A stretch of DNA of 64,000 nucleotides from Hyalangium ruber (GTDB lineage Bacteria; Myxococcota; Myxococcia; Myxococcales; Myxococcaceae), in contig NZ_JAXIVS010000010.1 in the NCBI RefSeq assembly GCF_034259325.1, positions 124,001 through 188,000 on the forward strand, in the 5' to 3' direction. Numbering within the stretch: the stretch's first letter is position 1; the number at the start of each line of letters is the position of its first letter. A program made the position numbers and the translations under genes. Shown piece after piece: positions 1 through 64,000 of this stretch. The notes beneath the pieces are model-generated. The model saw only the letters and a list, made by a program, of their open reading frames with translations. It did no database searches and was not told where the DNA came from.

Positions 1-395
1 GGCTTCTCCTTCATGAGCGCGCCGAACTCGGCGTGGGTGGACGGGAGCGAGAGAATCTCCGGGTTGGGCATCTCGAAGCCGCGCTCCCGGGCGTTCTTGC
101 CGTGGCAGGTCTTGCAGCCGAACTCGGCGAACTCCTTGGGGTCGAAGGCTTGGAACACCGGCCGCATCCTCGGCACGACGACCATGGCCATGAACTTGCC
201 GCGCTGCTCCTTCGGCAGGTCCTTCCACGCCAGCTGTTGAGGGGCGGCGGCAGCGGGGGGCTCGGCGGCCTGGGGTGCGGGCGCCGGAGGCGGACTGGCC
301 GGAGCCGTCGTGGCCGCGCTCTGGCTGGCACAGGAGAGCGCACCAGCGCCGGTCAACCCAACGAGCGCGATGAAGACGAGGGAGCGGTGATTCAA
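1..395 (-). CDS. Haem-c-type lipoprotein, C-terminus cut by window edge
   Basis: The gene runs leftwards off the window, so only about the first 131 residues are seen. I start it at a TTG (393-395) because a GGAAGGA ribosome site lies 6 bases upstream. The N-terminus is a short hydrophobic signal ending in an imperfect lipobox (Ala-Leu-Ser-Cys22), followed by an Ala/Pro-rich linker to about residue 55. A single CxxCH motif (Cys94-Lys-Thr-Cys-His98) then predicts one covalently bound haem c. It is probably an envelope electron carrier or a haem-bearing surface lipoprotein. The motif is visible; the partner and redox role are unknown. Confidence 0.7.
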   Translation of the reverse strand, partial: MNHRSLVFIALVGLTGAGALSCASQSAATTAPASPPPAPAPQAAEPPAAAAPQQLAWKDLPKEQRGKFMAMVVVPRMRPVFQAFDPKEFAEFGCKTCHGKNARERGFEMPNPEILSLPSTHAEFGALMKEK

Positions 396-490
396 GGAGT
401 GTCCTTCCCGTTGAACTCGACAAGCCCCCAGAGGGCTTGGGCTCCAGCATCCCAGGGCTCGAGTAGCACAGCAACACGGTGAGTGCCCGA

Positions 491-516
491 GCCGGCCATG
501 AGCCACCATGGCCGGC
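491..516. terminator. Perfect 10-bp stem-loop
   Basis: GCCGGCCATG at 491-500 pairs perfectly with 507-516 around a 6-base loop. It sits just past the 3' end of the Spy-like gene and upstream of the haem lipoprotein gene, both transcribed leftwards. There is no clear U-tract, so it may be an inefficient terminator or an mRNA-stabilising hairpin. Confidence 0.45.
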
Positions 517-526
517 CTGGGTTGAG

Positions 527-1030
527 TCACTGGCGGTTCTGCATCCGCTGGCGCATGGCTTCGTGCCGGCGCTGGTGCTCCTCGCGCTCCTGGGTGATGA
601 GTTCCTGGGCGCGCGCCTTCTGCGAGTCGCTCAGGAGCTTCTCCGCCTCCTGGTAGAACGCGGCGTCATTGGCTCGCAGCTCGGTGATGAGGGGCTCCAG
701 TTGCTGCATCCGCTCGCGCATCGCCTCGAAGTCAGGCGGCGGCCTGTTCATCCGCTCGGTGTCGCTGGGAGGCGGCCCCGACGGGCGCGGCGGACGCAGC
801 GCCTCCAGCTGCTCTACGATCGGCGCGTTCTTCTGCTCCAGCGCGGCCTGCAGCGCTTCCAGTTGGGCCACCTGCTCAGCCGTCAGGGCCAGCTCTTGCG
901 GGTTCTTCAGCAGCAGTTCCAGCGACGAGGGAGGTTTGCCCCGTCCTCCCCCGGGTCCATGGGGGCCCTGTGCGCCCGCCAGCAGCGGGACCACCAGCAC
1001 CAGTACGAGTGGCATCAGCTTGAGGGACAT
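527..1030 (-). CDS. Spy/CpxP-like periplasmic LTxxQ-type protein
   Basis: This 167-residue protein has a signal peptide (residues 1-20, cleavage after Ala-Gly-Ala) and is otherwise charged and helical. An LTAEQ motif at about 49-53 and regularly spaced Gln, Glu and Arg match the Spy/CpxP family of periplasmic chaperones and envelope-stress sensors. A second helical block rich in Met, Arg and Gln (about 103-167) would form the other arm of the cradle. An AGGAG lies about 10 bases upstream of the ATG. Such proteins often sit beside metal-responsive two-component systems, but none is present here. Family assignment rests on composition and the LTxxQ motif. Confidence 0.7.
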   Translation of the reverse strand: MSLKLMPLVLVLVVPLLAGAQGPHGPGGGRGKPPSSLELLLKNPQELALTAEQVAQLEALQAALEQKNAPIVEQLEALRPPRPSGPPPSDTERMNRPPPDFEAMRERMQQLEPLITELRANDAAFYQEAEKLLSDSQKARAQELITQEREEHQRRHEAMRQRMQNRQ

Positions 1031-1348
1031 GATGGTCTTACTCCTGTGGGTATGCGTCCGGGGCGGCCCTGCCTTGCAGGTTCCCTGGCGCGACAGGGTT
1101 CAATGTGTCCCCAGCCCATGTCCCGCGCATGACGCCCATATTTCGGTATGTTTCTCGCACTCTGGGCGCCTGGGTGCTTAACAAGTGACGAAGGCTGCGC
1201 ATCTTCGCGCAGGGCCCGAGTCGGGCTTTCGAGCCCCCCAGCGGCGCTCCCGCCAAACCTGTCTGACTGTCTGACAGGTTTGCCCAGCGCCGCCGCGAGC
1301 TGGCACAGAAGAGCTCTTCAGGCTCATCACCTTCTGAACGGAGCGGTC
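1031..1348. other. 318-bp non-coding stretch
   Basis: It lies between the divergent Spy-like gene and the pentapeptide-like gene. Open frames exist on both strands, but their translations look unlike protein (Arg/Ser/Ala-rich, no motif), and no ribosome site supports them. The only structure seen is the inverted repeat at 1255-1281. Confidence 0.5.
1255..1281. promoter_or_regulatory. Inverted repeat upstream of pentapeptide-like gene
   Basis: AAACCTGTC (1255-1263) is repeated in inverse as GACAGGTTT (1273-1281) with a 9-base spacer that itself carries GTCTGAC direct repeats. It lies about 70 bases ahead of the next start codon, so it could be an operator for a dimeric repressor or a small hairpin. 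Confidence 0.35.
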
Positions 1349-1954
1349 TTGAGTCAGGTCAATCTCGAGGGCAGGGAAATCGCGAACGAGCGGCTGGTGC
1401 TCGACTCGGGGGCCATCTACTTCCTTGGCCCCAACCTGACGCTCCGCAACTGCGCCCTGGTGCTAAAGGTGTCCGCGCGAAGTTTGATCATTCCCCAAGC
1501 GGACTTCATCGACTGCACCATCGACATCCCCAAGGAACTGAAGAACTTTCGTTGGGAGCACGCCTCTCTGAAAGGTTGCCGGTTCACCGGGCGCATGAGC
1601 GGCAATGACTTCGGGCGGTGGCCTTGGTCCGAGAAGGCGTATGGAAGTATCGAGGGGTGTGACTTGACTGCGGCACACCTGGACGCATGTCGGTTCCTTG
1701 GGTGCGACGCCAGCACGATGCGCTTTCCTTCCTGGCCGTACTTCACCCTGCTTGACCCGGTGCGCAGATACCGCGAGCTGAGGGCAGCCGCGTGGCCTGG
1801 GGACATTGGCTCCATCGTGGTGGAGAGCTTCGCGGAGTGGCCGGCTTCGAGCATGGCCATCACGTACTCTGCCCTGGAGCTGGCCAAGCGGCGCGGCACG
1901 ACTCCGGAGGCCATCAGGGCCGTGCTGGAGGAACTCGACGGCGTGAAGTACTGA
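1349..1954 (+). CDS. Uncharacterised pentapeptide-repeat-like protein
   Basis: The open frame extends further upstream, but I choose TTG at 1349 because GGAG lies 5 bases before it and the codons upstream do not look coding. The 201-residue product has no signal peptide. Residues about 25-125 show irregular pentapeptide-like steps in which Leu, Asn, Cys, Asp and Gly recur about every five residues (for example around NLTLRNCAL and FIDCTIDI), which suggests a short right-handed beta-helix. The C-terminal third is alpha-helical. I do not recognise the family and propose no function. It converges on the kinase gene with only 27 bases between the two stop codons. Confidence 0.6.
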   Translation: MSQVNLEGREIANERLVLDSGAIYFLGPNLTLRNCALVLKVSARSLIIPQADFIDCTIDIPKELKNFRWEHASLKGCRFTGRMSGNDFGRWPWSEKAYGSIEGCDLTAAHLDACRFLGCDASTMRFPSWPYFTLLDPVRRYRELRAAAWPGDIGSIVVESFAEWPASSMAITYSALELAKRRGTTPEAIRAVLEELDGVKY

Positions 1955-1981
1955 GAGGCTTGCTCAGTACTTCAGGCTCGC

Positions 1982-3784
1982 TCACGGCCAGCGGTCGAGC
2001 ACGCCTACTTGTACCTGTCGCGGCAATCGCGCTGCGCCGGGCTTTGAGCCGGGGGACTTCATCATGAGCCCCGTATGGTCCCACAGGCTCAAGCAGACCG
2101 GCACGCGGCGGCCATCCGGAAGCAGGAGCTCGGAGTAACGACCCAGCACGGCTTCCTTCCCGTACTTGATGAGGCCCTCCGTCCACAGCTGCCCGTAGAC
2201 AAGGGTGCCCTCGGGGAGGGTGTAGGGGCGGTTATTCCAAATGCGAACCAGCCGGCCGGTGACCTTTCCCGCGTGGTAGACGCCCAATTGCTGGTCGTTG
2301 CCAGGCTGGTTGATGTCGATGATGAGGTGGTACTCCTCTACGCTGAGCCTCAGGTCCTTCATGGTCTCGATGGCTTGCTCGGGGCAGTCCTCGGGCAGCG
2401 GCCGGAGCTGGGGCGCGGCGCACCCAACACCGAAGGTGGCGCACAGCCATGCGGCGACGGCCATGTTGGGCCGGGAGTTGCGGAGGGTGGACACGAGCGA
2501 GCTTCCTTTCTCGGATTCAGCGGTGGAGGTGCTGGTGGGCGCGAGCCACGCCCACCACGTGGTGAAGAGGGAGAGCCCCAGTAGAACAGGCCCCACCCCA
2601 AGGGCGACTCTCCGCAGCACCTTCTTGCGGCGGTCAGCCTGCGCTTCGGCGGTGGCCAACTCCGCCTCCACCTCCTGGATGGCGGCGGCGAACTGCTCGA
2701 GGGCTTGTTCGCGGGAGAGTTCCATCTTCTGCTTCGGGGTTTCCCGCGCCCTGCGCTCCGCCGCCTGTTTCTGCAGCCGGCGCTCCTCCACTTCGTCCTG
2801 GGTAACAGGAGCAGGGCCCTCGGCAGGAAGCCTCAGCGGCACCTTCCAGCGCTTCCTGGAGCGCTCCTTCGCCGCGTCCCACAGCGCCTGGAGCAGAGCT
2901 TCGGCGCTCTCGTGGCGATCCTCCGGCCGCTTCTCGAGCAGCTTCAGGACGATGCGGCTGAGCGACTGGGGGACCTCGGGATTGAGACGATGCGGCGCTC
3001 GGGGAATCGCCGTCTCGATGGCCACCAGCAGTTCGTCCGCGGGCATCCGCGCATCAAAGGGCCAGCACTCCGTGAGGGCTTCATAGAAGAAGACGCCAAG
3101 CTGGTAGAGGTCTCCCGCCGCGGCCGCGTCAAAGCGGGCGCCCTGCTTCCAGGCCTCCTCGCGGATGAAGCTGATGCACTCGGGCGGCAGCGCATGGGGC
3201 GTCCCCGGTGCCAACCCCACGGTAAGGGTAGAGCCGCCTGGCAGGTACGCACTGCCCATGTCCACGAGCACCGGCTTGTTGTCCGTGGCGCTGACGATGA
3301 CGTGCTCGCCCTTGAAGTCCCGGATGAGGATGCCCCTGGCGTGCAGCCGGGCCACCACTCGCACTACCTCGATGAAGACGTCCACCAACTGGGCGGCGGA
3401 AGGGCGGGTGCGCTCGCGCCACCGGTCGAACGGCTCGCCCAGCACGTGGTCGGTGACGATGTAGAGGTAACCCCTGGTGGGGTGCGGCCACCGGTCCACG
3501 GCACGAAGGTGAGGCAGGCCCGGGTGGCTGGCGTTGGCCATGAGGATGGCGCCCTCATGGCGCATGCGCCCGTCCACCTGCCGCTCTTCCAAGACCCTCT
3601 CGGGAGTCTCCTGCGGTGGAGCGGGTGCTGGCCTTACCGCCATCTTCAGGGTGAAGAAGTCCCCGTCTCGCTCGACCTTGAAGACGTGGCCGAAGTTACC
3701 GCTGCCCAGCGACTCCACGATTCGCCAGGGGCCCACCATGTTCCCCGGCTTGAGGTGGTCGGGGTGAAAGGCGTTGGTTGTCAT
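1982..3784 (-). CDS. Serine/threonine protein kinase with TM segment and odd C-terminal domain
   Basis: Start is the ATG at 3784 (AGGAAG 9 bases upstream), giving 600 residues. The N-terminal kinase domain (about 20-305) has an intact glycine loop (GSGNFG, 27-32) and the ATP-anchoring Lys47. The catalytic loop reads I-R-D156-F-K158-G-E-H161, so the HRD His is Ile and the metal-binding Asn is His, and the DFG motif is D175-M-G. A charged coiled-coil (about 325-390) precedes a transmembrane segment (about 392-414). The outer domain (about 440-600) opens with a second hydrophobic stretch ending in a lipobox-like GVGC (Cys455). It follows the DUF2381 gene with a 13-base gap and is probably cotranscribed. 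Kinase fold is near certain; catalytic competence is not. Confidence 0.9.
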   Translation of the reverse strand: MTTNAFHPDHLKPGNMVGPWRIVESLGSGNFGHVFKVERDGDFFTLKMAVRPAPAPPQETPERVLEERQVDGRMRHEGAILMANASHPGLPHLRAVDRWPHPTRGYLYIVTDHVLGEPFDRWRERTRPSAAQLVDVFIEVVRVVARLHARGILIRDFKGEHVIVSATDNKPVLVDMGSAYLPGGSTLTVGLAPGTPHALPPECISFIREEAWKQGARFDAAAAGDLYQLGVFFYEALTECWPFDARMPADELLVAIETAIPRAPHRLNPEVPQSLSRIVLKLLEKRPEDRHESAEALLQALWDAAKERSRKRWKVPLRLPAEGPAPVTQDEVEERRLQKQAAERRARETPKQKMELSREQALEQFAAAIQEVEAELATAEAQADRRKKVLRRVALGVGPVLLGLSLFTTWWAWLAPTSTSTAESEKGSSLVSTLRNSRPNMAVAAWLCATFGVGCAAPQLRPLPEDCPEQAIETMKDLRLSVEEYHLIIDINQPGNDQQLGVYHAGKVTGRLVRIWNNRPYTLPEGTLVYGQLWTEGLIKYGKEAVLGRYSELLLPDGRRVPVCLSLWDHTGLMMKSPGSKPGAARLPRQVQVGVLDRWP

Positions 3785-3797
3785 GGGCACGGGCTTC

Positions 3798-4685
3798 CTA
3801 ATGCGGCAAGAGGTTGAGAGAAAGGCGACGCTGACCACTTGCGTCCACGAGTTCCAGGCTGAACTCCCTGCCATTGCTCCACGGCACACTCTGCGCTTCC
3901 ACCACCAGCAGGTCTGTTTCACCTGGCCCCAATTGCGACGGCTTCATCCGCAGGGAGAGCACCTTCACCGAAGCGCCTGCGGTGTTGCGGAGGTGTACCT
4001 GCCCCACCAGCCAGGGCTTCTGGTTCGGGAGGTTGCGCAGCTTGAGGGTCACCAACGTCGAGAATTGGCCCGGGTAGCCATGGCTATCCAACACCTCCAG
4101 ACCGCTGGAGTTCGCCGAAGCTACCGTCCTGGAAAACCCGACGGGCAGCATGTTCTTGTAGAGCCACCCGGAGAGCGCGAGGCCCACGGGACCGCTGCCG
4201 GCGCTGCGGGCCTTGAGTTCCTCCAGCTCCGCCTCTTTCTGGGCGAGGGCCGCCAGCAGGGCTTCCGGGGTGTTGGCCCGGCGGTCCACCTCCACACTCC
4301 CATCCATCACCTTGTCCTGGGTGACGACCGCGAGGACAGCCTGGGCCGGGAGGGCGCGATCCTTGAAGCCGATCTTCACGATGAGCCGCTCGCCCGAGCC
4401 GAGGTCCGCGAAGGGTTCGAGGGTCAGGATGCGATCGCCGACATCGGCCCATTTGAAGCGCGTGCGGTCCACCACGAGGCTGTCGCGATCCAATGGGCCG
4501 TTGAAGGCCACCGTGGTGAGGTTGCCGGCGGCCACGTAGAGTTCGGGGAGGGGCTCGGCGGGCGTTGCAGGCAGCCAGGTGCGCCGAGCCTGACGCTCGC
4601 GGGTGGGCGGTTGAGACTGGGCGGCGGCGGTGCTCGCCACCAACAGGCAGAAGCTGGGCAGCAGCCACGTTGTGGGTAGGGCCAA
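3798..4685 (-). CDS. DUF2381 family exported protein
   Basis: The 295-residue protein begins with a signal peptide (about 1-22, ending in Ala-Ala-Ala-Gln). The rest is beta-rich, with a short coiled-coil (about 145-160) between two halves. The motifs LYVAAGNLTT, FNGPLDRDS and LEPFADLGSGERL are typical of DUF2381, a paralogous family of Myxococcales whose genes often sit next to membrane kinases. The molecular role is unknown; a periplasmic partner for the outer domain of the adjacent kinase is a reasonable inference. It is the first gene of a two-gene leftward unit. Confidence 0.85.
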   Translation of the reverse strand: MALPTTWLLPSFCLLVASTAAAQSQPPTRERQARRTWLPATPAEPLPELYVAAGNLTTVAFNGPLDRDSLVVDRTRFKWADVGDRILTLEPFADLGSGERLIVKIGFKDRALPAQAVLAVVTQDKVMDGSVEVDRRANTPEALLAALAQKEAELEELKARSAGSGPVGLALSGWLYKNMLPVGFSRTVASANSSGLEVLDSHGYPGQFSTLVTLKLRNLPNQKPWLVGQVHLRNTAGASVKVLSLRMKPSQLGPGETDLLVVEAQSVPWSNGREFSLELVDASGQRRLSLNLLPH

Positions 4686-4766
4686 GGGAGCAGAACCTCC
4701 AGGGTTCTCACCCTAGCATGGCGCGCATCGGGCGGCCTGGGCTCACCCTGGCAGTGCCTGTGAGTC

Positions 4767-4780
4767 CCCGACGCGTCGGG
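4767..4780. promoter_or_regulatory. 14-bp perfect palindrome in divergent promoter region
   Basis: CCCGACGCGTCGGG is perfectly self-complementary. It lies between the divergent DUF2381 and DUF2236 genes, 34 bases before the latter's ATG. This is where a dimeric repressor would act, but no regulator gene is adjacent. Confidence 0.4.
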
Positions 4781-4814
4781 CTATGATTCAGGCCACACGC
4801 CCTTGGGGGGATTC

Positions 4815-5954
4815 ATGGCGGAACAGCTTTGGTCGGACGACTTGCTGGAGCGGCCGCGGCAGCAGTGTGACCCACTGGCGGACGAGGCCGTGAGCGGCCT
4901 CTTCCAGAACGGGCAGGTGCCCGCCGCCAATACCCTCATGAAGCAGTTGGTGGCCAACGAACAGGTGCTGCCCGAGCAGCTCCCCGCGGGCCTGCGGGGT
5001 TACTTCGAGCAGAGTGGACGCCTGCCTCCCTGGGTGGACCTGGGGCTCCTGCGCAAGGGTGAGGAGCTGTTCGGCCGGTATGGTCCGCAGATCGTCCTCT
5101 CCCTGCTCTGCTCGTCCCTGCCCTCCTGCTACGCGGCCGCCAAGGGCGTGCAGGTGCTGCACCTCACCGCCCGGCTGGAGACGGACCCGTACCGCCGCAT
5201 CCTCGAGACGTCCCAGATGATCATCGACGTGATGGCGCCGGGCGGTCTGGAATCCGGAGGGCTGGGGCTGCGCTCGGCGCAGAAGGTGCGCCTGATGCAC
5301 GCCGCCGTCCGTCACCTCATCCGACGGAGCGGTCAGTGGAACGCCGAGTGGGGGCAGCCGATCAATCAGGAAGACATGGCAGGCACGCTGCTCACCTTCT
5401 CCAGCCTCATCCTCCAGTCGCTGAAGCGCATGGGCTGCGACTTCACGCCGGTCGAGTCCCAGGCCTACTACCACGCGTGGCGAGTGGTGGGCTTCGTCAT
5501 GGGGCTCGATGAGCGGTTGATGCCGACAAGTGCCGAGGAGGGTGAGCGCCTGATGGCCACCATCCAGATCCGGCACTACCGCGCCTCCGCCGAGGGCCAG
5601 GCGATGACACGCGCCCTGCTGGAGATGATGCAGCACATGCTGCCGGGCAACGCCTTCGACGGCATGCCCGCCACGCTCACACGCTACCTGGTGGGCGATA
5701 CCACGGCGGACCTCCTCGGCGTTCCTCCCTCGGACTGGGAGCGCATCACCGTGGGGCCGCTGCGGATGCTGGGATGGGTGGTGGACAAGAAGGTCGACAT
5801 GAAGCCCCCCGTGGTCGCGAAGCTGGTGAGCCTGGTGGGGCGGCGGATGCTGGACGGGCTCGTGTGGATCAACCGTGGGCCAGAGCGGCTGCCCTTCCGC
5901 ATTCCCTCCGCGCTTCGGGAGTCCTGGGGTGTGCAGGGCTGGGAGCGGGCATAA
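4815..5954 (+). CDS. DUF2236 / MpaB-type oxygenase-like protein
   Basis: I use ATG 4815, four bases after a GGGGGG run, rather than the upstream TTG at 4803. The 379-residue helical protein resembles the family that includes fungal MpaB and bacterial latex-clearing oxygenases (DUF2236). Supporting segments are RLMHAAVRHLI (about residue 160), which carries the family's putative haem-ligand His, and YYHAWRVVGFVMG (about 220). It lacks a signal peptide. Members oxidatively cleave C=C bonds using haem; the substrate here is unknown. It is a single gene, divergent from the DUF2381 unit. Confidence 0.8.
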   Translation: MAEQLWSDDLLERPRQQCDPLADEAVSGLFQNGQVPAANTLMKQLVANEQVLPEQLPAGLRGYFEQSGRLPPWVDLGLLRKGEELFGRYGPQIVLSLLCSSLPSCYAAAKGVQVLHLTARLETDPYRRILETSQMIIDVMAPGGLESGGLGLRSAQKVRLMHAAVRHLIRRSGQWNAEWGQPINQEDMAGTLLTFSSLILQSLKRMGCDFTPVESQAYYHAWRVVGFVMGLDERLMPTSAEEGERLMATIQIRHYRASAEGQAMTRALLEMMQHMLPGNAFDGMPATLTRYLVGDTTADLLGVPPSDWERITVGPLRMLGWVVDKKVDMKPPVVAKLVSLVGRRMLDGLVWINRGPERLPFRIPSALRESWGVQGWERA

Positions 5955-5969
5955 GTCGAGTGGATACGG

Positions 5970-6830
5970 CTACTCCCCTCGCTCGAGCCGGTCGGCGAAG
6001 TAGCTCCGCGTGGAATCGGCCACGGGCAATGCGCGGATGGCGGCCTGCGTCGCCGAAACGTCGTAGGCGACACGACGGAAGGTCACGAGATCTCCGTCAT
6101 AGAGCGCCCAGGAGGCGCGCGGGTCTCGATCCCGGGGCTGCCCCACGCTCCCTGGGTTGATCACCACCTTCTTGCTCCACAGCCCTCCAATCATCGTCGT
6201 GCCCAACGGCACGTAGAAGATCGTGTTGGGCCCCACGAAGGTATAGGTGCGGTTCCAGTCCTGGGAGATGCCGAACAGCTCGCGGTTCTCGTACGTTGTG
6301 AGCACCGCGGGGACATGGGTGTGACCACAGAAGCCGTGCGGCGTAGCGAACCGCCCGAGCAACTCCACGAGGAACTGATCGAGCTGGGAGTTGAGCATCA
6401 GGAAGTGGTTGCGGTGCCCCGGCCAGACATACCTCAGGGTCGGCTCCTCGGGAGCGCCGTGGACCCAGGTGATCTTCCCCTCGATGCGCAGCGCCAGCGC
6501 CTCGGCCTGGCCATCGACAAGGGCCGATCGCATCCGCTCCCACGGCTCGAGCCCCTCCAGCGCGCGCGCGGACCAGAGCGCCATCTCCCGCGCATCCTCC
6601 TCCATGCCCTCGTCCCCGGGCACCGCCGTCTCCAGCTCGTGGTTGCCCGCGAGGATCAGCCCCGCGACCTCGTGGACGCGCGCGAAACACTCCCGAGGAA
6701 AGGGGCCGTACCCGACCGTATCGCCCAGACAGACGATGCGATCGGGCTTCTGGGTCTCGACATCCCGAAGCACGGCCTCCAGCGCGGCGAGGTTGCCGTG
6801 GATGTCGCTGAGGATCGCGATGCGCGGCAT
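5970..6830 (-). CDS. Calcineurin-like metallophosphoesterase
   Basis: The start is ATG 6830 (product 286 residues); further upstream codons do not resemble the family. All metallophosphoesterase motifs are present: D9-x-H11-G-N, G36-D37-x-V-G-Y-G-P, G62-N-H64-E, H124 and G169-H-T-H172. The order and spacing match the YfcE/PrpE-like class of small cytosolic two-metal phosphoesterases acting on diesters, dinucleotides or phosphoproteins. It converges with the DUF2236 gene, with 15 bases between the stops. The substrate cannot be told from the sequence. Confidence 0.85.
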   Translation of the reverse strand: MPRIAILSDIHGNLAALEAVLRDVETQKPDRIVCLGDTVGYGPFPRECFARVHEVAGLILAGNHELETAVPGDEGMEEDAREMALWSARALEGLEPWERMRSALVDGQAEALALRIEGKITWVHGAPEEPTLRYVWPGHRNHFLMLNSQLDQFLVELLGRFATPHGFCGHTHVPAVLTTYENRELFGISQDWNRTYTFVGPNTIFYVPLGTTMIGGLWSKKVVINPGSVGQPRDRDPRASWALYDGDLVTFRRVAYDVSATQAAIRALPVADSTRSYFADRLERGE

Positions 6831-6950
6831 TCGCCTGCTCCGTCTTACTGAGACATTGGGTGCGTGAGGTCGAACTGGGTGATGCACGCCCCCGGGATGG
6901 AGGCGCCGCGCGCAGGGACTCTAGTCTACGGATCAGCACCCACGAAACGC

Positions 6951-6986
6951 CCGCGCCCGTCCAACCAGAAGGTCAGACGGGCGCGG
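6951..6986 (-). terminator. Strong hairpin downstream of surface lipoprotein gene
   Basis: CCGCGCCCGTC (6951-6961) pairs perfectly with GACGGGCGCGG (6976-6986) over 11 bp with a 14-base loop. It starts 37 bases beyond the leftward lipoprotein gene's stop. Only a short U-rich patch follows on that strand. Confidence 0.55.
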
Positions 6987-7023
6987 AGTTCTTCTCAGAC
7001 AGCGGCGCGGAGGCCGCCCGCCG

Positions 7024-9378
7024 CTACTGGCAGATGTCGCGGTCGTTCAGCGGGTTGATGTGGCCCTCGGCGTAGCCCGTCATCGACCGGGCGTAGAGGC
7101 CACCATCGAAGCTGCCGTTGCTGAAGCGCACGTCGGCGTAGGGCGCCAGCAGCGTGCCCCAGAAGCCGATGCCGTTGGCGTTGATGGCCGCCGTGTCCAC
7201 GAAGTTGAACAGCACCCCGCGCTGGTCGATGCCGCCCGCGAACGAGTGGCCCAGCCCCGAGAACGTGGCCGTGGAGCCCGAGATGTTGATCACCGCCAGC
7301 GAGCCGCCCGGCGCGTCGATGGACAGCAGCACCGCGCCGGTGAAGGCGCTCGCCGGCACCTGGAACACGTTCACGTTCGGATCCGTGCCGCGCAGCATCA
7401 CCCCACCCCAGGACTCGCGCACCGTGGTGCCGTTGACCGGCAGGTTCGCCAGCCGCGAGGACAGCACGCGCAGCCGCGCGCCCTGGTAGACGAAGTCGAT
7501 CGGCGAGCCCTGGCTGATGGTGCCCCGCGACATCGTCACGCTGTTGGCCGAGAGGCTGCCGCCGTGCCACGCGTCACCCCAGACGGCGCCGTTGCTGAGC
7601 GTCAGGTTGCCACCGGCCACCAGCGCGTTGGCCGTGTTGCCGTCCGCCAGGCCCACGCCCACCGAGAAGTTGTTCATGCGGATGTTGCCACCGGCGGCCA
7701 CCTTGCCCTGCACGTCGGTGCCCTGGGTGTAGTCGTTCAGCACGAACAGGTTGTAGTCGCTCAGGCGCACCCCGAAGCAGGCCCCGCAGGGACGGCCCGG
7801 CGGCGTCAGGTCCACCACCGTGTGCCGCGTGGTCGCCGTGGCGCTGTTGCCCGCCTCATCCGTCGCGACCAGGGTGATGATGTGCGTGCCAGCGCCCACC
7901 GAGGTGCCCGCGGGCGGCGTCTGCGTGAGGGTGAGGTCCTCGCCGGACGCGCAGTTGTCCACGACATGCGAGGCGGCGATCACGCTCGGCAGCGTCGAGC
8001 GGCACGTCCCGTTCACCTCGGAGACGGTGGGCGCGGGCGGGATGATCGTCGGCGCCTCCTCGTCGCGCACCGTGATGGTGAAGGTGCAGCTGGCGGTGTT
8101 GCCCAGGCGGTCGGTCACCGTGCAGATGACCGGCGTGACACCCGCCGGGAAGCTGCTGCCCGAGGTGTGGTCGCACGAGACCGTGGCTCCACCCACGGGA
8201 GCCTGGGCCACCGGCGCCGGGAACGAGGCCTGGGCGCTGCACAGGCCCGGCTCCGTGGGCTTCACGATGCTCTCGGGGCAGGTGATGGAGGGCGGCTGCG
8301 TGTTGCGGATGGTGATGACGACCGTATCGGACGCCGTCTCACCGCGGCTGTTGGTCACCACCAGGGTGATGGTGTGGACCCCAGGCGACAGCATGACCGT
8401 CGTCGTCGGAGAGGCCGTGTCGGCCAGCACCAGCGTGCCCTCCTGCCAGCGGTACTGCAGCGGCGCGCCCGCATCGTCCGTGCTGGAGCCCGAGCCATTC
8501 AGCGTGACGGGCGTCGCCCACGCCGTGGCATCCAGCGTCTGGTCCGGGCCCGCGTTGGCCACCAGGAAGCCGCCGTCGGTGATGCGCACCTTGCCCGCCA
8601 GCGTCATGATCTGCCCGGTGGGCGCGCTGCGCGTCACGACGTTGAGCCCGAAGTCACTGGTGAAGTGGCTGTGCGAGGGAGAGTTCACGTCGCTGTCGAG
8701 CAGCCCGAACTCGCTCTGCCCGTAGGCCGACACCGTGTACGGCGGCGAAGCGTTGCCCGTGGAGACCACCTCGATGGGCAGGAACTTGAACCAGTTGCGC
8801 TGCGTGAGCCCCGCGCCGCCACCGCCCTCGGCGAGCGCCAGCAGGCCGCCACCGCCGTTGACGAAGGTGGCGATGTCCGCCTTGTGGGCGTTGAGCACAT
8901 CGAGCTCCGCCTGCGTCAGCGTGCCGCCGAAGTCCGAGGCCACGCCGATGGCGCTGTAGCGCTGCGACAGCGTCTGCCACCACGAGGGCGACTGGGCGGC
9001 GAGCTGCGCCCCGTTCGCGTGGATGAAGCCACTGCCCTCGTTCAGGCCGATGGCGATCAACCCGTTCTTGCCCACGCGGTGGCCCGAGGGCACGGCGATG
9101 CGCGACTCCACCCAGAGCATCGGCAGGGTGCTGCCGTGGCGCACGTAGGTGACCGCCTTGCTCAGCAGGCGCCGCGCGCCCGCATCGTCCTGAGCGTGGA
9201 AGTCCGGATCATGGCCCGTGAGGAAGATGGGACCGGAGGTGATCTCCACCGCGGCGCGCGTGCTGGAGAGCGCCTGCTCCCCCGCCTGCGTCTCTCCGCA
9301 ACCCCCAAGCCCCAGCCCCAGACAGGCCACTACCAGCGCCAACAAGCCTGCGGCGTTCTTCCGAGTCGTTTGATGCAT
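7024..9378 (-). CDS. Surface lipoprotein with PKD, HYR and choice-of-anchor A domains
   Basis: The 784-residue protein has a lipoprotein signal ending in LGLGGC (Cys27). Residues about 45-270 form an unrecognised N-terminal region with glycine-rich turns. A PKD-type Ig domain follows at about 275-355 (ANAGPDQTLDA start is characteristic). Two HYR-like domains follow (about 360-440 and 442-520, with paired Cys and the phrase TCTVTDRLGNTASC-like). The C-terminal 260 residues begin with an LSDYNLFVLNDY segment, which fits the choice-of-anchor A domain. This is an exposed adhesin or matrix protein, probably on the outer membrane. It is monocistronic, with a terminator-like hairpin downstream. Confidence 0.8.
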   Translation of the reverse strand: MHQTTRKNAAGLLALVVACLGLGLGGCGETQAGEQALSSTRAAVEITSGPIFLTGHDPDFHAQDDAGARRLLSKAVTYVRHGSTLPMLWVESRIAVPSGHRVGKNGLIAIGLNEGSGFIHANGAQLAAQSPSWWQTLSQRYSAIGVASDFGGTLTQAELDVLNAHKADIATFVNGGGGLLALAEGGGGAGLTQRNWFKFLPIEVVSTGNASPPYTVSAYGQSEFGLLDSDVNSPSHSHFTSDFGLNVVTRSAPTGQIMTLAGKVRITDGGFLVANAGPDQTLDATAWATPVTLNGSGSSTDDAGAPLQYRWQEGTLVLADTASPTTTVMLSPGVHTITLVVTNSRGETASDTVVITIRNTQPPSITCPESIVKPTEPGLCSAQASFPAPVAQAPVGGATVSCDHTSGSSFPAGVTPVICTVTDRLGNTASCTFTITVRDEEAPTIIPPAPTVSEVNGTCRSTLPSVIAASHVVDNCASGEDLTLTQTPPAGTSVGAGTHIITLVATDEAGNSATATTRHTVVDLTPPGRPCGACFGVRLSDYNLFVLNDYTQGTDVQGKVAAGGNIRMNNFSVGVGLADGNTANALVAGGNLTLSNGAVWGDAWHGGSLSANSVTMSRGTISQGSPIDFVYQGARLRVLSSRLANLPVNGTTVRESWGGVMLRGTDPNVNVFQVPASAFTGAVLLSIDAPGGSLAVINISGSTATFSGLGHSFAGGIDQRGVLFNFVDTAAINANGIGFWGTLLAPYADVRFSNGSFDGGLYARSMTGYAEGHINPLNDRDICQ

Positions 9379-9465
9379 TCAGCAGCCCCCTCTTACAGCG
9401 TGGTTTAACTATTCAGCCACGACTGAATCCCCGAAGCAATGGGGACGAGGGGTACCCTTTAGTAC

Positions 9466-9840
9466 CTACTTGGTCTCGGATTTCGAGAAAGCAGGGGTCA
9501 GGACCTGCGGCGCCTGGGCGTTGGCGCGCTCCAGGTGGGGGCCAAGCTGGCCCGTGGCCATGAGGCCCAACATGCGGAAGTCGGAGATGAAGGACCAGAG
9601 CGGGTACTTGAAGCTGGCCGGCCGGTTCTTCTCGATGCCGAAGTGGCTCACCCAGGCCATGCCGTAGGAGGCGACGAGGGCCGCGGGCACCAGCGAGGCC
9701 TTGCCCAGCACGGCGGCGGCGATGCCCAGGCCCACGCCCGCGGAGGTGCCCACGAAGTGCATCCACCGCGTGGCGGGGTTCGCGTGTTCACGCAGGTAGA
9801 ACGGCCAGAACTCAGCGTAGGTGCGGATTCGCTCGGTCAT
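9466..9840 (-). CDS. Mpo1-like (DUF962) small membrane protein
   Basis: The reading frame continues upstream into the neighbouring divergent gene, but ATG 9840 gives the 124-residue protein expected for the family. Conserved features are the early FWPFYLREHANPATR segment, RWMHFVGT with His28, then a hydrophobic hairpin (about 33-62), and SHFGIEKNRP with His66. Yeast Mpo1 is an Fe(II) dioxygenase in alpha-oxidation of 2-hydroxy fatty acids, and these His residues fit its metal site. The bacterial role is inferred only. Its start is 16 bases from the divergent gene at 9857, so both promoters overlap the other gene. Confidence 0.85.
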   Translation of the reverse strand: MTERIRTYAEFWPFYLREHANPATRWMHFVGTSAGVGLGIAAAVLGKASLVPAALVASYGMAWVSHFGIEKNRPASFKYPLWSFISDFRMLGLMATGQLGPHLERANAQAPQVLTPAFSKSETK

Positions 9841-9856
9841 GGAATAGTTATGACGC

Positions 9857-10915
9857 ATGGCCGACTGGAAGCCCAAGCCCAACCTCACGGTGGACTTCAA
9901 GCGCCTGTCCCTCAGCGCGGAGGAGGGCTTCGTCCTCTCCCGCCTGGATGGGCACACCTCCGCCAGCCAACTGCCCGCACTCACAGGGCTTCCGCCCGAG
10001 CGGCTCCAGGCCATCCTCGCCCGCCTCCTCGCCCAGGGAGCACTGCAGCCAGCTCCCACGGAGCCCAGTGCCCCACCGCCCGTGGCCGCGCCTCCCCCGG
10101 AGCTCCCGACGTTGGACGCGCTCCCCGAGGAGCTGTCTTCCGATTCCGAGGCGCCCGAATCGTCCGAGGAGCCCTCGGAGCCAGAGCCCTCCGAGGACGA
10201 GAGCGCCGAGGCGCAGGGCAACTACCGCAAGCTCTTCGAGACGCGGCTGCACCCCCTCACCGAGGATGAGCGCAAGGCGCGGGCCCACGGCGCGGACGAG
10301 CCCGAGCTGTCCGCCTTTTGCTTCGACCCGGTGCCGGGCGTCATCAAAGCGGTGATGGAGAACCCGCGCACGGGGCTGGCGCACGCGCGGCTCATCGTCC
10401 GGCACCACCGCAACCCCGTGGGCCTGGAGGCGGTCTGCGCGCGCGCGGCCTTCGCGGCGGACGGTGGGGTGCGCCGCTGGTTGGTGCGCAACCCGCAGCT
10501 GCCCTCGGGCCTGTTCCGGCGCCTGTGGAGCAACCGGCGGCTGATGGAGCTGCACAAGACGACGGTGGACCGCGACATCCCCGAGGGCACGCGGCGCACG
10601 GCGCGCGAGCTGCTGCGCCAGCGCTTCAACACCGGCCCCTCCGAGGAGAAGGTGGAGCTCATCCTCAACACCGAGGGCCGCACGCTCGCCTCGCTCACGG
10701 GACTGGCGGTGGACGGCAAGACGGCGGCGCTCCTGTGCGGGCGCACCTACCGCTCGCCCATGCTCATCCAGAACATCGCCCGGTGGAGCGCGGCGCCGCC
10801 GGCCCTCATTGCCCACCTGCTCAAGCAGGAGGCGGTCCGGCGGCAGCCGCAACTCCGGCTGCTGCTGCAGCGTCACCCCAACGCCCCCGCGGACGCACGC
10901 CGCGGGGAGCGCTGA
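9857..10915 (+). CDS. Uncharacterised protein with N-terminal winged-helix-like segment
   Basis: The 352-residue protein has no signal peptide. Residues about 15-65 (LSAEEGFVLSRLDG, then ALTGLPPERLQAILARLLAQG) look like a small winged helix of the type found at the N-terminus of several myxobacterial regulatory and secretion proteins. A Pro/Glu/Ser-rich acidic linker follows (about 66-118). The remainder is helical, Arg/Leu-rich and resembles HEAT-like repeats (pairs of helices about 30 residues apart). I do not recognise the family; a scaffold or regulatory role is only a guess. Confidence 0.65.
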   Translation: MADWKPKPNLTVDFKRLSLSAEEGFVLSRLDGHTSASQLPALTGLPPERLQAILARLLAQGALQPAPTEPSAPPPVAAPPPELPTLDALPEELSSDSEAPESSEEPSEPEPSEDESAEAQGNYRKLFETRLHPLTEDERKARAHGADEPELSAFCFDPVPGVIKAVMENPRTGLAHARLIVRHHRNPVGLEAVCARAAFAADGGVRRWLVRNPQLPSGLFRRLWSNRRLMELHKTTVDRDIPEGTRRTARELLRQRFNTGPSEEKVELILNTEGRTLASLTGLAVDGKTAALLCGRTYRSPMLIQNIARWSAAPPALIAHLLKQEAVRRQPQLRLLLQRHPNAPADARRGER

Positions 10916-10930
10916 GGCTTCACCCGCGTC

Positions 10931-12400
10931 TTACTGGCAGTCGCGCGTCTCGAAGTAGCCGATCAGCGGGTGGCTGCCCTCGGCCGCGGTGTCCCGGCCC
11001 ACCAGGCACTTGCCGGCGGGCACGGTGACAGCGGAGCCGCCGCTCTCGAGCTTCAGCTCACCCGACACCACCTGCAGGCCGCCGGGGAAGCCCGTCGTGG
11101 TGTTGGCCTCCACGGGGCGGAAGCTCGGCGCGTTGCCGCCGCTCAGCCGCACGCGGTAGCTCTGGTCCTCATAGAAGGAGGGCACCTCCTCCGTCGGATC
11201 CGCCCGCAGCGGCGAGAGGAAGAACTTCGCGGCCAGGTCGAACTCCGGCAGCACGCGCACCAGCGGCAGGCCGTCGGCGCCCTTGGAGAGGTTCAGGTCG
11301 AAGTGCCGGTTGGACAGCGGGTTCAGGTCCGCGGTGAAGAGCTTGGTGCCGTTGAGGCTCACGTAGCTCTGCGCATCGCCCAGGCCCACGTGGCCGATGA
11401 CGAAGTCCTCCTTGCCCTCCTGAGCCTGGAACTCGAAGGACATGCCGGACAGCGAGTACACCATCTGCTGGCGGGCCAGCGACGAGGTGCCGCCGTACGG
11501 GGCCCGGTACTCGGTGCTGCCCAGGTTCAGCGCGAAGCCCACCGTCTTGTCCTTGGCGTTCATGCGCAGCTCGGACAGCGGGTTGGCCTTCGCCGAGGAG
11601 AAGGCGTGCGTGGCGCCATCCGCCTCCACCTCGAGCTGGATGGCGTCGAGGATGCCGGTGCTGAAGGTGACGTCCTGCTCGCCGTTCTCCGTCAGCCGCA
11701 GCTCCACGCGGCCCGCCATGACCTTCGGAAGCCCCTGCGCGGCCGACGGGTCGAGGAACTTCACCGCGTCCTTGGCGCCGCCCAGGTCCACCACCACCGC
11801 CACCGTCTTCTTGCCGAAGCTCAGCACCATCGGCTCGGCGCGGTCGGGCCCGAGCAGCAGGCCCAGGTCGATGCCGTCGTCATCCGTGGAGGTGGCGCGC
11901 AGGCGCAGCTCCAGCTTGTCCACGGCCAGCGCGCAATCGGGATCCACGGGGGCCGCGCCAGTGGTGCATACGTCATCGCCCTTGAGCAGGAAGATGGTGG
12001 AGTCGCCCTGCGTCTCCTCGACGTTCGCCTCGGTGAAGATGCGCTCGCGCAGGTACTTCTCCAGCAGCGCCGCCTGGGCGTCCACCGCCGCCGGGTCGGT
12101 CGGCACGGGGCTGGTGGGCAGCTCGTTGGAACAGTCGCCGTCCGGCTCGGCGCAGGTGCTCGGGCTGCCGGTGAGGGGCACCTGGGCAAAGCTGCCCTGG
12201 AAGATGGAGGCGGCGGCGCCCAGGCTCTCGAAGGAGGACATCTCCGCCATCACCCGCGCGCTGGCGCTCACCGCGCGGACCATCTCGCCACTCCGGGTCG
12301 CCGTGGCCTCGGAGACCTCTTTCGCGCTCGGGGCGTCGCTGCAGCCGACACCGCCCAGGGCGACCAGCGTGGTACCGATCAGCCAGAACTTCGTCTTCAT
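10931..12400 (-). CDS. Uncharacterised lipoprotein, about 489 residues
   Basis: ATG 12400 has AGGAGAG 3-9 bases upstream and gives a clear lipoprotein signal (residues 1-20, LGGVGC with Cys20). The mature protein carries several Cys pairs in its first 150 residues and a long beta-rich body with repeated hydrophobic strands (for example KTVAVVVDLGGAKDAV). The C-terminus ends in a Cys-containing FETRDCQ segment. The overall look is of an envelope lipoprotein of unknown function. It converges on the preceding gene, with 15 bases between stops. Confidence 0.7.
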   Translation of the reverse strand: MKTKFWLIGTTLVALGGVGCSDAPSAKEVSEATATRSGEMVRAVSASARVMAEMSSFESLGAAASIFQGSFAQVPLTGSPSTCAEPDGDCSNELPTSPVPTDPAAVDAQAALLEKYLRERIFTEANVEETQGDSTIFLLKGDDVCTTGAAPVDPDCALAVDKLELRLRATSTDDDGIDLGLLLGPDRAEPMVLSFGKKTVAVVVDLGGAKDAVKFLDPSAAQGLPKVMAGRVELRLTENGEQDVTFSTGILDAIQLEVEADGATHAFSSAKANPLSELRMNAKDKTVGFALNLGSTEYRAPYGGTSSLARQQMVYSLSGMSFEFQAQEGKEDFVIGHVGLGDAQSYVSLNGTKLFTADLNPLSNRHFDLNLSKGADGLPLVRVLPEFDLAAKFFLSPLRADPTEEVPSFYEDQSYRVRLSGGNAPSFRPVEANTTTGFPGGLQVVSGELKLESGGSAVTVPAGKCLVGRDTAAEGSHPLIGYFETRDCQ

Positions 12401-12512
12401 GCGCTCTCCTTGGTGAAACGGGGCGTGGCGGCTGGAGCAAGCGTTACGCCAACGAGTCGACGGCGTAACCTCGCGACATCCCATGCCCCGTGAGCAGCAT
12501 GTTAGACCGCAC

Positions 12513-12530
12513 CCTGACAGCCCTGTCAGG
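12513..12530. terminator. 18-bp perfect palindrome over a stop codon
   Basis: CCTGACAG-CC-CTGTCAGG is perfectly symmetric and covers the TGA stop of the thioesterase gene (12526-12528). It could be a weak terminator hairpin between two leftward genes or an operator for the lipoprotein gene that begins 113 bases further on. Confidence 0.35.
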
Positions 12531-12969
12531 AGGCCGGGTCGAACGAGCGACCCTCGAGCGTCTCGACGGCGGCGCGGATCTCCAGCGGGATGGAGATCTT
12601 CTCGTACGAGGGGTAGCGGATGGTGACGATGACACCACCGCCCCGAGTGTAGAGGGTGCCCTTGTCGGCGTCGGCGATGGCGTACTCCATGGTGATACTG
12701 GTGCGGCCCATGCGCGACACGCGCGCACCCGCGATGAGGTTGGCCGGGAAGACGACGGGCTGCAGGTAGTCGGCGTTCGTGGCGGCGAGGATGGGGCCAA
12801 CGCCTGAGTGCCCCATGTTCACCAGGCCGATGCGGGTGAAGTAGGTGATGCGGGCGGACTCGAACCAGACGAAGTAGCGCGCGTTGTTGACGTGCCCGTA
12901 GGCGTCCATCTCGCTCCAATGGACGGGGAAGCGCAGGGTGATGGGGAAGTCCTTGAGGGTGTCCGACAT
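12526..12969 (-). CDS. Hotdog-fold acyl-CoA thioesterase (4HBT family)
   Basis: ATG 12969 gives a 147-residue protein. Residues about 10-38 (HWSEMDAYGHVNNARYFVWFE) are the classic 4HBT signature: the Asp within MDAYGHVNN is the catalytic acid/base residue and the Asn pair contacts CoA. The remaining strands (MEYAIADADKG, GGGVIVTIRYPS) complete the hotdog fold, usually a tetramer. Members hydrolyse acyl-CoA thioesters in the cytoplasm. Substrate chain length is not deducible. It is divergent from the cupin gene with 25 bases between the starts. Confidence 0.85.
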   Translation of the reverse strand: MSDTLKDFPITLRFPVHWSEMDAYGHVNNARYFVWFESARITYFTRIGLVNMGHSGVGPILAATNADYLQPVVFPANLIAGARVSRMGRTSITMEYAIADADKGTLYTRGGGVIVTIRYPSYEKISIPLEIRAAVETLEGRSFDPAS

Positions 12970-12994
12970 GGGGCACCATGCTAAAGGCATGGAC

Positions 12995-13483
12995 ATGACA
13001 CGTCACCGATTGGTTCTGCCTGTGTTGGGTGCCGCGGTGTTTGGCATCGCCGCGCTGAGCTGGGCGCGTGAACCCGTGGCGGCGGTCCGCTACCGGGTCT
13101 CCACGCGCGAGGCGCCTCGTCACCTCATCGCCGAGGGCAAGGGCTCGGCCACGCTGCTGCTCAACGCCTCCACGGGGGCCAGCGCGGCGTCCGTGACACT
13201 GCTGGAGCTGGGCCCCGGCGCCGCCGTGCCCGAGCACACGCACGAGGCGAGCGCGGAGATCCTCTATATCGAGGACGGCGCGGCGGAGATGGCGGTGGAC
13301 GGGCAGAAGCTGAAGGTGGAGCGGGGAGACGCGGTGTACATCCCGGCGGGGGCCAAGCACTCGGCGCGGGTGGTGTCCGAGGGGCCCATGCGCGCGGTGC
13401 AGGTGTACGCCGGCCCGGGCCCCGAGCAGCGCTTCACCCAGGGCCCGCGCGTGGACACGAAGGACAAGAAGGACGGGAAGTGA
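12995..13483 (+). CDS. Exported cupin-domain protein
   Basis: I choose ATG 12995, since AAAGG lies 7 bases before it; ATG 12989 is an in-frame alternative. An N-terminal hydrophobic segment (about 5-25) acts as a signal peptide or anchor, followed by a single RmlC-type cupin barrel. Cupin motif 1 (PEHTHEASAEILYIEDG) and motif 2 (GDAVYIPAGAKHSAR) are complete, with His and Glu metal ligands. Cupins of this type bind small molecules or act as dioxygenases; the role is not defined. The stop overlaps the next gene's GTG as GTGA, so the two are translationally coupled. Confidence 0.8.
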   Translation: MTRHRLVLPVLGAAVFGIAALSWAREPVAAVRYRVSTREAPRHLIAEGKGSATLLLNASTGASAASVTLLELGPGAAVPEHTHEASAEILYIEDGAAEMAVDGQKLKVERGDAVYIPAGAKHSARVVSEGPMRAVQVYAGPGPEQRFTQGPRVDTKDKKDGK

Positions 13484-15210
13484 CGACTCCGGAGAGCGGT
13501 ACCGCGACGAAGCCCCAGCGTCGCCTGGGCATGGTGCGCTGGCTCCACCCCGCGCAGTTCATGCGCACCAGCCTGGATGCGATTGTCGCGGCCGTGTTCG
13601 GCGCTCGGGCCGACCAGCGGCTCGTCGAGGCGATGGTGCGTCCGCAGGAGCCCTACTTCGACTACTCGCAGATCGAGGACGAGCAGGGCCACTTCTGGCT
13701 GGACTACGTGGCGGACACGGGCGACGGGTGGGATCCGACCTACTGCATCGCCCGGCTGCTGGCACTACCGACGCTCCAGGTGGGAACCCAGGGCGGGGCG
13801 CCAGAGGTCCTCCCCCGTGGACGCGTGCTCGTCTCCGGAGGCGACTGTGTGTACCCGGGCGCGAGCCGCGAGGTGTACGAGGAGCGGCTGATCCAGCCCT
13901 ATGAGTCGGCGATGCGGCGCTCGCACCCACCGAGCCCGGACCTGTTCGTCATCCCAGGCAACCATGACTGGTACGACGGGCTGGCCTCCTTCCTGCGCCT
14001 GTTCTGCGCGCAGCGCTGGGTGGCGGGCCGGCGCACGCGACAGACGCGCAGCTACTTCGCCCTCAAGCTGCCGCGCGACTGGTGGCTCATCGGCACGGAC
14101 GTGCAGCTCAACAGCGACATCGACGTGCCGCAGGTGGAGTACTTCCGGCAGGTGTCCGCGCTGATGGGGCCCGAGGACCGCGTCATCCTCTGCAACGCGG
14201 AGCCCTCGTGGATCCACGCGGTGGCCACCAAGAAGCGCCGGGGCTACCTGGAGAACAACCTCGAGTACCTGCAGGAGAAGGTGCTGGGCAAGCGCATCAG
14301 CGTCTTCATCGCGGGAGACCTCCACCACTACCGGCGACACGCGAACCCCGAGGGGCGTCAGAAGATCACCGCCGGTGGCGGGGGCGCCTTCCTGCACCCC
14401 ACCCACGCGCCCGCGGCGAAGACGCTGCTCGATGACTACACCGTGCAGACGAGCTTCCCGGACGAGAAGACCTCCCGGAAGCTGGCGCGCAAGAACCTGA
14501 TGCTCATCCGATACAGTCCGCTGCTCGGGTTGATCACCGGCGGGCTGTACCTGCTGCTGGCGCTGGCGGCGTACGCGGAGGTGGGGCACCTGGGCCTCTC
14601 GCGCTTCCCCGAGGTGCTGTCGGCGGTGGGCCACTCCATGGTGAGTCGACCGTGGACGCTGGTGGTGGGAATGGGCACCATCGCCAGCCTCGGCGCCTTC
14701 GCGGACGTGGCATTCGGGCGGCTGCGCTGGTGGATGGGCTCGCTTCACGGGTTGGCCCACATCGTCACGGCGTTCTTCTGCGCGTGGGCGGCCACCTACT
14801 TCACCGTCAGCGTGCTGGGCCTCTGTCCGGAGCTGATGCCCGATGGCATGCGCTGCGTGGGAGGCTGGCCGCACCTGGCGGGCAAGTTCCTGCTGTCCTC
14901 GGTGCTCACCTTCCTGGGTGGATTCCTCGTGGGGCCCTTCGTGCTGGGCACCTATCTCTGGGTGAGCGTCAACGGCTTCCGCGCCCACTCGAACGAGGCG
15001 TTCGGCTCCCTGGCGGTGCCGGACTGGAAGAACTTCCTGCGGCTGCGCATCGGGCCGGACGGAGCGCTCACCATCTACCCCGTGGGCGTGGAGCGCGTGC
15101 CGCGCAAGTGGAAGCCGACTCACGCCGGGCCCTACGCCCCCGCGTACGAGTCGGATGATCCGAAGGCCACGGCGCCCGTGCTCATCGAGCCGCCGATCCG
15201 CATCAAGTGA
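13480..15210 (+). CDS. Membrane-bound calcineurin-like phosphoesterase
   Basis: The GTG start overlaps the cupin stop. Of 576 residues, about 70-330 form a metallophosphoesterase: D79-x-G-D82, G120-G-D122-C-V-Y-P-G, G160-N-H162-D-W, and a late AGDLHHY with paired His. The rest (about 345-540) has at least five hydrophobic helices (for example LITGGLYLLLALAAYAEV and FVLGTYLWVSVNGF), so the catalytic domain is tethered at the inner membrane. The C-terminal tail is Pro-rich and hydrophilic. Fusion of a phosphoesterase to a multi-spanning domain suggests action on a lipid or lipid-linked substrate; this is inference. Its end overlaps the convergent MocR gene by 8 bases. Confidence 0.75.
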   Translation: MTTPESGTATKPQRRLGMVRWLHPAQFMRTSLDAIVAAVFGARADQRLVEAMVRPQEPYFDYSQIEDEQGHFWLDYVADTGDGWDPTYCIARLLALPTLQVGTQGGAPEVLPRGRVLVSGGDCVYPGASREVYEERLIQPYESAMRRSHPPSPDLFVIPGNHDWYDGLASFLRLFCAQRWVAGRRTRQTRSYFALKLPRDWWLIGTDVQLNSDIDVPQVEYFRQVSALMGPEDRVILCNAEPSWIHAVATKKRRGYLENNLEYLQEKVLGKRISVFIAGDLHHYRRHANPEGRQKITAGGGGAFLHPTHAPAAKTLLDDYTVQTSFPDEKTSRKLARKNLMLIRYSPLLGLITGGLYLLLALAAYAEVGHLGLSRFPEVLSAVGHSMVSRPWTLVVGMGTIASLGAFADVAFGRLRWWMGSLHGLAHIVTAFFCAWAATYFTVSVLGLCPELMPDGMRCVGGWPHLAGKFLLSSVLTFLGGFLVGPFVLGTYLWVSVNGFRAHSNEAFGSLAVPDWKNFLRLRIGPDGALTIYPVGVERVPRKWKPTHAGPYAPAYESDDPKATAPVLIEPPIRIK

Positions 15211-16642
15211 GGAGGTTGCGGGCCAGGCTTCCCAGCGTGGCCACCGCGGCCTCGATGCGCGGCGACCAGGGCTGGCTGCAGCTCATGCGGATGAAGTGCG
15301 AGTAGCGCTGCGGCTGCGCCGAGAAGATGGGCCCTGGGGCGATGCTGATGCCCGCCTCCAGCGCTCGCTCGTGGAGCTTCAGGGCATCCACCGTGGTGGG
15401 CAGCTCCACCCACAGCAGGGAGCTGCCCGTCGGCCGCGTCACGCACGTGCCCTCGGGGAAGTGCTCGGCGATGGCCTCGGTGGTGCGCTCCAGCTGCGCG
15501 GACAGGTGGCGCCGCAGGGTCCGCAGGTGCCGGTCATAGCCTCCGCTCTGGAGGAAGCGGGCGATGGCGAGCTGGGGCAGCGTGGGCGTGGCCACTGTCT
15601 GCGCGAACTTGAGCAACTCCACCCGCTCGCGGTAGCGGCCGGGCGCCACCCAGCCCACGCGGTAGCCTGGCGCCAGCGTCTTCGAGAAGGAACCGCACAG
15701 CAGCACCAGCCCCTCTTTGTCGAACGCCTTGCACGTGCGCGGGCGCTCCGGGCCGAAGTACAGGTCTCCGTAGATGTCGTCCTCGATGAGCGGAATGTCA
15801 CGCTCGGTCAGCAGGGCCACCAGGCGACGGCGGTGCTCCTCGGGCATGCAGCTTCCCAGCGGGTTGCTGAAGCTGGGCACGGACAGCACCGCGGCCACGC
15901 GCCGCTTGTCGAGCGCGGCCTCCAGCGCCTCCAGCTCCATGCCGTGCCGGGGGTGGCTGGGAATCTCCAGTGCGCGCAGCCCGAGCGACTCGATGGCCTG
16001 GAGGGTGCCGTAGTAGGCGGGAGACTCGATGGCGATGGTGTCCCCGGTCTTCGCCACGGCGCGCAGGCTCAGGTAGACGGCCTCGGAGGCGCCGCACGTG
16101 GTGATGAAGTCATCCGGGCCGAGCGCGCATCCCCACTCCAGTGAACGGCGGGCGATCTGCCGCCGCAGCTCCAGGCAGCCGGGCGGCATGTCGTACTCCA
16201 CCGCGAGATCGCTCGCCTCGCGCGACAACAGCGCCAGTTCGCGACCGAGGCGTTGGGTAGGCAGCAGCTCGGGCGCCGGGACGGAGGCTCCCAGCTGCAC
16301 CACGCGCCGGTCACTCGCGGCCCGGTACACGCGCGCCACCAGGGCGGAGACGCTCACGGGGTTGGCGGTGGTGGCGGGACGGGAGACCTGCGGCTCGGCG
16401 GGCCGAGGGCGCTCACGGCGGCGCACGTAGTGGCCGGACTGCGGCCGCGTCTCGACGAGGCCCAGTGACTCCAGATGCACGTACGCCTGGAGCACGGTGG
16501 AGATGCTCACCCGCTCCTGCGTGCTGAGCTGCCGCACGGAGGGCAGGCGATCTCCGGCTCGGAGCGTCCCCGCGGTGATGGCGTCGCAGATGCGCTCGGC
16601 CACCTGCTCGTACAGCTTCGACTTCTGCGCCGCGCTCATCAT
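15203..16642 (-). CDS. MocR-family PLP-dependent transcriptional regulator
   Basis: ATG 16642 (GGAG 6 bases upstream) gives 479 residues. An N-terminal GntR winged helix (about 7-75, with GDRLPSVRQLS) is joined by a linker (about 76-100) to a fold-type I aminotransferase domain. PLP-site residues are visible: N260 in SNPLG, D288/D289 in IEDDIYGD, and the Schiff-base Lys321 in GSFSKTLAPGYRVGW. Such regulators sense PLP or an amino-acid ligand and control a divergent gene. Here it faces the DUF2917/EamA pair across 199 bases carrying GTACAGT repeats, so it probably governs that exporter and itself. Confidence 0.9.
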   Translation of the reverse strand: MMSAAQKSKLYEQVAERICDAITAGTLRAGDRLPSVRQLSTQERVSISTVLQAYVHLESLGLVETRPQSGHYVRRRERPRPAEPQVSRPATTANPVSVSALVARVYRAASDRRVVQLGASVPAPELLPTQRLGRELALLSREASDLAVEYDMPPGCLELRRQIARRSLEWGCALGPDDFITTCGASEAVYLSLRAVAKTGDTIAIESPAYYGTLQAIESLGLRALEIPSHPRHGMELEALEAALDKRRVAAVLSVPSFSNPLGSCMPEEHRRRLVALLTERDIPLIEDDIYGDLYFGPERPRTCKAFDKEGLVLLCGSFSKTLAPGYRVGWVAPGRYRERVELLKFAQTVATPTLPQLAIARFLQSGGYDRHLRTLRRHLSAQLERTTEAIAEHFPEGTCVTRPTGSSLLWVELPTTVDALKLHERALEAGISIAPGPIFSAQPQRYSHFIRMSCSQPWSPRIEAAVATLGSLARNLLT

Positions 16643-16711
16643 GTGCCGCTCCGTTCCGTTCCCGAGCCGCGCTCCAGCCTTCATGGATAACGCCCACCCC
16701 TCGCACTGCCC

Positions 16712-16768
16712 AGGTACAGTGGGGCGCCTTCTGAACCGGTACAGTTCATCCTACCTCAACTGTACTGG
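16712..16768. promoter_or_regulatory. Candidate MocR operator in divergent promoter
   Basis: GTACAGT occurs as direct repeats at 16714-16720 and 16739-16745, and as an inverted AACTGTAC at 16758-16765. The second and third copies make an 8-bp inverted repeat with an 11-base spacer. Direct plus inverted elements between a MocR gene and its divergent target are typical of this family's operators. Confidence 0.6.
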
Positions 16769-16841
16769 TCACAATCGTCCCGGACTGAATCTGTTCTCCT
16801 TCTCCCGTGAGGCGCATCTTGGAGCAATCCGGAGGTAGACG

Positions 16842-17180
16842 ATGACGGGCTCTGTTCTTGAAGGTCTTCGGGCGATGGCGTCGAGACTGCCGTGGGCGCG
16901 ACGCGAGGACTCCTGCACCTGCGTGGTGCTGCCAGGAGGCACGCTGTGGAGTCACCGGCCGCGCGCGGGCGGGCTCACCCTCACCTGCAATGAGGGGTGG
17001 ATCTGGCTCACGCAGGAAGGAGACACGGAGGACCACGTGCTCGCGGCGGGCAGCTCCCTGCGGCTGGACAAGCCGGGGCTCGTGGTGGTGCAGGCGCTGA
17101 GGTCGGCGCGCTTCTGCGTGTGCCAGAAGCCTCGGGGGCAGGTGGGAACGCCGCCCGCCATGAACTGGGCCGCGCGATGA
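16842..17180 (+). CDS. DUF2917 domain protein
   Basis: This 112-residue protein starts at ATG 16842, 6 bases after a CGGAGGT ribosome site. It has no signal peptide. The central GWIWLTQEGDTEDHVLAAG followed by LRLDKPGLVVVQAL matches DUF2917, a small cupin-like beta-barrel domain that often accompanies amino-acid exporters or regulators. Its TGA overlaps the EamA start (ATGA), giving tight coupling. It is the first gene of the unit downstream of the MocR operator. Molecular role is unknown. Confidence 0.8.
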   Translation: MTGSVLEGLRAMASRLPWARREDSCTCVVLPGGTLWSHRPRAGGLTLTCNEGWIWLTQEGDTEDHVLAAGSSLRLDKPGLVVVQALRSARFCVCQKPRGQVGTPPAMNWAAR

Positions 17181-18076
17181 TGGAGCGGACACAGCGAATG
17201 GAGGGGCTGCTGCTGGGCACGCTGGCCGTGGCGGCGTTCAGCCTCTCGCTGCCGGCGACCCGCGCGGCGGTGCCCGAGCTCGGAGGGACGGTGGTGGGGC
17301 TGGGGCGAGCGGTGGTCGCGGCCGCGCTGGCGGGGGCGTTGCTCTTGGTGCGGCGCGAGCGGCTGCCCGAGCGTCGGCATTGGGCGCGGCTGGGACTGGT
17401 GGCGCTCGGCGTGGTGGTGGGCTTTCCCCTGCTGTCGGCGCTGGCGCTGCGAGACATGTCGGCGGCGCATGGGGCGGTGCTGGTGGGGCTGCTGCCGGGC
17501 GCAACGGCGGTGGCGGCCGTGCTCCGCGCGAAGGAGCGGCCGTCCCTGGGGTTCTGGATGGCTTCGGCCGCGGGGCTGGTGTGCGTGCTGATCTTCGCGG
17601 TGGCGCAGGGCGCGGGCGGGCTCACGGCGGGAGATGGGCTGGTGCTGCTCGCGGTGGTGGCGGGAGCGCTGGGCTATGCGGAGGGAGGTGCGCTGGCGCG
17701 GGAGCTGGGCGGCTGGCGCGTCATCTGCTGGGCTCTGGTGCTGGCCGCTCCGGTGCTCGTTCCGGTGGTGGCGCTCTCCGTGGGCGCTTCCGTGTCCCAG
17801 GTCAGCACTCGCGCGTGGCTCGGCTTCGGGTACGTCTCGCTGGTGAGCATGTTCCTGGGGTTCTTCGCCTGGTATCGGGCGATGGCGCTCGGGGGCGTGG
17901 CGCGGGTGGGGCAGCTTCAGTTGCTCCAACCGTTGCTCACGCTGCTGTGGTCCGCGCTGCTCCTGGGAGAGGAGGTGGGGCGGGACACATTCGGTGCTTC
18001 GCTGCTCGTGCTGCTCTGTGTGCTCGCGGGGGTGCGCAGCCGGGTGCGACAGTTGCCGGCCCCTGTGGTGCGCTGA
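17177..18076 (+). CDS. EamA/DMT-family transporter
   Basis: Starting at ATG 17177, the 299-residue product has about ten predicted hydrophobic segments arranged as two EamA repeats (about 10-140 and 155-290), the standard DMT architecture. Small-residue-rich helices (Ala, Gly, Val, Leu) and a C-terminal ALLLGEEV segment before the last helix are typical of the family. DMT transporters export amino acids, nucleosides or drugs, and context under a MocR regulator points to an amino acid or amine. The substrate is not determinable. Confidence 0.88.
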   Translation: MMERTQRMEGLLLGTLAVAAFSLSLPATRAAVPELGGTVVGLGRAVVAAALAGALLLVRRERLPERRHWARLGLVALGVVVGFPLLSALALRDMSAAHGAVLVGLLPGATAVAAVLRAKERPSLGFWMASAAGLVCVLIFAVAQGAGGLTAGDGLVLLAVVAGALGYAEGGALARELGGWRVICWALVLAAPVLVPVVALSVGASVSQVSTRAWLGFGYVSLVSMFLGFFAWYRAMALGGVARVGQLQLLQPLLTLLWSALLLGEEVGRDTFGASLLVLLCVLAGVRSRVRQLPAPVVR

Positions 18077-18188
18077 TCCGTGAGCCACCCTACCCAGGGG
18101 GCTACCCACGCCGTGTCAGACCTGTATAGTAGGGTCCTCACATCCGCCTGAAGAGGCAGGTGGATGCTCTACGTACAGGGAGGCGGCG

Positions 18189-18668
18189 ATGGCGACAGCC
18201 AACGGTGGCGACGTGATGCTTCAACTGCTCCAGGGATTCCAGGAGTTCCAGCATGGATTCCAGGAACTCAGTCAAGGAGTCCAGGAACTCAAGCAGGGAT
18301 TCCTGGGGCTCGGGCAGGAAGTCCAAGAACTCCGGCAGGAAGTCCGGATTTCATTCAAGCGACTCGGCGATCGGGTTGGCGCGCTTGAGGGACGGATGGA
18401 ATCCCTTGAGGGACGGATGGAATCCCTTGAGGGACGGATGGAATCCCTTGAGGGACGGATGGAATCCCTTGAGGGACGTGTGGGCTCACTTGAGGGACGT
18501 GTGGGCTTACTCGAAGGTCAAGTGGGTACCCTTCAGCACTCGAACCAGCAGATCCTGGGCTACATCAAGCGCATTGGGAAGATGCTAGGCAAGGTCGCTC
18601 AGGACCGCGATGCGCTGACCGAGCGCGTGGATGATCATGAGCGGCGCCTGATCATCCTAGAGAAGTAG
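18189..18668 (+). CDS. Coiled-coil protein built from 21-bp heptad-coding repeats
   Basis: GGAGG precedes ATG 18189 closely. The 159-residue protein has no signal peptide or Cys. Residues about 15-55 are degenerate seven-residue units (pattern GFQEFQH, GFQELSQ, GVQELKQ, EVQELRQ). Residues about 66-114 are seven further units (LEGRMES, then LEGRVGS and LEGQVGT). The remaining helix (about 118-159) continues the coiled coil. The whole protein is thus a single alpha-helical coiled coil that probably forms a homo-oligomeric rod. Its function is unknown, and the repeats make length polymorphism likely. A TATAGT at 18123-18128 may be its -10 element. Confidence 0.75.
   Translation: MATANGGDVMLQLLQGFQEFQHGFQELSQGVQELKQGFLGLGQEVQELRQEVRISFKRLGDRVGALEGRMESLEGRMESLEGRMESLEGRMESLEGRVGSLEGRVGLLEGQVGTLQHSNQQILGYIKRIGKMLGKVAQDRDALTERVDDHERRLIILEK
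18384..18530. repeat. Seven tandem 21-bp repeats within coding sequence
   Basis: Units begin at 18384, 18405, 18426, 18447, 18468, 18489 and 18510. The first four are identical; units five and six differ in the last 10 bases (GTGTGGGCTCA/TTA); the seventh is diverged. Unit length equals seven codons, so copy-number change keeps the frame and alters coiled-coil length only. Confidence 0.95.
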
Positions 18669-18685
18669 CCGGTCTCCTTGACGGG

Positions 18686-20302
18686 TCAGCGCTCGAAGAC
18701 GACCTGCCCCCCCACCACCGTGAGCATCACCTTCACATCGCGGATCTCCTCGGGAGGAATCCGGGTGATGTCGCGCTCCAGCAGCGTGAAGTCCGCCAGC
18801 TTCCCCTCTTCCAGGGTGCCCTTGTCCTGCTCCTCGAAGGAGGCATAGGCACTGCCTGAGGTGTAGGCCCGAAGCGCGTCCTCGACGCCGATTCGCTGCT
18901 CGGGCACCCATCCGCCCGGGTGCTCGCCATCCAGCGTGCGGCGGGTGACGGCGGCGTAGATGCCTTCCAGCGGCGTGGGCGGTGCCACGAACCAGTCACT
19001 GCCAAAAGCCAGCCGCGCGCCCGTGTCCCGCAGCGAGCGGAACGCATACGTCGTCTTCGCCCGCTCGGGACCGATGACCCTCTCCGCCCAGCGTCCGTCA
19101 TCAATGGCGTGGTAGGGCTGCATGCTGGCGATGACACCCTGCGCGGCAAAGCGCGGCACGTCCTCGGGCGCGATGTGCTGCGCGTGCTCGATGCGGAAGC
19201 GGCGATCCCTCGGGCCGTTCTCCGCCGCCACACGCTGGAAGATGTCGAGCTGGAGGCGAATCGCACGGTCTCCAATGGCATGCACCAGCACGTGCAGCCC
19301 TGCCTTGTCCGCGCCGGAAGTCCACCGATAGAGGTCCTCTGGTGTGTTCACCAGCAGCCCCGTGTCGTTCGGCGCGTCGGTGAAGGGCTCCAGGAAGGCT
19401 GCCGTGTGCGAGCCGAGCGAGCCATCCACGAAACCCTTGAGCGCGCCGATGCGCAGCCACGCATCTCCCCGCCCGCCCTGGGCCACGGTGTCCCGCAGGC
19501 GCTCCCAGGTATCCAGCGGCATGGCGACATAGATGCGCGTGCGCAGCGCTCCCGCGGCGTGCGCGCGCTCGAAGACCGCCAGGTCCTCCCACGTCCCCAT
19601 CCCCATGTGCTGCACCGAGGTGACGCCGTTGGCGGCCACGTGGCGCATGGCCGCGTCCAGGGCCCGAGCGCTCAGCTCCGGCGCGGGTTCAGGTACCACA
19701 CGGCCCACCAGCGCCATGGCCTTGTCCTTGAGCACGCCCGCAGGCTCGCCTCCCGGGCCTCGGACGATGGTGCCTCCCTCTACCTCCCGCGTCGTGGCCG
19801 TCACTGCCGCCGCACGAAGGGCCGCGCTGTTGGCCAGGCCCATGTGCCCGTCCAGCCGGCTCACCCAGACCGGATGCTCGGGCGTCACGGCGTCGATCCA
19901 ATCGCGGCGGGGCAGCTCGCCGCCCCAGTTCTCGTGGTCCCAGTCTCCTCCCGTAATCCAGGTGCCCGGAGGCACCGTGGCGGCGAACGCCTGGATGCGG
20001 CGGATGAACTCCTCCGGCATCTTCGCATCCCGGAGCTGCACCGAGGCGAGCCGGAAGCCCGCATCGAGGAAGTGCAGGTGGGCATCATTGAAGCCCGGCA
20101 CCAGCAACCGTCCCTGTGCATCGATGACGCGGGTGTCAGCGCCCACCTGCCGGAACACCTCGGCGCTGGAGCCTACCGCCACCAGCCGCTCCCCACTCAC
20201 GGCGAGAGCCTCGGCCCACGGCTGCCGGGAGTCTCCCGTCCACACCCGCGCATTGAGCACCGCGAACGTCACCGGCTCCGAGGAGACAAGGCGCGTTGTC
20301 AT
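18686..20302 (-). CDS. YtcJ/metal-dependent amidohydrolase (amidohydrolase 3 family)
   Basis: ATG 20302 (GGGAG 7 bases upstream) is favoured over GTG 20308; product 538 residues. The metal motif N-D-A-H75-L-H77 follows the N-terminal beta-sandwich. Later TIM-barrel ligands are visible in HAIGDRA, RIEHAQHI and AFGSDWFV. The GGDWDHENW and DGSLGSHTAAFLEPF segments are diagnostic of the YtcJ-like group of cytoplasmic zinc hydrolases on amide or carbamoyl bonds. The C-terminal barrel closes with KLADFTLLERD. It lies 12 bases after the DUF819 gene in the same leftward unit with an epimerase, suggesting a peptide- or amide-degrading operon. Confidence 0.88.
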   Translation of the reverse strand: MTTRLVSSEPVTFAVLNARVWTGDSRQPWAEALAVSGERLVAVGSSAEVFRQVGADTRVIDAQGRLLVPGFNDAHLHFLDAGFRLASVQLRDAKMPEEFIRRIQAFAATVPPGTWITGGDWDHENWGGELPRRDWIDAVTPEHPVWVSRLDGHMGLANSAALRAAAVTATTREVEGGTIVRGPGGEPAGVLKDKAMALVGRVVPEPAPELSARALDAAMRHVAANGVTSVQHMGMGTWEDLAVFERAHAAGALRTRIYVAMPLDTWERLRDTVAQGGRGDAWLRIGALKGFVDGSLGSHTAAFLEPFTDAPNDTGLLVNTPEDLYRWTSGADKAGLHVLVHAIGDRAIRLQLDIFQRVAAENGPRDRRFRIEHAQHIAPEDVPRFAAQGVIASMQPYHAIDDGRWAERVIGPERAKTTYAFRSLRDTGARLAFGSDWFVAPPTPLEGIYAAVTRRTLDGEHPGGWVPEQRIGVEDALRAYTSGSAYASFEEQDKGTLEEGKLADFTLLERDITRIPPEEIRDVKVMLTVVGGQVVFER

Positions 20303-20314
20303 GGACACTCTCCC

Positions 20315-21517
20315 TCAGTGAATGAGCCGGTGTACCTGCTCGAGCATGGCCGCGCAGAGCAACCCTCCATAGGTGCCCAGCACGTAGCCGAACACGGCCA
20401 ACAGCACTCCCACCGGCGCCAAGGCCGGGTGGAAGGTGGCCGCAACCACCGAGGCCGACGCGGTGCCTCCCACGTTCGCCTGCGAGCCCACCGCCGCGAA
20501 GAAGATGGGCGCCTTGAGCAGCCGCCGCACGCCCATTGTCACCGCCGCATGGAAGGCCATCCACAGCCCGCCTACCGCCACCAGCGCGGGAGCATCCAGC
20601 AGGCGGCGGAACTCGGCCTGCGCGCCAATCGTCGCCACCAGCAGGTAGAGGAACACCGAGCCCAAACGGCTGGCGCCCGCGCCCTCCAGCTTCCGCGCCG
20701 GGGTGAACGACAACACCACGCCCACCGTCGTCACCAACAGCACCACCCACGTGAAGCCCGTCACCACGCTGCCCAGGTCCGGCAGCTTCGCGGCGAGCTC
20801 CGTACACGCCACCGTTACTCCGAAGGCGATGGCCAGCATCCACAGCAGGTCCGCCAGCCCCACTGGCCGCGCGTTCTCCGCCTGAAGGCGCTCCACCTCC
20901 TGCCGCACCGCATCCAGGGAGCTCCGGTCCGCGCCCAGGCGCTCATCCATCTGCTTCTCACGGCCCGCGAAGGACAACAGCACCGCCGTCCAGATGTTCG
21001 AGACGCCCACGTCCACCACCACCAGCATGCTCAACGTGCTGTCGAGCGCCCCCACGCTCTGGCCGATCGCCACGAAGTTGGCGCTGCCGCCAATCCACGA
21101 GCCGCTCAGCGCCGCCAGTCCCTTCCAGGCCTGGTCTCCCAGCTCCGCCGGCACCAGCCACCCGAGCGCGAGGTACGCCAGCGGCCCGCCCAGGATGATG
21201 CCCACCGCTCCCGCCAAGAAGAGCACCACCGCGTTGCGCCCCAGCCGGGCAATGGCTGGCAGGTCCACCGAGAGCACCAGCAGCACGAGGCTCGCCGGCA
21301 GCAGGTACACCCGCACGAAGCGGTACAGCTCCGACTGGAGGGGAATGACTCCCAGGTTGGAGAGCACCGTGGGGACGAAGTAGATGAAGACGAGCAGCGG
21401 CACCGTGCGGAAGAAGCGCTGGAGCAGCGGGTGTCGCTCGGCGAGGAACAGCAGGCCGAGCACGCCCAGCAGCACGGCGAGCACCACCATCGGATCCTGA
21501 ATGAGGGCCGACTTCAC
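20315..21517 (-). CDS. DUF819 multi-spanning membrane protein
   Basis: The GTG start (21517) overlaps the epimerase's stop as GTGA; the 400-residue product follows. About 11-12 hydrophobic helices are present, and the GSWIGGSANFVAIG motif (about residue 140) plus the GSQANVGGTASASV motif near the end are hallmarks of DUF819 (YjcL-like). A cytoplasmic Arg/Glu-rich loop (about 180-210) separates the two halves, consistent with a two-domain transporter. No substrate has been shown for the family to my knowledge. Its position between an Ala-Glu-type epimerase and an amidohydrolase makes it a candidate importer of dipeptides or murein peptides. Confidence 0.85.
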   Translation of the reverse strand: MKSALIQDPMVVLAVLLGVLGLLFLAERHPLLQRFFRTVPLLVFIYFVPTVLSNLGVIPLQSELYRFVRVYLLPASLVLLVLSVDLPAIARLGRNAVVLFLAGAVGIILGGPLAYLALGWLVPAELGDQAWKGLAALSGSWIGGSANFVAIGQSVGALDSTLSMLVVVDVGVSNIWTAVLLSFAGREKQMDERLGADRSSLDAVRQEVERLQAENARPVGLADLLWMLAIAFGVTVACTELAAKLPDLGSVVTGFTWVVLLVTTVGVVLSFTPARKLEGAGASRLGSVFLYLLVATIGAQAEFRRLLDAPALVAVGGLWMAFHAAVTMGVRRLLKAPIFFAAVGSQANVGGTASASVVAATFHPALAPVGVLLAVFGYVLGTYGGLLCAAMLEQVHRLIH

Positions 21518-22539
21518 GCGCTCGCTCGCGGCTCCACGCCCAGCCCCGCACCCGCGCCCAGTTGGATGCGCCCCTCCACCACCGGGTGCCCCCGGAACGG
21601 GTCCTCGGAGAGGAGCAGGTTGCCGTCCAAGTCCAGCCAGTCCGCCAGGGGCCCCAGGTGCGCCGCCGCCGCGATGCCCACCGAGGTCTCCACCATGCAC
21701 CCGATCATCACCTTCAGCCCACACGCGCGCGCCACATCGATGATGCGCAGCGTCTCGCGGATGCCTCCGGCCTTCTGCAGCTTCACGTTCACGCCGTGGT
21801 AACCCTCGGCCAGCTTCGGCACATCCGCGGCCCGGATGAGCGCCTCGTCCGCCACCAGCGGCAGCGGTGAGCGCGCGCGCAGCCACTTCGCGCCTTCCAC
21901 GTCCGCCGCTGGCAGGGGCTGCTCCACCAACTCCACGCCCTGCGTGGCCATCCACTCGATGTACTTAAGCGCCTCGTCCGGCTTCCAGGCCTCGTTGGCG
22001 TCCACGCGAATCACCTTGGGCGTGGCGGCCCGCACCGTGCTGAACACCTCGCGCACCCGCTCCGCGCCGAGCTTTACCTTGAGGACCGGGTACGGCTCGG
22101 CCTCGCGCACCTTGCGCTCCAGCGTCTGCGGGTCATCGATGCCGATGGAGAAGGAGGTGATGGGCATGCGCGTGGGGTCCACGCCGAGCATCCGATACAG
22201 CGGCACGCCCAGCGTCTTGCCCGCCAGGTCATGCAGGGCGATGTCGAGCGCCGCCTTCGCCGCGCCGTTACCGGGCATCGCCTCCTGCACGGCCTCCGAG
22301 GCGTCCCGGAAGTAGCGCACGTCCCGCTCCAGCGCGGGGGCCAGGGTGCGCAGGGCCTCCAGCACCGTCTCCGCCGACTCGCCGTAGCGCACGTTGGGTG
22401 CGGCCTCGCCCAGGCCCACGTGCTCTCCCGAGCGCAGCTCCACGAACACGTTGCGCTTCGAGGTGCTGGTGCCTCGCGAGATGGTCCAGGCGTGACGCAG
22501 GGGCAGCTCGATGACGCGGGACGTAAAGGCAGCGGACAT
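21514..22539 (-). CDS. Dipeptide epimerase, L-Ala-D/L-Glu type (enolase superfamily)
   Basis: The product has 341 residues. Enolase-superfamily catalytic residues are present: acid/base pair K154/K156 in the LKVKLG strand, and K253 in NVKLQKAGG. Metal ligands are D180, E206 and D231. Substrate-specifying features fit the Ala-Glu epimerase group: R22 in SRGT and the late D303-x-D305 that holds the dipeptide amino group. These enzymes convert L-Ala-D-Glu from murein recycling to L-Ala-L-Glu for degradation. It leads the leftward unit epimerase-DUF819-amidohydrolase. AGGAG lies about 12 bases before the ATG. The exact dipeptide may differ. Confidence 0.88.
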   Translation of the reverse strand: MSAAFTSRVIELPLRHAWTISRGTSTSKRNVFVELRSGEHVGLGEAAPNVRYGESAETVLEALRTLAPALERDVRYFRDASEAVQEAMPGNGAAKAALDIALHDLAGKTLGVPLYRMLGVDPTRMPITSFSIGIDDPQTLERKVREAEPYPVLKVKLGAERVREVFSTVRAATPKVIRVDANEAWKPDEALKYIEWMATQGVELVEQPLPAADVEGAKWLRARSPLPLVADEALIRAADVPKLAEGYHGVNVKLQKAGGIRETLRIIDVARACGLKVMIGCMVETSVGIAAAAHLGPLADWLDLDGNLLLSEDPFRGHPVVEGRIQLGAGAGLGVEPRASA

Positions 22540-22621
22540 GGGCGGCGGGCTCTCCTGTGGGCATCGCCCTCTAGCACGACTTTCCCGCCGGACGCGGCAT
22601 CGATCGGGGTACAACGCCCCC

Positions 22622-24028
22622 GTGCGCCCCCTGCCTTTCTGCCTCGCCCTGCTCGCCCTGGGTTGCAGCCACGCCGCCGGTCCTGCCCCCACTGCTCGCC
22701 CTCGTGAGGCCGAGGAGCTGCGCACGCTGCTCTCCGAGCTCGTCGCAGTGGACACCTCCAATCCGCCCGGCAACGAGACCGCCGCCGCCCAGGTGGCCGC
22801 GCGGTGGCTGCGCGAGGCCGGCATCGAGGTGGAGATCCTCGAGCCCGCCCCCGGCCGAGGCAACCTGCTGGCGCGGCTCAAGGGCACCGGTGGCGGACGC
22901 CCCATCCTCGTCCTGGCGCACCTGGACACCGTCCCCGCGAAGCGGGAGGAGTGGGCCACCGACCCGTGGACGCTCACCGAGCGCGACGGCTTCCTCTATG
23001 GGCGCGGCGTCCAGGACAACAAAGGCATGGCGGCCGCCAGCGTGCTGGCGCTGCGGCGGCTCAAGCGCGAGGGCGTAAAGCTGTCGAGAGACGTCGTGCT
23101 GTACCTCGGCGCGGATGAAGAGGTGGGCTCCGGCCACGGCCTGGACTGGATGCTGGAGCACCGCCCGGAGCTGCGCGAGGCCGAGTTCGCCCTCAACGAA
23201 GGCGGTCTCACCGAGCTGAGCGCGGACCGGCGAGAGGTGCGCTTCGTGGCCCTCCAGGCCGCCGAGCGCGTCTCGCGGAACGTGAAGCTCAAGGCCACCG
23301 GCCCCGGTGGGCACTCCTCCGCGCCTCCCGCCGACCCCAATCCGCTGGTGCGCGTCTCCGCGGCCGTGGCCCGCATCGGCGCGCTCTCCTTCCCCGCCCG
23401 GTTGACGCCCGCCGCTCGGCTCCACATCCAGGGCCGAGCGCCTCGAACGCCGGGCGAGCTGGGCGAGGCCTTGAAGCGCATCGCCGCCGCTCCGGACGCG
23501 CCCCCTCAGGAGGCCGTGGACACCGTGGTCCGGTTGGATCCCGCCTTGGCGGCGGTGATGCGCACCACCTGCGTGCCCACTGTCTTCCAGGCCGGCACCC
23601 GCTCCAACGTCATCCCCGCCACCGCCGAGGCCACCATCAACTGCCGGCTGCTGCCGGACGAGGATGCCCCCGCGCTCCACGCCCGCCTCGTCGCCGCGGT
23701 GGCCGACCCCTCCATCCAGGTGGAGATGGACACGCGCCCTCCGAACTCGCCCATGTCGCCCGTGGGGGACAACCTCATGTTCCGGGCCGCGAAGAGCGCC
23801 GCCGCGCGCGTGTGGCCGGGCGTACCCGTCATTCCACGCCAGTCCACCGGCACCACCGAGTCCGCCGAGCTGCGCCGCGCGGGCATCCACGCCTACGGCA
23901 TCGACCTCTTCGCGCTCACCCCCGAGGACGCGAGGACGGCCCACGCGCCCAATGAGCGTGTCCCCTCGGCCTCACTCCAGCCAGGCGGCCAGTTCGTCTA
24001 CCTGCTGCTGCGCGAGCTGACGCGGTAA
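22622..24028 (+). CDS. M20 family metallopeptidase lipoprotein
   Basis: The GTG at 22622 is the best start because it gives a lipoprotein signal ending LALGC (Cys15); upstream codons do not fit. Product 468 residues. M20 metal-site motifs are complete: H100 in LAHLDTVP, D132 in GVQDNKG, E166/E167 in GADEEVGS, and a late His in TAHAPNE. A dimerisation lid (about 215-330, GPGGHSSAP) is inserted as usual. Members hydrolyse dipeptides or acyl-amino acids. Lipoprotein export is unusual for M20 but known for some. It is divergent from the dipeptide epimerase by 82 bases, so periplasmic dipeptide processing is plausible. Confidence 0.88.
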   Translation: MRPLPFCLALLALGCSHAAGPAPTARPREAEELRTLLSELVAVDTSNPPGNETAAAQVAARWLREAGIEVEILEPAPGRGNLLARLKGTGGGRPILVLAHLDTVPAKREEWATDPWTLTERDGFLYGRGVQDNKGMAAASVLALRRLKREGVKLSRDVVLYLGADEEVGSGHGLDWMLEHRPELREAEFALNEGGLTELSADRREVRFVALQAAERVSRNVKLKATGPGGHSSAPPADPNPLVRVSAAVARIGALSFPARLTPAARLHIQGRAPRTPGELGEALKRIAAAPDAPPQEAVDTVVRLDPALAAVMRTTCVPTVFQAGTRSNVIPATAEATINCRLLPDEDAPALHARLVAAVADPSIQVEMDTRPPNSPMSPVGDNLMFRAAKSAAARVWPGVPVIPRQSTGTTESAELRRAGIHAYGIDLFALTPEDARTAHAPNERVPSASLQPGGQFVYLLLRELTR

Positions 24029-24060
24029 GGTCCGTTACCCGTTCGAAGGTGGAGTCCCCC

Positions 24061-25296
24061 GTGCGAACTCGCATCATCTGTCTGTTGCTCACCGCCCTCC
24101 TGACGGCCTGCGCGGGCATGTCGCGCTCCTCGGGCGGCTCGGAGGAGAAGGAGGGTCCCGTGGCTCGGCTGTGGCGGATCAACGCGGCGCAGCGCGACTT
24201 CGAGCGCCTCACCCGCGAGGGCACCACCCTCGCCAGCGATGGGGCCCTGGAGCTGGACGCGGCGGCCAGGCCTGGCGCCACGCCGTTCCCCTCGGCGGGC
24301 CAGCCCGACGCTCCCGTCATCGCGACCTACCGCGTCGGCACCGCCGTCCTCGCCGAGCAGCCCATCGCCGAGGGCTTCACCAGCGCCGTGCCCTCCCTGG
24401 AGGCGCTCACCCCGCCGGGCACCTGGGTGCGCGTGACGCTCTCCGCGCGCGTGGAAGGCACCTGGACGAAGGACTATGACTTCGGCCCGTGGGCCTTCGA
24501 CAAGGGCACCGTGTCGCGCCGCAGCGTGAGCGGCCAGGAGGACAGCCACGGCAACGTCCTCACCGACACCCTCGTCCTCAAGCAGCCCGCTGACGCCGTG
24601 CGCATGACGGTGTGGCTCTACTCCACGCAGCCGGAGGTGAGCCCCCGCGTCCGCGCCCTCTCCCTGGCGGTGAGCGACAAGGAGCGCACCCCGGTGGATG
24701 GTCCCTCGGACGGGGCCACCTGGGGCACCGTGCTGGAGGTGCCCGGCCTCTCGCAGATGATCTACCCGAACGGTGGGCCCGTGTGGTGCTCGCCCACGTC
24801 CACCACCATGGTGCTGGGTTACTGGGCCCGGAAGCTGGGCCGGCCGGAGCTCGCCCACACCGTACCCACCGCCGCCGAGCACACCTATGACGAGGTGTAC
24901 GCGGGCACGGGCAACTGGAGCTTCAACACCGCTTATGGCTCGGCCATGGGAGGCGGAGCCCTCCACGGCATGGTCGCCCGGTTCGACTCCTTCGCCCAGG
25001 TGGAGCGCTTCATCGCCGCCGGCATCCCCGTCATCATCAGCATCGCCTACAAGCCGGGCACGCTCACCGGCGGCGCCTCCTACAGCTCCAACGGGCACCT
25101 CATCGTCGTGAAGGGCTTCTCGCCCCAGGGAGACGTGGTGGTCAACGACCCCGCCTTCCCCAGCGATGACAAGGTGGAGATGACGTACAGGCGCGACGAG
25201 CTGTGGCGCGCCTGGCGTCACTCCGGCGGCGCGGCGTACCTGTTCTGGCCCCAGGGGACTTCCCTGCCCGAGGGCGCCCTGAGCGCCGTACCCTGA
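24061..25296 (+). CDS. C39-like peptidase lipoprotein
   Basis: I choose GTG 24061 because AAGGTGGAG lies 6 bases upstream; product 411 residues. The lipobox is TAC (Cys17). A beta-rich N-terminal domain (about 40-215) precedes the papain-like C39-type domain (about 225-395). The catalytic residues are C243 in VWCSPTSTTM, H346 in NGHLIVV and D363 in VVNDPAF. Substrate loops differ from bacteriocin-processing C39. It may cleave peptides at the cell surface. It follows the M20 peptidase after 32 bases in the same direction, so both are likely cotranscribed. Confidence 0.83.
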   Translation: MRTRIICLLLTALLTACAGMSRSSGGSEEKEGPVARLWRINAAQRDFERLTREGTTLASDGALELDAAARPGATPFPSAGQPDAPVIATYRVGTAVLAEQPIAEGFTSAVPSLEALTPPGTWVRVTLSARVEGTWTKDYDFGPWAFDKGTVSRRSVSGQEDSHGNVLTDTLVLKQPADAVRMTVWLYSTQPEVSPRVRALSLAVSDKERTPVDGPSDGATWGTVLEVPGLSQMIYPNGGPVWCSPTSTTMVLGYWARKLGRPELAHTVPTAAEHTYDEVYAGTGNWSFNTAYGSAMGGGALHGMVARFDSFAQVERFIAAGIPVIISIAYKPGTLTGGASYSSNGHLIVVKGFSPQGDVVVNDPAFPSDDKVEMTYRRDELWRAWRHSGGAAYLFWPQGTSLPEGALSAVP

Positions 25297-25323
25297 GGCC
25301 CCCTCGGAGCGAGCGCTCCCCGC

Positions 25324-26319
25324 TCAGGGGAGCGTGAGGATCTCCACGCCCTGCTCGGTGACGACGAGCGTGTGCTCGAACTGCGCGCTGCGGCTGCCAT
25401 CCGCGGTGACCGCCGTCCACCCATCGTCCCACGTGCGGTGTTGCCAGTGCCCCAGGTTGATCATCGGCTCGACGGTGAACGTCATCCCCGGCCGCATGAT
25501 CGTGTTCGCGTCCGCCTCGTAGTAGTGCGGAATCTGCAGCGGGCTGTGGAAGCGCTCGCCGATGCCGTGGCCACAGTAGGCGCGCACCACGCTCATGCCG
25601 TTCTTCGTGGCGTGGTCCTCGATGGCGCGGCCGATGTCGCTGATGGGCCGGCCCGGCTTCACCGCCGCGACGCCCAGGTCCAGGCACTCGCGCGTCACCC
25701 GCACCAGCCGCTCGGAGTCCGGATCCACCTTGCCCACGAAGAAGGTCGCCGAGCAGTCGCCGTGTACGCCCTCCAGGTAGATGGTGATGTCCAGGTTGAC
25801 GATGTCCCCCTCCTCCAGCGCGCGGCTGTCGGGGATGCCGTGGCAGATGACCTCGTTGACCGAGGTACACAGCGACTTGGGGAAGCCGTGGTAGTTCAGG
25901 GTGCTCGGGTAGCCGCCCAGCTTGATGTAGGCCTCGTGGGCAATCGCATCCAGCTCGTCCGTGGTGATGCCCGGGCGCACCGCGGCGCCCGTGAGTTCGA
26001 GCACCTGCGCGGCGGCCTTGCCCGCCCGGCGCATGCGGGCAATCACATCCGCGCTCTTCACCTCGGAGACTTCGGCTGCGCGCGAGGGCCGACCCGACTC
26101 GGCGTAGTCCGGGCGGAGGATGTGCGTGGGGACGCTGCGAACCGGGCTGAGGGTGCCGGGGCGAATGCCATGCCGAGGGGCGTCGAAGCCTCGCTTGCGG
26201 GCCTCGGCGGCGTCCGCGCCCCGGTGGCACTTCTTGTACTTGGAGCCGCTGCCACACCAGCAGGGATCATTGTTTCCCGGCAGGACGGCAGGAGGGTGTC
26301 GAGCGACGTGGGTGTTCAT
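25324..26319 (-). CDS. map: Methionine aminopeptidase type I with SEC-C zinc motif
   Basis: This 331-residue enzyme removes initiator Met from nascent proteins. An N-terminal SEC-C-type zinc motif (C20, C22, C31, H32) precedes a pita-bread domain (about 90-331). The five metal ligands are D177, D188, H251, E284 and the Glu in SAQFEHTL (about 315). The motif recalls MetAPs that dock at the ribosome. ATG 26319 has only a weak AGG upstream. A second methionine aminopeptidase without the SEC-C motif occurs at 52590-53363. Confidence 0.93.
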   Translation of the reverse strand: MNTHVARHPPAVLPGNNDPCWCGSGSKYKKCHRGADAAEARKRGFDAPRHGIRPGTLSPVRSVPTHILRPDYAESGRPSRAAEVSEVKSADVIARMRRAGKAAAQVLELTGAAVRPGITTDELDAIAHEAYIKLGGYPSTLNYHGFPKSLCTSVNEVICHGIPDSRALEEGDIVNLDITIYLEGVHGDCSATFFVGKVDPDSERLVRVTRECLDLGVAAVKPGRPISDIGRAIEDHATKNGMSVVRAYCGHGIGERFHSPLQIPHYYEADANTIMRPGMTFTVEPMINLGHWQHRTWDDGWTAVTADGSRSAQFEHTLVVTEQGVEILTLP

Positions 26320-26395
26320 CGGGCCTGTCTATAACCCGCGAGCGCACAGGGACGCACGGCTCTTGGAAGGGGGGCAGGCACACAGGCCGGGGCCC

Positions 26396-26412
26396 ACCCC
26401 CCTCCCGGGGGT
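26396..26412 (-). terminator. Short GC hairpin downstream of subtilase gene
   Basis: ACCCCC (26396-26401) pairs with GGGGGT (26407-26412) over 6 bp with a 5-base loop, 20 bases past the subtilase stop. No U-tract follows, so this is a weak call. Confidence 0.3.
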
Positions 26413-26432
26413 ACTTCAGGACAACCGGTGGA

Positions 26433-29216
26433 TTACTGGATGACGGTCAGCGAGGTGTCATCCACGAAGAAGCTCGTCTGCAGCGACGAGTCCTCGGTGG
26501 CCTTGAGGTTCAGGCGGATCGTCTGCCCCTTGTAGGCCGACAGGTCGAACGAGCGCTCCACGAAGGTGGTGCCCTTGTTCAGGTTGCTGTAGGTGGCCAG
26601 CGTCGCCAGCACCGTGCCCGCGCTGTTCTGCACCTCGACGAAGAACTTGTCGTACTGCGTCGAGGTGGTCCCCTCGGCGGTGGTGATCTTCAGCCAGAAC
26701 TTGAGGTTGGCCGAGCACGCCGTCGCCGGGATGGAGAGCTGCTGGTACACGTTGTGGGTGGTGGTGACGCCCTTGGCGCCCAGCAGCGCGCGCCAGTTGC
26801 CCGTGCGGGCCGTGCTGGCGTTGTTGGCGATGACGCCCGAGGGGGCCGTCCAGTTCACGTTGCCGCTCTCGAAGCCCGGGTTGAGCAGCAGCTGCTGGGT
26901 GGTGGTGCAGGTGGCGGCGTTGTTGACGGTGACGGACACGCTGGCCGAGTTGGCGCTGTTGCCCGCCGCGTCGAAGGCCCGGGTGCTCAGCGCGTAGGCG
27001 CCGTTGGCCACGCCCCCGGTCGCCCAGGAGATGCTGTACGGGGCCGAGGTGTCGGAGCCGATGAGGGTGGCACCCGCGTAGAAGTCCACGCGGGTGACGC
27101 CCACGTTGTCCGAGGCGTTGGCGCTCACCGTGGCCGTGCCGCTGAGCGTGGCGCCCGCGGTCGGCGCGGTGATGGCCGTCGACGGCGGGGTGGTGTCGCC
27201 GGCGCCGCCGCCCACCGCGAAGACGAGGTCATCCCGGTCGTCATAGCCGCCGGTGCCGCAGGAGCCCGCCGTGCCGTTGTAGCGGAAGGCGCCGCGGATG
27301 GCCTGAAGGTTGCCGGAGGGCAGCGTGTACGTGGCGGTCAGCGTCTGCAGGCCACCGGCCGTCGGCTGCAGGGTGCCAATGAAGGTCCACGAGGGGTTGT
27401 TGGCGTCGGCCGCGTAGTACAGGTCCAGGAAGTCCGAGGTGAAGCCGGAGTAGGCCCACACCTTGGCCTCGATGGTGACCGACTTGCCGGGCGCGAAGTC
27501 CGAGCCGTCGCTGGTGGACACCTTGAGCGCCTCGAGCGACTCGTCGCTCTGGTAGGAGCCGCTGGTGCCGTCGGCGCAGGAGTTGTTGATGGTGTTGGGC
27601 GCGTTCACCTCGGGACCGAGGCCGCCGCGACCCTTCACCAGGGTGCCGGTGGAGCACAGCGCGCCCACGGTGCCGCACTTGGGCGCCTTGAGCGTGGCGT
27701 CGTACACGGCGAAGCCCGGGTTGTTGATGGAGAAGCTCACTGCGGCGCTGGAGCCGATATTGCCGTAGGCGTCATAGGCGCGGGCGAAGATGCTGTGAGC
27801 ACCGTTGCCCGCCGAGGTGGAGTCCCACGCCACGGTGAAGGGCGCGCTGGTGTCGTGGGCCACCACGATGCCGTCCACCACGAAGTCCACGCGGGTGACG
27901 CCCACGTTGTCCGTGGCGTCCGCCGAGAGCGTGGCGCTGCCGATGAGGGTGGCGCCGGCCGTGGGCGCGGTCACCGTGGCGGTGGGGGCGACGGTGTCGC
28001 CGCCGCCGTCCGGCGGAGGAACGAAGGCCGAGTAGAGCATCACGTTGGGCGAGCCCGTGCCGGGGTTGCCCACCACGCCCGGAGTGCCGTTGGTCACCAG
28101 CGCGTCACGCACCTGCTGCGGCGTGGAGCTGGGGTAGCGCTGCAGGTACAGCGCCGCCGCGCCCGCCACGTGGGGGCTCGCCATCGAGGTGCCGCTGATG
28201 GTGTTGGTGGCGCCAGTGCCCGTGTGCCACGCGGAGGTGATGTCCGAGCCCGGCGCGAAGATGTCCACGCAGGTGCCGTAGTTGGAGAACGAGGAGCGCG
28301 CGTCCGTGTTCGTCGTGGAGCCCACGGTGATGGCGGTAGGCGTGCGCGCCGGAGACTTGGTGCAGGCATCGCCGCTGTCGTTGCCCGCCGCCACCGCGTA
28401 CGTGACGCCCGCGGCGATGGAGTTGGCCACCGCGTCATCCACCGTCTGCGCCACGCCGCCGCCCAGGCTCATGTTCGCCACGGCCGGCTTGATGTGGTTG
28501 GCCGTCACCCAGTCCACGCCGGCGATGACGCCCTCCCACGTGCCCGAGCCGCCGCAGTCCAGCACGCGCACCGGGTGCAGCATGACGTTCTTCGCCAGGC
28601 CGTAGGTGGTGCCGCCCACCGTGCCCGCCACGTGCGTGCCGTGGCCATTGCAGTCCGCCGCCGTGCCGCCCGACGTGACGGAGTCGTACCCGTTGCCGAT
28701 GCGGCCGGTGAACTCCTGGTGGCTCAGGTGGATACCGGTGTCGACGATATAGGCGTGAACGCCCGTGCCGTTGACGTTGTAGTTGTAGTTGCTGTCGAGC
28801 GGCAGGTTGCGCTGGTCCACGCGGTCCAGGCCCCAGGTGGCGCCCGTCTGCGAGCCGCTCAGCTGGACGATGCCGTTCTCCTCCACGTACTTCACCCGGG
28901 GGTCCTCCGCGAGCCGCCGCGCCTGGGCCTCCGTCATCCGCACCGAGAAGCCCCGCAGCGCGTGGCTGTAGGTGCGCATGAGCTGCCCGCCGTGCGCCAT
29001 CGCCAGCGCGTTGGCGGACGCCGAGACGTTGGCGATGCCGATGCCCTGCGCCTCATCGAATACGACGATGTACTCGCCCGGTACCGCCTGGGGGGCGTGC
29101 AGGAACTTGCGGCTGCTCATGAGGGAGACGGTGTCCGGCGTCGTCTGCTCGGCCTCGGGGCCGCACGCGGCCAGACCGAAGAGGGCGAGCAGGGGAACGG
29201 CTCGACGAAAGTGCAT
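26433..29216 (-). CDS. Subtilisin-like (S8) secreted protease lipoprotein with Ig-like repeats
   Basis: The 927-residue protein has a lipoprotein signal (LAAC, Cys18), an I9-type propeptide (about 45-118) and a proteinase K-like catalytic domain (about 125-395). The triad is D159 (YIVDTG), H192 (NGHGTHVAG) and S344 (SGTSMASP). After it come two closely similar Big_7-like Ig domains (about 405-495 and 635-725) separated by a 140-residue Cys-containing domain. A C-terminal beta-sandwich (about 735-927) resembles carbohydrate- or protein-binding domains. It is probably an extracellular proteolysis enzyme, anchored or shed. AAGGA lies close upstream of ATG 29216. Confidence 0.93.
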   Translation of the reverse strand: MHFRRAVPLLALFGLAACGPEAEQTTPDTVSLMSSRKFLHAPQAVPGEYIVVFDEAQGIGIANVSASANALAMAHGGQLMRTYSHALRGFSVRMTEAQARRLAEDPRVKYVEENGIVQLSGSQTGATWGLDRVDQRNLPLDSNYNYNVNGTGVHAYIVDTGIHLSHQEFTGRIGNGYDSVTSGGTAADCNGHGTHVAGTVGGTTYGLAKNVMLHPVRVLDCGGSGTWEGVIAGVDWVTANHIKPAVANMSLGGGVAQTVDDAVANSIAAGVTYAVAAGNDSGDACTKSPARTPTAITVGSTTNTDARSSFSNYGTCVDIFAPGSDITSAWHTGTGATNTISGTSMASPHVAGAAALYLQRYPSSTPQQVRDALVTNGTPGVVGNPGTGSPNVMLYSAFVPPPDGGGDTVAPTATVTAPTAGATLIGSATLSADATDNVGVTRVDFVVDGIVVAHDTSAPFTVAWDSTSAGNGAHSIFARAYDAYGNIGSSAAVSFSINNPGFAVYDATLKAPKCGTVGALCSTGTLVKGRGGLGPEVNAPNTINNSCADGTSGSYQSDESLEALKVSTSDGSDFAPGKSVTIEAKVWAYSGFTSDFLDLYYAADANNPSWTFIGTLQPTAGGLQTLTATYTLPSGNLQAIRGAFRYNGTAGSCGTGGYDDRDDLVFAVGGGAGDTTPPSTAITAPTAGATLSGTATVSANASDNVGVTRVDFYAGATLIGSDTSAPYSISWATGGVANGAYALSTRAFDAAGNSANSASVSVTVNNAATCTTTQQLLLNPGFESGNVNWTAPSGVIANNASTARTGNWRALLGAKGVTTTHNVYQQLSIPATACSANLKFWLKITTAEGTTSTQYDKFFVEVQNSAGTVLATLATYSNLNKGTTFVERSFDLSAYKGQTIRLNLKATEDSSLQTSFFVDDTSLTVIQ

Positions 29217-29326
29217 ACGTATTCCTTTGTGGGAAGGGGACCGACGCGCCTTTATGGAATTGCTGCTCTTGGGCGCAAAGGCAGTTTAACGGCCTTTCCG
29301 ACAAAAGATGCTTCTATCGTCTCGAA

Positions 29327-29608
29327 TCAGCCTCGTACGCCGGTGCTGCATGTCATGCAGTAGCGGGACTCCGGCACGGCGCGCATGCGGTAGCGGCCCA
29401 TGGCTCCGCCGCAACGGGAGCACTGGCCGAACGCGCCGTCCTCCATCCGCGCCAGGGCCTCGTCGATGGCCCGCAGCTCCTGGTGTTCCTGCTCGGACAG
29501 CCCCGCGCCGAGGCCCTCCACCGGTGGCTGCTCTTGCTCACCGCGGGCCTTCAGGCGGGCGCGCCGCTTCAGCAGCGCCTGTCGTGCTTCGTTCACCCAG
29601 ACGTCCAT
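29327..29608 (-). CDS. DksA/TraR-family zinc-finger protein
   Basis: The 93-residue protein has a helical N-terminal part (about 1-58) and a C-terminal four-Cys zinc finger (C63, C66, C84, C87). The pattern MEDGAFGQCSRCG followed by RYCMTC is standard for DksA/TraR proteins that bind RNA polymerase's secondary channel. It lacks the long coiled-coil of full DksA (about 150 residues), so it is the short TraR-like class. GGAGAG precedes ATG 29608. The target promoters are unknown. Confidence 0.87.
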   Translation of the reverse strand: MDVWVNEARQALLKRRARLKARGEQEQPPVEGLGAGLSEQEHQELRAIDEALARMEDGAFGQCSRCGGAMGRYRMRAVPESRYCMTCSTGVRG

Positions 29609-29755
29609 GATGTCTCTCCGCTCAGCACCTACGCACTGGAGTCCGCCGCTTCCCCTTTCAGGAAACGTGCCTCTCCGTGGTGCTGGGGACCCTGGACTCG
29701 AGGGACGCAGGATTTGCGCTGGCTCAGCGCTGTCACTGCACCGGGTGCGTCGGGC

Positions 29756-30421
29756 TCAGGGCTTGGCCGGCGCGGGCTTCGCCTTCTGGCGCTCCTTGCC
29801 CAGCTTCTGGGCCCGCTCCTCCACCGCCTCGAAGGTGTCCATCACCCCGTCCTTCTGGCCGAAGCTCGCCAGCCAGCCAGGCACCGAGCCTCCCGGATCC
29901 ACGCTGAACTTGTAGACCACGTGCGCCTTGCCCTCGCCCTTGGGCGTCACGTGCCAGGTGCCATCGTTGTGCTTGAGCCGCACCACGCCCTCACGCACGG
30001 GCACCACCGCGTCCGCCGACGTCCAGCGCTGGACGAACTCGCCCGTCCCGTCCTCGGCGATCTTCTTCTCGTCCACCACGTGCAGCACGTAGTCGCGCGC
30101 GCTGACCACCGGGAAGTTGAGCTTGGCGTAGGCCATGCGCGAGCCGTCCTCCGCCGTGGAGACGATGCGCGACTCCTTCACGTACGGCATCCACAGCCGG
30201 AACGAGCCCGCGTCGATGAGCGCCGTCTGGATGTCGTAGGCGTTGGCCTCCAGGTCTCCCTCCGCCCAGACCTCCTTGCCTACGCCGCTGGAGCGGGCGC
30301 GGACCTTGATGACGACGTCGTCATCCTCCACGGTCTCCCACTTCTCCTCGGCGCTCGCCACGCCGCCGACCAGCGCCACCGCCAGCGCCCCGCACCACCA
30401 CAGCCTCTTCACGTTGGACAT
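29756..30421 (-). CDS. START/SRPBCC-domain exported lipid-binding-like protein
   Basis: GAGGAG lies 6 bases before ATG 30421; product 221 residues. A signal peptide (about 1-27, ending VASAEE) leads into a helix-grip START domain (about 30-215). Diagnostic segments are WMPYVKESRIV, KLNFPVVSARDYVLHV and HVVYKFSVDPGGSVPGWL, closely resembling StAR-like bacterial proteins. START domains bind sterols or phospholipids in a deep cavity. A lysine/proline tail ends the protein. Periplasmic lipid transfer is a sensible inference, and myxobacteria are known to make sterols and steroid-like lipids. Confidence 0.82.
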   Translation of the reverse strand: MSNVKRLWWCGALAVALVGGVASAEEKWETVEDDDVVIKVRARSSGVGKEVWAEGDLEANAYDIQTALIDAGSFRLWMPYVKESRIVSTAEDGSRMAYAKLNFPVVSARDYVLHVVDEKKIAEDGTGEFVQRWTSADAVVPVREGVVRLKHNDGTWHVTPKGEGKAHVVYKFSVDPGGSVPGWLASFGQKDGVMDTFEAVEERAQKLGKERQKAKPAPAKP

Positions 30422-30551
30422 GCTTGGCTCCTCGAGATGCGTGGGGCACTCGCCAGACCGGCACACGGAGTGTGTGCATGGCTGCATAGCTTAGCCGGAA
30501 GGCCCGACTCGGCTCGACATTTGACACCGGGCAGGGCAGGAAGCGGCCCAT

Positions 30552-32042
30552 ATGAGTGGCTATCTGCCAGGACCTCCGCCCGAGCGCGGCATCTTCTGCA
30601 ACCGCACCCTGAACATGCGCGCCATCAAGGCGATTGGCTACGACATGGACTACACGCTGGTCCACTACCAGGTGGAGGCCTGGGAGCGTCGCGCGTACGA
30701 GCACATCCGCCTGGGGCTGCTGGCCCAGGGCTGGCCGGTGGACCACCTGTCCTTCGACCCGGTGCTGTCCATCCGCGGGTTGATCATCGACACGGTGAAG
30801 GGCAACCTGCTCAAGGCCAACCGCTTCGGCTTCGTGAAGAAGGCCCTGCACGGCACCCGGCCCATGGACTTCGAGTCCCAGCGCGCCGAGTACGCCCGCA
30901 CCATCATCGACCTGTCTGAGAAGCGGTGGATGTTCCTCAACACCCTGTTCTCGCTCTCCGAGGCCTGCATCTACGCGCAGCTCGTGGACCTGCTGGACGC
31001 GGGGAAGCTGCCGGGGCCCATGGGCTACTCGGACCTCTACGAAATCGTGCGCCGCACGTTGGATGCTGCCCACATGGCCGGCAAGCTCAAGGCGGAGATC
31101 GTCGCCGACCCGGAGCGCTACGTGCTGGCCGACCCCGAGACGGCGCTGGCGCTGCTGGACCAGCGCAGCGCGGGCAAGAAGCTGCTGCTCATCACCAACA
31201 GCGAGTGGGCCTACACCCTGCCGATGATGCACGCGGCGTTCGATCCGTACCTGCCCTCGGGCATGACGTGGCGCGAGCTGTTCGACGTGGTCATCGTCAG
31301 CGCGCGCAAGCCGGAGTTCTTCACCACGCGCTCGCCCCTGTTCGAGGTGGTGGACAAGGGCCCCGAGGCGCTGCTGCGGCCGCACGCGGGAGCGCTCAAG
31401 ACGGGGGTGCCTTACTTTGGCGGCAGCGCGGTGGAGCTGGAGCGGCACCTGGGGCTGAGCGGGGATGAAATCCTGTACGTGGGCGACCACATGTTCGGCG
31501 ATGTGCATGTGAGCAAGAACGTGCTGCGCTGGCGCACCGCGCTCATCCTGCGCGAGCTGGAGGACGAGGTGCGCGCGGTGGCCTCCTTCCGCGCCACCGA
31601 GGCGAAGCTGGCCGAGAAGATGGTGCTCAAGGAGCGGCTGGAGGCGGAGACGTGCCAGCTGCGCCTGGAGCTGCAGCGGCGCCGGCTGCAGTACGGTCCG
31701 CGCTCGCAGGTGCCGGAGGAGCAGTTGCTGTCGCGGCAGGCCGCCATCCGCGTGGAGTTGGATGCGCTGGACGCGGAGCTGGGCCCCATGGCTCGCGCGG
31801 CCAGCGAGCTGTCCAACCCGCACTGGGGACTGCTCACGCGGGCGGGCAACGACAAGAGCCACCTGGCGCGGCAGGTGGAGCGCTACGCGGACATCTACAC
31901 CTCGCGCGTGTCCAACTTCCTGTTCGCCACGCCGTTCGTGTACCTGCGCAGCCCGCGCGGCAGCCTGCCGCATGATCCGAACGTGCCCGGCGGCACGCCC
32001 GTGTTCCCCTCCACGGACAGCACCAGCGGCCCCAACCCTTAG
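30552..32042 (+). CDS. HAD-IG family 5'-nucleotidase (IMP/GMP-type)
   Basis: The 496-residue soluble protein starts at ATG 30552. The HAD nucleophile motif is D31-M-D33-Y-T-L, unusually close to the N-terminus, preceded by RAIKAIGYD. Further motifs are the ITNSEWAY (motif II), RKPEFF (motif III Lys) and YVGDHMFGD (motif IV Asp). Order and length match the eukaryote-like cytosolic purine 5'-nucleotidase group (HAD-IG), which dephosphorylate IMP and GMP. A long coiled-coil (about 345-420) is inserted before the end. It is a single gene, divergent from the START gene by 130 bases. Confidence 0.88.
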   Translation: MSGYLPGPPPERGIFCNRTLNMRAIKAIGYDMDYTLVHYQVEAWERRAYEHIRLGLLAQGWPVDHLSFDPVLSIRGLIIDTVKGNLLKANRFGFVKKALHGTRPMDFESQRAEYARTIIDLSEKRWMFLNTLFSLSEACIYAQLVDLLDAGKLPGPMGYSDLYEIVRRTLDAAHMAGKLKAEIVADPERYVLADPETALALLDQRSAGKKLLLITNSEWAYTLPMMHAAFDPYLPSGMTWRELFDVVIVSARKPEFFTTRSPLFEVVDKGPEALLRPHAGALKTGVPYFGGSAVELERHLGLSGDEILYVGDHMFGDVHVSKNVLRWRTALILRELEDEVRAVASFRATEAKLAEKMVLKERLEAETCQLRLELQRRRLQYGPRSQVPEEQLLSRQAAIRVELDALDAELGPMARAASELSNPHWGLLTRAGNDKSHLARQVERYADIYTSRVSNFLFATPFVYLRSPRGSLPHDPNVPGGTPVFPSTDSTSGPNP

Positions 32043-32049
32043 GGCCTGC

Positions 32050-32379
32050 TCAGCTCGCGCGGCTCGCCGCTTCCTGACGCCGGGAGCGGCGGGCCTCTCG
32101 TTGGAGCTTCAGGGAGAGCTGCTTCAGCAGCGGCAGCATGTGCGGCTGCATTCCCTTGGGAGCGTAGACGTAGCCCTCCTTGAGGAGGCGCCGGTACGGA
32201 GCCGTCAGGCGAAAGCCGGGCGTGAAGATCCCCGCGTCCACGAGGGATTGGAGGAATTGCTCGGGCGTCATGGCCCGGATCTCCCTTCGCACCTGGGCCC
32301 GCTCCCTGGCCGCGGCCAGATGCCTGGAGTGCAGGGTCCATCGCACCTTCTTCCCAGGATTCTTCCGCTTCTCGGCCAT
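32050..32379 (-). CDS. Small basic protein, partner of ART-like protein
   Basis: This 109-residue basic protein (Lys/Arg-rich, no signal peptide) has an N-terminal charged stretch and a central TPEQFLQSLVDAGIFTPGFRLTAPYR segment. The tail is again rich in Arg and Gln. It is encoded 11 bases downstream of the ART-like gene on the same strand. The order and sizes fit an upstream toxin with a downstream neutralising partner, but I do not recognise a known antitoxin family. No DNA-binding motif such as HTH or ribbon-helix-helix is evident. Confidence 0.65.
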   Translation of the reverse strand: MAEKRKNPGKKVRWTLHSRHLAAARERAQVRREIRAMTPEQFLQSLVDAGIFTPGFRLTAPYRRLLKEGYVYAPKGMQPHMLPLLKQLSLKLQREARRSRRQEAASRAS

Positions 32380-32390
32380 GGGACACCTCC

Positions 32391-32990
32391 TTACGCTGCA
32401 TCCTCGAAGAGAAGAGGCGGCGTCACCTCCAGGGTAGGAATGAATGTACCCACGATACAGGTAGGATTACAAATCGATATCTGAATATGGGTCTTCTTGT
32501 AGATGCCCGCTCCCTCGTAGACCGGCTCGCCTTCCAGGAAGGCACACCGAACGCTGTCGTAGGGAGTTCCCCGAGCGATCATCCGCAGCAGGTACCAGTT
32601 CAGCACCGTGCAATCGAGGTATCGAAGCTCCCGGTCTGGCGTGCGGCCCCGGTTGACCGGCAATGGAAGCCCTTGCGCTCGCGCTTGCGCGGCGAATTCA
32701 CGGTGAGCGTCCGCGAGATCTTCCGTAAAGCGCGTGTCGAGCAGATCGAAGCAGCGGCCAAGCTGTAGGACGGCTCCCACCACCGCCGGCCGCTTCAGCT
32801 TCCCGCGCCGCCGCTGCTCCTCCGCGAAGCTCAGCGCCCGATCCGGCCCGTACTCCCAGAAATACACGCCTGACCCCAACCAGTCGTACGCGTTCGTGCT
32901 GGGCCGGAACGGTTCGCCTCGAAGCAGCCGCTCCACCGTGGACTCATCACACCCGTGGTACCCGATGACCGTGCGCGCATACCGCAGCAT
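32391..32990 (-). CDS. ADP-ribosyltransferase-like protein, possible toxin
   Basis: The 199-residue product has a Y-H-G-C-D segment (residue 11 on), then PSTNAYDWLGSGVYFWE (about 31-47). These recall the His and Tyr of the H-Y-x ADP-ribosyltransferase fold (DUF3990-type NAD binding). Later, IYKKTHIQI and a C-terminal Glu-rich stretch could supply the third catalytic residue. No signal peptide. It is cotranscribed with the small basic protein downstream. The final 50 codons are markedly richer in A/T than the rest of the window, suggesting foreign origin or relaxed selection. ART identity is inferred from motif spacing only. Confidence 0.6.
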   Translation of the reverse strand: MLRYARTVIGYHGCDESTVERLLRGEPFRPSTNAYDWLGSGVYFWEYGPDRALSFAEEQRRRGKLKRPAVVGAVLQLGRCFDLLDTRFTEDLADAHREFAAQARAQGLPLPVNRGRTPDRELRYLDCTVLNWYLLRMIARGTPYDSVRCAFLEGEPVYEGAGIYKKTHIQISICNPTCIVGTFIPTLEVTPPLLFEDAA

Positions 32991-33068
32991 GGTCCCCTCC
33001 TCCCGCCCTCTCCGACACCCGGAACGGAGGAGACCCTACTGGGTAGGGGTGACACACCCCAACCCGCC

Positions 33069-33524
33069 CTACTGCTCCAGCCGCCACAGCGAGCGCAGGT
33101 CCGGTGGCAGGTTGCTCGCCACGTCATCGGCCTCGCCTTCGCTGATCTGCTCCTGGAATGCGCGGAACACCGCCCGCACCAGCGTCTCCACCTCCTCGGG
33201 TGACTTGCGGAGGTCTTCCGCCACCGTCTGCAGGAACTCTTCCCGGCCAAACCGGTGCGGGCGCGCTGGTCGCTTGTCGGGCGGCGGCAGGAATTCGACC
33301 AGCCGACGGGGCAACTGCGCCTCCAGGTCCCTCGCCTCCTTGGGGAGGATCCGCCGCTCCAGTGCGCTCAACACGGAGATGGCGGCACACTCGGCCAGCT
33401 CGGGCTCCATTCCTCCGCTCTGGCTCAGATGCCGGATGAACGCGGCATAGGTCGAGCCGACGTGGGACTCGTGCCGCTGCACGCGACGCTCCATCACTTC
33501 CTGATCGCTCGTAGGACGTGCCAT
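33069..33524 (-). CDS. DUF2267 family protein
   Basis: GGGAGG is 6 bases before ATG 33524 and the product has 151 residues. The pattern of two helical halves, LSALERRILPKEARDLEAQLPRRLVEFLPP and RFGREEFLQTVAEDLRKSPEEVETLVRAVF, is characteristic of DUF2267, whose repeated unit resembles half of a DNA-binding or metal-stress protein. The protein has no Cys. It sits alone, leftward, 79 bases upstream of the ART-like gene, and could be transcribed with it. Function is unknown. Confidence 0.78.
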   Translation of the reverse strand: MARPTSDQEVMERRVQRHESHVGSTYAAFIRHLSQSGGMEPELAECAAISVLSALERRILPKEARDLEAQLPRRLVEFLPPPDKRPARPHRFGREEFLQTVAEDLRKSPEEVETLVRAVFRAFQEQISEGEADDVASNLPPDLRSLWRLEQ

Positions 33525-33733
33525 CTGCGCCTCCCTTTCTCCCCTCAACCTGCGCACGCCTCCCATGTCCCCGACGCGAGCGCCCACCCCGCGAACGGGC
33601 CACACCGCCCCCGCTCCTCCGCCCGGCCCCTGATCAGTCTCCAAGATGGAACGCACATCTACCTACCCGGGCAACCCATCGAAAGTATTTGGATTTTCCT
33701 GGTGAGTGGCAGGCGAGCGAGCAGCCGTTCCAG

Positions 33734-33747
33734 GGCTGATCAGCCCG
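33734..33747. promoter_or_regulatory. 14-bp palindrome upstream of zinc-ribbon gene
   Basis: GGGCTGATCAGCCC is perfectly symmetric, 14 bases before the ATG of the zinc-ribbon gene. The core CTGATCAG also appears at 33630-33637, about 100 bases upstream, so two related operator-like sites lie in this 236-base divergent region. Confidence 0.4.
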
Positions 33748-33760
33748 CCCCGTCCAGGCG

Positions 33761-34258
33761 ATGTCAGACGCCTCCAGTATGAGTTGTCCCGTGAGCCACT
33801 CGACCCGTCAGAACGCGACGCACGTTCTTGAGCAGCGCAACCTCCTGGGCGGAACCGACCTGGTTCCCATCCTCGGAGGAGGCAAGCGCAAGCGTGCCCG
33901 CCAGTTCCACGTCGCCTCCGAGCGTCGGTTGGGCTTCGCCGCCGCGCTGGCCCTCGTGGTGGAACACGGTCGCCAGAAGGCCCGGGAGACCGGCGTCACC
34001 TCGATGACCCGCTGCCCCCGCTGCGACCACGTCGGCCCCACTGCCACGGACTTCGGCTACCGCGTCATTCGCGGCGAGCGCCGTCCCCAGTCCTGGTGCC
34101 GTGGCTGCCGAGGCCAGCACCTGGCTCCCGCCAACCCCAACGAGCCGCTGAAGATGTCCACCTCCCAGGCGCCCAAGCCCGCCGCGCCCGAGGAGGGTTG
34201 GCTCTTCCCGCCCGAGACGCTGCGCGCCCGCCCCCGCAAAAAGGGTGGCAAGCGCTAG
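33761..34258 (+). CDS. Zinc-ribbon protein of unknown function
   Basis: A 165-residue protein; start chosen at ATG 33761, with an in-frame ATG at 33779 as an alternative (neither has a strong ribosome site). Residues about 50-80 form a basic helix, then a zinc ribbon: C85-P-R-C88 and C113-R-G-C116. The tail is Pro/Lys-rich. No further domain is recognisable. Zinc ribbons of this sort bind nucleic acid or protein partners. It precedes the small basic gene at 34381. Confidence 0.55.
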   Translation: MSDASSMSCPVSHSTRQNATHVLEQRNLLGGTDLVPILGGGKRKRARQFHVASERRLGFAAALALVVEHGRQKARETGVTSMTRCPRCDHVGPTATDFGYRVIRGERRPQSWCRGCRGQHLAPANPNEPLKMSTSQAPKPAAPEEGWLFPPETLRARPRKKGGKR

Positions 34259-34380
34259 CACCTCTCGGAGAGCTCCCCTGCTCGGCCACCATAGGCACGC
34301 ACCGGGGCCCTTGCCCCATCGCCGGTGAGGGGATGGAAAAGCCATGGAGTCGTCCCTACCTCTCATTCCAGGAGGGCAAC

Positions 34381-34677
34381 ATGGCCGTGCGGACGAAACT
34401 GGCAGGAATCAAGAACAGACGGCGTGTGGATGCGCGCTCGGCGCAGCCCAGCCAGCAGGCCAGCAAGGGAAAGAAGACGTTGCCTCGGGATGAGGCGGCA
34501 CTGTTGCGGAGGGAGAAGGCCCTCGAGCGCGTGACGCTCGGCCCCGCCGCGGAAGTGCATGAGCCCAAGAGCCACCGGCGCAAGACATCGCTCCAGGGCC
34601 GCAAGAAGGCTCCCAGCCAGATGCGCGTGAAGCGGGCCGGAGGCCCCGCCAAGCGGCTGCCCATCCACGGCGGATGA
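34381..34677 (+). CDS. Small Lys/Arg-rich basic protein
   Basis: An AGGAGGGCAAC ribosome site sits directly before ATG 34381. The 98-residue product has no signal peptide or hydrophobic segment; over a quarter of residues are Lys or Arg, mostly in clusters (KNRRR, KGKK, HRRK, RKK). Composition suggests a nucleic-acid-binding or intrinsically disordered protein. No homologous domain is recognised, and it is not obviously similar to the other basic proteins at 37183 and 60453. Coding is supported by the strong ribosome site. Confidence 0.65.
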   Translation: MAVRTKLAGIKNRRRVDARSAQPSQQASKGKKTLPRDEAALLRREKALERVTLGPAAEVHEPKSHRRKTSLQGRKKAPSQMRVKRAGGPAKRLPIHGG

Positions 34678-34755
34678 GTTTTCTGTCCCCCAGCACCCCA
34701 GAGGCCGGTGTGCCATGCGTCCGTGAGAGGGTTCTCGCGGCGTATGGCCCCGGCC

Positions 34756-35442
34756 TCACGTTTGTGCATCCTCCGCTCGGCGCGTCGGCCGCAGGTGCTC
34801 GAAGGCGCAGTAGGAGAGCAACACCAGCACCGTGAAGATCGCCGTGATGCCCAGCAGTTCTGGGTGCTCGCGCGGCTCGCGCAGGTGCGTGACGATGGCG
34901 CCCAGCAGCGGCCGTGGGTCCGTCAGCACGTCCCAGCTGTTCCAGCGCTCCACCCGCCCCAGGTAGATGCCATAGCCGCACAACACGGACACTCCGGCCA
35001 CGCCCACCCAGGCGCCCACGCGCCCCACGCGCTCCTCGAGCAGCCGCTTCCACACCTCCAGCGAGAGCAACCCCAGCAGCCAGCCCGTGGCGGCGAAGAG
35101 CGCCAGCAGTGCCACGTCGAACCACAGCGGAATGCCGTGCCGAGGCCGCAGGTGGATGAAGTCCGTCAGCAGGTACGGCGCGTTGGGGAACACCAGCAAC
35201 CACGCTCCGCCCAGGGGCACCAGGCTCCACCACCGCGCGGCGCCGCGCGCCTGGAGGAAGCTCGCCACCAGCGACAGCGCGTAGGGCACCCAGGCCAGGA
35301 AGAGGTTCCACAGCAGCCAGACGAAGGTGCCGCGCTGGCTCCACTCCAGCCGGGCCTCGAGCACCCCGACGCACGCCGCGGTGCTCAGCAGCGCGGGCCA
35401 CAGCCCATGACGGTGGAGGAAGCGAAAGAAGGGCTGGCGCAT
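34756..35442 (-). CDS. DUF1361 integral membrane protein
   Basis: ATG 35442 gives a 228-residue protein; the long open frame upstream of it is antisense to other genes and not coding. Six to seven hydrophobic helices are visible. The segment VFPNAPYLLTDFIHL (about residue 90) and the SWDVLTDP segment (about 165) identify DUF1361. The protein has no catalytic motif. Function is not known. It is divergent from the YcaQ-like gene across a 456-base gap. Confidence 0.83.
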   Translation of the reverse strand: MRQPFFRFLHRHGLWPALLSTAACVGVLEARLEWSQRGTFVWLLWNLFLAWVPYALSLVASFLQARGAARWWSLVPLGGAWLLVFPNAPYLLTDFIHLRPRHGIPLWFDVALLALFAATGWLLGLLSLEVWKRLLEERVGRVGAWVGVAGVSVLCGYGIYLGRVERWNSWDVLTDPRPLLGAIVTHLREPREHPELLGITAIFTVLVLLSYCAFEHLRPTRRAEDAQT

Positions 35443-35898
35443 GAGCGGTGTCCTGGCCGCGGAGCGTGGCTGGGGAGCCACGTCCCGGAACGCGGAGTGA
35501 GAGGTTCTCGTGTCTTCCAGGGCATCGGAGCCCATGCCCCTGACACGGAGCAAGAGCGGGGCCAGAGGCGAAGGCTCCGGTTCCCCACGGTGTGGGACTT
35601 TGTCGCCAGGCCTTCTCGGCTTCTGAGAGCCGCCACGCAACTTCCCGAACCCCCTGCCGATAATCCTTCTGTCTCTCTGATGTTCCAGGGCGGGACGCGG
35701 CAGTGCGCCACCCACTCCGAATGACTCCGGAGTGTGGGACTTCTCCATCGGGGAGAGGCTCAGGGTGAGGGCAAACTCCCGCGTGGCACCGCGTTCGAGT
35801 CCTGGGTTTCGCGTCCCGCGGTGGTGGGCTTCCGGAGTCCACCGCCGTGGGACGTGTGCTTTTGGCGGCGGGCCCTGGCGTATGGTGCGCCCGCGCGC
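35443..35898. other. 456-bp intergenic gap between divergent genes
   Basis: No convincing gene, RNA or element. It holds a direct repeat, GTGTGGGACTT, at 35590-35600 and 35732-35742 and several small inverted repeats, for example CACTCCG/CGGAGTG near 35711-35734. Long open frames on both strands give Ser/Arg/Pro-rich translations unlike protein and are ignored. Confidence 0.5.
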
Positions 35899-37083
35899 AT
35901 GCCTCGCCCCCTTCTGCCCCCCGCCCTCTCGCTGGATGCCGACGTGGCCCGAGCCTGGCTCGTCAGCCACATGGGCCTGGCCGCTCCCTCCTTTCCGCCC
36001 GGCGCCGAGGGCACCCGCGCGGTGCTCAAGACGCTGCGCTGCATCCAGTTGGATCCGCTGGATGTCATCGGTACCAACGCGGACCTCGTGGCCCTGGCGC
36101 GCGTGGAGGGGCTGGTGCGCGGGGACGTGTACCGGCACCTGATGCCGGGCCACGCCTTCGAGCACTGGGCCAAGGAGCGCTGCATCCTCCCCGCCTCCGC
36201 GTTCCCGTACTACCGCGAGCGCACGCGGGAGACGCCGTGGTGGCACCTGGCCACGCGCCTGGAGCGGCTGCCCGCGCAGGTGCTGGAGAAGGTGCTGGAA
36301 GAGGTGACGGCGCGAGGCCCCGTCACCGCCGCGGAGCTGACCGACCATGGCGCGGTGACGCCCCTGGACTGGAGCGGGTGGAAGGGCACCGGCAAGGCCA
36401 CCTCCATGGCGCTGGAGGTGCTGTGGACCCGCTGTCAGGTGGTGGTGAGCGGGCGCGGTCCGGGCGGCAAGCGCTACGACGTGCCCGAGCGCGCGCTGCC
36501 CGAGGCTGCTCGCCAGCGGGTGCCGAGCGGGGCCGAGGCCTTCGAGCGCTGGAGCCTGCTCGAGCGCGTGGAGGCCGCCGGGCTGCTCTCGCGCGCGGCC
36601 GGGCCTCATTGGTCCGTGCTGTCGAAGGTACGCACCTCGGAGCTGCCCGACGCGCTGGTGCGCGAGGGCTTGCTGGAGGAGGTGTCGCTGCCCGGCTCGC
36701 CCCGCCGCTACCTGGTGCCCGCCGGCTTCCGCGAGCGCCCCGTGCTGGAGCCCGACGCGCGCATGCGCATCCTCGGGCCGTTGGATCCGCTGCTGTGGGA
36801 TCGAGGGCTGGTGAAGCTCGCCTTTGGCTTCGAGTACACGTGGGAAGTGTACAAGCCCGCGGAGCAACGCCGGTGGGGCTGGTACGTCTGTCCACTGCTG
36901 CACCGGGGCCGGCTGGTAGGCAGGCTGGAGGCGCGCGTGACGGAGGGGGTGCTGCGGGTGGAGAAGCTCTGGCGCGAGAAGGGCGTGAAGCTGGATGACG
37001 CCGCGCTGGACGAGGCGCTCGCCCGCCACGCGAAGGCCTGCGGGGCCACGAAGGTCCGCCGGCCTCGGGCCCGCGTGAGCTGA
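35899..37083 (+). CDS. YcaQ/AlkX-like winged-helix DNA glycosylase
   Basis: ATG 35899 gives 394 residues. Three winged-helix-like domains are typical of the HTH_42 family that includes E. coli YcaQ, which unhooks interstrand DNA crosslinks, and Streptomyces AlkZ. The catalytic QxD motif is present as Q-L-D in RCIQLDPLDV (about residue 51). Basic surfaces (YRERTRE, WREKG) could bind DNA. Streptomyces homologues protect producers from DNA-alkylating antibiotics, so it may be a self-protection gene, but no biosynthetic cluster is visible here. Its start has no strong ribosome site. Confidence 0.85.
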   Translation: MPRPLLPPALSLDADVARAWLVSHMGLAAPSFPPGAEGTRAVLKTLRCIQLDPLDVIGTNADLVALARVEGLVRGDVYRHLMPGHAFEHWAKERCILPASAFPYYRERTRETPWWHLATRLERLPAQVLEKVLEEVTARGPVTAAELTDHGAVTPLDWSGWKGTGKATSMALEVLWTRCQVVVSGRGPGGKRYDVPERALPEAARQRVPSGAEAFERWSLLERVEAAGLLSRAAGPHWSVLSKVRTSELPDALVREGLLEEVSLPGSPRRYLVPAGFRERPVLEPDARMRILGPLDPLLWDRGLVKLAFGFEYTWEVYKPAEQRRWGWYVCPLLHRGRLVGRLEARVTEGVLRVEKLWREKGVKLDDAALDEALARHAKACGATKVRRPRARVS

Positions 37084-37182
37084 GACTCTCGGCGAACCAG
37101 ACATGAACTCCGGGGCCCGCCTGGCCCGCTGCCCCCTGGCAAATGGACCGAACCATCCCCAACTGAGTCGCTGGGAGGTCTC

Positions 37183-37572
37183 ATGCCAGAAAAGACACAG
37201 GCGTTTCGGGCGAAATCCGCCAAGAAGAAGGGCACGACGATGGCGCTCAAGGCCACGGATGTGGGCGTGGCCGAGGGCATGAGTTCGCACCAGGCAAAGA
37301 AGAAGGGAGGCAAGGACCTGGGCGAAGTGGAGTTCTCGGACCGCAGCGTCAGTCCGCGCAGGCCCCCCGGCCGAGGGCTGACGGCCAAGAGCCGCAAGCT
37401 GCCACTGCCAGAGCTGGGCAGCAGCACCTCGCGCCGCAAGACGCTCCCGTCGGAGGCCGCCGCGGGCTACCGCAAGGAAGGCACGCGCAAGCGCACCACG
37501 GGCCGGGGTGACGCCTCGCCCCTGAAGGCGAGCAAGAAGCTCACCCGGCCGAGCCGGAAGCTCTCGCGCTAG
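37183..37572 (+). CDS. Lys/Arg-rich basic protein
   Basis: A 129-residue protein with GGGAGG before ATG 37183. It is strongly positively charged with short Ser/Thr/Gly/Pro-rich spacing (KSAKKKGTT, RKTLPSE, RKRTTGRG) and no hydrophobic segment, so it is probably disordered and nucleic-acid binding. Its end overlaps the convergent protease gene by 32 bases. It is 100 bases downstream of the YcaQ-like gene, in the same direction. Function unknown. Confidence 0.65.
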   Translation: MPEKTQAFRAKSAKKKGTTMALKATDVGVAEGMSSHQAKKKGGKDLGEVEFSDRSVSPRRPPGRGLTAKSRKLPLPELGSSTSRRKTLPSEAAAGYRKEGTRKRTTGRGDASPLKASKKLTRPSRKLSR

Positions 37573-38716
37573 GGCGGACGCGGAGACGGAGGGGCCGGAG
37601 CAGCCCCCCCGCCAGCGTGAGCAGACCGAGCAGTGCTGGGCCTCGCGTACTCGCGCAGCCTCCCGCCTCGGGAGCCACGGGCGTGACGCAGGGCGTGAAG
37701 CAGCGACAGGCCTCGGCGCCCTCGGGCTCGAGCCGCGCGCACAATCCCCCGGTGCCGCACGAGGCGTCGTCCGTGCAGAGTGCGCCGTAGTCTCCTTCCT
37801 GGAGCGCGGGGAGGAGACAGCGGCCCGGCGCGCCCTCCAGGGAGACGCACGTGAGGCCCGAGGGGCAGTCCGTGTCGCGTGTACACGTCTCGCGGCAAAG
37901 GGCCTCGGGCGGCAGCGTGGCACCGGGAGGCTCGGGCGACTCAGAGAGGAAGGGATGCAGGAAGCCCGCCTGGAGCGCGTCCACGCGCACGTTGAAGGCC
38001 TGCGCGCGGCAGGCCACGTCCCCGCTCGCGGTGATGCCGGCGAGCACCTCGCGCGTGCCGTCGCTCACGAGCACGGGGCCTCCGCTGTCCCCGACGCAGC
38101 TCATCGCCGGCGCGGGGCCCGCCTGGAAGGCACTGGCCGCGACCTCCGTCACGGTGAGCCGACCCTGGCGACGGCGGCCCGCGGGGGCCTGGGCATCCTT
38201 CGTGTCCCCGAAGCCGAGCACCCGCGCGGAGGCACCAGGAGCGAGCGTGAAGCGCCCCGGCTCGGGCAACGGGAGCGGTGTCACGGAGACTGGAGTGGCG
38301 AGCCGTAACAGCGCCGCGTCGAAGGCGTGGGTGGCGGGCACGTAGTCCGGATGCCGCACCGCTCGCGCGACCTGGACGAAGCGCCCCTGGGGCTCCGGGA
38401 GCAGCTCCGCGCCGAAGAAGACTTCGTAGGGGCCCTCCGTGCCGAAGACATCGAGACAGTGCGCCGCCGTGAGCACCACGTCCGGCGCGATGAGGGCTCC
38501 GGAGCACAGCAGCGTCAGCGGATCTCCCGTACACCGCGTCCGCCGCGCCACCAGCGCCACCACCGCCGCGTCTCCGGGCGCGTCCTCGCCGTTCACCACC
38601 TCTTGCGTCACCGTGGCCGGTGTCGCGGGCTCCACCGTGGGGGCGCAGCCCGTGGCCACGCTCAGGAGCCACATCCCGCATATAAAGGATGCGGGGCATG
38701 CCCCCCGTGGCGTCAT
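37541..38716 (-). CDS. Trypsin-like S1 serine protease with MYXO-CTERM-like tail
   Basis: The 391-residue protein starts at ATG 38716, overlapping the upstream gene's stop (ATGA). The signal ends in a lipobox-like VATGC (Cys24). The S1 triad is His in LTAAHC, Asp in the HAFDAALLRL segment and Ser in GDSGGPV. The protease domain (about 38-265) is followed by a Cys-rich, EGF-like region (about 285-350). The C-terminus ends GGC, then a hydrophobic stretch and an Arg-rich tail. This resembles the MYXO-CTERM surface-sorting tail of myxobacteria. A cell-surface protease is likely; anchoring mode is inferred. Confidence 0.85.
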   Translation of the reverse strand: MTPRGACPASFICGMWLLSVATGCAPTVEPATPATVTQEVVNGEDAPGDAAVVALVARRTRCTGDPLTLLCSGALIAPDVVLTAAHCLDVFGTEGPYEVFFGAELLPEPQGRFVQVARAVRHPDYVPATHAFDAALLRLATPVSVTPLPLPEPGRFTLAPGASARVLGFGDTKDAQAPAGRRRQGRLTVTEVAASAFQAGPAPAMSCVGDSGGPVLVSDGTREVLAGITASGDVACRAQAFNVRVDALQAGFLHPFLSESPEPPGATLPPEALCRETCTRDTDCPSGLTCVSLEGAPGRCLLPALQEGDYGALCTDDASCGTGGLCARLEPEGAEACRCFTPCVTPVAPEAGGCASTRGPALLGLLTLAGGLLRPLRLRVRPSARASGSAG

Positions 38717-39291
38717 TGCGTGGGCGGCTCGAGGTCCGCCGCGGCCGAGTGCTTCGCGGCCTCGTCTTTCAGCAGGCGCAGCCGGTCCTGGTGCCGGCGG
38801 ATGAGCGTGTCCAGCCGCTGCCGCTCCCGCTCGTCGCCCTTCTGCGCCGCCGCGTCTCGCTCCCGCGTGAGCCGTTCCACGTCCCGGGACAGCAGCAGGG
38901 TGATGCGCTTCGTCTTCTCCAGCTTCCACTGCGCCGTCTGCGGCTGCTCCGGCTCGATCGCGTCATTCACCTGCGGCAGTGGGTGGGCGGACTCGGGCTC
39001 GGGCACGACGTCGCCCGGTCGGATGGGCACCACCGTAGCGTTCGGTGGCGGCGGCACCGCGGCGGTTGGCGCCGCAGGCGTCGGCACGGAGGGCGGCGCG
39101 GGGACACGCGGCGCGGGCGCGGGGGTCCGCACGGTCGGTGTCGCTCCCGGAGTCGGAGGCGCCACGGGAGCCACCGGTTCCGGAGCATCCGGCGGCAGGG
39201 CCGGTGCGGGCCAGAGCGCCACGCCCAGCACGGCCCCCATGAGCACCACGGCGCCAGCAATCGGGAGGAGGAGTCGAGGGGAAACGTTCAT
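38713..39291 (-). CDS. Membrane-anchored protein with Pro-rich and coiled-coil regions
   Basis: ATG 39291 gives 192 residues. An N-terminal transmembrane segment (about 8-28) is followed by a Pro/Ala/Thr/Val-rich spacer (about 30-105) and a highly charged coiled-coil (about 110-185, heavy in Lys, Glu, Arg and Leu). The stop overlaps the protease start, so it may help place or control the protease. It has no recognisable family. The order (anchor, extended rod, coiled coil) suggests a periplasm-spanning structural element. Confidence 0.68.
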   Translation of the reverse strand: MNVSPRLLLPIAGAVVLMGAVLGVALWPAPALPPDAPEPVAPVAPPTPGATPTVRTPAPAPRVPAPPSVPTPAAPTAAVPPPPNATVVPIRPGDVVPEPESAHPLPQVNDAIEPEQPQTAQWKLEKTKRITLLLSRDVERLTRERDAAAQKGDERERQRLDTLIRRHQDRLRLLKDEAAKHSAAADLEPPTQ

Positions 39292-39322
39292 GGCGGGAAG
39301 GCCCGCGAAGCGTATCCCAGAC

Positions 39323-39712
39323 TCAGAGCCGAAGCTTCCACCCGCCGTCCTGGAGCTCCACACGGAGGATGAAGGGTTCCTCGCGCACGGCCCCATCCCG
39401 AGCCACCTTCGCTCGGACGAGCACCGCGTCGGCGGAGCGCCCATCCACCTCCGCGCCCACCACCTCCACCAGCTCGAAGCCGTGCGCGTTCAGCTCCCGC
39501 ACCGTGTCCGCGCAGGGCTGGGCGCTCCCTCCCGTGGCCAGCAAGGGCCCGAGCACCGCGCAGTCCCCGTCCGGCAGCGCGGCGAAGAAGCGCCGCACGG
39601 ACGCCTCCGCCGCCTGGGTCTTCTTCTCGGCCGGGGAGGAGCAGGCAAGCGTGGCGAGCGCCAGCAGGAGCCCCGAGGCCCTCGCCACCCTACCTCCTGG
39701 AGAGCGAGCCAT
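39323..39712 (-). CDS. Small lipoprotein, uncharacterised
   Basis: The 129-residue protein begins at ATG 39712 and has a lipoprotein signal ending LATLAC (Cys24). The remainder (SVRRFFAALPDGDC through EEPFILRVELQDGGW) could form an NTF2-like or small alpha/beta fold with a probable disulphide. It lies 8 bases after the Cys-rich lipoprotein's stop, on the same strand. Function unknown; the coding call rests on the signal and the tight gene packing. Confidence 0.62.
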   Translation of the reverse strand: MARSPGGRVARASGLLLALATLACSSPAEKKTQAAEASVRRFFAALPDGDCAVLGPLLATGGSAQPCADTVRELNAHGFELVEVVGAEVDGRSADAVLVRAKVARDGAVREEPFILRVELQDGGWKLRL

Positions 39713-39720
39713 GGCGCGCG

Positions 39721-40626
39721 TCAGTAGCAGTTGCCGGCGAACATCTCGTCGTCGGTGGCCGAGACGAACTGGTCGTCGCAGTAGCCGCTGGCCAGCATGT
39801 GGCCGTTGCGCACGCAGCCGTCGTGGTTGGTGGCGTCCAGCGTGTACTGCGTGTCGCCGCCGCAGCCGCCGCCGCAGCGCCCGAAGCAGTTGCCCATCAC
39901 CTTGGGGCGCGACCAGTGGTCCGGCTCGCCGCACTTCCACACGCCAGCGCTCAGGTAGAACTCATCCCCGCTGCACGAGGTGTGGTCGCCAAGCTGGGCG
40001 ATCTGCTGGTTGATGGCCAGGTCGAAGCCACCCTTGTTGCAGTCGTGCTTGGCGTACGAGTACCAGTTGTAGGAGCCGCCGCAGCTGCCCGTCCAACTGC
40101 CGTTGCACTTCGCGTAGCTGCACAGCATGGTGTAGCCGCGGCCCTGCTCGCCCATCACCGTGCGCTGCATGGCCACCGTGCTCGGGTGCTGCGCCCACAG
40201 GCTCACCATGCGCCGCAGGTACTTGCTCTCGGGCGTCGCCGCGTCACCGGCCGGCAGCTCCGCGTTGAGCGCCGCGGACACCGCCTCCAGCACCTTGCGG
40301 TCCTCGTCCGTCAGCTGCGTGTTCTGCCCGTTGCCCGCCGCGAAGCCATCCAGCGTGGAGACGCCGTTCTCCGCGTCCACCAGCGCCGTGAGCGCCAGGC
40401 CGTTGAGGCTCACCTCGATGCGGAACACGCCCGGCTCCACCTCGCGCGAGGAGAGCGTCGTCGCGTCCTGGCCCTCGGCGCGGAAGGTGCCGTGTGTGGT
40501 GCCCTGGGCCACTGTGAGCGACAAGCCCTCCGAGGGCTGTGCGCCTTCCGGCTCCACCGACGTGCCGCTCGGGCTGCCACAGGCAAACATCACCACTGCC
40601 ACCACTGCTCCAAGCATCTTTCTCAT
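39721..40626 (-). CDS. Cysteine-rich lipoprotein, uncharacterised
   Basis: The 301-residue product has a signal ending in VMFAC (Cys16). The first half (about 40-150) is beta-rich. The second half (about 165-301) has more than a dozen Cys and many Gly, Ser, Tyr and Trp, with several short Cys-x-Gly-Gly turns, so it is probably a disulphide-knotted extracellular domain. I do not recognise the fold. GGGAGGG lies 10 bases before ATG 40626. It may be secreted or surface-bound, first gene of the leftward run to the protease. Confidence 0.65.
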   Translation of the reverse strand: MRKMLGAVVAVVMFACGSPSGTSVEPEGAQPSEGLSLTVAQGTTHGTFRAEGQDATTLSSREVEPGVFRIEVSLNGLALTALVDAENGVSTLDGFAAGNGQNTQLTDEDRKVLEAVSAALNAELPAGDAATPESKYLRRMVSLWAQHPSTVAMQRTVMGEQGRGYTMLCSYAKCNGSWTGSCGGSYNWYSYAKHDCNKGGFDLAINQQIAQLGDHTSCSGDEFYLSAGVWKCGEPDHWSRPKVMGNCFGRCGGGCGGDTQYTLDATNHDGCVRNGHMLASGYCDDQFVSATDDEMFAGNCY

Positions 40627-40735
40627 ACGACGAGACCCTCCCGGCCCAGGCTCTCTCGGAATGTGAGAAAGTGCGGGTAGTCACGTGTAGCGGATGTATC
40701 AGGGAGTGCGCAAGTCGGGGTGCGTCAACGCCCCC

Positions 40736-41560
40736 TCATCCTCCGGGTTTGCGGAAGACGGGCAGCGGCCCGGCGGCGCGCTCCAGGCCGGTGGGGCCTT
40801 CGGGGAGGGACTCGTGCCCGCCGATGACCAGCAGGCCTCCGGGGGCCAGGCGCTCCACGAGCCGGGCGAGTACCTCGCGCTGGAGCGGCGGCGCGAAGTA
40901 CGTGAAGGCCACGTTGCGGCAGAGCACGAGGTGGAAGGGAGCGTCGGGCATCTCCGCGCGCAGGTCCTGGCGCTGGAAGGTGGGCGCCTGGCGGAACTCG
41001 GGCGCGAGGCACTGTTCCCCCTCGGGCGTGAGCGTGAAAGCCTGGGAGGCCCACTCGGGCGGCAGCTCGCGCAGGGTGCCGGAGGGGTAGCAGCCCCGGC
41101 GGGCGCGCTCGAGCAGGGCCTCGTCCGCATCGGTGGCGAGGAGCTCCAGCCGGAGCCCCGGCACCTGAGGCGCGAGGCCGAGGTGAAAGAGGACGGCAAC
41201 GGTGTAGGGCTCCTCGCCAGAGGCACAGCCGGCGCTCCAGACTCGGAACACTGTCTCGCCACGGGCCTTCGCATCACGCAGGAGCGCGGGGAGGAGCTGC
41301 TCGCGCAGCACGTCGAAGACGTGGTGGTCCCGATAGAAGCGGGAGATGGTGACGCGGCAGAGCGAGTCGAGCACGGCCCACTCGGCGGGGTCCGCCTCCA
41401 GGCGTGCTCGGTAGGCGGCAGCGCCCTCCAGCCCGAGCGCCTTCACCCGACGGCTGATGCGCTTGCACACCTGCCCTCGCACCCGGCGAAAGCCGTCCCA
41501 GCGCAGCCGCAGCCGGGGAGCGGCCCACTGCAGCAGTTCCACGCACTCGCGGTCGGTCAT
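40736..41560 (-). CDS. CheR-type chemoreceptor methyltransferase
   Basis: The 274-residue protein has the CheR order: an all-helical N-terminal domain (about 1-85, with GQVCKRISRRV) and a SAM-binding Rossmann domain (about 90-274). The SAM loop is WSAGCASGEEPY (about 108-119), and the acidic and Asn-type contacts are in LLATDADEALL and LCRNVAFTYF. It methylates glutamates of methyl-accepting receptors. No receptor, CheB or CheA gene is present; instead it follows a dCache sensor kinase by 11 bases, so the pair may form a non-canonical signalling unit. Confidence 0.9.
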   Translation of the reverse strand: MTDRECVELLQWAAPRLRLRWDGFRRVRGQVCKRISRRVKALGLEGAAAYRARLEADPAEWAVLDSLCRVTISRFYRDHHVFDVLREQLLPALLRDAKARGETVFRVWSAGCASGEEPYTVAVLFHLGLAPQVPGLRLELLATDADEALLERARRGCYPSGTLRELPPEWASQAFTLTPEGEQCLAPEFRQAPTFQRQDLRAEMPDAPFHLVLCRNVAFTYFAPPLQREVLARLVERLAPGGLLVIGGHESLPEGPTGLERAAGPLPVFRKPGG

Positions 41561-41571
41561 GGCTCGTGCCC

Positions 41572-43827
41572 TCAGCTGCCCGCCGGCGGCTGCAGGGGCA
41601 GCTCCAGGATGAAGGTGGCTCCTTTCCCAGGCCCGTCACTGTGGGCTCGCAACGAGCCGCCCAGCTCCTCGGCCGCCAGGGCGCTGAAGTGCAGGCCGAA
41701 GCCGTGCCCGTCCTCGCGCGTGGTGAAGCCGTGCTCGAAGATGCGCGTGAGCAGCTCCGGCGCGATGCCCGTGCCCTGGTCACACACCTCGATCCGAATG
41801 CGCGCGGAGGAGGCGTGCCCCACCTTCAGCGTCAGGCACCGCTGCTCCCGCTCCACCGCATGCATGGCATCCTTGGCGTTGCTGATGAGGTTGGTGAGCA
41901 CCATCACCACCTTGTGCTTGTCCGTCACCACCAGCGGCACGGGCTCCAACCGCCGCGCCACCTTCACCTCGTGGCGGCTGAGCGTGGCGGAGTTGATGTT
42001 CAGGGCATCCTCCACCAACTCCGCCACCGCAACGGACTCGATGAGCCGGGGTGAGCGAGCGTAGCTCTGCTGCTGGTTGACGATGGTGCCGATGTGGCTG
42101 GTGTATCGATCCATGTCATCGAGCAGCACGCGAAGCCCCTCGCGCTCCTGCTCCAGGTTCCGCCCGAGCTCCCCCAGGTACGGCAGCAGCTTGCGCCCGC
42201 GCTCGTCCTGGTTCACGAAGGTGCTCAGCTCCGCCTGGTGCTCCGTGAGCAGCGCCGCCACCCGGCTCACCTGCTCCAGGCGCAGCGCCTCCAGTCGCTC
42301 CCGGACCACCATCGCCGTGGTGTTCACGCTGTTGAGCACGTTGCCCACGTTGTGCAGCACGTTGGTGGCCACCTCTGCCATGCCCGCCCGCCGCGCCACA
42401 TCCACCAGCTTGCGGTTCACCTCCTTGAGCTCGCGGGTGCGCGCGTCCACCCGCTGCTCCAGCCCCTCGTTCGCCTGGCGCAATGCCTCCTCGCGCTCCT
42501 GCACCTTGTCGGCCATCAACCGGAAGGCGCTGGCCAACTGCCCCAGCTCGTCCCCACGCGCCGTGTCCAGCCGCACATGGAAGTCCCCCTTCGCCACCCG
42601 GTCCGTCGCCTCGGTGAAGGCCAGCAGCGGACGGGTGATGTGCTGCCTCAGCACCCAGTACATGATGGCCAGCTCCAAGAGCAGTGACGCCACGCCGAAC
42701 AGCAGCACGTAGCGCGCGGCCTGGAGCGCGGGCCGCGTCACCTCGGCCTCCGGGAGCACCGTGACGAAGTTCCACCCCGGGCCCCGCAGCCGCGCGGCGG
42801 CGAGGTACTCCCCGGACTCGGGGAGCTCCAGCACCGTCTCCTTGGAATCCCGGCGCGTCACCCGCTCGAAGATGACCCGCAGGTGGGCGCGCCGCTCCTC
42901 CGAGTCGAGGGCGCTGGCCCCGGCACCCGCGGGCGGCTTGGGCTGCAGGAGGTTGTAGCTCTCGGTGGCCCCCTCCAGTTGCAGGTCCGGGTGGGCGATG
43001 AGCTGCCCGTCATCGCGAAAGAGGACGTTGTAGGCGCCGGGCAGGTGCTGGTTGACGGTGCGGTCCATCAGCTCCGCGAGCAACACGTCGTGCCCCATCG
43101 TCGCAATGTGACGTCCGCCCACATCCAGCGGCGTGGACACCGAGACCATCCAGCTCCGGGCGACAGGGTCCGGGTAGGCGGCACACCAGCGTGTCTCCCG
43201 CGCTGGGTTGTTCGCGGGGAAGCTGAGCACCATGAACTCCAGCGTGAGCGGAGTGAAGGTGGACTCGGCCTCCTTGTACCAATTCGGGCTCTCGGGCCAG
43301 AAGAGGACCAGGGGCCCCTCGGGCAGGGTGATGTACGTGTTCGTGAAGCGCGAGTGGAAGGCGGGCCCGTACTGCGTCAGCACGTCATAGGAGGCCAGGA
43401 TGCGCCAGCGCAGCTCGTCGCCCAGCGCAACGCCCTGGGGAATCACCACCGCTGGCTGCCGGGTACCATCGAAGGTCTCCGGCCGGTTGCGCACGGTACC
43501 GTCCGGGAACTTCACGAAGAGACTGTCGAAGCGGGCGTCCACGTCCTGCCCCGGCGTGCTCTGGAGCTTCTCCGCCAGGGCCTTGTTGAGCAGGCCGTGG
43601 TTGTCCTCGGCCAATATGAAGATGCCCTGCTCGCGCTGGAGGCGCTCGTGGACGTGGCGCTCCAGCTGGGTCAGCGCCTCGGTGCGCAGCGTGCTCACCA
43701 GGTGCAGGTAGCTGAAGAAGGTAGCGAGCGCGATGATGGCCGCGATGCGCACGCCCATGGAGATGAGCGTGGAGCGGGCCAGGGACGTGTGTGGGCGAGG
43801 GATGGAGGGCATAGGCGGAGGGGCCAT
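41572..43827 (-). CDS. Hybrid-free sensor histidine kinase with dCache domain
   Basis: Product 751 residues. TM1 (about 25-45) leads into a large extracellular dCache-like ligand-binding region (about 50-360). TM2 (about 371-393) and a HAMP domain (about 395-445) follow. The kinase core has the histidine at H492 within a VLHNVGNVLNSV box, an unusual type seen in some Myxococcales and cyanobacteria. The ATPase lobe has the N-box NLISNAKDAM, G-box GTGIAPEL and GFGLHFS. No receiver domain is present, and no response regulator is adjacent. AAAGG precedes ATG 43827 closely. The partner is unknown. Confidence 0.88.
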   Translation of the reverse strand: MAPPPMPSIPRPHTSLARSTLISMGVRIAAIIALATFFSYLHLVSTLRTEALTQLERHVHERLQREQGIFILAEDNHGLLNKALAEKLQSTPGQDVDARFDSLFVKFPDGTVRNRPETFDGTRQPAVVIPQGVALGDELRWRILASYDVLTQYGPAFHSRFTNTYITLPEGPLVLFWPESPNWYKEAESTFTPLTLEFMVLSFPANNPARETRWCAAYPDPVARSWMVSVSTPLDVGGRHIATMGHDVLLAELMDRTVNQHLPGAYNVLFRDDGQLIAHPDLQLEGATESYNLLQPKPPAGAGASALDSEERRAHLRVIFERVTRRDSKETVLELPESGEYLAAARLRGPGWNFVTVLPEAEVTRPALQAARYVLLFGVASLLLELAIMYWVLRQHITRPLLAFTEATDRVAKGDFHVRLDTARGDELGQLASAFRLMADKVQEREEALRQANEGLEQRVDARTRELKEVNRKLVDVARRAGMAEVATNVLHNVGNVLNSVNTTAMVVRERLEALRLEQVSRVAALLTEHQAELSTFVNQDERGRKLLPYLGELGRNLEQEREGLRVLLDDMDRYTSHIGTIVNQQQSYARSPRLIESVAVAELVEDALNINSATLSRHEVKVARRLEPVPLVVTDKHKVVMVLTNLISNAKDAMHAVEREQRCLTLKVGHASSARIRIEVCDQGTGIAPELLTRIFEHGFTTREDGHGFGLHFSALAAEELGGSLRAHSDGPGKGATFILELPLQPPAGS

Positions 43828-43877
43828 TGTCCTTTGAGCCCCTCCCCTCTCACCAGCCGCCCCCCCTTCACCTTGGG

Positions 43878-44681
43878 TCAGCTTGACGGAGGGAGGAAAG
43901 CGAACACCCGCGCCGGGGCGCCGCTGCCGTCCTTCACGAACAGCGGAGAGATGACGAGGAAGGCCCCCGTCGCGGGCAGCGCCGAGAGATCCGCGAGGTT
44001 CTCGATGTGGTAGCCGCCGCCCGGCAGGAAGTCCCGGTGCTGCTCGAAGGTCGCGTTGGGCCCCGGATCCGTGGAGAGGGTGTCGATGCCGATGCCCCGC
44101 ACCTTGCGCTCGCGCAGCAGGCGGCTGGCGGCCACGGAGAGGCCGGGGTAGTGCATGACACCGGCCGCATCCGTGTTGCGGTAGCGCTGCTCGTCGGGCC
44201 AGCGCGAGGCCCAGCCGGTGCGGATGAGCACCACGTGCTCGGGCCGCAGCGGGCCATGCTGGCGCTCCCAGGCTTCGAGGTCCGCCGGAGTCACCTCGTA
44301 GTCCGGGTTGCTGGCCACCTGCGCGGTGACATCCACCACGGCGGCCGGGCCCCGGAGAACATCCGCCGAGAGCTTGTCCACGGGAGCCGCGCCCGTGGCG
44401 AAGTGCGCCGGCGCGTCCACATGGGTGCCGATGTGCTCACCGAGCTCGAGCTGGCGGATGAAATACCCGTCACGCTCGACGGTCCCCTGTACCTTCACTC
44501 CCAGGCGCGTGCCTCCTGGGAACACGGGCATGTCCGAGGTGAGCGGGTGGCCGATATCGATGACCCGGGCGCGCGCGAGCCAGTCGGCTGGGGCTTCGCG
44601 ATGGGCGGTGCCCGAGGTGGCACATGCGCCCAGCAGCAAGGCCATGGGGAACGGCAGGAGCTTCCTGTATCCGGTCTTCAT
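43878..44681 (-). CDS. Cyclase-family metal-dependent hydrolase lipoprotein
   Basis: The 267-residue protein has a lipoprotein signal ending LLLGAC (Cys20). It contains the signature H83-x-G-T-H87-x-D89-A-P-A-H93 of the cyclase family (kynurenine-formamidase-like, Zn/Mn dependent), and further metal-site residues such as His near FEQHRDF. Members hydrolyse N-formylkynurenine or isatin. Export as a lipoprotein suggests a surface or periplasmic amidase. The gene is alone with about 130 bases before the next. Confidence 0.83.
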   Translation of the reverse strand: MKTGYRKLLPFPMALLLGACATSGTAHREAPADWLARARVIDIGHPLTSDMPVFPGGTRLGVKVQGTVERDGYFIRQLELGEHIGTHVDAPAHFATGAAPVDKLSADVLRGPAAVVDVTAQVASNPDYEVTPADLEAWERQHGPLRPEHVVLIRTGWASRWPDEQRYRNTDAAGVMHYPGLSVAASRLLRERKVRGIGIDTLSTDPGPNATFEQHRDFLPGGGYHIENLADLSALPATGAFLVISPLFVKDGSGAPARVFAFLPPSS

Positions 44682-44808
44682 GCGGAGAACCTCGTCGGGA
44701 CGGTGGAACCGCCCCGACGGTACCTGACGTTCGACGCTCCCGGAGCCCGTTCCGACTGGCGATGTTGGCGCGGAGGCCGCTTCTCCCGGGGATTTTCCGG
44801 CCCCGGCG

Positions 44809-45576
44809 CTACGCCTTCCCGCCGTGGTCGAAAAGCCCGAGCGGAGCGCCTGTCGGGTCGACGATCATCGCGATGCGGCCGATGTTGGGAACCTCGACCA
44901 GCGGTACGAGAACCTGCGCGCCCAGCTTCGCCGCCTTGTCCCGCGCGGTTTCGATGCGATCGACGACGACATAGGTGAACCACTGCGGCGGCATGTTCTG
45001 GGCCTTCTCGATGTCCGCCACCGCCCCCTCCGGCGTGTCATCCACGCCGAAGACGCTCATGCCGCCCTGGAAGCTCCGCGCCTGCCAGCCGAAGACCTTG
45101 CTGTAGAAGGCCTTGGCCCGCTCCACGTCATTCGTGCTCAGCGTCTCCCAGCAGAACTCGCCGGCCTTCGGCATCGCCGGCTCCGGGTCGCCGTTCAGAT
45201 CCTGGTACGCGATGATGACCGCGTTGTCCGAGTCCATGAGGACGGCGAAGCGCCCCATGTTCGGGATGTCCTTCGGACCGTGGGCGACCTGGCCCCCGTT
45301 CTCCTGTGCCCGCTTCGCCGCCGCGTCCACGTCCTTCACCGACACGTAGCTCATGAAGATCGAGGTCGGGGACTCTCCCTTGCGGATCTCCCAGATGCCG
45401 CCGATCAGCTTCTCGCCCAGCTTGATGCCCTCGTAGTTGCCGCCATCGGGCCCCAGGTCGAACGGTACGAACGTCCAGCCAAAGAGCTCGCCGTAGAAAG
45501 CCTTGGCTCGCTGGCTGTCCAACGTCATCAGCTCGCGCCAGGTCACGCGCCCCGGTGTGAAACGCTTCTCGCTCAT
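44809..45576 (-). CDS. VOC (glyoxalase/bleomycin-resistance) family protein
   Basis: ATG 45576 has a GGAGGGG site 5 bases upstream; product 255 residues. Two VOC modules (about 8-125 and 135-250), each beginning with WRELMTLDSQRAKAFY or CWETLSTNDVERAKAFY, are tandemly fused, as in the MhqO-/glyoxalase-like two-domain proteins. Candidate metal ligands are Glu and His at conserved positions; the exact site is not certain. Function could be dioxygenase, glyoxalase or antibiotic binding. It is a single gene between the cyclase and ATPase genes. Confidence 0.83.
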   Translation of the reverse strand: MSEKRFTPGRVTWRELMTLDSQRAKAFYGELFGWTFVPFDLGPDGGNYEGIKLGEKLIGGIWEIRKGESPTSIFMSYVSVKDVDAAAKRAQENGGQVAHGPKDIPNMGRFAVLMDSDNAVIIAYQDLNGDPEPAMPKAGEFCWETLSTNDVERAKAFYSKVFGWQARSFQGGMSVFGVDDTPEGAVADIEKAQNMPPQWFTYVVVDRIETARDKAAKLGAQVLVPLVEVPNIGRIAMIVDPTGAPLGLFDHGGKA

Positions 45577-45651
45577 CGGCACCCCTCCGTGGGTAATAGG
45601 TAGGGTGCGTGGTAGCAGACCTTGTGCGTCGGGGACAACCCTCTCTCGCGC

Positions 45652-47232
45652 TCAGGCGGTGCCCTCGGCCTCGCTCTCCTGGAGCGCGGCGTCCACCTCG
45701 GCGCCCAGCGGGTAGATGATGAGGTGACGCACCGGCTCGCTGCCATGGCTCACCGTCTCCAGGTGGTAGCGGCTCACCAGCCGGTGCTGCAGCTTGCGCA
45801 GCCGGGGAGACCGAGGGGCCAGCGGCACCACCACGCCCTCGCTCAGCACCCGCTGGATGGCGTGCTCGGCCTCGGCCACTGCCTCGCGCACCTGCTCCTC
45901 GTCCACCCCCTCCACCATCATGAAGGCCGCGCGCAGCACCCGCCGCAGCTCCGCCGTGCTGTTGCGCTTGATGGCCTCCACGCGCGCCCCCGTGCGCTCC
46001 ACGATGCGCCGCATCCGAGGGTCATTCGCCCGCGAGCGCAGCGTGAGGATGAGGTCCGCCGACTCCACCCGCCCCACCACCTTCGCGTCCGCCTTCAGCT
46101 CGCGCAGGACGCGGTCGAGCAGGTCTCGGCTCACCGCGTGCGCATAGACGCGCATGGGCCCGGTGTTGGGCGCCGGGGCCGCCGGGGCCGCCTTGGAGCG
46201 GGGCGGAGGCAGGGGCGCCGTCGACTGAGGCACCTCCTCCACCTTCACCTCGCCTCCGTCCAGGCTCCGGCGCTCGCCTCCCACGTCGCGGCCCGCCAGC
46301 AGCCGGTCCACCGCCTCCGCTGTGTCCGGGTGTACCAGCACCTCGTCCCGGCCCACCATCTCCACCACGATGTCGAAGGTGGGCGGCGCCTTGCGCTCGC
46401 TGATCGTCTTCTGTGTGTTGCGCCGGCGTGCCTCCTCGTCGCTCAGCGTCACCGTGTGGACCCCGCCCACGAGATCCGACAGCGTGGGGTTGAGCACCAG
46501 GTTCTCCAGCGTGTTGCCGTGCGCGGTGGCCACCAGCTGCACCCCGCGCTCGGCGATGGTGCGCGCCGCCGACGCCTCCGCCGAGGTGCCAATTTCATCG
46601 ACGATGATGGCCTCGGGCATGTGGTTCTCCACCGCCTCGATCATCACGTCGTGCTGACGGTCCGGCCTGGACACCTGCATGCGCCGCGCGCCGCCGATGC
46701 CGGGGTGGGGGATGTCGCCGTCGCCGCCAATCTCGTTGGAGGTGTCCACCACCATCACGCGCTTGCGCAGGTCGTCGGAGAGCACGCGTGCCACCTCGCG
46801 CAGCTTCGTCGTCTTGCCCACGCCGGGCCGCCCCAGCAGGAGCACGTTGCGCCCGGTGGCGATGAGATCCTTGAGCATGTCGATGGTGCCGAACACCGCG
46901 CGCCCCACGCGCAGCGTGAGCCCCACCACGCGCCCCTTTCGGTTGCGGATGGCCGAGACGCGGTGGAGCGTGCGCTCGATGCCCGCCCGGTTGTCCTCTC
47001 CGGGCGGCCCTACTTGCGACAGCACGTGCTCCAGTTCCGTGGCCGCTACGGGCTGCTCGCGCAGACGCTGAGAGCCGTTGACCAGCCGCGCCTCGGGAGG
47101 CCGCCCCAGGTCCATCACCACCTCGAGCACCTCGCCCGGGGGCAGGGCCCTCACCGTGGCCTTCAGCGGCTCGGGCAGTACGTCCACCAGGAGCTGGAAG
47201 TCGTCATCGGGCTCGACGGGCGTCTGTTGCAT
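45652..47232 (-). CDS. SpoIIIAA/Ycf45-like AAA ATPase with R3H domain
   Basis: The product has 526 residues (start ATG 47232, GAGG 8 bases upstream). Walker A is G134-x-x-G-V-G-K-T-T and Walker B is I-I-V-D212-E213-I-G. The AAA segment (about 115-325) is most like SpoIIIAA and cyanobacterial/plastid Ycf45. A Pro/Ala-rich linker (about 335-375) leads to the C-terminal R3H single-stranded nucleic-acid-binding domain (about 470-510, pattern R-K-L-Q-H...G-S-E-P-V-R-H). This combination is known but poorly studied, and a role in RNA handling or in spore development is possible. Confidence 0.85.
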   Translation of the reverse strand: MQQTPVEPDDDFQLLVDVLPEPLKATVRALPPGEVLEVVMDLGRPPEARLVNGSQRLREQPVAATELEHVLSQVGPPGEDNRAGIERTLHRVSAIRNRKGRVVGLTLRVGRAVFGTIDMLKDLIATGRNVLLLGRPGVGKTTKLREVARVLSDDLRKRVMVVDTSNEIGGDGDIPHPGIGGARRMQVSRPDRQHDVMIEAVENHMPEAIIVDEIGTSAEASAARTIAERGVQLVATAHGNTLENLVLNPTLSDLVGGVHTVTLSDEEARRRNTQKTISERKAPPTFDIVVEMVGRDEVLVHPDTAEAVDRLLAGRDVGGERRSLDGGEVKVEEVPQSTAPLPPPRSKAAPAAPAPNTGPMRVYAHAVSRDLLDRVLRELKADAKVVGRVESADLILTLRSRANDPRMRRIVERTGARVEAIKRNSTAELRRVLRAAFMMVEGVDEEQVREAVAEAEHAIQRVLSEGVVVPLAPRSPRLRKLQHRLVSRYHLETVSHGSEPVRHLIIYPLGAEVDAALQESEAEGTA

Positions 47233-47344
47233 AGAGTGACCTCTCGGAAGATGGGGCTGGGGCCAGGCTCCTGCACGGGAAAGTGCTCCCAGGCAGGCGG
47301 GCGAGCCCTCCCCCTCCTGGCTCCGCTCGGGGGATAATCCGCCC

Positions 47345-47932
47345 ATGCGCCATCTCCTCGCACGCTGTTTCCCGATGCTCCTGTGCTCCTGGCTCGCCGG
47401 GTGTGATTTCGGCGAGGCGTCGCCAGAGCCGGATGGTGGAACCCTGACGGATGGAGGTGTGCAGGACCCGTCCGAGCAGAGCCCGCTCGCTCGCGACATG
47501 CTCGCCGCGCACAACCAGGTTCGCGCCACCGCCTCGCCCGCGCCCGTGCCTGCCCTGGCCCCGCTGGCGTGGTCCGTCAATGCCGCCACGACGGCCCAGG
47601 CGTGGGCGGACCAGTGCAAGTTCGAGCACAACTCCAAGCGGGGGAACCTCGGCGAGAACATCGCCGCTGCCACCCAGGGAGGCTTGAGCAACACGGGGGT
47701 GGTGACGAACTGGGCCGCCGAGGCCGCCTCGTACGACTACGGGCTGAATGCCTGTGCTCCGGGAAAGCAGTGCGGCCACTACACGCAGATCGTCTGGAGG
47801 AACACCACGCACGTGGGCTGCGCCATGAAGCTCTGCGACAAGAACTCTCCTTTCCAGGGCTTCACCCGGTGGGAGTTCTGGGTGTGCAACTACTCGCCCC
47901 CGGGCAACTTCGTCGGACAGCGACCCTACTGA
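47345..47932 (+). CDS. CAP/SCP-domain lipoprotein
   Basis: The 195-residue protein has a lipoprotein signal ending LAGC (Cys20) and a short Asp/Gly-rich spacer (about 24-45). The CAP domain (about 48-190) has the family motifs: MLAAHNQVR, FEHNSKRG (metal-site His), GENIAAA, CGHYTQIVW (second His) and VCNYSPPGN. Four or more Cys could form the family's disulphides. Bacterial CAP lipoproteins are extracellular and often lipid-binding. It is divergent from the ATPase gene and transcribed alone or with the toxin-like pair 80 bases away. Confidence 0.88.
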   Translation: MRHLLARCFPMLLCSWLAGCDFGEASPEPDGGTLTDGGVQDPSEQSPLARDMLAAHNQVRATASPAPVPALAPLAWSVNAATTAQAWADQCKFEHNSKRGNLGENIAAATQGGLSNTGVVTNWAAEAASYDYGLNACAPGKQCGHYTQIVWRNTTHVGCAMKLCDKNSPFQGFTRWEFWVCNYSPPGNFVGQRPY

Positions 47933-48012
47933 GCGCGCAACTCGCACGCCGCATACCCCGATAAGTGCCATGAGCCCAAGACGGACCTGCCCTTGGGACA
48001 GGGGGGAAGCTC

Positions 48013-48465
48013 ATGCACCGGATGCGCTCCGTTCGATGCTTTGCCGTGCGCCTTGCTCTCCTGCTCGCCACGGCCCTGCTGAACCTGGTGGGATGCAGCT
48101 TGAACGGGCTGGGGTGCCAACCGGGTGACGACACGGAAACCTGTTGCCTCAAGGAACATCCTGGCGCCTGGGAGCGCTGCACGGGGATGGCAGGCCCCAA
48201 GGCTCCGCCCAAGTCCAAGAACCGCCCCAAGCCCCATCCCGAGAAGGACCCAGAGCCGCTCATTCCGCCCCTCCCCACCCCCGAAGAGCAAGAGCAGTGG
48301 AACGAGCGATGCCGCGATCACTACGTTGAGTGCAAGCACTCGGCACAGGGCGAGAGATGGGGTCGCAAGTTCAGCGAGAGCCAGTGCCAGGCCTGTTGGG
48401 AGCTGTGCCGTCGCATTGGGGCGTGGCCAGAAGAAGCCAACGACAAGCCGTGTCCAGGTGGATGA
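48013..48465 (+). CDS. Cys-rich lipoprotein, possible toxin-type effector
   Basis: The 150-residue product has a signal ending LNLVGC (Cys28), then a Cys cluster and a Pro/Lys-rich linker (about 60-90). The C-terminal domain (about 95-150) has a Cys pattern with a CQACWELC-type core and the ending W-P...A...PC-P-G-G. I have seen this layout in lipoproteins beside small immunity-like genes in related bacteria, but this is recollection rather than proof. The stop overlaps the next gene's first possible ATG (ATGA). Confidence 0.6.
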   Translation: MHRMRSVRCFAVRLALLLATALLNLVGCSLNGLGCQPGDDTETCCLKEHPGAWERCTGMAGPKAPPKSKNRPKPHPEKDPEPLIPPLPTPEEQEQWNERCRDHYVECKHSAQGERWGRKFSESQCQACWELCRRIGAWPEEANDKPCPGG

Positions 48466-48467
48466 CC

Positions 48468-48971
48468 ATGAGAGTCACACGCAAGGAGTGGTGGCACAGC
48501 ATCGCGCAACGACGTGAGCAGCTCTTCTTGAAGCTGATCGAAGCGAAAGCTCCCTATCAGGACTACAAGCTCGCCGTCTTGGAGCAGGAGAAGGCGCTGC
48601 TGCGCGAGACGAGGACACCCGCCGAACGCCTGCACCTTCAACAAATCACCGCCAAGGAAGTGCTCACCGAGGCGTATATGGCACGCGCATCCTGGGAAGA
48701 GTTTGGTCCCTTGCTACGACGCTGCCAGCGCCTCGGCTTCGCGGACCTGGGGGATTTCGTCCATGTCGCGTGTCTCTTTGCCCAGGCGTTGCCGCGCTTC
48801 CCCAGGCAGGCCCGACAGGCGTTCGCCATGCTGACCCATGCGGAGCAGAAGCTCCTTCGCCTGCGCAAGAGTCACTTTTTGCGTAGAGATGGGCTCAAAG
48901 CCATCACACATGCGCGGCGCATCGTAGAGGCGGCTGGCATCGCTCAACCGAAGACGCGCACGACAACGTGA
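48468..48971 (+). CDS. Helical soluble protein, possible immunity partner
   Basis: ATG 48468 is chosen because AGGTGG lies 6 bases upstream; ATG 48462 also overlaps the upstream stop but has no room for a ribosome site. The 167-residue product is Leu/Arg/Glu-rich, helical and lacks signal, Cys pairs or catalytic motif. Tight coupling to a secreted Cys-rich lipoprotein makes it a candidate immunity protein. The alternative is an unrelated cytosolic helical protein. No family is recognised. Confidence 0.6.
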   Translation: MRVTRKEWWHSIAQRREQLFLKLIEAKAPYQDYKLAVLEQEKALLRETRTPAERLHLQQITAKEVLTEAYMARASWEEFGPLLRRCQRLGFADLGDFVHVACLFAQALPRFPRQARQAFAMLTHAEQKLLRLRKSHFLRRDGLKAITHARRIVEAAGIAQPKTRTTT

Positions 48972-48973
48972 GC

Positions 48974-49330
48974 TCACTTCGTCAGCTTGCCCTGCTCCTT
49001 CAGCGCTCGCAGCTCCGTGAAGCCGCCGATCAACGTCCCGTCGATGAAGACCATCGGGAACGTCGGGAAGCCCGCCCAGAGCTTGAGCGCCAGCCGCGCC
49101 TGCCACATCGAGAAGTAGCTGCCGTACTCGAGGTACGTGAACGCGATGCCCTGCTCGTCCAGCAGCTTGCGCGCCCGCTTCACGAACGTGTTCTGCGCCA
49201 TCCCCACCACGACGACCCTGTCACTCGCCACCGTGGCGGCCACCTTCTCCACGACGGCGCGGTGGAGGTTGCCCACCGCCTCCTGCACCGCCGGAGAGAC
49301 CTTGTCCTGCGAAAGCGTCAGACGTGCCAT
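48974..49330 (-). CDS. Glutaredoxin-like protein lacking the active-site cysteines
   Basis: A 118-residue protein (start ATG 49330 chosen; ATG 49342 possible). The glutaredoxin fold is clear: a beta strand followed by the active-site position (GM-A45-Q-N-T48), a long helix, the cis-Pro segment T90-F-P92, and the IGGFTEL turn. At the position of CxxC or CGFS the sequence is A-Q-N-T, so no redox Cys is present in it. It converges within 2 bases of the helical partner gene's stop. A glutathione-binding, non-redox role is the likely meaning of such variants. Confidence 0.8.
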   Translation of the reverse strand: MARLTLSQDKVSPAVQEAVGNLHRAVVEKVAATVASDRVVVVGMAQNTFVKRARKLLDEQGIAFTYLEYGSYFSMWQARLALKLWAGFPTFPMVFIDGTLIGGFTELRALKEQGKLTK

Positions 49331-49349
49331 GGGGCCCGACATTAGCAAC

Positions 49350-49811
49350 TCAGGCCTGGGCCCGCGGTTCCTCCATCAGGGCGCGCGTGGCGGAGACCTC
49401 CCGGGGCTCCACCCCCCGGGCGCGGCGGATGCGAGAGATGATCCCCATCGCCTCCTCCTCCGTGTCGGCGAACTCCACGTCCACCCGCCAGTTGCCGGCC
49501 AGGTACAGCGCCAGCACGATGGCCTTGGTGATGGCGCGCTGCAGCGCGTCGGCGCCCACGTAGATGATGCCGTGGAACCACTCGGCGCGGATGGTGTGGG
49601 AGAAGCGCTCCCGGGCCGCCTTGTCGATGGTCGACCGGGAGATGTCAGCGATGACGAAGATGGGACGCTCGGTCACCAGCGCCCGGTAGATGGCAAAGAG
49701 GTTGTCGACATCCTCGACCCGCGTGGGGCCTCGGAAGGTGACTCGCAGCAGATCCGGGTTCTCCCAACGTGCGTGGTGGGTCCCGAACGTCCATTCCTTG
49801 GTCGCGCTCAT
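49350..49811 (-). CDS. STAS/SpoIIAA-like domain protein
   Basis: Product 153 residues, with start ATG 49811 following a purine-rich GGGGGAAG stretch. The single domain (about 20-130) resembles SpoIIAA-like or STAS folds, judged from alternating beta strands (IFVIADISRST) and helices. It lacks a signal peptide. These domains often control phosphorylation- or nucleotide-dependent switches. It follows the glutaredoxin-like gene on the same strand with a 19-base gap, so they may be cotranscribed. Function is inferred at the fold level only. Confidence 0.65.
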   Translation of the reverse strand: MSATKEWTFGTHHARWENPDLLRVTFRGPTRVEDVDNLFAIYRALVTERPIFVIADISRSTIDKAARERFSHTIRAEWFHGIIYVGADALQRAITKAIVLALYLAGNWRVDVEFADTEEEAMGIISRIRRARGVEPREVSATRALMEEPRAQA

Positions 49812-49939
49812 GGCTTCCCCCATGACTCCCGGGAATCTAGGAATGCCCCGCGAGTCTCCAAGTGGGGGGCCCGCAGAAAGCGCTCTGGGGCACCACCGTG
49901 TGGGGTGGTGGCGGATCAATCTGCCCAGCAAAGGACAGA

Positions 49940-49969
49940 GTGGGAGGAGCTTCACGCCACTCCTCCCAC
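49940..49969 (-). terminator. 10-bp stem terminator after aldo-keto reductase gene
   Basis: GTGGGAGGAG (49940-49949) pairs perfectly with 49960-49969 around a 10-base loop, 9 bases beyond the reductase stop on the minus strand. A pyrimidine-rich stretch follows. A second, weaker 7-bp hairpin occurs at 49891-49910. Confidence 0.55.
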
Positions 49970-49977
49970 CCGCTCGG

Positions 49978-51003
<1,026 letters not shown>

Positions 51004-51079
51004 GGCTCTCCCTCCGTGGTGGCGGCATGCGCCGCGAGGCCGTGGGCCTAACGTGCCCAAGCGCCCCTCGCCACAAGGA

Positions 51080-51126
51080 AAGACCCCCGCGCCGGGCTCC
51101 GTGTTGGGAGTCCGACCGGGGGTCTT
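51080..51126 (-). terminator. Large compound hairpin downstream of FKBP gene
   Basis: AAGACCCCC (51080-51088) pairs with GGGGGTCTT (51118-51126) over 9 bp; within the 29-base loop a near-perfect 8-bp inner stem is possible. On the minus strand the arm ends in TCTTTCCTT, giving a U-rich tail. It follows the FKBP stop by 27 bases. Confidence 0.65.
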
Positions 51127-51152
51127 GGGGAGCGCCAGAGCGCGCCGATGAA

Positions 51153-52010
51153 CTACTTCGTGGGCGGCGGAGCCTTCTGCCCGCCCGGCGGGGGCGAGCC
51201 CGGCTTGACGCCCTGGGGCACGCCCGGGGTGTTCATGGGAATCATCGGCGGGGTGGGCGACGGGTTCTTCGTCGCCTCGAGCAGCTCCACCTCGAAGATG
51301 AGCGTGGCACCCCCCGGGATGTCCGGCGGGGCGCCGCGATCGCCGTAGGCGATCTCGGAGGGGCACACCAGGCGGGCCTTACCGCCGACCTTCATCTTCT
51401 GCAGACCCTCGGTCCAGCAGCGGATGACGCCGTTGAGCGGGAAGGTGGCCGGCTCGTTGCGCTTGAAGGAGCTGTCGAACTCCTTGCCGTCGATGAGCGT
51501 GCCCTTGTAGTGCACGCGCACGATGTCGGTGGGCGTGGGCGCGGCGCCCGTGCCCGCCTGCGTCTCCTTGTAGATGAGGCCCGACTCGGTCTTCACCGCG
51601 CCCGGCTCCTTGGCCGCCTGCTCCAGGAAGGCCTTGCCCTTCTCCTTCTCGGCGGAGGCCTTGGCCGACTGGCGGTTGACGGCCAGCGTCTGAATCTTGG
51701 GCCCGTAGGTGGCGATCTCCACCGCGGCCTTCTGGCCCGTGACTTCGGCGGTGATGCCGGCCTTCACGAAGTCCAGCTCCTGAGGCGACAGGCCGAACAC
51801 CGCGACGCTGCGGCCGATCGACAGGCCCAGCGCGTACAGCGTCTTCTGATCCTCGGTCTGCGGGTCACCCGCGGCACCGGTGGCCGCGCCCGTGCTGGTG
51901 CCCGTCGTGGTGGCACCCGTATTCGCGCCGCCCTCGGCGCTCTTGTTTTCCGTTGGCTTCTGGCAGCCGGCAACGGCCAGCGCCACCGCCAATACCCAGA
52001 GTTTCCGCAT
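51153..52010 (-). CDS. FKBP-type peptidyl-prolyl isomerase lipoprotein
   Basis: The 285-residue protein has a lipoprotein signal ending AVAGC (Cys16) and a Thr/Gly/Ala spacer. Residues about 52-130 match the FkpA/Mip-like N-terminal dimerisation domain (TLYALGLSIGRS), and about 140-245 are the FKBP domain with SGLIYKETQAGTGAAPTPTD, the VHYKGTLIDGKEFDSS catalytic region, and EIAYGDRGAPPDIPGGATLIFEVELL. The last 40 residues are Pro/Met-rich and disordered. It acts as a periplasmic or surface folding helper. Confidence 0.92.
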   Translation of the reverse strand: MRKLWVLAVALAVAGCQKPTENKSAEGGANTGATTTGTSTGAATGAAGDPQTEDQKTLYALGLSIGRSVAVFGLSPQELDFVKAGITAEVTGQKAAVEIATYGPKIQTLAVNRQSAKASAEKEKGKAFLEQAAKEPGAVKTESGLIYKETQAGTGAAPTPTDIVRVHYKGTLIDGKEFDSSFKRNEPATFPLNGVIRCWTEGLQKMKVGGKARLVCPSEIAYGDRGAPPDIPGGATLIFEVELLEATKNPSPTPPMIPMNTPGVPQGVKPGSPPPGGQKAPPPTK

Positions 52011-52173
52011 GTCTTCGCCTTTCCTTGCAGCAGGGGCCGTAAGACGCCCCCTCGCAAGGGGCCACTTACTACAGAACGGGCCCCTTCTCGCGCTTTCCGT
52101 CAGTCTTTGGGGCGCTTCCCCACCCCGTTGGAGGCGGATGAACCCTCCCGGCGGAGCCTTGGGCCCCCAACCA

Positions 52174-52452
52174 TCACGGCTCCGAGCGCTCGGAACCGAC
52201 GCCGCGCACGGTATGCACGGCGGCGTCCACCTCGGCGAGGATGCGGCGCGCGTGCTGGAGGAACGCCTCGCCGGCGGGCAGCAGGCGCATGCCCCGAGGG
52301 GTGCGCTCGAAGAGCTGGGCGCCGAGCTCGTCTTCCAGGGCGAGGATGTGGCGGCTGAGCGGGGGCTGGGTGAGGTGGAGCCGGCGGGCGGCGCGCCCCA
52401 CGTGGCCCTCTTCGGCCACCGCGACGAAGGACTGGATGTGCGTGAGACTCAC
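52174..52452 (-). CDS. Stand-alone LysR-type DNA-binding domain
   Basis: The 92-residue protein starts at a GTG (52452) and contains the full LysR winged helix-turn-helix (residues about 1-60: FVAVAEEGHVGRAARRLHLTQPPLSRHI), plus part of the linker helix (to about 80), then stops. The effector-binding domain (normally another 200 residues) is absent, and no such sequence continues downstream in any frame that I can see. It may be a truncated regulator or a genuine short regulator. It is divergent from the second methionine aminopeptidase gene. Confidence 0.78.
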   Translation of the reverse strand: MSLTHIQSFVAVAEEGHVGRAARRLHLTQPPLSRHILALEDELGAQLFERTPRGMRLLPAGEAFLQHARRILAEVDAAVHTVRGVGSERSEP

Positions 52453-52589
52453 GGTACGGAAGGGTAGCGCGGATCCCCGGGCGCGTGAACTGGCGGCCTG
52501 GGTGGACCGGGGCGGTGTTCACCGAGGGACGGACCCGATACCCAGACAGCATTGGACGCCGCACGAGGGCCGGTGCCACCTTGCCTCGC

Positions 52590-53363
52590 ATGGGAATTCC
52601 ACTGCTGAAGGGGACCGAGATTGATCGCCTGCGACTGGCCGGGCAGGCGGCGGCGGGGACGCTGGCCTGGGTGGCGGGGCGGCTGACGCCGGGCATCACG
52701 ACGGCGGACATCGACGCGTGGGTGCGGGAGGACACGGCGCGGCGCGGGGGGACACCGAGCCAGCTGGGCTACCACGGCTTCCCGGCGTCGGTGTGTACGA
52801 GCCGCAATCAGGTGGTGTGCCACGGGATTCCGCGGAAGGACGAGCGGCTGGAGCCGGGGGACATCATCAACGTGGATGTGACGACGTGCCTGAACGGGTT
52901 CCACGGGGACACCTCGGCCACGTTCCTGATTGGCGAGGTGTCGGCGGAGGCGCGGCACGTGGTGGACGTGGCGCGCCGGTGCCGGGATGCGGGGGTGGCG
53001 GTGGTGCGCCATGGCGCGAAGCTGGGGGATATCGGCGCGGCGATTGAAGAGCTGGCGCGGGCGGAGGGCTGCAGCGTGGTGCGCGAGTACGGGGGGCACG
53101 GCATCGGCCGGTCGATGCACGGGCCTCCGCACGTGTCTCACGTGGGGGAGCGGGGGACGGGCATCACGCTGAAGTCGGGGATGGTGCTCACCATCGAGCC
53201 GATGGTGAACCTGGGGCGTCCGGGCATCCGGCTGCTGCCGGACAAGTGGACAGTGGTGACAGAGGACGGGAGCCTGTCGGCCCAGTTCGAGCACACGGTG
53301 CTGGTGACGCGGGAGGGGTGCGAGGTCCTCACGCGACTGGACCCCGGGGCCGCCAGCGCGTGA
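52590..53363 (+). CDS. map: Methionine aminopeptidase type I (short form)
   Basis: ATG 52590 gives 257 residues without a SEC-C motif. The pita-bread catalytic domain has all five metal ligands: D96, D107, H170, E203 and E234, in NVDVTTCLNGFHGD, GGHGIGRSMH, IEPMVN and AQFEHTV. It removes N-terminal Met and is the second such gene of the window; it lacks the ribosome-docking zinc segment of the first. It is divergent from the LysR DNA-binding domain gene, so that gene could control it. It converges with the GlsB-like gene over 15 bases. Confidence 0.92.
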   Translation: MGIPLLKGTEIDRLRLAGQAAAGTLAWVAGRLTPGITTADIDAWVREDTARRGGTPSQLGYHGFPASVCTSRNQVVCHGIPRKDERLEPGDIINVDVTTCLNGFHGDTSATFLIGEVSAEARHVVDVARRCRDAGVAVVRHGAKLGDIGAAIEELARAEGCSVVREYGGHGIGRSMHGPPHVSHVGERGTGITLKSGMVLTIEPMVNLGRPGIRLLPDKWTVVTEDGSLSAQFEHTVLVTREGCEVLTRLDPGAASA

Positions 53364-53378
53364 GCGGCACGGCCGCGC

Positions 53379-53636
53379 TCAGCGGCGGCGGGAGAAGAGC
53401 GTCTCGGAGATCATCAGCAGCACGACGGCGCCGATGATGGCGCCGATGAAGCCTGCGGGGGAGGGGCTGCGCCAGTTGCCGCCCCAGAGGAGCGCGGCGA
53501 GGAAGCCGCCCATGAAGGAGCCTCCGACGCCCAGCAGGGTGGTGCGGATGATGCCCAGCTTCTGCTGGCCCGGCATGATGAAGCGGGCGATCAGGCCCAC
53601 GACGAAGCCGAAGACGATCCAGCTGCACAGCCCCAT
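53379..53636 (-). CDS. GlsB/YeaQ/YmgE-type membrane protein
   Basis: An 85-residue inner-membrane protein with three helices rich in Gly, Phe, Leu and Val, GLIARFIMPGQQKLGI and GGSFMGGFLA motifs. The family (transglycosylase-associated/stress-response GlsB) is recognised from the paired Gly-rich helices and FIGAIIGAVVLLMI. GAGGAG precedes ATG 53636 by 7 bases. The biochemical function is unknown; it is usually stress-induced. Confidence 0.9.
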   Translation of the reverse strand: MGLCSWIVFGFVVGLIARFIMPGQQKLGIIRTTLLGVGGSFMGGFLAALLWGGNWRSPSPAGFIGAIIGAVVLLMISETLFSRRR

Positions 53637-53727
53637 CTTGGAGTCTCCTCACGTGCGCGGAGCAGACCGCGCGGGTCTTTCACTTCAACAAGGCCCGGAG
53701 TCTGCCCCACTGCGTCCCAGCGCGGAA

Positions 53728-55707
53728 CTACGTATCCTGGTTGTGTGCGCCGGACACCCGGGAAGATGGCCTGGGCGAATGGGCGGCCGCCAGCGTGGCG
53801 TCCAGGGCGTTGCCCACGGTGAGGGTGCCGCCAGCGAGGATGTTGTTGTCCTCGATGAGCTCCACCTCTTCGCCGCTCAGGTCAGCGATCGCGCCCAGAT
53901 ACCAGGTGCCCTCGGGAACCTGCACACCCCCGGGAACGGACACCGCGACGCACTGCCCGACTCCCACCGTGGGCAGCACCACCTCGCCGAGGAGCATGTC
54001 CGAGGCGATGATCGCCGCATCCCGCGACAGATACAGACCGACCCGGGCGCCCGCGCGTCCAGGCTGAGTGCCCTGGTTGCACACGGTGGCCTGTCCCGTG
54101 ACCGGCTGCCCGCCCTGGAGCTTGTCCGGCCCCGTGACGCGAGAGACGACCAGATCCGCGCCATCCCCCACACCGAGCACATTGCCCGCCCGGAGGTTGT
54201 TGTTCTCGGACAGCTCCACCACACCCTGCGCGCTGTCGACGTAGGCGCCCACGTACCACGAGCCGCTCGGCACGTTGACGAGGCCGGAGACCTCCAGCGG
54301 CGCGCACTCGCCCGCTCCCAGTGCGGGGACCTGGGCGCTCCCCAGGTACGGATCCGCCGTGGAGATGGACGCATCCAACGACAAGAAGAGGGCCACGCTG
54401 GCCTCGGGGCTCGACGCCGTGCCCTGGTTGCACACCGTGGTGGTGGCCTTCATCGGCTGCGCGGAGACGGCGCTCGCGGGGCCGCGCACCTCGGCGACGA
54501 CGAGATCCACCCCGCGGCCCAGGGACTGCCGCTGGCCCACCCGGGTGTTGTTGTCCTCGAGCAGCTCCCGCACACCCTCGGCGCGGTCCACCCAGGCCGC
54601 CACGTACCACAGCCCGCTGCTCACGCCGGGCGCGCCGCTGACAGTCACCGAAGCGCACTGCCCCGGCTCCAGGGTCTCGACCGAGGCGCTGCCCACCCGC
54701 GTATCCGTGGCGCTCAGGGCGGAGTCCGCCGACAGATAGACCTCCACCTGCGGCGCGGCGCTCTCGGTGCCCTGGTTGCACACCGTGGCGTTGAAGCTCA
54801 GCGTCTCCGAGGGGTCCTCCGGGAGCCGCGAAGGCCCACTCACCGCGCTCACGGTGAAGTCCGGCCCATGGCCCACGACCGCGCGGTTGCCCACCCGGAC
54901 GTCATTGCCCTCCACGAGATCCACCACCCCAGGCGCCCCCGCCACCCGCGCCGCCACGTACCAGGACCCCTCCGCCACGTTCGCCGTGGAGGGAATCGCC
55001 AGCGCGGCGCACTGCCCGCCCTCCAGCATGCGCGTCGCCGCGCGACCCACCCGCGTGTCCTCGGGCGAGAAGGCGGCGTCGTCTGAGAGGTAGACCTCGA
55101 CCGTGGCCGAGGCGCTGGCGGTGCCCGTGTTGCACACCGTGGCGGTCGTCTGGAACGCCCCCGAAGGCAGGAGGCTCACGGGCGCGCTCACCTCGGCGAC
55201 CGTGAGGTCCGCGCCCGAGCCAATGGCCATCCGCGTGCCCGCGCGGCTGTTGTTCGTCTCGGTGGACTCCTCCACCGTGTTGCCGGGGTCGATCAGCGCG
55301 CCCACGTACAGCAGACCGCTGGCCCCACTCACCGCGCCCTCGGTCCGCACATGCAGGGTGGCGCACTGCTGGGGGTGCAGCATCCCCGTCGGCGCGCTAC
55401 CCACCAGGCTGTCCGTGGCGGCGATGCGCGTGTCCTCCGACAGGTAGAGACTCACCGTGCTGCTGACACCGACCGTGCCCTGGTTGCACGCCGTCACGGT
55501 GACGAAGTAGCCGGTGGGCGCCGGTGTACTCAGCGGCCCTCCCACCGAGGACACCCACAGGTCCGGCGCCTGGGAGGAGGTGACCGCGCTCAGCATCGAG
55601 TCCAGGAAGAGCTCCGCCGGCCCCACATTCCCCCGCCCACACCCCGCCAGCATCCCTCCCGCCACCAGCAGGGGCTTCAGCCAGCGCTGACGATGCTGTG
55701 CCTTCAA
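53728..55707 (-). CDS. Surface lipoprotein of five CARDB repeats
   Basis: The start is TTG 55707 (GGGAGGGG 3-4 bases upstream), as no ATG fits; product 659 residues. A signal peptide ends MLAGC (Cys23). Five tandem CARDB-type beta domains of about 115-120 residues follow (starting near 48, 165, 285, 405 and 525). Each has the motifs CNQGT (or CNTGT), YLS.D, and a GSWYV/TWYLGA core with EGNDVRVGN- or EDNNILAGG-like ends. No catalytic domain is present. The structure suggests an extended surface rod for cell-cell contact or matrix binding. The domains differ mainly in surface residues. Confidence 0.85.
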   Translation of the reverse strand: MKAQHRQRWLKPLLVAGGMLAGCGRGNVGPAELFLDSMLSAVTSSQAPDLWVSSVGGPLSTPAPTGYFVTVTACNQGTVGVSSTVSLYLSEDTRIAATDSLVGSAPTGMLHPQQCATLHVRTEGAVSGASGLLYVGALIDPGNTVEESTETNNSRAGTRMAIGSGADLTVAEVSAPVSLLPSGAFQTTATVCNTGTASASATVEVYLSDDAAFSPEDTRVGRAATRMLEGGQCAALAIPSTANVAEGSWYVAARVAGAPGVVDLVEGNDVRVGNRAVVGHGPDFTVSAVSGPSRLPEDPSETLSFNATVCNQGTESAAPQVEVYLSADSALSATDTRVGSASVETLEPGQCASVTVSGAPGVSSGLWYVAAWVDRAEGVRELLEDNNTRVGQRQSLGRGVDLVVAEVRGPASAVSAQPMKATTTVCNQGTASSPEASVALFLSLDASISTADPYLGSAQVPALGAGECAPLEVSGLVNVPSGSWYVGAYVDSAQGVVELSENNNLRAGNVLGVGDGADLVVSRVTGPDKLQGGQPVTGQATVCNQGTQPGRAGARVGLYLSRDAAIIASDMLLGEVVLPTVGVGQCVAVSVPGGVQVPEGTWYLGAIADLSGEEVELIEDNNILAGGTLTVGNALDATLAAAHSPRPSSRVSGAHNQDT

Positions 55708-55808
55708 GAGCCCCTCCCAGCGAAAAGATCCGCTGGGACGGAATACTGGATCTCCTTTCCCAGGAAATCCAGCTTAAACAAAAGTCCCGTATCTACCGGT
55801 GAACACCC

Positions 55809-58079
55809 TTAGGGCGCTGGTGTAGGCGGAACGGGGGCAACGGGAGCCTCGGGCTTGGGAGGCACCACCGGCAGCAGCGCGCCGCAGCTCTCGGCGGACA
55901 ACCACTGATACTCACAGGCGAATCGGGCCAGGGGCCCTCGCACCTGCCACAGCACCGCCAGCAGGATCGCCAGCACCACCAGGACCTTCACGGCGCCCGG
56001 CATGCCCTCCTCGCTGTCTTCGTCCTCCTCATCCTGGAGGTCCACGAGGGTCGAGCGGAGCTTGTCGGTGCGATCGATTCGCGAGCCCTTGGGCAGGCGC
56101 GGCTTGCGGGTGACGAGCGCGGCCAGGTCGCGCGAGAGGATCAACCGGTCATTGAGCGCCCACCCCGAGCCCTCCAGCAGCAGCGCGAGGTTGCGCCGCC
56201 GCAGCTTCAGCCACCCGAACAACCCGGCCGGCAGCATGACGATGGCGGCGATGACGACGGCCGCGGAGAAGATGTCCACCAGGGTGAGCGACTTCGTCTG
56301 CGCGACGATGAAGGCCAGCGCCGAGCCAACCGCCGCGAAGGCGATGCCACCGGCGGCCAAGAGCCCGGCGAGGCCACCCGGCTGGGCCGGAGGCGCAGCA
56401 GCAGCAGCCGCCGCCGGAGCCGGAGGAGCCCCCGCGGTGGTGACCACGGCGGTGGAGTGCGCGTACCCCTTCTCCAGCTGCGCCTCGAATGCCTTGTCCC
56501 CCGAGCTCGCCATCGCCTCGACCTTCGAGGAGATGAAGCGGCCGATGCGCTGGAAGGGCTGCGTCATCGCCTCCCACAGGGAGACGGGCTGGCGGATGAC
56601 ATGGGTGACGATGGCGTCGTGCTCCTTGCCGTCCACGTCGTGGAAGATGCCGCGCTTGCCGACCTCCAGGTGGTCGCTGCGCCCACGGGTGACGGGCACG
56701 GCCACCTCGTAGCCATCTCCGCCCTCCTTGGGAGTCACCTTGACGTAGAGGACGCAGGTGGTGCCCTGGCTCGTCAGCGCGATGTGCGCGTCTCGCGGTG
56801 CGGCGAGCACCGCCAGCGTGTACTTGCGTCCGCCGAGGATGAGCGTGCCCTTCTCGAAGAGCGCCTTGCGCCGGGGGGTATAGAGGTCCGGCATGCTGAT
56901 GAAGTTGTTGGCGAACGGTAGCAACCACCGCTGGTAGAGCAACAAGCGCTCCAGCTCGGTGATGGCGTCCAGCTCCTCCTTGAGCGCCAGGTCCGCCTTG
57001 CACGCGGCCTCGAGGGTGCCCAGGTCCGCGTCGGAGAGGGAGGCCAGCTCCGCCAGCATGCCGCGCACGGGGTTGGCCTCGAAGCCGGCCTGCCAGGCCA
57101 GAAGCGCCTCGGCTCGGGACGACAGCTCCTTCCAGGCGGCGTCACTCAAGTGCTGCGCGTCGCCGGTGAGGGGCGCCGCTACGTCCTTGCGGAACGCCTC
57201 CAGGGCCTCGAAGGCCGGCCCGCGATACAGCCGGGCCCAGGTGAGCACCCCGGCCGGATCCACCGGAGCCACGGGCAGCACGGCCACGCCCTTCAGGAGG
57301 GCGGCGCTGTCTCCGAGCATGCCCTCCACCCGACCGGCGGGCAGCTTGAGGCTCGCGGCGGCCTCGGGCTGGGCGGCCACCAACCGACACTGGAGGAAGT
57401 ACTCATCCAGCAACGGCTTCACCTCGCGGATGCGCCGGGCGCGCTCCATGCTCGGCTCGCCCCAGAGGTGCAAGGCGTCCTTCTGCCCCATGTGCGTGAG
57501 CAGCGCGGTGCGCGCCTCACGGAAGCGCTGGAGCATGGGCGCGTCGATGCCGGCCTGGCTCGCGCGGTTCTTCACCTCGGGGAAGGCGGCCATGATGCGC
57601 GAGGCCAGGGCGCGCACATTCTCCGGGAGGAAGGGCGGCGCGACGATGCCGTCTCCATTGACGCCCGCATCGCGCAGCACCTGCTCGCTGGCGCGCACCT
57701 GCGCCAGGGAGACGCGGCCCGTCTCCGAGATTTTCAGCACCGCGAGGATGCGCAGGGCGGCGGCGCGCACCTTGGCGCCCTCCGGCGAGAGCGCCTCCAG
57801 CTCGAGCACATCACTCCGGGCATCCACGCCCTTGCGGGACTGGAGGAGCTTCGCGGTGTGCTCCACGGCGGCGCGCACCTCGGCGACGCGGATGCGGCCG
57901 TTGGCGTCGCCGTCCAGGAAGGCCAGGAAGCGCGCGTCACAGTTGAACCCCGAGAGCGGGCACGCGGTGGCCATCCACTGCGTCTCGGGAATGCGGATGG
58001 CCTCGACGAGGGCATCAAAGGTGGGGATGTCGACTTGGAGCGAGCCGCCATAGCGGCGATACACGAGGGGCGCGGACAT
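55809..58079 (-). CDS. Large membrane protein with EF-hand-like segment
   Basis: ATG 58079 gives 756 residues. Residues about 54-67 match an EF-hand loop (D56-x-D58-x-N60-x-R62-I-x-x-x-E67). A second VNGDG-containing segment (about 130) could be partial. The middle (about 150-480) is helical and soluble, followed by a mixed beta region (about 440-560). Near the C-terminus are two membrane segments (about 590-610 and 625-650) and a final hydrophobic stretch (about 690-710), with a short tail. The family is unknown to me; calcium dependence is only inferred. The gene faces the HelD-like gene across 171 A/T-richer bases. Confidence 0.72.
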   Translation of the reverse strand: MSAPLVYRRYGGSLQVDIPTFDALVEAIRIPETQWMATACPLSGFNCDARFLAFLDGDANGRIRVAEVRAAVEHTAKLLQSRKGVDARSDVLELEALSPEGAKVRAAALRILAVLKISETGRVSLAQVRASEQVLRDAGVNGDGIVAPPFLPENVRALASRIMAAFPEVKNRASQAGIDAPMLQRFREARTALLTHMGQKDALHLWGEPSMERARRIREVKPLLDEYFLQCRLVAAQPEAAASLKLPAGRVEGMLGDSAALLKGVAVLPVAPVDPAGVLTWARLYRGPAFEALEAFRKDVAAPLTGDAQHLSDAAWKELSSRAEALLAWQAGFEANPVRGMLAELASLSDADLGTLEAACKADLALKEELDAITELERLLLYQRWLLPFANNFISMPDLYTPRRKALFEKGTLILGGRKYTLAVLAAPRDAHIALTSQGTTCVLYVKVTPKEGGDGYEVAVPVTRGRSDHLEVGKRGIFHDVDGKEHDAIVTHVIRQPVSLWEAMTQPFQRIGRFISSKVEAMASSGDKAFEAQLEKGYAHSTAVVTTAGAPPAPAAAAAAAPPAQPGGLAGLLAAGGIAFAAVGSALAFIVAQTKSLTLVDIFSAAVVIAAIVMLPAGLFGWLKLRRRNLALLLEGSGWALNDRLILSRDLAALVTRKPRLPKGSRIDRTDKLRSTLVDLQDEEDEDSEEGMPGAVKVLVVLAILLAVLWQVRGPLARFACEYQWLSAESCGALLPVVPPKPEAPVAPVPPTPAP

Positions 58080-58250
58080 GGGCGCGGCACCCCACCACAA
58101 CTCTTTTCGGAATTCACGCCTCGTGCGGGCCTGCAACCCGGCCTCGGAAGCGAGTACCAATAAAGTAACAAATCCCTCAGGAATTCCAAGGGGTTGACCA
58201 ATCCATTCGCAGGCGGCACCTTGCGCCCTTCTCCTGCCCGCGAGGTTTTC

Positions 58251-60353
58251 ATGAACGAGCCCCAGGAAGCCCTCTCCGAGCAGGCGCGGGCCGTCATCGC
58301 GGAGGAGGAGGCCCTGCTGGCGAGGGTGCTCGGCGCCATCCAGTCGGTGCGCCAGCGCTCGGGCCGGGGCCAGGACCGTGGCGACCTGCTGGAGCGACTC
58401 ACCACCCTGCGAGACGAGGCGAGCACCGCCGTCGAGAGCGACCTGCCGGCCCTGTTCCAGCAGCTCGACAACACGCGCGCCCTGCTGGAGCGCGACGAGA
58501 CGGTCCACCTGCCCGATCCGCATACGCCCTACTTCGCGCACCTGCGCCTGAAGCGGTACGAAAGTACCCCGCAGGAGTACCTGCTAGGGCGCACCACCTT
58601 CACGGATGCCGCCAGTGGCGTGCGCGTCATCGACTGGCGCTATGCCCCCATCGCCCGCGTCTTCTACGGCTACGAGGAGGGCGATGACTATGAGGAGTAC
58701 TTCGGAGACCGGCTCTCCGAGGGCATCGTCGAGGCCCGGCGGTTGGTGGTCATCGAGCGCGGCGTGCTCACGCGCATCCGCGCGGGCTCGCTGCACCTGG
58801 AGCGGACCGCTGCGGGTGAGTGGCGGGAGGTGGGCGCCACCTCCACGCTCTCGGGAGGCGCGGGCACGGCGGTGCGCGCGGGCAGCCTCGGCGTGGGCAC
58901 CGGCGAGGAGGGACGGGCCGGCCGCTTCGACGTCACCGCGCAGCTCGACTCCGAGCAGTTCGAGGCCCTGCAGGTAGGCGCGGATCAACCGCTGCTGGTG
59001 CTGGGGAGCGCCGGCAGCGGGAAGACGACGGTGGCCCTGCACCGGCTGGCGAAGCTCACCTTCGATCTGCGCGCCCGCTCCCTGCCCTCGAAGATGAAGG
59101 TGGTGGTGCCCGAGGAGGGCCTGGCACGGCTGTCCAAGCGCCTGCTCGCGCCGCTGGAGCTGCGCAACGTGTCCGTGGAGACGCTCGATGCGTGGGCCTA
59201 CGCCACCGCCTGCACGGCGTTCGGGGTGAAGTCCATCGCACTGTCTCCGGACAAGCCGGCCCTCACCGCTCGGCTCAAGCGCCACCCGGCGCTGCGGCCC
59301 GTGCTGGAGAAGCGGCTCCACCTCTCGAAGAAGACGGAGCCAAACTTCAAGCGCCTCCGCAAGCGGCTGGCCGAGCTGCTCACGGACCGCACCGTGCTGG
59401 CCGAGGTGGTGGCCGCCTCGAAGGGAGACCTGCCCCTGCCCGCCATCGACGATACGGTGCGGCACACGATGCTCCAGCTGGCCACGCCGCTGGCCCAGGA
59501 GTTCGAGGGCTACCACCCCGAGTCCCTCCAGACGGTGGACGGGCTCGCGCTGGAGGAGTCCACGCCGGACGCGCTGGCGAACACCGTGGACGTGGAGGAC
59601 CTGCCGCTGCTGCTCTTCCTCAAGGCGCGCTACGGGCACCTGGGCACCGAGCCGCTGGCGCACGCGGTGCTCGACGAGGCGGAGGACTTCTCGCTCTTCG
59701 AGCTGTCGGTGATGGGCCAGCAGCTCGGCAAGACCCGGAGCTGCACGCTGGCGGGAGACGAGATGCAGCAGACCACCACGAGCTTCGCGGGCTGGCCCGC
59801 TGCCCTGGCGGAGCTGGGCATCAAGGACGCGGCCACGGTGCGACTCTCGGTGTCCTATCGCTGCCCACGGCCGGTCATCGAGCTGGCGCGCCACGTGCTC
59901 GGGCCCATGGCTCCCGAGGCTCCACCGAAGAACGCGCGCGAGGGCGTGCCGGTGGGCTTCCACCACTTCCCCGAGGAGGCACAGGCGTGGCTCTTCGTCC
60001 GGGACGCGCTCAAGGACCTGCTCGAGCGGGAGCCGCGCGCCTCGGTGGCCGTCATCGCCAGCAGCCCGGAGGCCGCGCGCGCCTTCCACAAGGTGGTGGA
60101 TGACATGCCCGCCGTGCGGCTGGTGCTGGAGGGCGACTTCTCGTTCGAGCCGGGCGTGGACGTCACGGACGTGGAGAGCATCAAGGGCTTGGAGTTCGAC
60201 TACGTCATCCTCCCGGATGCCACGGCGCGCGCCTGGCCGCAGTCGGACGAGACGCGCCGCAAGCTCCACGTGGCCATCACCCGCGCCTCGCACCAGCTCT
60301 GGGTCATCTCCTCGGGCGTGCGCTCGCGCCTGTTGCCCGCGCCCCAAGCCTGA
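58251..60353 (+). CDS. HelD-like UvrD/Rep-family ATPase
   Basis: ATG 58251 follows GAGG by 6 bases; product 700 residues. An N-terminal coiled coil (about 8-85) precedes a PYFAHLRL...YLLGRTTFTD...VIDWRYAPIARVFY block, a HelD hallmark. Motifs of superfamily 1 helicases follow: Walker A G252-S-A-G-S-G-K-T-T260, DEAEDFSLFEL (D-E-A-x-D), SYRCP, and ESIKGLEFDYVILPDA, LHVAITRASHQL. HelD-class proteins recycle stalled RNA polymerase by entering its secondary channel. They are best known from Gram-positive bacteria, so this Gram-negative copy is notable. It lies just ahead of the histone-like gene. Confidence 0.85.
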   Translation: MNEPQEALSEQARAVIAEEEALLARVLGAIQSVRQRSGRGQDRGDLLERLTTLRDEASTAVESDLPALFQQLDNTRALLERDETVHLPDPHTPYFAHLRLKRYESTPQEYLLGRTTFTDAASGVRVIDWRYAPIARVFYGYEEGDDYEEYFGDRLSEGIVEARRLVVIERGVLTRIRAGSLHLERTAAGEWREVGATSTLSGGAGTAVRAGSLGVGTGEEGRAGRFDVTAQLDSEQFEALQVGADQPLLVLGSAGSGKTTVALHRLAKLTFDLRARSLPSKMKVVVPEEGLARLSKRLLAPLELRNVSVETLDAWAYATACTAFGVKSIALSPDKPALTARLKRHPALRPVLEKRLHLSKKTEPNFKRLRKRLAELLTDRTVLAEVVAASKGDLPLPAIDDTVRHTMLQLATPLAQEFEGYHPESLQTVDGLALEESTPDALANTVDVEDLPLLLFLKARYGHLGTEPLAHAVLDEAEDFSLFELSVMGQQLGKTRSCTLAGDEMQQTTTSFAGWPAALAELGIKDAATVRLSVSYRCPRPVIELARHVLGPMAPEAPPKNAREGVPVGFHHFPEEAQAWLFVRDALKDLLEREPRASVAVIASSPEAARAFHKVVDDMPAVRLVLEGDFSFEPGVDVTDVESIKGLEFDYVILPDATARAWPQSDETRRKLHVAITRASHQLWVISSGVRSRLLPAPQA

Positions 60354-60452
60354 GGCCCGAGAATCCGTCCGCTGGAGATCACTGCGCCTCGGGGGTGTTG
60401 GGGTGCATCGGGAGTGCGGTTAGGCTGGGGCCTTCCTCAAGGAGGAATCCAT

Positions 60453-60854
60453 ATGGTGACCGAGGCCCGTCCGCCTTCCGACGTGAACGCGCAGCCCCCT
60501 GAGAGTCCCCCCGCCGCCGCCGCTGCCCCCGAGCCGCAAGCGCCCCTGACCGCCAACACCGAGGGTGCGGTCAGCGCGAAGAAGCAGGGCAAGGCGGGGG
60601 CACGCGCCAAGAAGGGCCGCACCGCGGCCAAGCGCAAGCCCGAGAAGAAGGCGCCCGCCAAGAAGGCGGCGAAGAAGGCAGCGGCCAAGAAGGGCGGCCA
60701 GTTCAAGTCCGCCGCCAAGAAGTCTTCCGCCAAGCGCACCGCGGGCAGCAAGCCCAAGGCCGCGCAGAAGAAGAACCCCAAGAAGAAGGCCCCAGCGAAG
60801 AAGGCGGCTCCGGCCAAGAAGAAGACCACGGCGAAGCGCACCGCCCGGCGCTAG
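60453..60854 (+). CDS. Histone H1-like Lys/Ala-rich protein
   Basis: AAGGAGG precedes ATG 60453 by 8 bases. The 133-residue protein has an acidic/Pro-Ala N-terminus (to about residue 40) and a strongly basic C-terminal two thirds of PAKKAAKKAA-type repeats. This matches the disordered H1-like tail of bacterial histone-like proteins such as Hc1/Hc2 and the basic domains of several myxobacterial proteins. It probably binds DNA or RNA non-specifically. It is 99 bases downstream of the HelD-like gene, and a hairpin lies past its end. Confidence 0.8.
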   Translation: MVTEARPPSDVNAQPPESPPAAAAAPEPQAPLTANTEGAVSAKKQGKAGARAKKGRTAAKRKPEKKAPAKKAAKKAAAKKGGQFKSAAKKSSAKRTAGSKPKAAQKKNPKKKAPAKKAAPAKKKTTAKRTARR

Positions 60855-60872
60855 CCCCACGGCCCCGGTATG

Positions 60873-60898
60873 GCGAGGGGCGGCGCCTGCCCCCTCGC
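60873..60898 (+). terminator. 8-bp GC hairpin after histone-like gene
   Basis: GCGAGGGG (60873-60880) pairs with CCCCTCGC (60891-60898) around a 10-base loop, 18 bases past the stop. No U-tract is visible. Confidence 0.45.
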
Positions 60899-60978
60899 GC
60901 ATCGTCCACGCCCCGTCATGAGCTGTCCCCCTGGCGAGTTTCGCTAGGATTCGCCTCCTTCACCCTGGGAGGAGCAGA

Positions 60979-63900
60979 ATGGCGGGGCTGGACGTGCAGG
61001 GCCGAATGGAACTTCTCCGGGCTTCTCCCGCGCTGGCGGGGTTCCTGCGAGAGCCCGAGAGCGAGTCCATCCTCCGCGCACTCGCCAAGCGGCTGCGGCC
61101 CTCTCCTCTCGAGGCGAACACCTCCCTCACGGCGCTGCCTCCGGCGCTGCGCTTCATCGTCTCGGGCCGGGTGCGCGTGGCGCGGTATGGACGATTGCTT
61201 CCGGGCAACTCCCAGCACCTGGGGGAGGGAAGCGTCCACGGCCTCCAGCATGTGGCGACATGGCTCGAGCCAGGCGCCTCACACCGGAGCCTCGCGGCGA
61301 CCACCGTCACGCCCACGGACTTCCTCGAGCTGCGCCAGGAGGACTTCGAGCATGTCCCCCGCCCGCTCTTCGAGTGGCTGCTGCGGGTAGCCCAGGCGCA
61401 AGAGGTGGCCGAGGAGCTCGTCCGCGCGCTCGGCCAGGAGCCCCGGTTCGCCAACGTCTCCGAGCAGGCGCTCTTCCGGCTGGCCGAGAGCGCCTCGCTC
61501 GTGAGCGAGGACACGCGGACATTGCTGAGCCGGGGAAGCATCCCAGGCGACTTCCATGTCCTGCTCGCGGGCACCTGCCGCATCCTCCGCTCGGGCGAGT
61601 GCATCGCGTTGCTGAAAGCGCCAGCCTGCATCGGGCACAAACAGTTCCTGCTCAAGCAGCCCATGGCGGGAGACGCGGTGCTGGAGGGCTCCCAGGCGGA
61701 CCGCCCGCGCGTGCTGCGCATCGACGGCGCCTCGTTCTCTCGGCTGCGCGGACAGGACCCGGGCTTCCAGCGCGCACTGCTGCGCGGAAACCCCGAGCTG
61801 TCCCCGAAGCCCACGCCCCCCGCGACCCATCAGGTGCTCGTGCTCGACAGCCACGAGCCCTTCCCCCTGCGGCGCCTGGGAGACCTCCTCGCGGAGCGAC
61901 TGGCCGTACACCTCCAGGAGCACGTACACGTGCTGCGCGCCGTGAAGGGGAACTCGCCCCAGGAGCCGCCCCACTTCCGCCAGCCTCCCGGCGCGGTGAA
62001 TGGCTGGGTGGCCGAGTCCGCCCGCCGCGTGCCAGCACCGGACGACTCCGTCCCCTTCCTGCCGCGCCCCGACGACTTCACGTGGGTGCCGCTGGAGCAC
62101 GGGCCCGCCGGGCGCATCAACGTCACGCTGGTGGACCTGAGCGACCTGGAGCCCCCAGCGCGCTCCCGGATGCTTCAGCGGCTCGCGCGGGAGCTGGAGC
62201 CGTACCCCGACGAGCCGCTCCGGCTCATCTACGTGTCGAGCAGGCCCAACGGCTATCCCCGCGCCGACTCCCTCCCGGAGCGCGCGCGGCTCGTGCCCAC
62301 CGGCGTGCTCTCCCCCACCCTGCCCGTGGGCATCCAACCCACGCTGCGCCAGGCGTTCACCGAGAAGCCCCTGGCCGAGCGGCTGAGCACGCTGCGCAAG
62401 GCCCTCACGGGCGCGAGGGACCTGGCCTCGGCCATGGGCAGCCACCTGCGGGACATGCTCAAGCCCGCCGAGCCCGAGGCCACCTGGCCCCTGGGCACCG
62501 TGCGCGTGCGCTTCCCCTCCCCGTGGCGCCTGGGCGATGTGCCCCCGAGCGTGTCCTTCTCCGAGGAGCCCGCCCTGCGAGAGACGTTCGACCGCTGGGC
62601 GCGGGCCGTCACGGACCGCCGCGTCGGGCTGGCGCTCGGCGGCGGCGGCGCCTTCGGCTACGTCCACCTGGCCCTGCTCGAACGATTGATGGAGCCTCCT
62701 CGAACGGGAGCCACGCCAGGCACGCCCGAGGAGGCCGAGTCGCTCCGGGTGCCGGTGGACATGATCTCCGGCTCCAGCTTCGGCACGGTGGTGGGCGCCT
62801 TCTACTGCGTGGCCGGCAAGCAGGGCCTGGAGCTGATGAAGAACGAGTGGCCCATGCTCGCCGCCGCCGTGCCCTTCGGCGTGGTGACGAGCGTGGGCAT
62901 CCAATGGATCCTCGACGCCATCCTCGGCCCGGTGAAGCTGGAGCAGCTCGAGGTGCCCCTGTTCCCCGTGGTGGTGGACGCCGACGCGGGCGTGGAGTGG
63001 GACGTGCGCCAGGGCACCGTGGGCTATGGCATCCGTGCCAGCGGCTCCTTCCCGCCGGCCATGGGCCCGCTCATCTCCCTCAACCGGCGCCTGCTCGACG
63101 GCGGCTTCGTGGCCAACGTGCCGGTGAATGTCCTGCGCACCGAGGGCGCGGGCCTGCTCATCGCCTCCAACCCCATCCCCCGCGTGGCTCCGCGCAACCG
63201 CACCTTCCCGCGCCTGCGGCTGCTGGGCGCCCTGTGGCGCCAGGTGAACCCGCTGCTGCGCGTGGAGGACTCCTACCGGATGCTCACGCTGATCGGCCGG
63301 GTGGCGGGTGAGTCCCAGAGCCGCGCCGAGGGCATGGTGGTGTACCGACCCAAGTACAACTCCGGCTCCCTGGTGGGGATGAACAAGGGAGCCCGCGTCA
63401 GCGAGGAGGCCGAGCAGAGCCTCGAGCTGGGCCAGGCCATCCTCGAGGCCCGCGCCCTGTGGCGCTCGCGCCTCAACAACCCCGTCTCCCGCATCCGGTG
63501 GGACGCGCCATCGAGCCCGGTGGTGCTGAACGAGCCCGTGCTCTTCGACGGGGCGCACCTCGACCCGGTGAGCCAGCGCACCCTGCTGGCCGAGCTGGTG
63601 GACTTCCTCCAGCACCGAAAGAGCATCTCCGCATTCACGATCGTGGCCACCGGGCTGACGCGGCACGAGGCGGACGCACGCGCGCGGGCGCTCCGGGACT
63701 ACCTCATCGAGTCCTGCGTGCCCCAGCCGCCGGAGCAGGTGAAGTCCCGGGGCGAAGTCCTGGCGCAGCAGCCGGGACCGGGCAGCCGGGTGACGCTCGA
63801 GGTGGAGAGCGGCCAGGTGGCCTCCGGGTACGCCATGCGGATGGAGGAGTCCTGGCGTGAGCAGAAGGAGCTGGCGCGCCGGGCCCTCGCGGATGCCCAG

Positions 63901-64000
63901 GCCCGGCGGCTGCACCTGGCCTCGGAGCGACAGGGTCGGACCGGAGACCCCGATCTGGCGCGACTGCTCGCGCTGGAGGCCGTGCGGCTGGATCGCTCCG
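60979..64000 (+). CDS. Large patatin-like protein with cNMP-binding-like, OmpA-like and start of WD40-like regions; truncated by window
   Basis: The open frame runs off the right edge (1,007 residues seen). Its N-terminal 400 residues look like cyclic-nucleotide-binding-type beta-rolls (for example SGRVRVARYG, GDFHVLLAGTCRIL), as in neuropathy-target-esterase relatives. The patatin lipase domain (about 545-760) has GGGGAFG (554-560), the nucleophile elbow G598-x-S600-F-G602 and the dyad D707 in LLDGGF. A short OmpA-like stretch (about 890-920, FTIVATGLTRHEADARARALRDYL) follows, then an Arg/Ala-rich helical run ending LARLLALEAVRL. In other proteins this precedes WD40 repeats, which may lie beyond the edge. 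The usual Arg/Lys of the oxyanion GGGGxR motif is Phe here. Confidence 0.75.
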   Translation, partial: MAGLDVQGRMELLRASPALAGFLREPESESILRALAKRLRPSPLEANTSLTALPPALRFIVSGRVRVARYGRLLPGNSQHLGEGSVHGLQHVATWLEPGASHRSLAATTVTPTDFLELRQEDFEHVPRPLFEWLLRVAQAQEVAEELVRALGQEPRFANVSEQALFRLAESASLVSEDTRTLLSRGSIPGDFHVLLAGTCRILRSGECIALLKAPACIGHKQFLLKQPMAGDAVLEGSQADRPRVLRIDGASFSRLRGQDPGFQRALLRGNPELSPKPTPPATHQVLVLDSHEPFPLRRLGDLLAERLAVHLQEHVHVLRAVKGNSPQEPPHFRQPPGAVNGWVAESARRVPAPDDSVPFLPRPDDFTWVPLEHGPAGRINVTLVDLSDLEPPARSRMLQRLARELEPYPDEPLRLIYVSSRPNGYPRADSLPERARLVPTGVLSPTLPVGIQPTLRQAFTEKPLAERLSTLRKALTGARDLASAMGSHLRDMLKPAEPEATWPLGTVRVRFPSPWRLGDVPPSVSFSEEPALRETFDRWARAVTDRRVGLALGGGGAFGYVHLALLERLMEPPRTGATPGTPEEAESLRVPVDMISGSSFGTVVGAFYCVAGKQGLELMKNEWPMLAAAVPFGVVTSVGIQWILDAILGPVKLEQLEVPLFPVVVDADAGVEWDVRQGTVGYGIRASGSFPPAMGPLISLNRRLLDGGFVANVPVNVLRTEGAGLLIASNPIPRVAPRNRTFPRLRLLGALWRQVNPLLRVEDSYRMLTLIGRVAGESQSRAEGMVVYRPKYNSGSLVGMNKGARVSEEAEQSLELGQAILEARALWRSRLNNPVSRIRWDAPSSPVVLNEPVLFDGAHLDPVSQRTLLAELVDFLQHRKSISAFTIVATGLTRHEADARARALRDYLIESCVPQPPEQVKSRGEVLAQQPGPGSRVTLEVESGQVASGYAMRMEESWREQKELARRALADAQARRLHLASERQGRTGDPDLARLLALEAVRLDRS

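Follow-up and report, generated by a model that had tools for sequence, protein, structure and literature searches.

Does the repeat-filled open reading frame (ORF) in a 64-kb stretch of Hyalangium ruber DNA (64,000 nucleotides, hereafter the window) encode a protein, and what does the number of its repeats mean? The initial annotation had described a coding sequence made almost entirely of 21-bp units, each of them one heptad of a coiled coil, and had proposed that such a gene could serve as a molecular ruler or as an antigenic variant. The features of the gene, in window coordinates, are the following:

18189-18668, plus strand: ORF of the coiled-coil rod protein, with ATG start, 159 aa; its frame is conserved in relatives
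18189-18257, plus strand: conserved N-terminal module MATANGGDVMLQLLQGFQEFQHG (alignment, N-terminal HMM), overlapping the first two diverged units
18228-18353, plus strand: six diverged 21-nt units, consensus xQGFQEL, coiled-coil register 1
18324-18374, plus strand: register break (4-residue stutter) between the arrays, around VRISFKRLGDR, where the a/d phase passes from 2 to 6
18375-18521, plus strand: seven tandem 21-nt units of the MESLEGR type, register 2 (TRF, unit-by-unit reading)
18384-18478, plus strand: perfect 21-nt periodicity over 95 nt, 4.5 identical copies (unit-by-unit reading)
18540-18665, plus strand: conserved C-terminal module SNQQILGYIKRIGKMLGKVAQDRDALTERVDDHERRLIILEK (C-end search without the repeats, alignments)

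The start codon is immediately preceded by a Shine-Dalgarno-like GGGAGG. No sigma-70-like promoter was found for the gene, which means little since the genome is high-GC. TRF reported 5.5 copies of a period-21 repeat at 18384-18499, with a match of 94%, and at 18234-18345 it detected weaker arrays of period 21/42. Read unit by unit, the tandem array runs VGALEGR, four consecutive MESLEGR, VGSLEGR and VGLLEGQ, and the diverged array LQGFQEF, QHGFQEL, SQGVQEL, KQGFLGL, GQEVQEL and RQEVRIS. These readings agree with the seven in-register tandem units, and the five to six diverged units before them, that had been counted in the initial annotation. The four identical copies were also borne out: the period of 21 is exact from 18384 to 18478 and, read from there, yields four copies without a mismatch, and in the MESLEGR register three copies match at 21/21 positions and the fourth at 20/21. 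This stretch is the most recent expansion in the gene, as had been proposed, and its perfect copies point to recent duplication of the unit by slippage or unequal crossing-over. The repeat structure therefore stood, and only the wording "almost entirely" was slightly too strong, the units making up ~315 of 480 nt, or about two thirds at the DNA level. The unique part comprises ~13 N-terminal and ~42 C-terminal codons, and the C-end, although outside the repeats, retains a hydrophobic heptad pattern. A search for the 21-nt unit elsewhere in the window found none, and shuffled sequence gave 0 matches. At 60414-60854 on the plus strand the window contains a Lys/Ala/Pro-rich ORF with KKAPAKKAAKKAAAKK repeats and TRF arrays at 60644 and 60780, which resembles bacterial histone H1-like tails.

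Since 21 is a multiple of 3, the antisense frames across the gene are also open, and the coding frame therefore needed proof. When the query was limited to the 47 unique residues at the C-terminus, homologues appeared in other genera (genomes G112, G114, G128 and G118, 5.7e-5 to 5e-3), and the proteins of G112 and G114 (109 aa from the aligned start) have the N-end, the frame and the C-end in common with the window protein. Comparison of these two gave a dN/dS of 0.22 in the rod frame, with a minimum of 0.13 in the C-end, and values over three pairs of relatives were 0.22-0.33. The other frames in the G112/G114 pair contained stops or showed no synonymous excess; one antisense frame reached 0.26 but with 4 stops. 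Comparative sequence evidence thus indicates that the frame and the ends of the rod gene are under purifying selection in relatives, and that the ORF is real. A minisatellite that is not a gene and is open by chance in several frames would agree with the open antisense ORFs and with the GC content (58% versus 69% for the window), but the start, the ends and the frame are conserved across dozens of genomes and the synonymous excess in relatives falls in the rod frame while the others carry stops, and we give this possibility practically no credit.

In order to collect homologues we relied on searches with the conserved ends instead of the whole protein; most relatives returned by the whole-protein search owed their match to the repeat, and several turned out to be antisense or unrelated frames. 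An HMM of the N-terminal end matched in 57 ORFs, and members of the family share the layout MAxAxGGDVMxQLLQEFRE, heptads, GRMLNxLA...R.D..E.R. Most full-length members measure 98-326 aa, and the heptad array between the conserved ends is highly variable. The window protein carries the N-terminal MAxAxGGDVMxQLLQ module (domain E ~1e-10 with an N-end HMM whose seeds include this protein) and, according to the C-end-only search and the alignments, the C-terminal module RI..ML...RVD..ERR..LE. The family is present in 13-16 genera of the window's bacterial family. With a profile of the ends, 54 of the 96 genomes from that bacterial family (13 genera) gave a match. When more matches were taken, the count for the class was 66 of 147 genomes, 63 within the bacterial family and 3, all weak, outside it; some of the weaker matches in both tallies are possibly repeat-driven. 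At L129:3096-3422 (G133:C17, minus strand) there is a 73-aa member that lacks the C-terminal motif, a copy that is probably decaying because an earlier match there contained an internal TAA. We found no published description of the family in the open-access literature and no match to the protein in a phage collection, and plasmids gave only two matches, both weak and repeat-driven.

The window protein belongs to a family without a Pfam description and confined, as far as seen, to the Myxococcaceae. Its matches in Pfam, NCBIfam and PHROG are generic coiled coils, and the PDB profile matches are generic or designed ones. The heptad coiled coil DUF7310 (PF23991) reaches 53.9 bits where the cut-off is 40, with the best match in the repeat (residues 78-122), and FlaC_arch (PF05377), an archaeal motility accessory protein, scores 37.7 bits against 27.8, its best match covering only residues 62-97 of the repeat. 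DUF7310 was rejected as the identity of the family, the match reflecting the repeat: when four members were rescanned against Pfam, three of them (L086, L091 and L107) had no match at 0.001 and the fourth (L101) had coiled-coil matches only below threshold, DUF7310 among them.

The coiled-coil rod proposed from the heptads was supported at the level of prediction. The a/d core positions are occupied by M/V and L, and AlphaFold2 predicts one continuous helix over residues 6-158 (pLDDT 92.8), a rod of ~23 nm if fully helical, at 0.15 nm per residue. Between its conserved ends the window protein is 53 residues longer than those of G112 and G114, that is, seven heptads plus four residues. The extra four are located at the hydrophobic phase shift between the two arrays and fit a stutter, a tolerated discontinuity of coiled coils. 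By eye we found no signal peptide, anchor or hydrophobic N-terminal segment, and an identity as a surface antigen of the M-protein type found no support. The suggestion of an antigenic variant is likewise unsupported and unlikely, there being no apparent membrane segment and no sign of a pathogen or of a surface protein.

The rod gene of the window is the only family member found in its genome, where its neighbours are a gene for an EamA transporter on one side and, on the other, a convergent gene for an amidohydrolase. Across many species, rod genes are syntenic at two loci. At the first, the gene has an M16 peptidase on one side and a metallophosphoesterase/SppA pair on the other (Pfam assignments); at the second, it lies downstream of a different conserved gene. 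No rod gene was found at the M16/SppA locus of the window's own genome (L143:6200-7000), where the place is apparently taken by a minus-strand ORF resembling a Cu/Zn superoxide dismutase. In genus g17, two relatives beginning MMEM.GGDVMQVLLHEFRDFRQQ (L136:2407-3381 and L137:2425-3096, from G016 and G032) apparently occupy the M16/SppA locus; they measure 311 and 213 aa, a difference of 98 residues or 14 heptads. The amidohydrolase beside the window gene (18686-20308, minus strand, Amidohydro_3 family) has its best relative, at only 49% identity, in another taxonomic family (G051), and genomes of its own family contain paralogues at ~40-43%, which suggests horizontal transfer or loss of this neighbour. 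A search through the amidohydrolase for syntenic relatives of the window locus returned none, only paralogues of ~40-49%. We found no conserved operon partner near the rod genes. These occur at several loci that have nothing in common, and no recurrent partner points to a pathway.

The two syntenic loci allowed the length of the rod to be compared among orthologues. At the first locus, the distance between the conserved ends takes eight values among the 16 orthologues of genus g26, every one of them 1 mod 7; at the second, the ten spans among 22 orthologues of genus g23 are all 5 mod 7. If in-frame indels of any length were allowed and each distinct span counted as independent, the chance of a single residue class would be ~1e-6 for the first locus and ~2e-8 for the second. 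Genes next to the rod gene in these genomes served as a control and yielded 44 distinct indel events, only one of which is a multiple of seven. Fitch parsimony on neighbour-gene trees requires at least 11 length changes at the first locus and at least 14 at the second, and where flank identity is at least 93%, 13 of 17 pairs differ in rod-protein length (for example, 126 versus 168 aa at 93.9% flanking DNA identity). These data strongly support that the length of the rod varies between species in exact multiples of seven residues. Non-heptad steps do occur as well, since the long (275, 289) and short (71, 78) forms of the MAMA subgroup are one residue class apart and the window protein departs from G112 and G114 by more than whole heptads. 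At the first locus in g23, where four orthologues have 108, 115, 312 and 326 aa, long and short forms differ by one residue class.

Taken as a whole, we consider it probable that the product is a cytoplasmic coiled-coil spacer with two functional ends, whose length drifts heptad by heptad. It would be a homo-oligomeric and probably parallel rod in which the conserved N- and C-terminal modules, as the functional parts, presumably bind partners or each other, and the heptads between them may form a stiff spacer, ~23 nm long in the window protein. Units of 21 nt would be gained and lost by slipped-strand mispairing or unequal crossing-over. Only whole heptads would persist, because these hold the hydrophobic seam in register, and the length of the rod would therefore drift fast while the ends are conserved. 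The exact length of such a rod probably matters little.

Slippage of 21-nt units could by itself, with no selection for register, be behind the quantisation. The array would then be a slipping minisatellite under little length constraint, its steps only mirroring the unit, as the perfect 95-nt repeat of the window gene and the 2-3.4 exact 21- or 42-nt copies of other members would suggest, and the same mechanism has been proposed for the DUF16 genes of Mycoplasma pneumoniae (PMC3472980). However, in many length-variable orthologues the exact copies number fewer than 1.6 and the period-21 identity is no more than 35-50%, and these still differ by whole heptads, which makes selection for the register of the seam likely as well; in addition, the ends and the frame are under purifying selection. 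We regard a pure mutational by-product as unlikely, although it is partly compatible with the drifting spacer.

A somewhat smaller chance remains for the molecular ruler, in which the length of the rod would set a physical distance (e.g. between two complexes or membranes) tuned in each species. The stiff predicted rod with conserved ends, the quantised lengths and the equal length of some close species (108 aa in G101, G098 and G102) could be read in this way, but orthologues at one syntenic locus, between unchanged neighbours, range from 108 to 326 aa and most of the close pairs are unequal, and coiled coils in which length is conserved are instead depleted of indels, as in the synaptonemal complex (PMC8598163). 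The ruler suggested in the initial annotation is thus disfavoured. The more general idea that length is biologically read, heptad-quantised lengths setting spacing or pairing specificity as a fast-evolving trait under selection in social bacteria, seems to us doubtful. Social bacteria need kin recognition, and rods that are hypervariable between close relatives might pair only with partners close to them in length or register and thereby label kin or species, but we saw no signal peptide or membrane segment and no toxin or receptor partner nearby, and such a recognition tag is very improbable.

We therefore return to the spacer of drifting length and to the systems with which it can be compared. 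A repeat protein of Dyadobacter sp. CY261 (L032) has GRMESLEGRMESLE tandem heptads and 51% identity in the best segment, but by eye its N- and C-ends do not match those of the window protein, and the likeness is probably convergent repeat sequence. The closest precedent in behaviour is found in the DUF16/RepMP1 proteins of M. pneumoniae (MPN127, MPN137, MPN501 and MPN524), in which 21-nt tandem repeats encode coiled-coil heptads, and whose repeat number differs from strain to strain by one or two heptads, slippage being the proposed cause (PMC3472980). Both groups encode coiled-coil heptads in 21-nt repeats and have no assigned function, with no homology beyond the coiled-coil resemblance: the 25 top-scoring families of the window protein do not include DUF16 (PF01519), and one relative scores 23.6 bits against a cut-off of 40. 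The core elements and the recombination network of RepMP1 are not seen in the rod family, which differs further in that its changes occur across species, reach up to ~30 heptads and leave conserved ends. The behaviour of the heptad array is therefore already known from M. pneumoniae; the rod family is new, being without a Pfam entry and yet present in most sampled genomes of the two largest genera compared. With the same ends, many lengths and one genomic place, it provides a natural coiled-coil series that permits a direct test of whether the length of a coiled coil matters for its function. It also offers a clean case of indels evolving in heptad steps, in a rod that appears free to change its length, in contrast to the synaptonemal complex, whose coiled coils conserve theirs.
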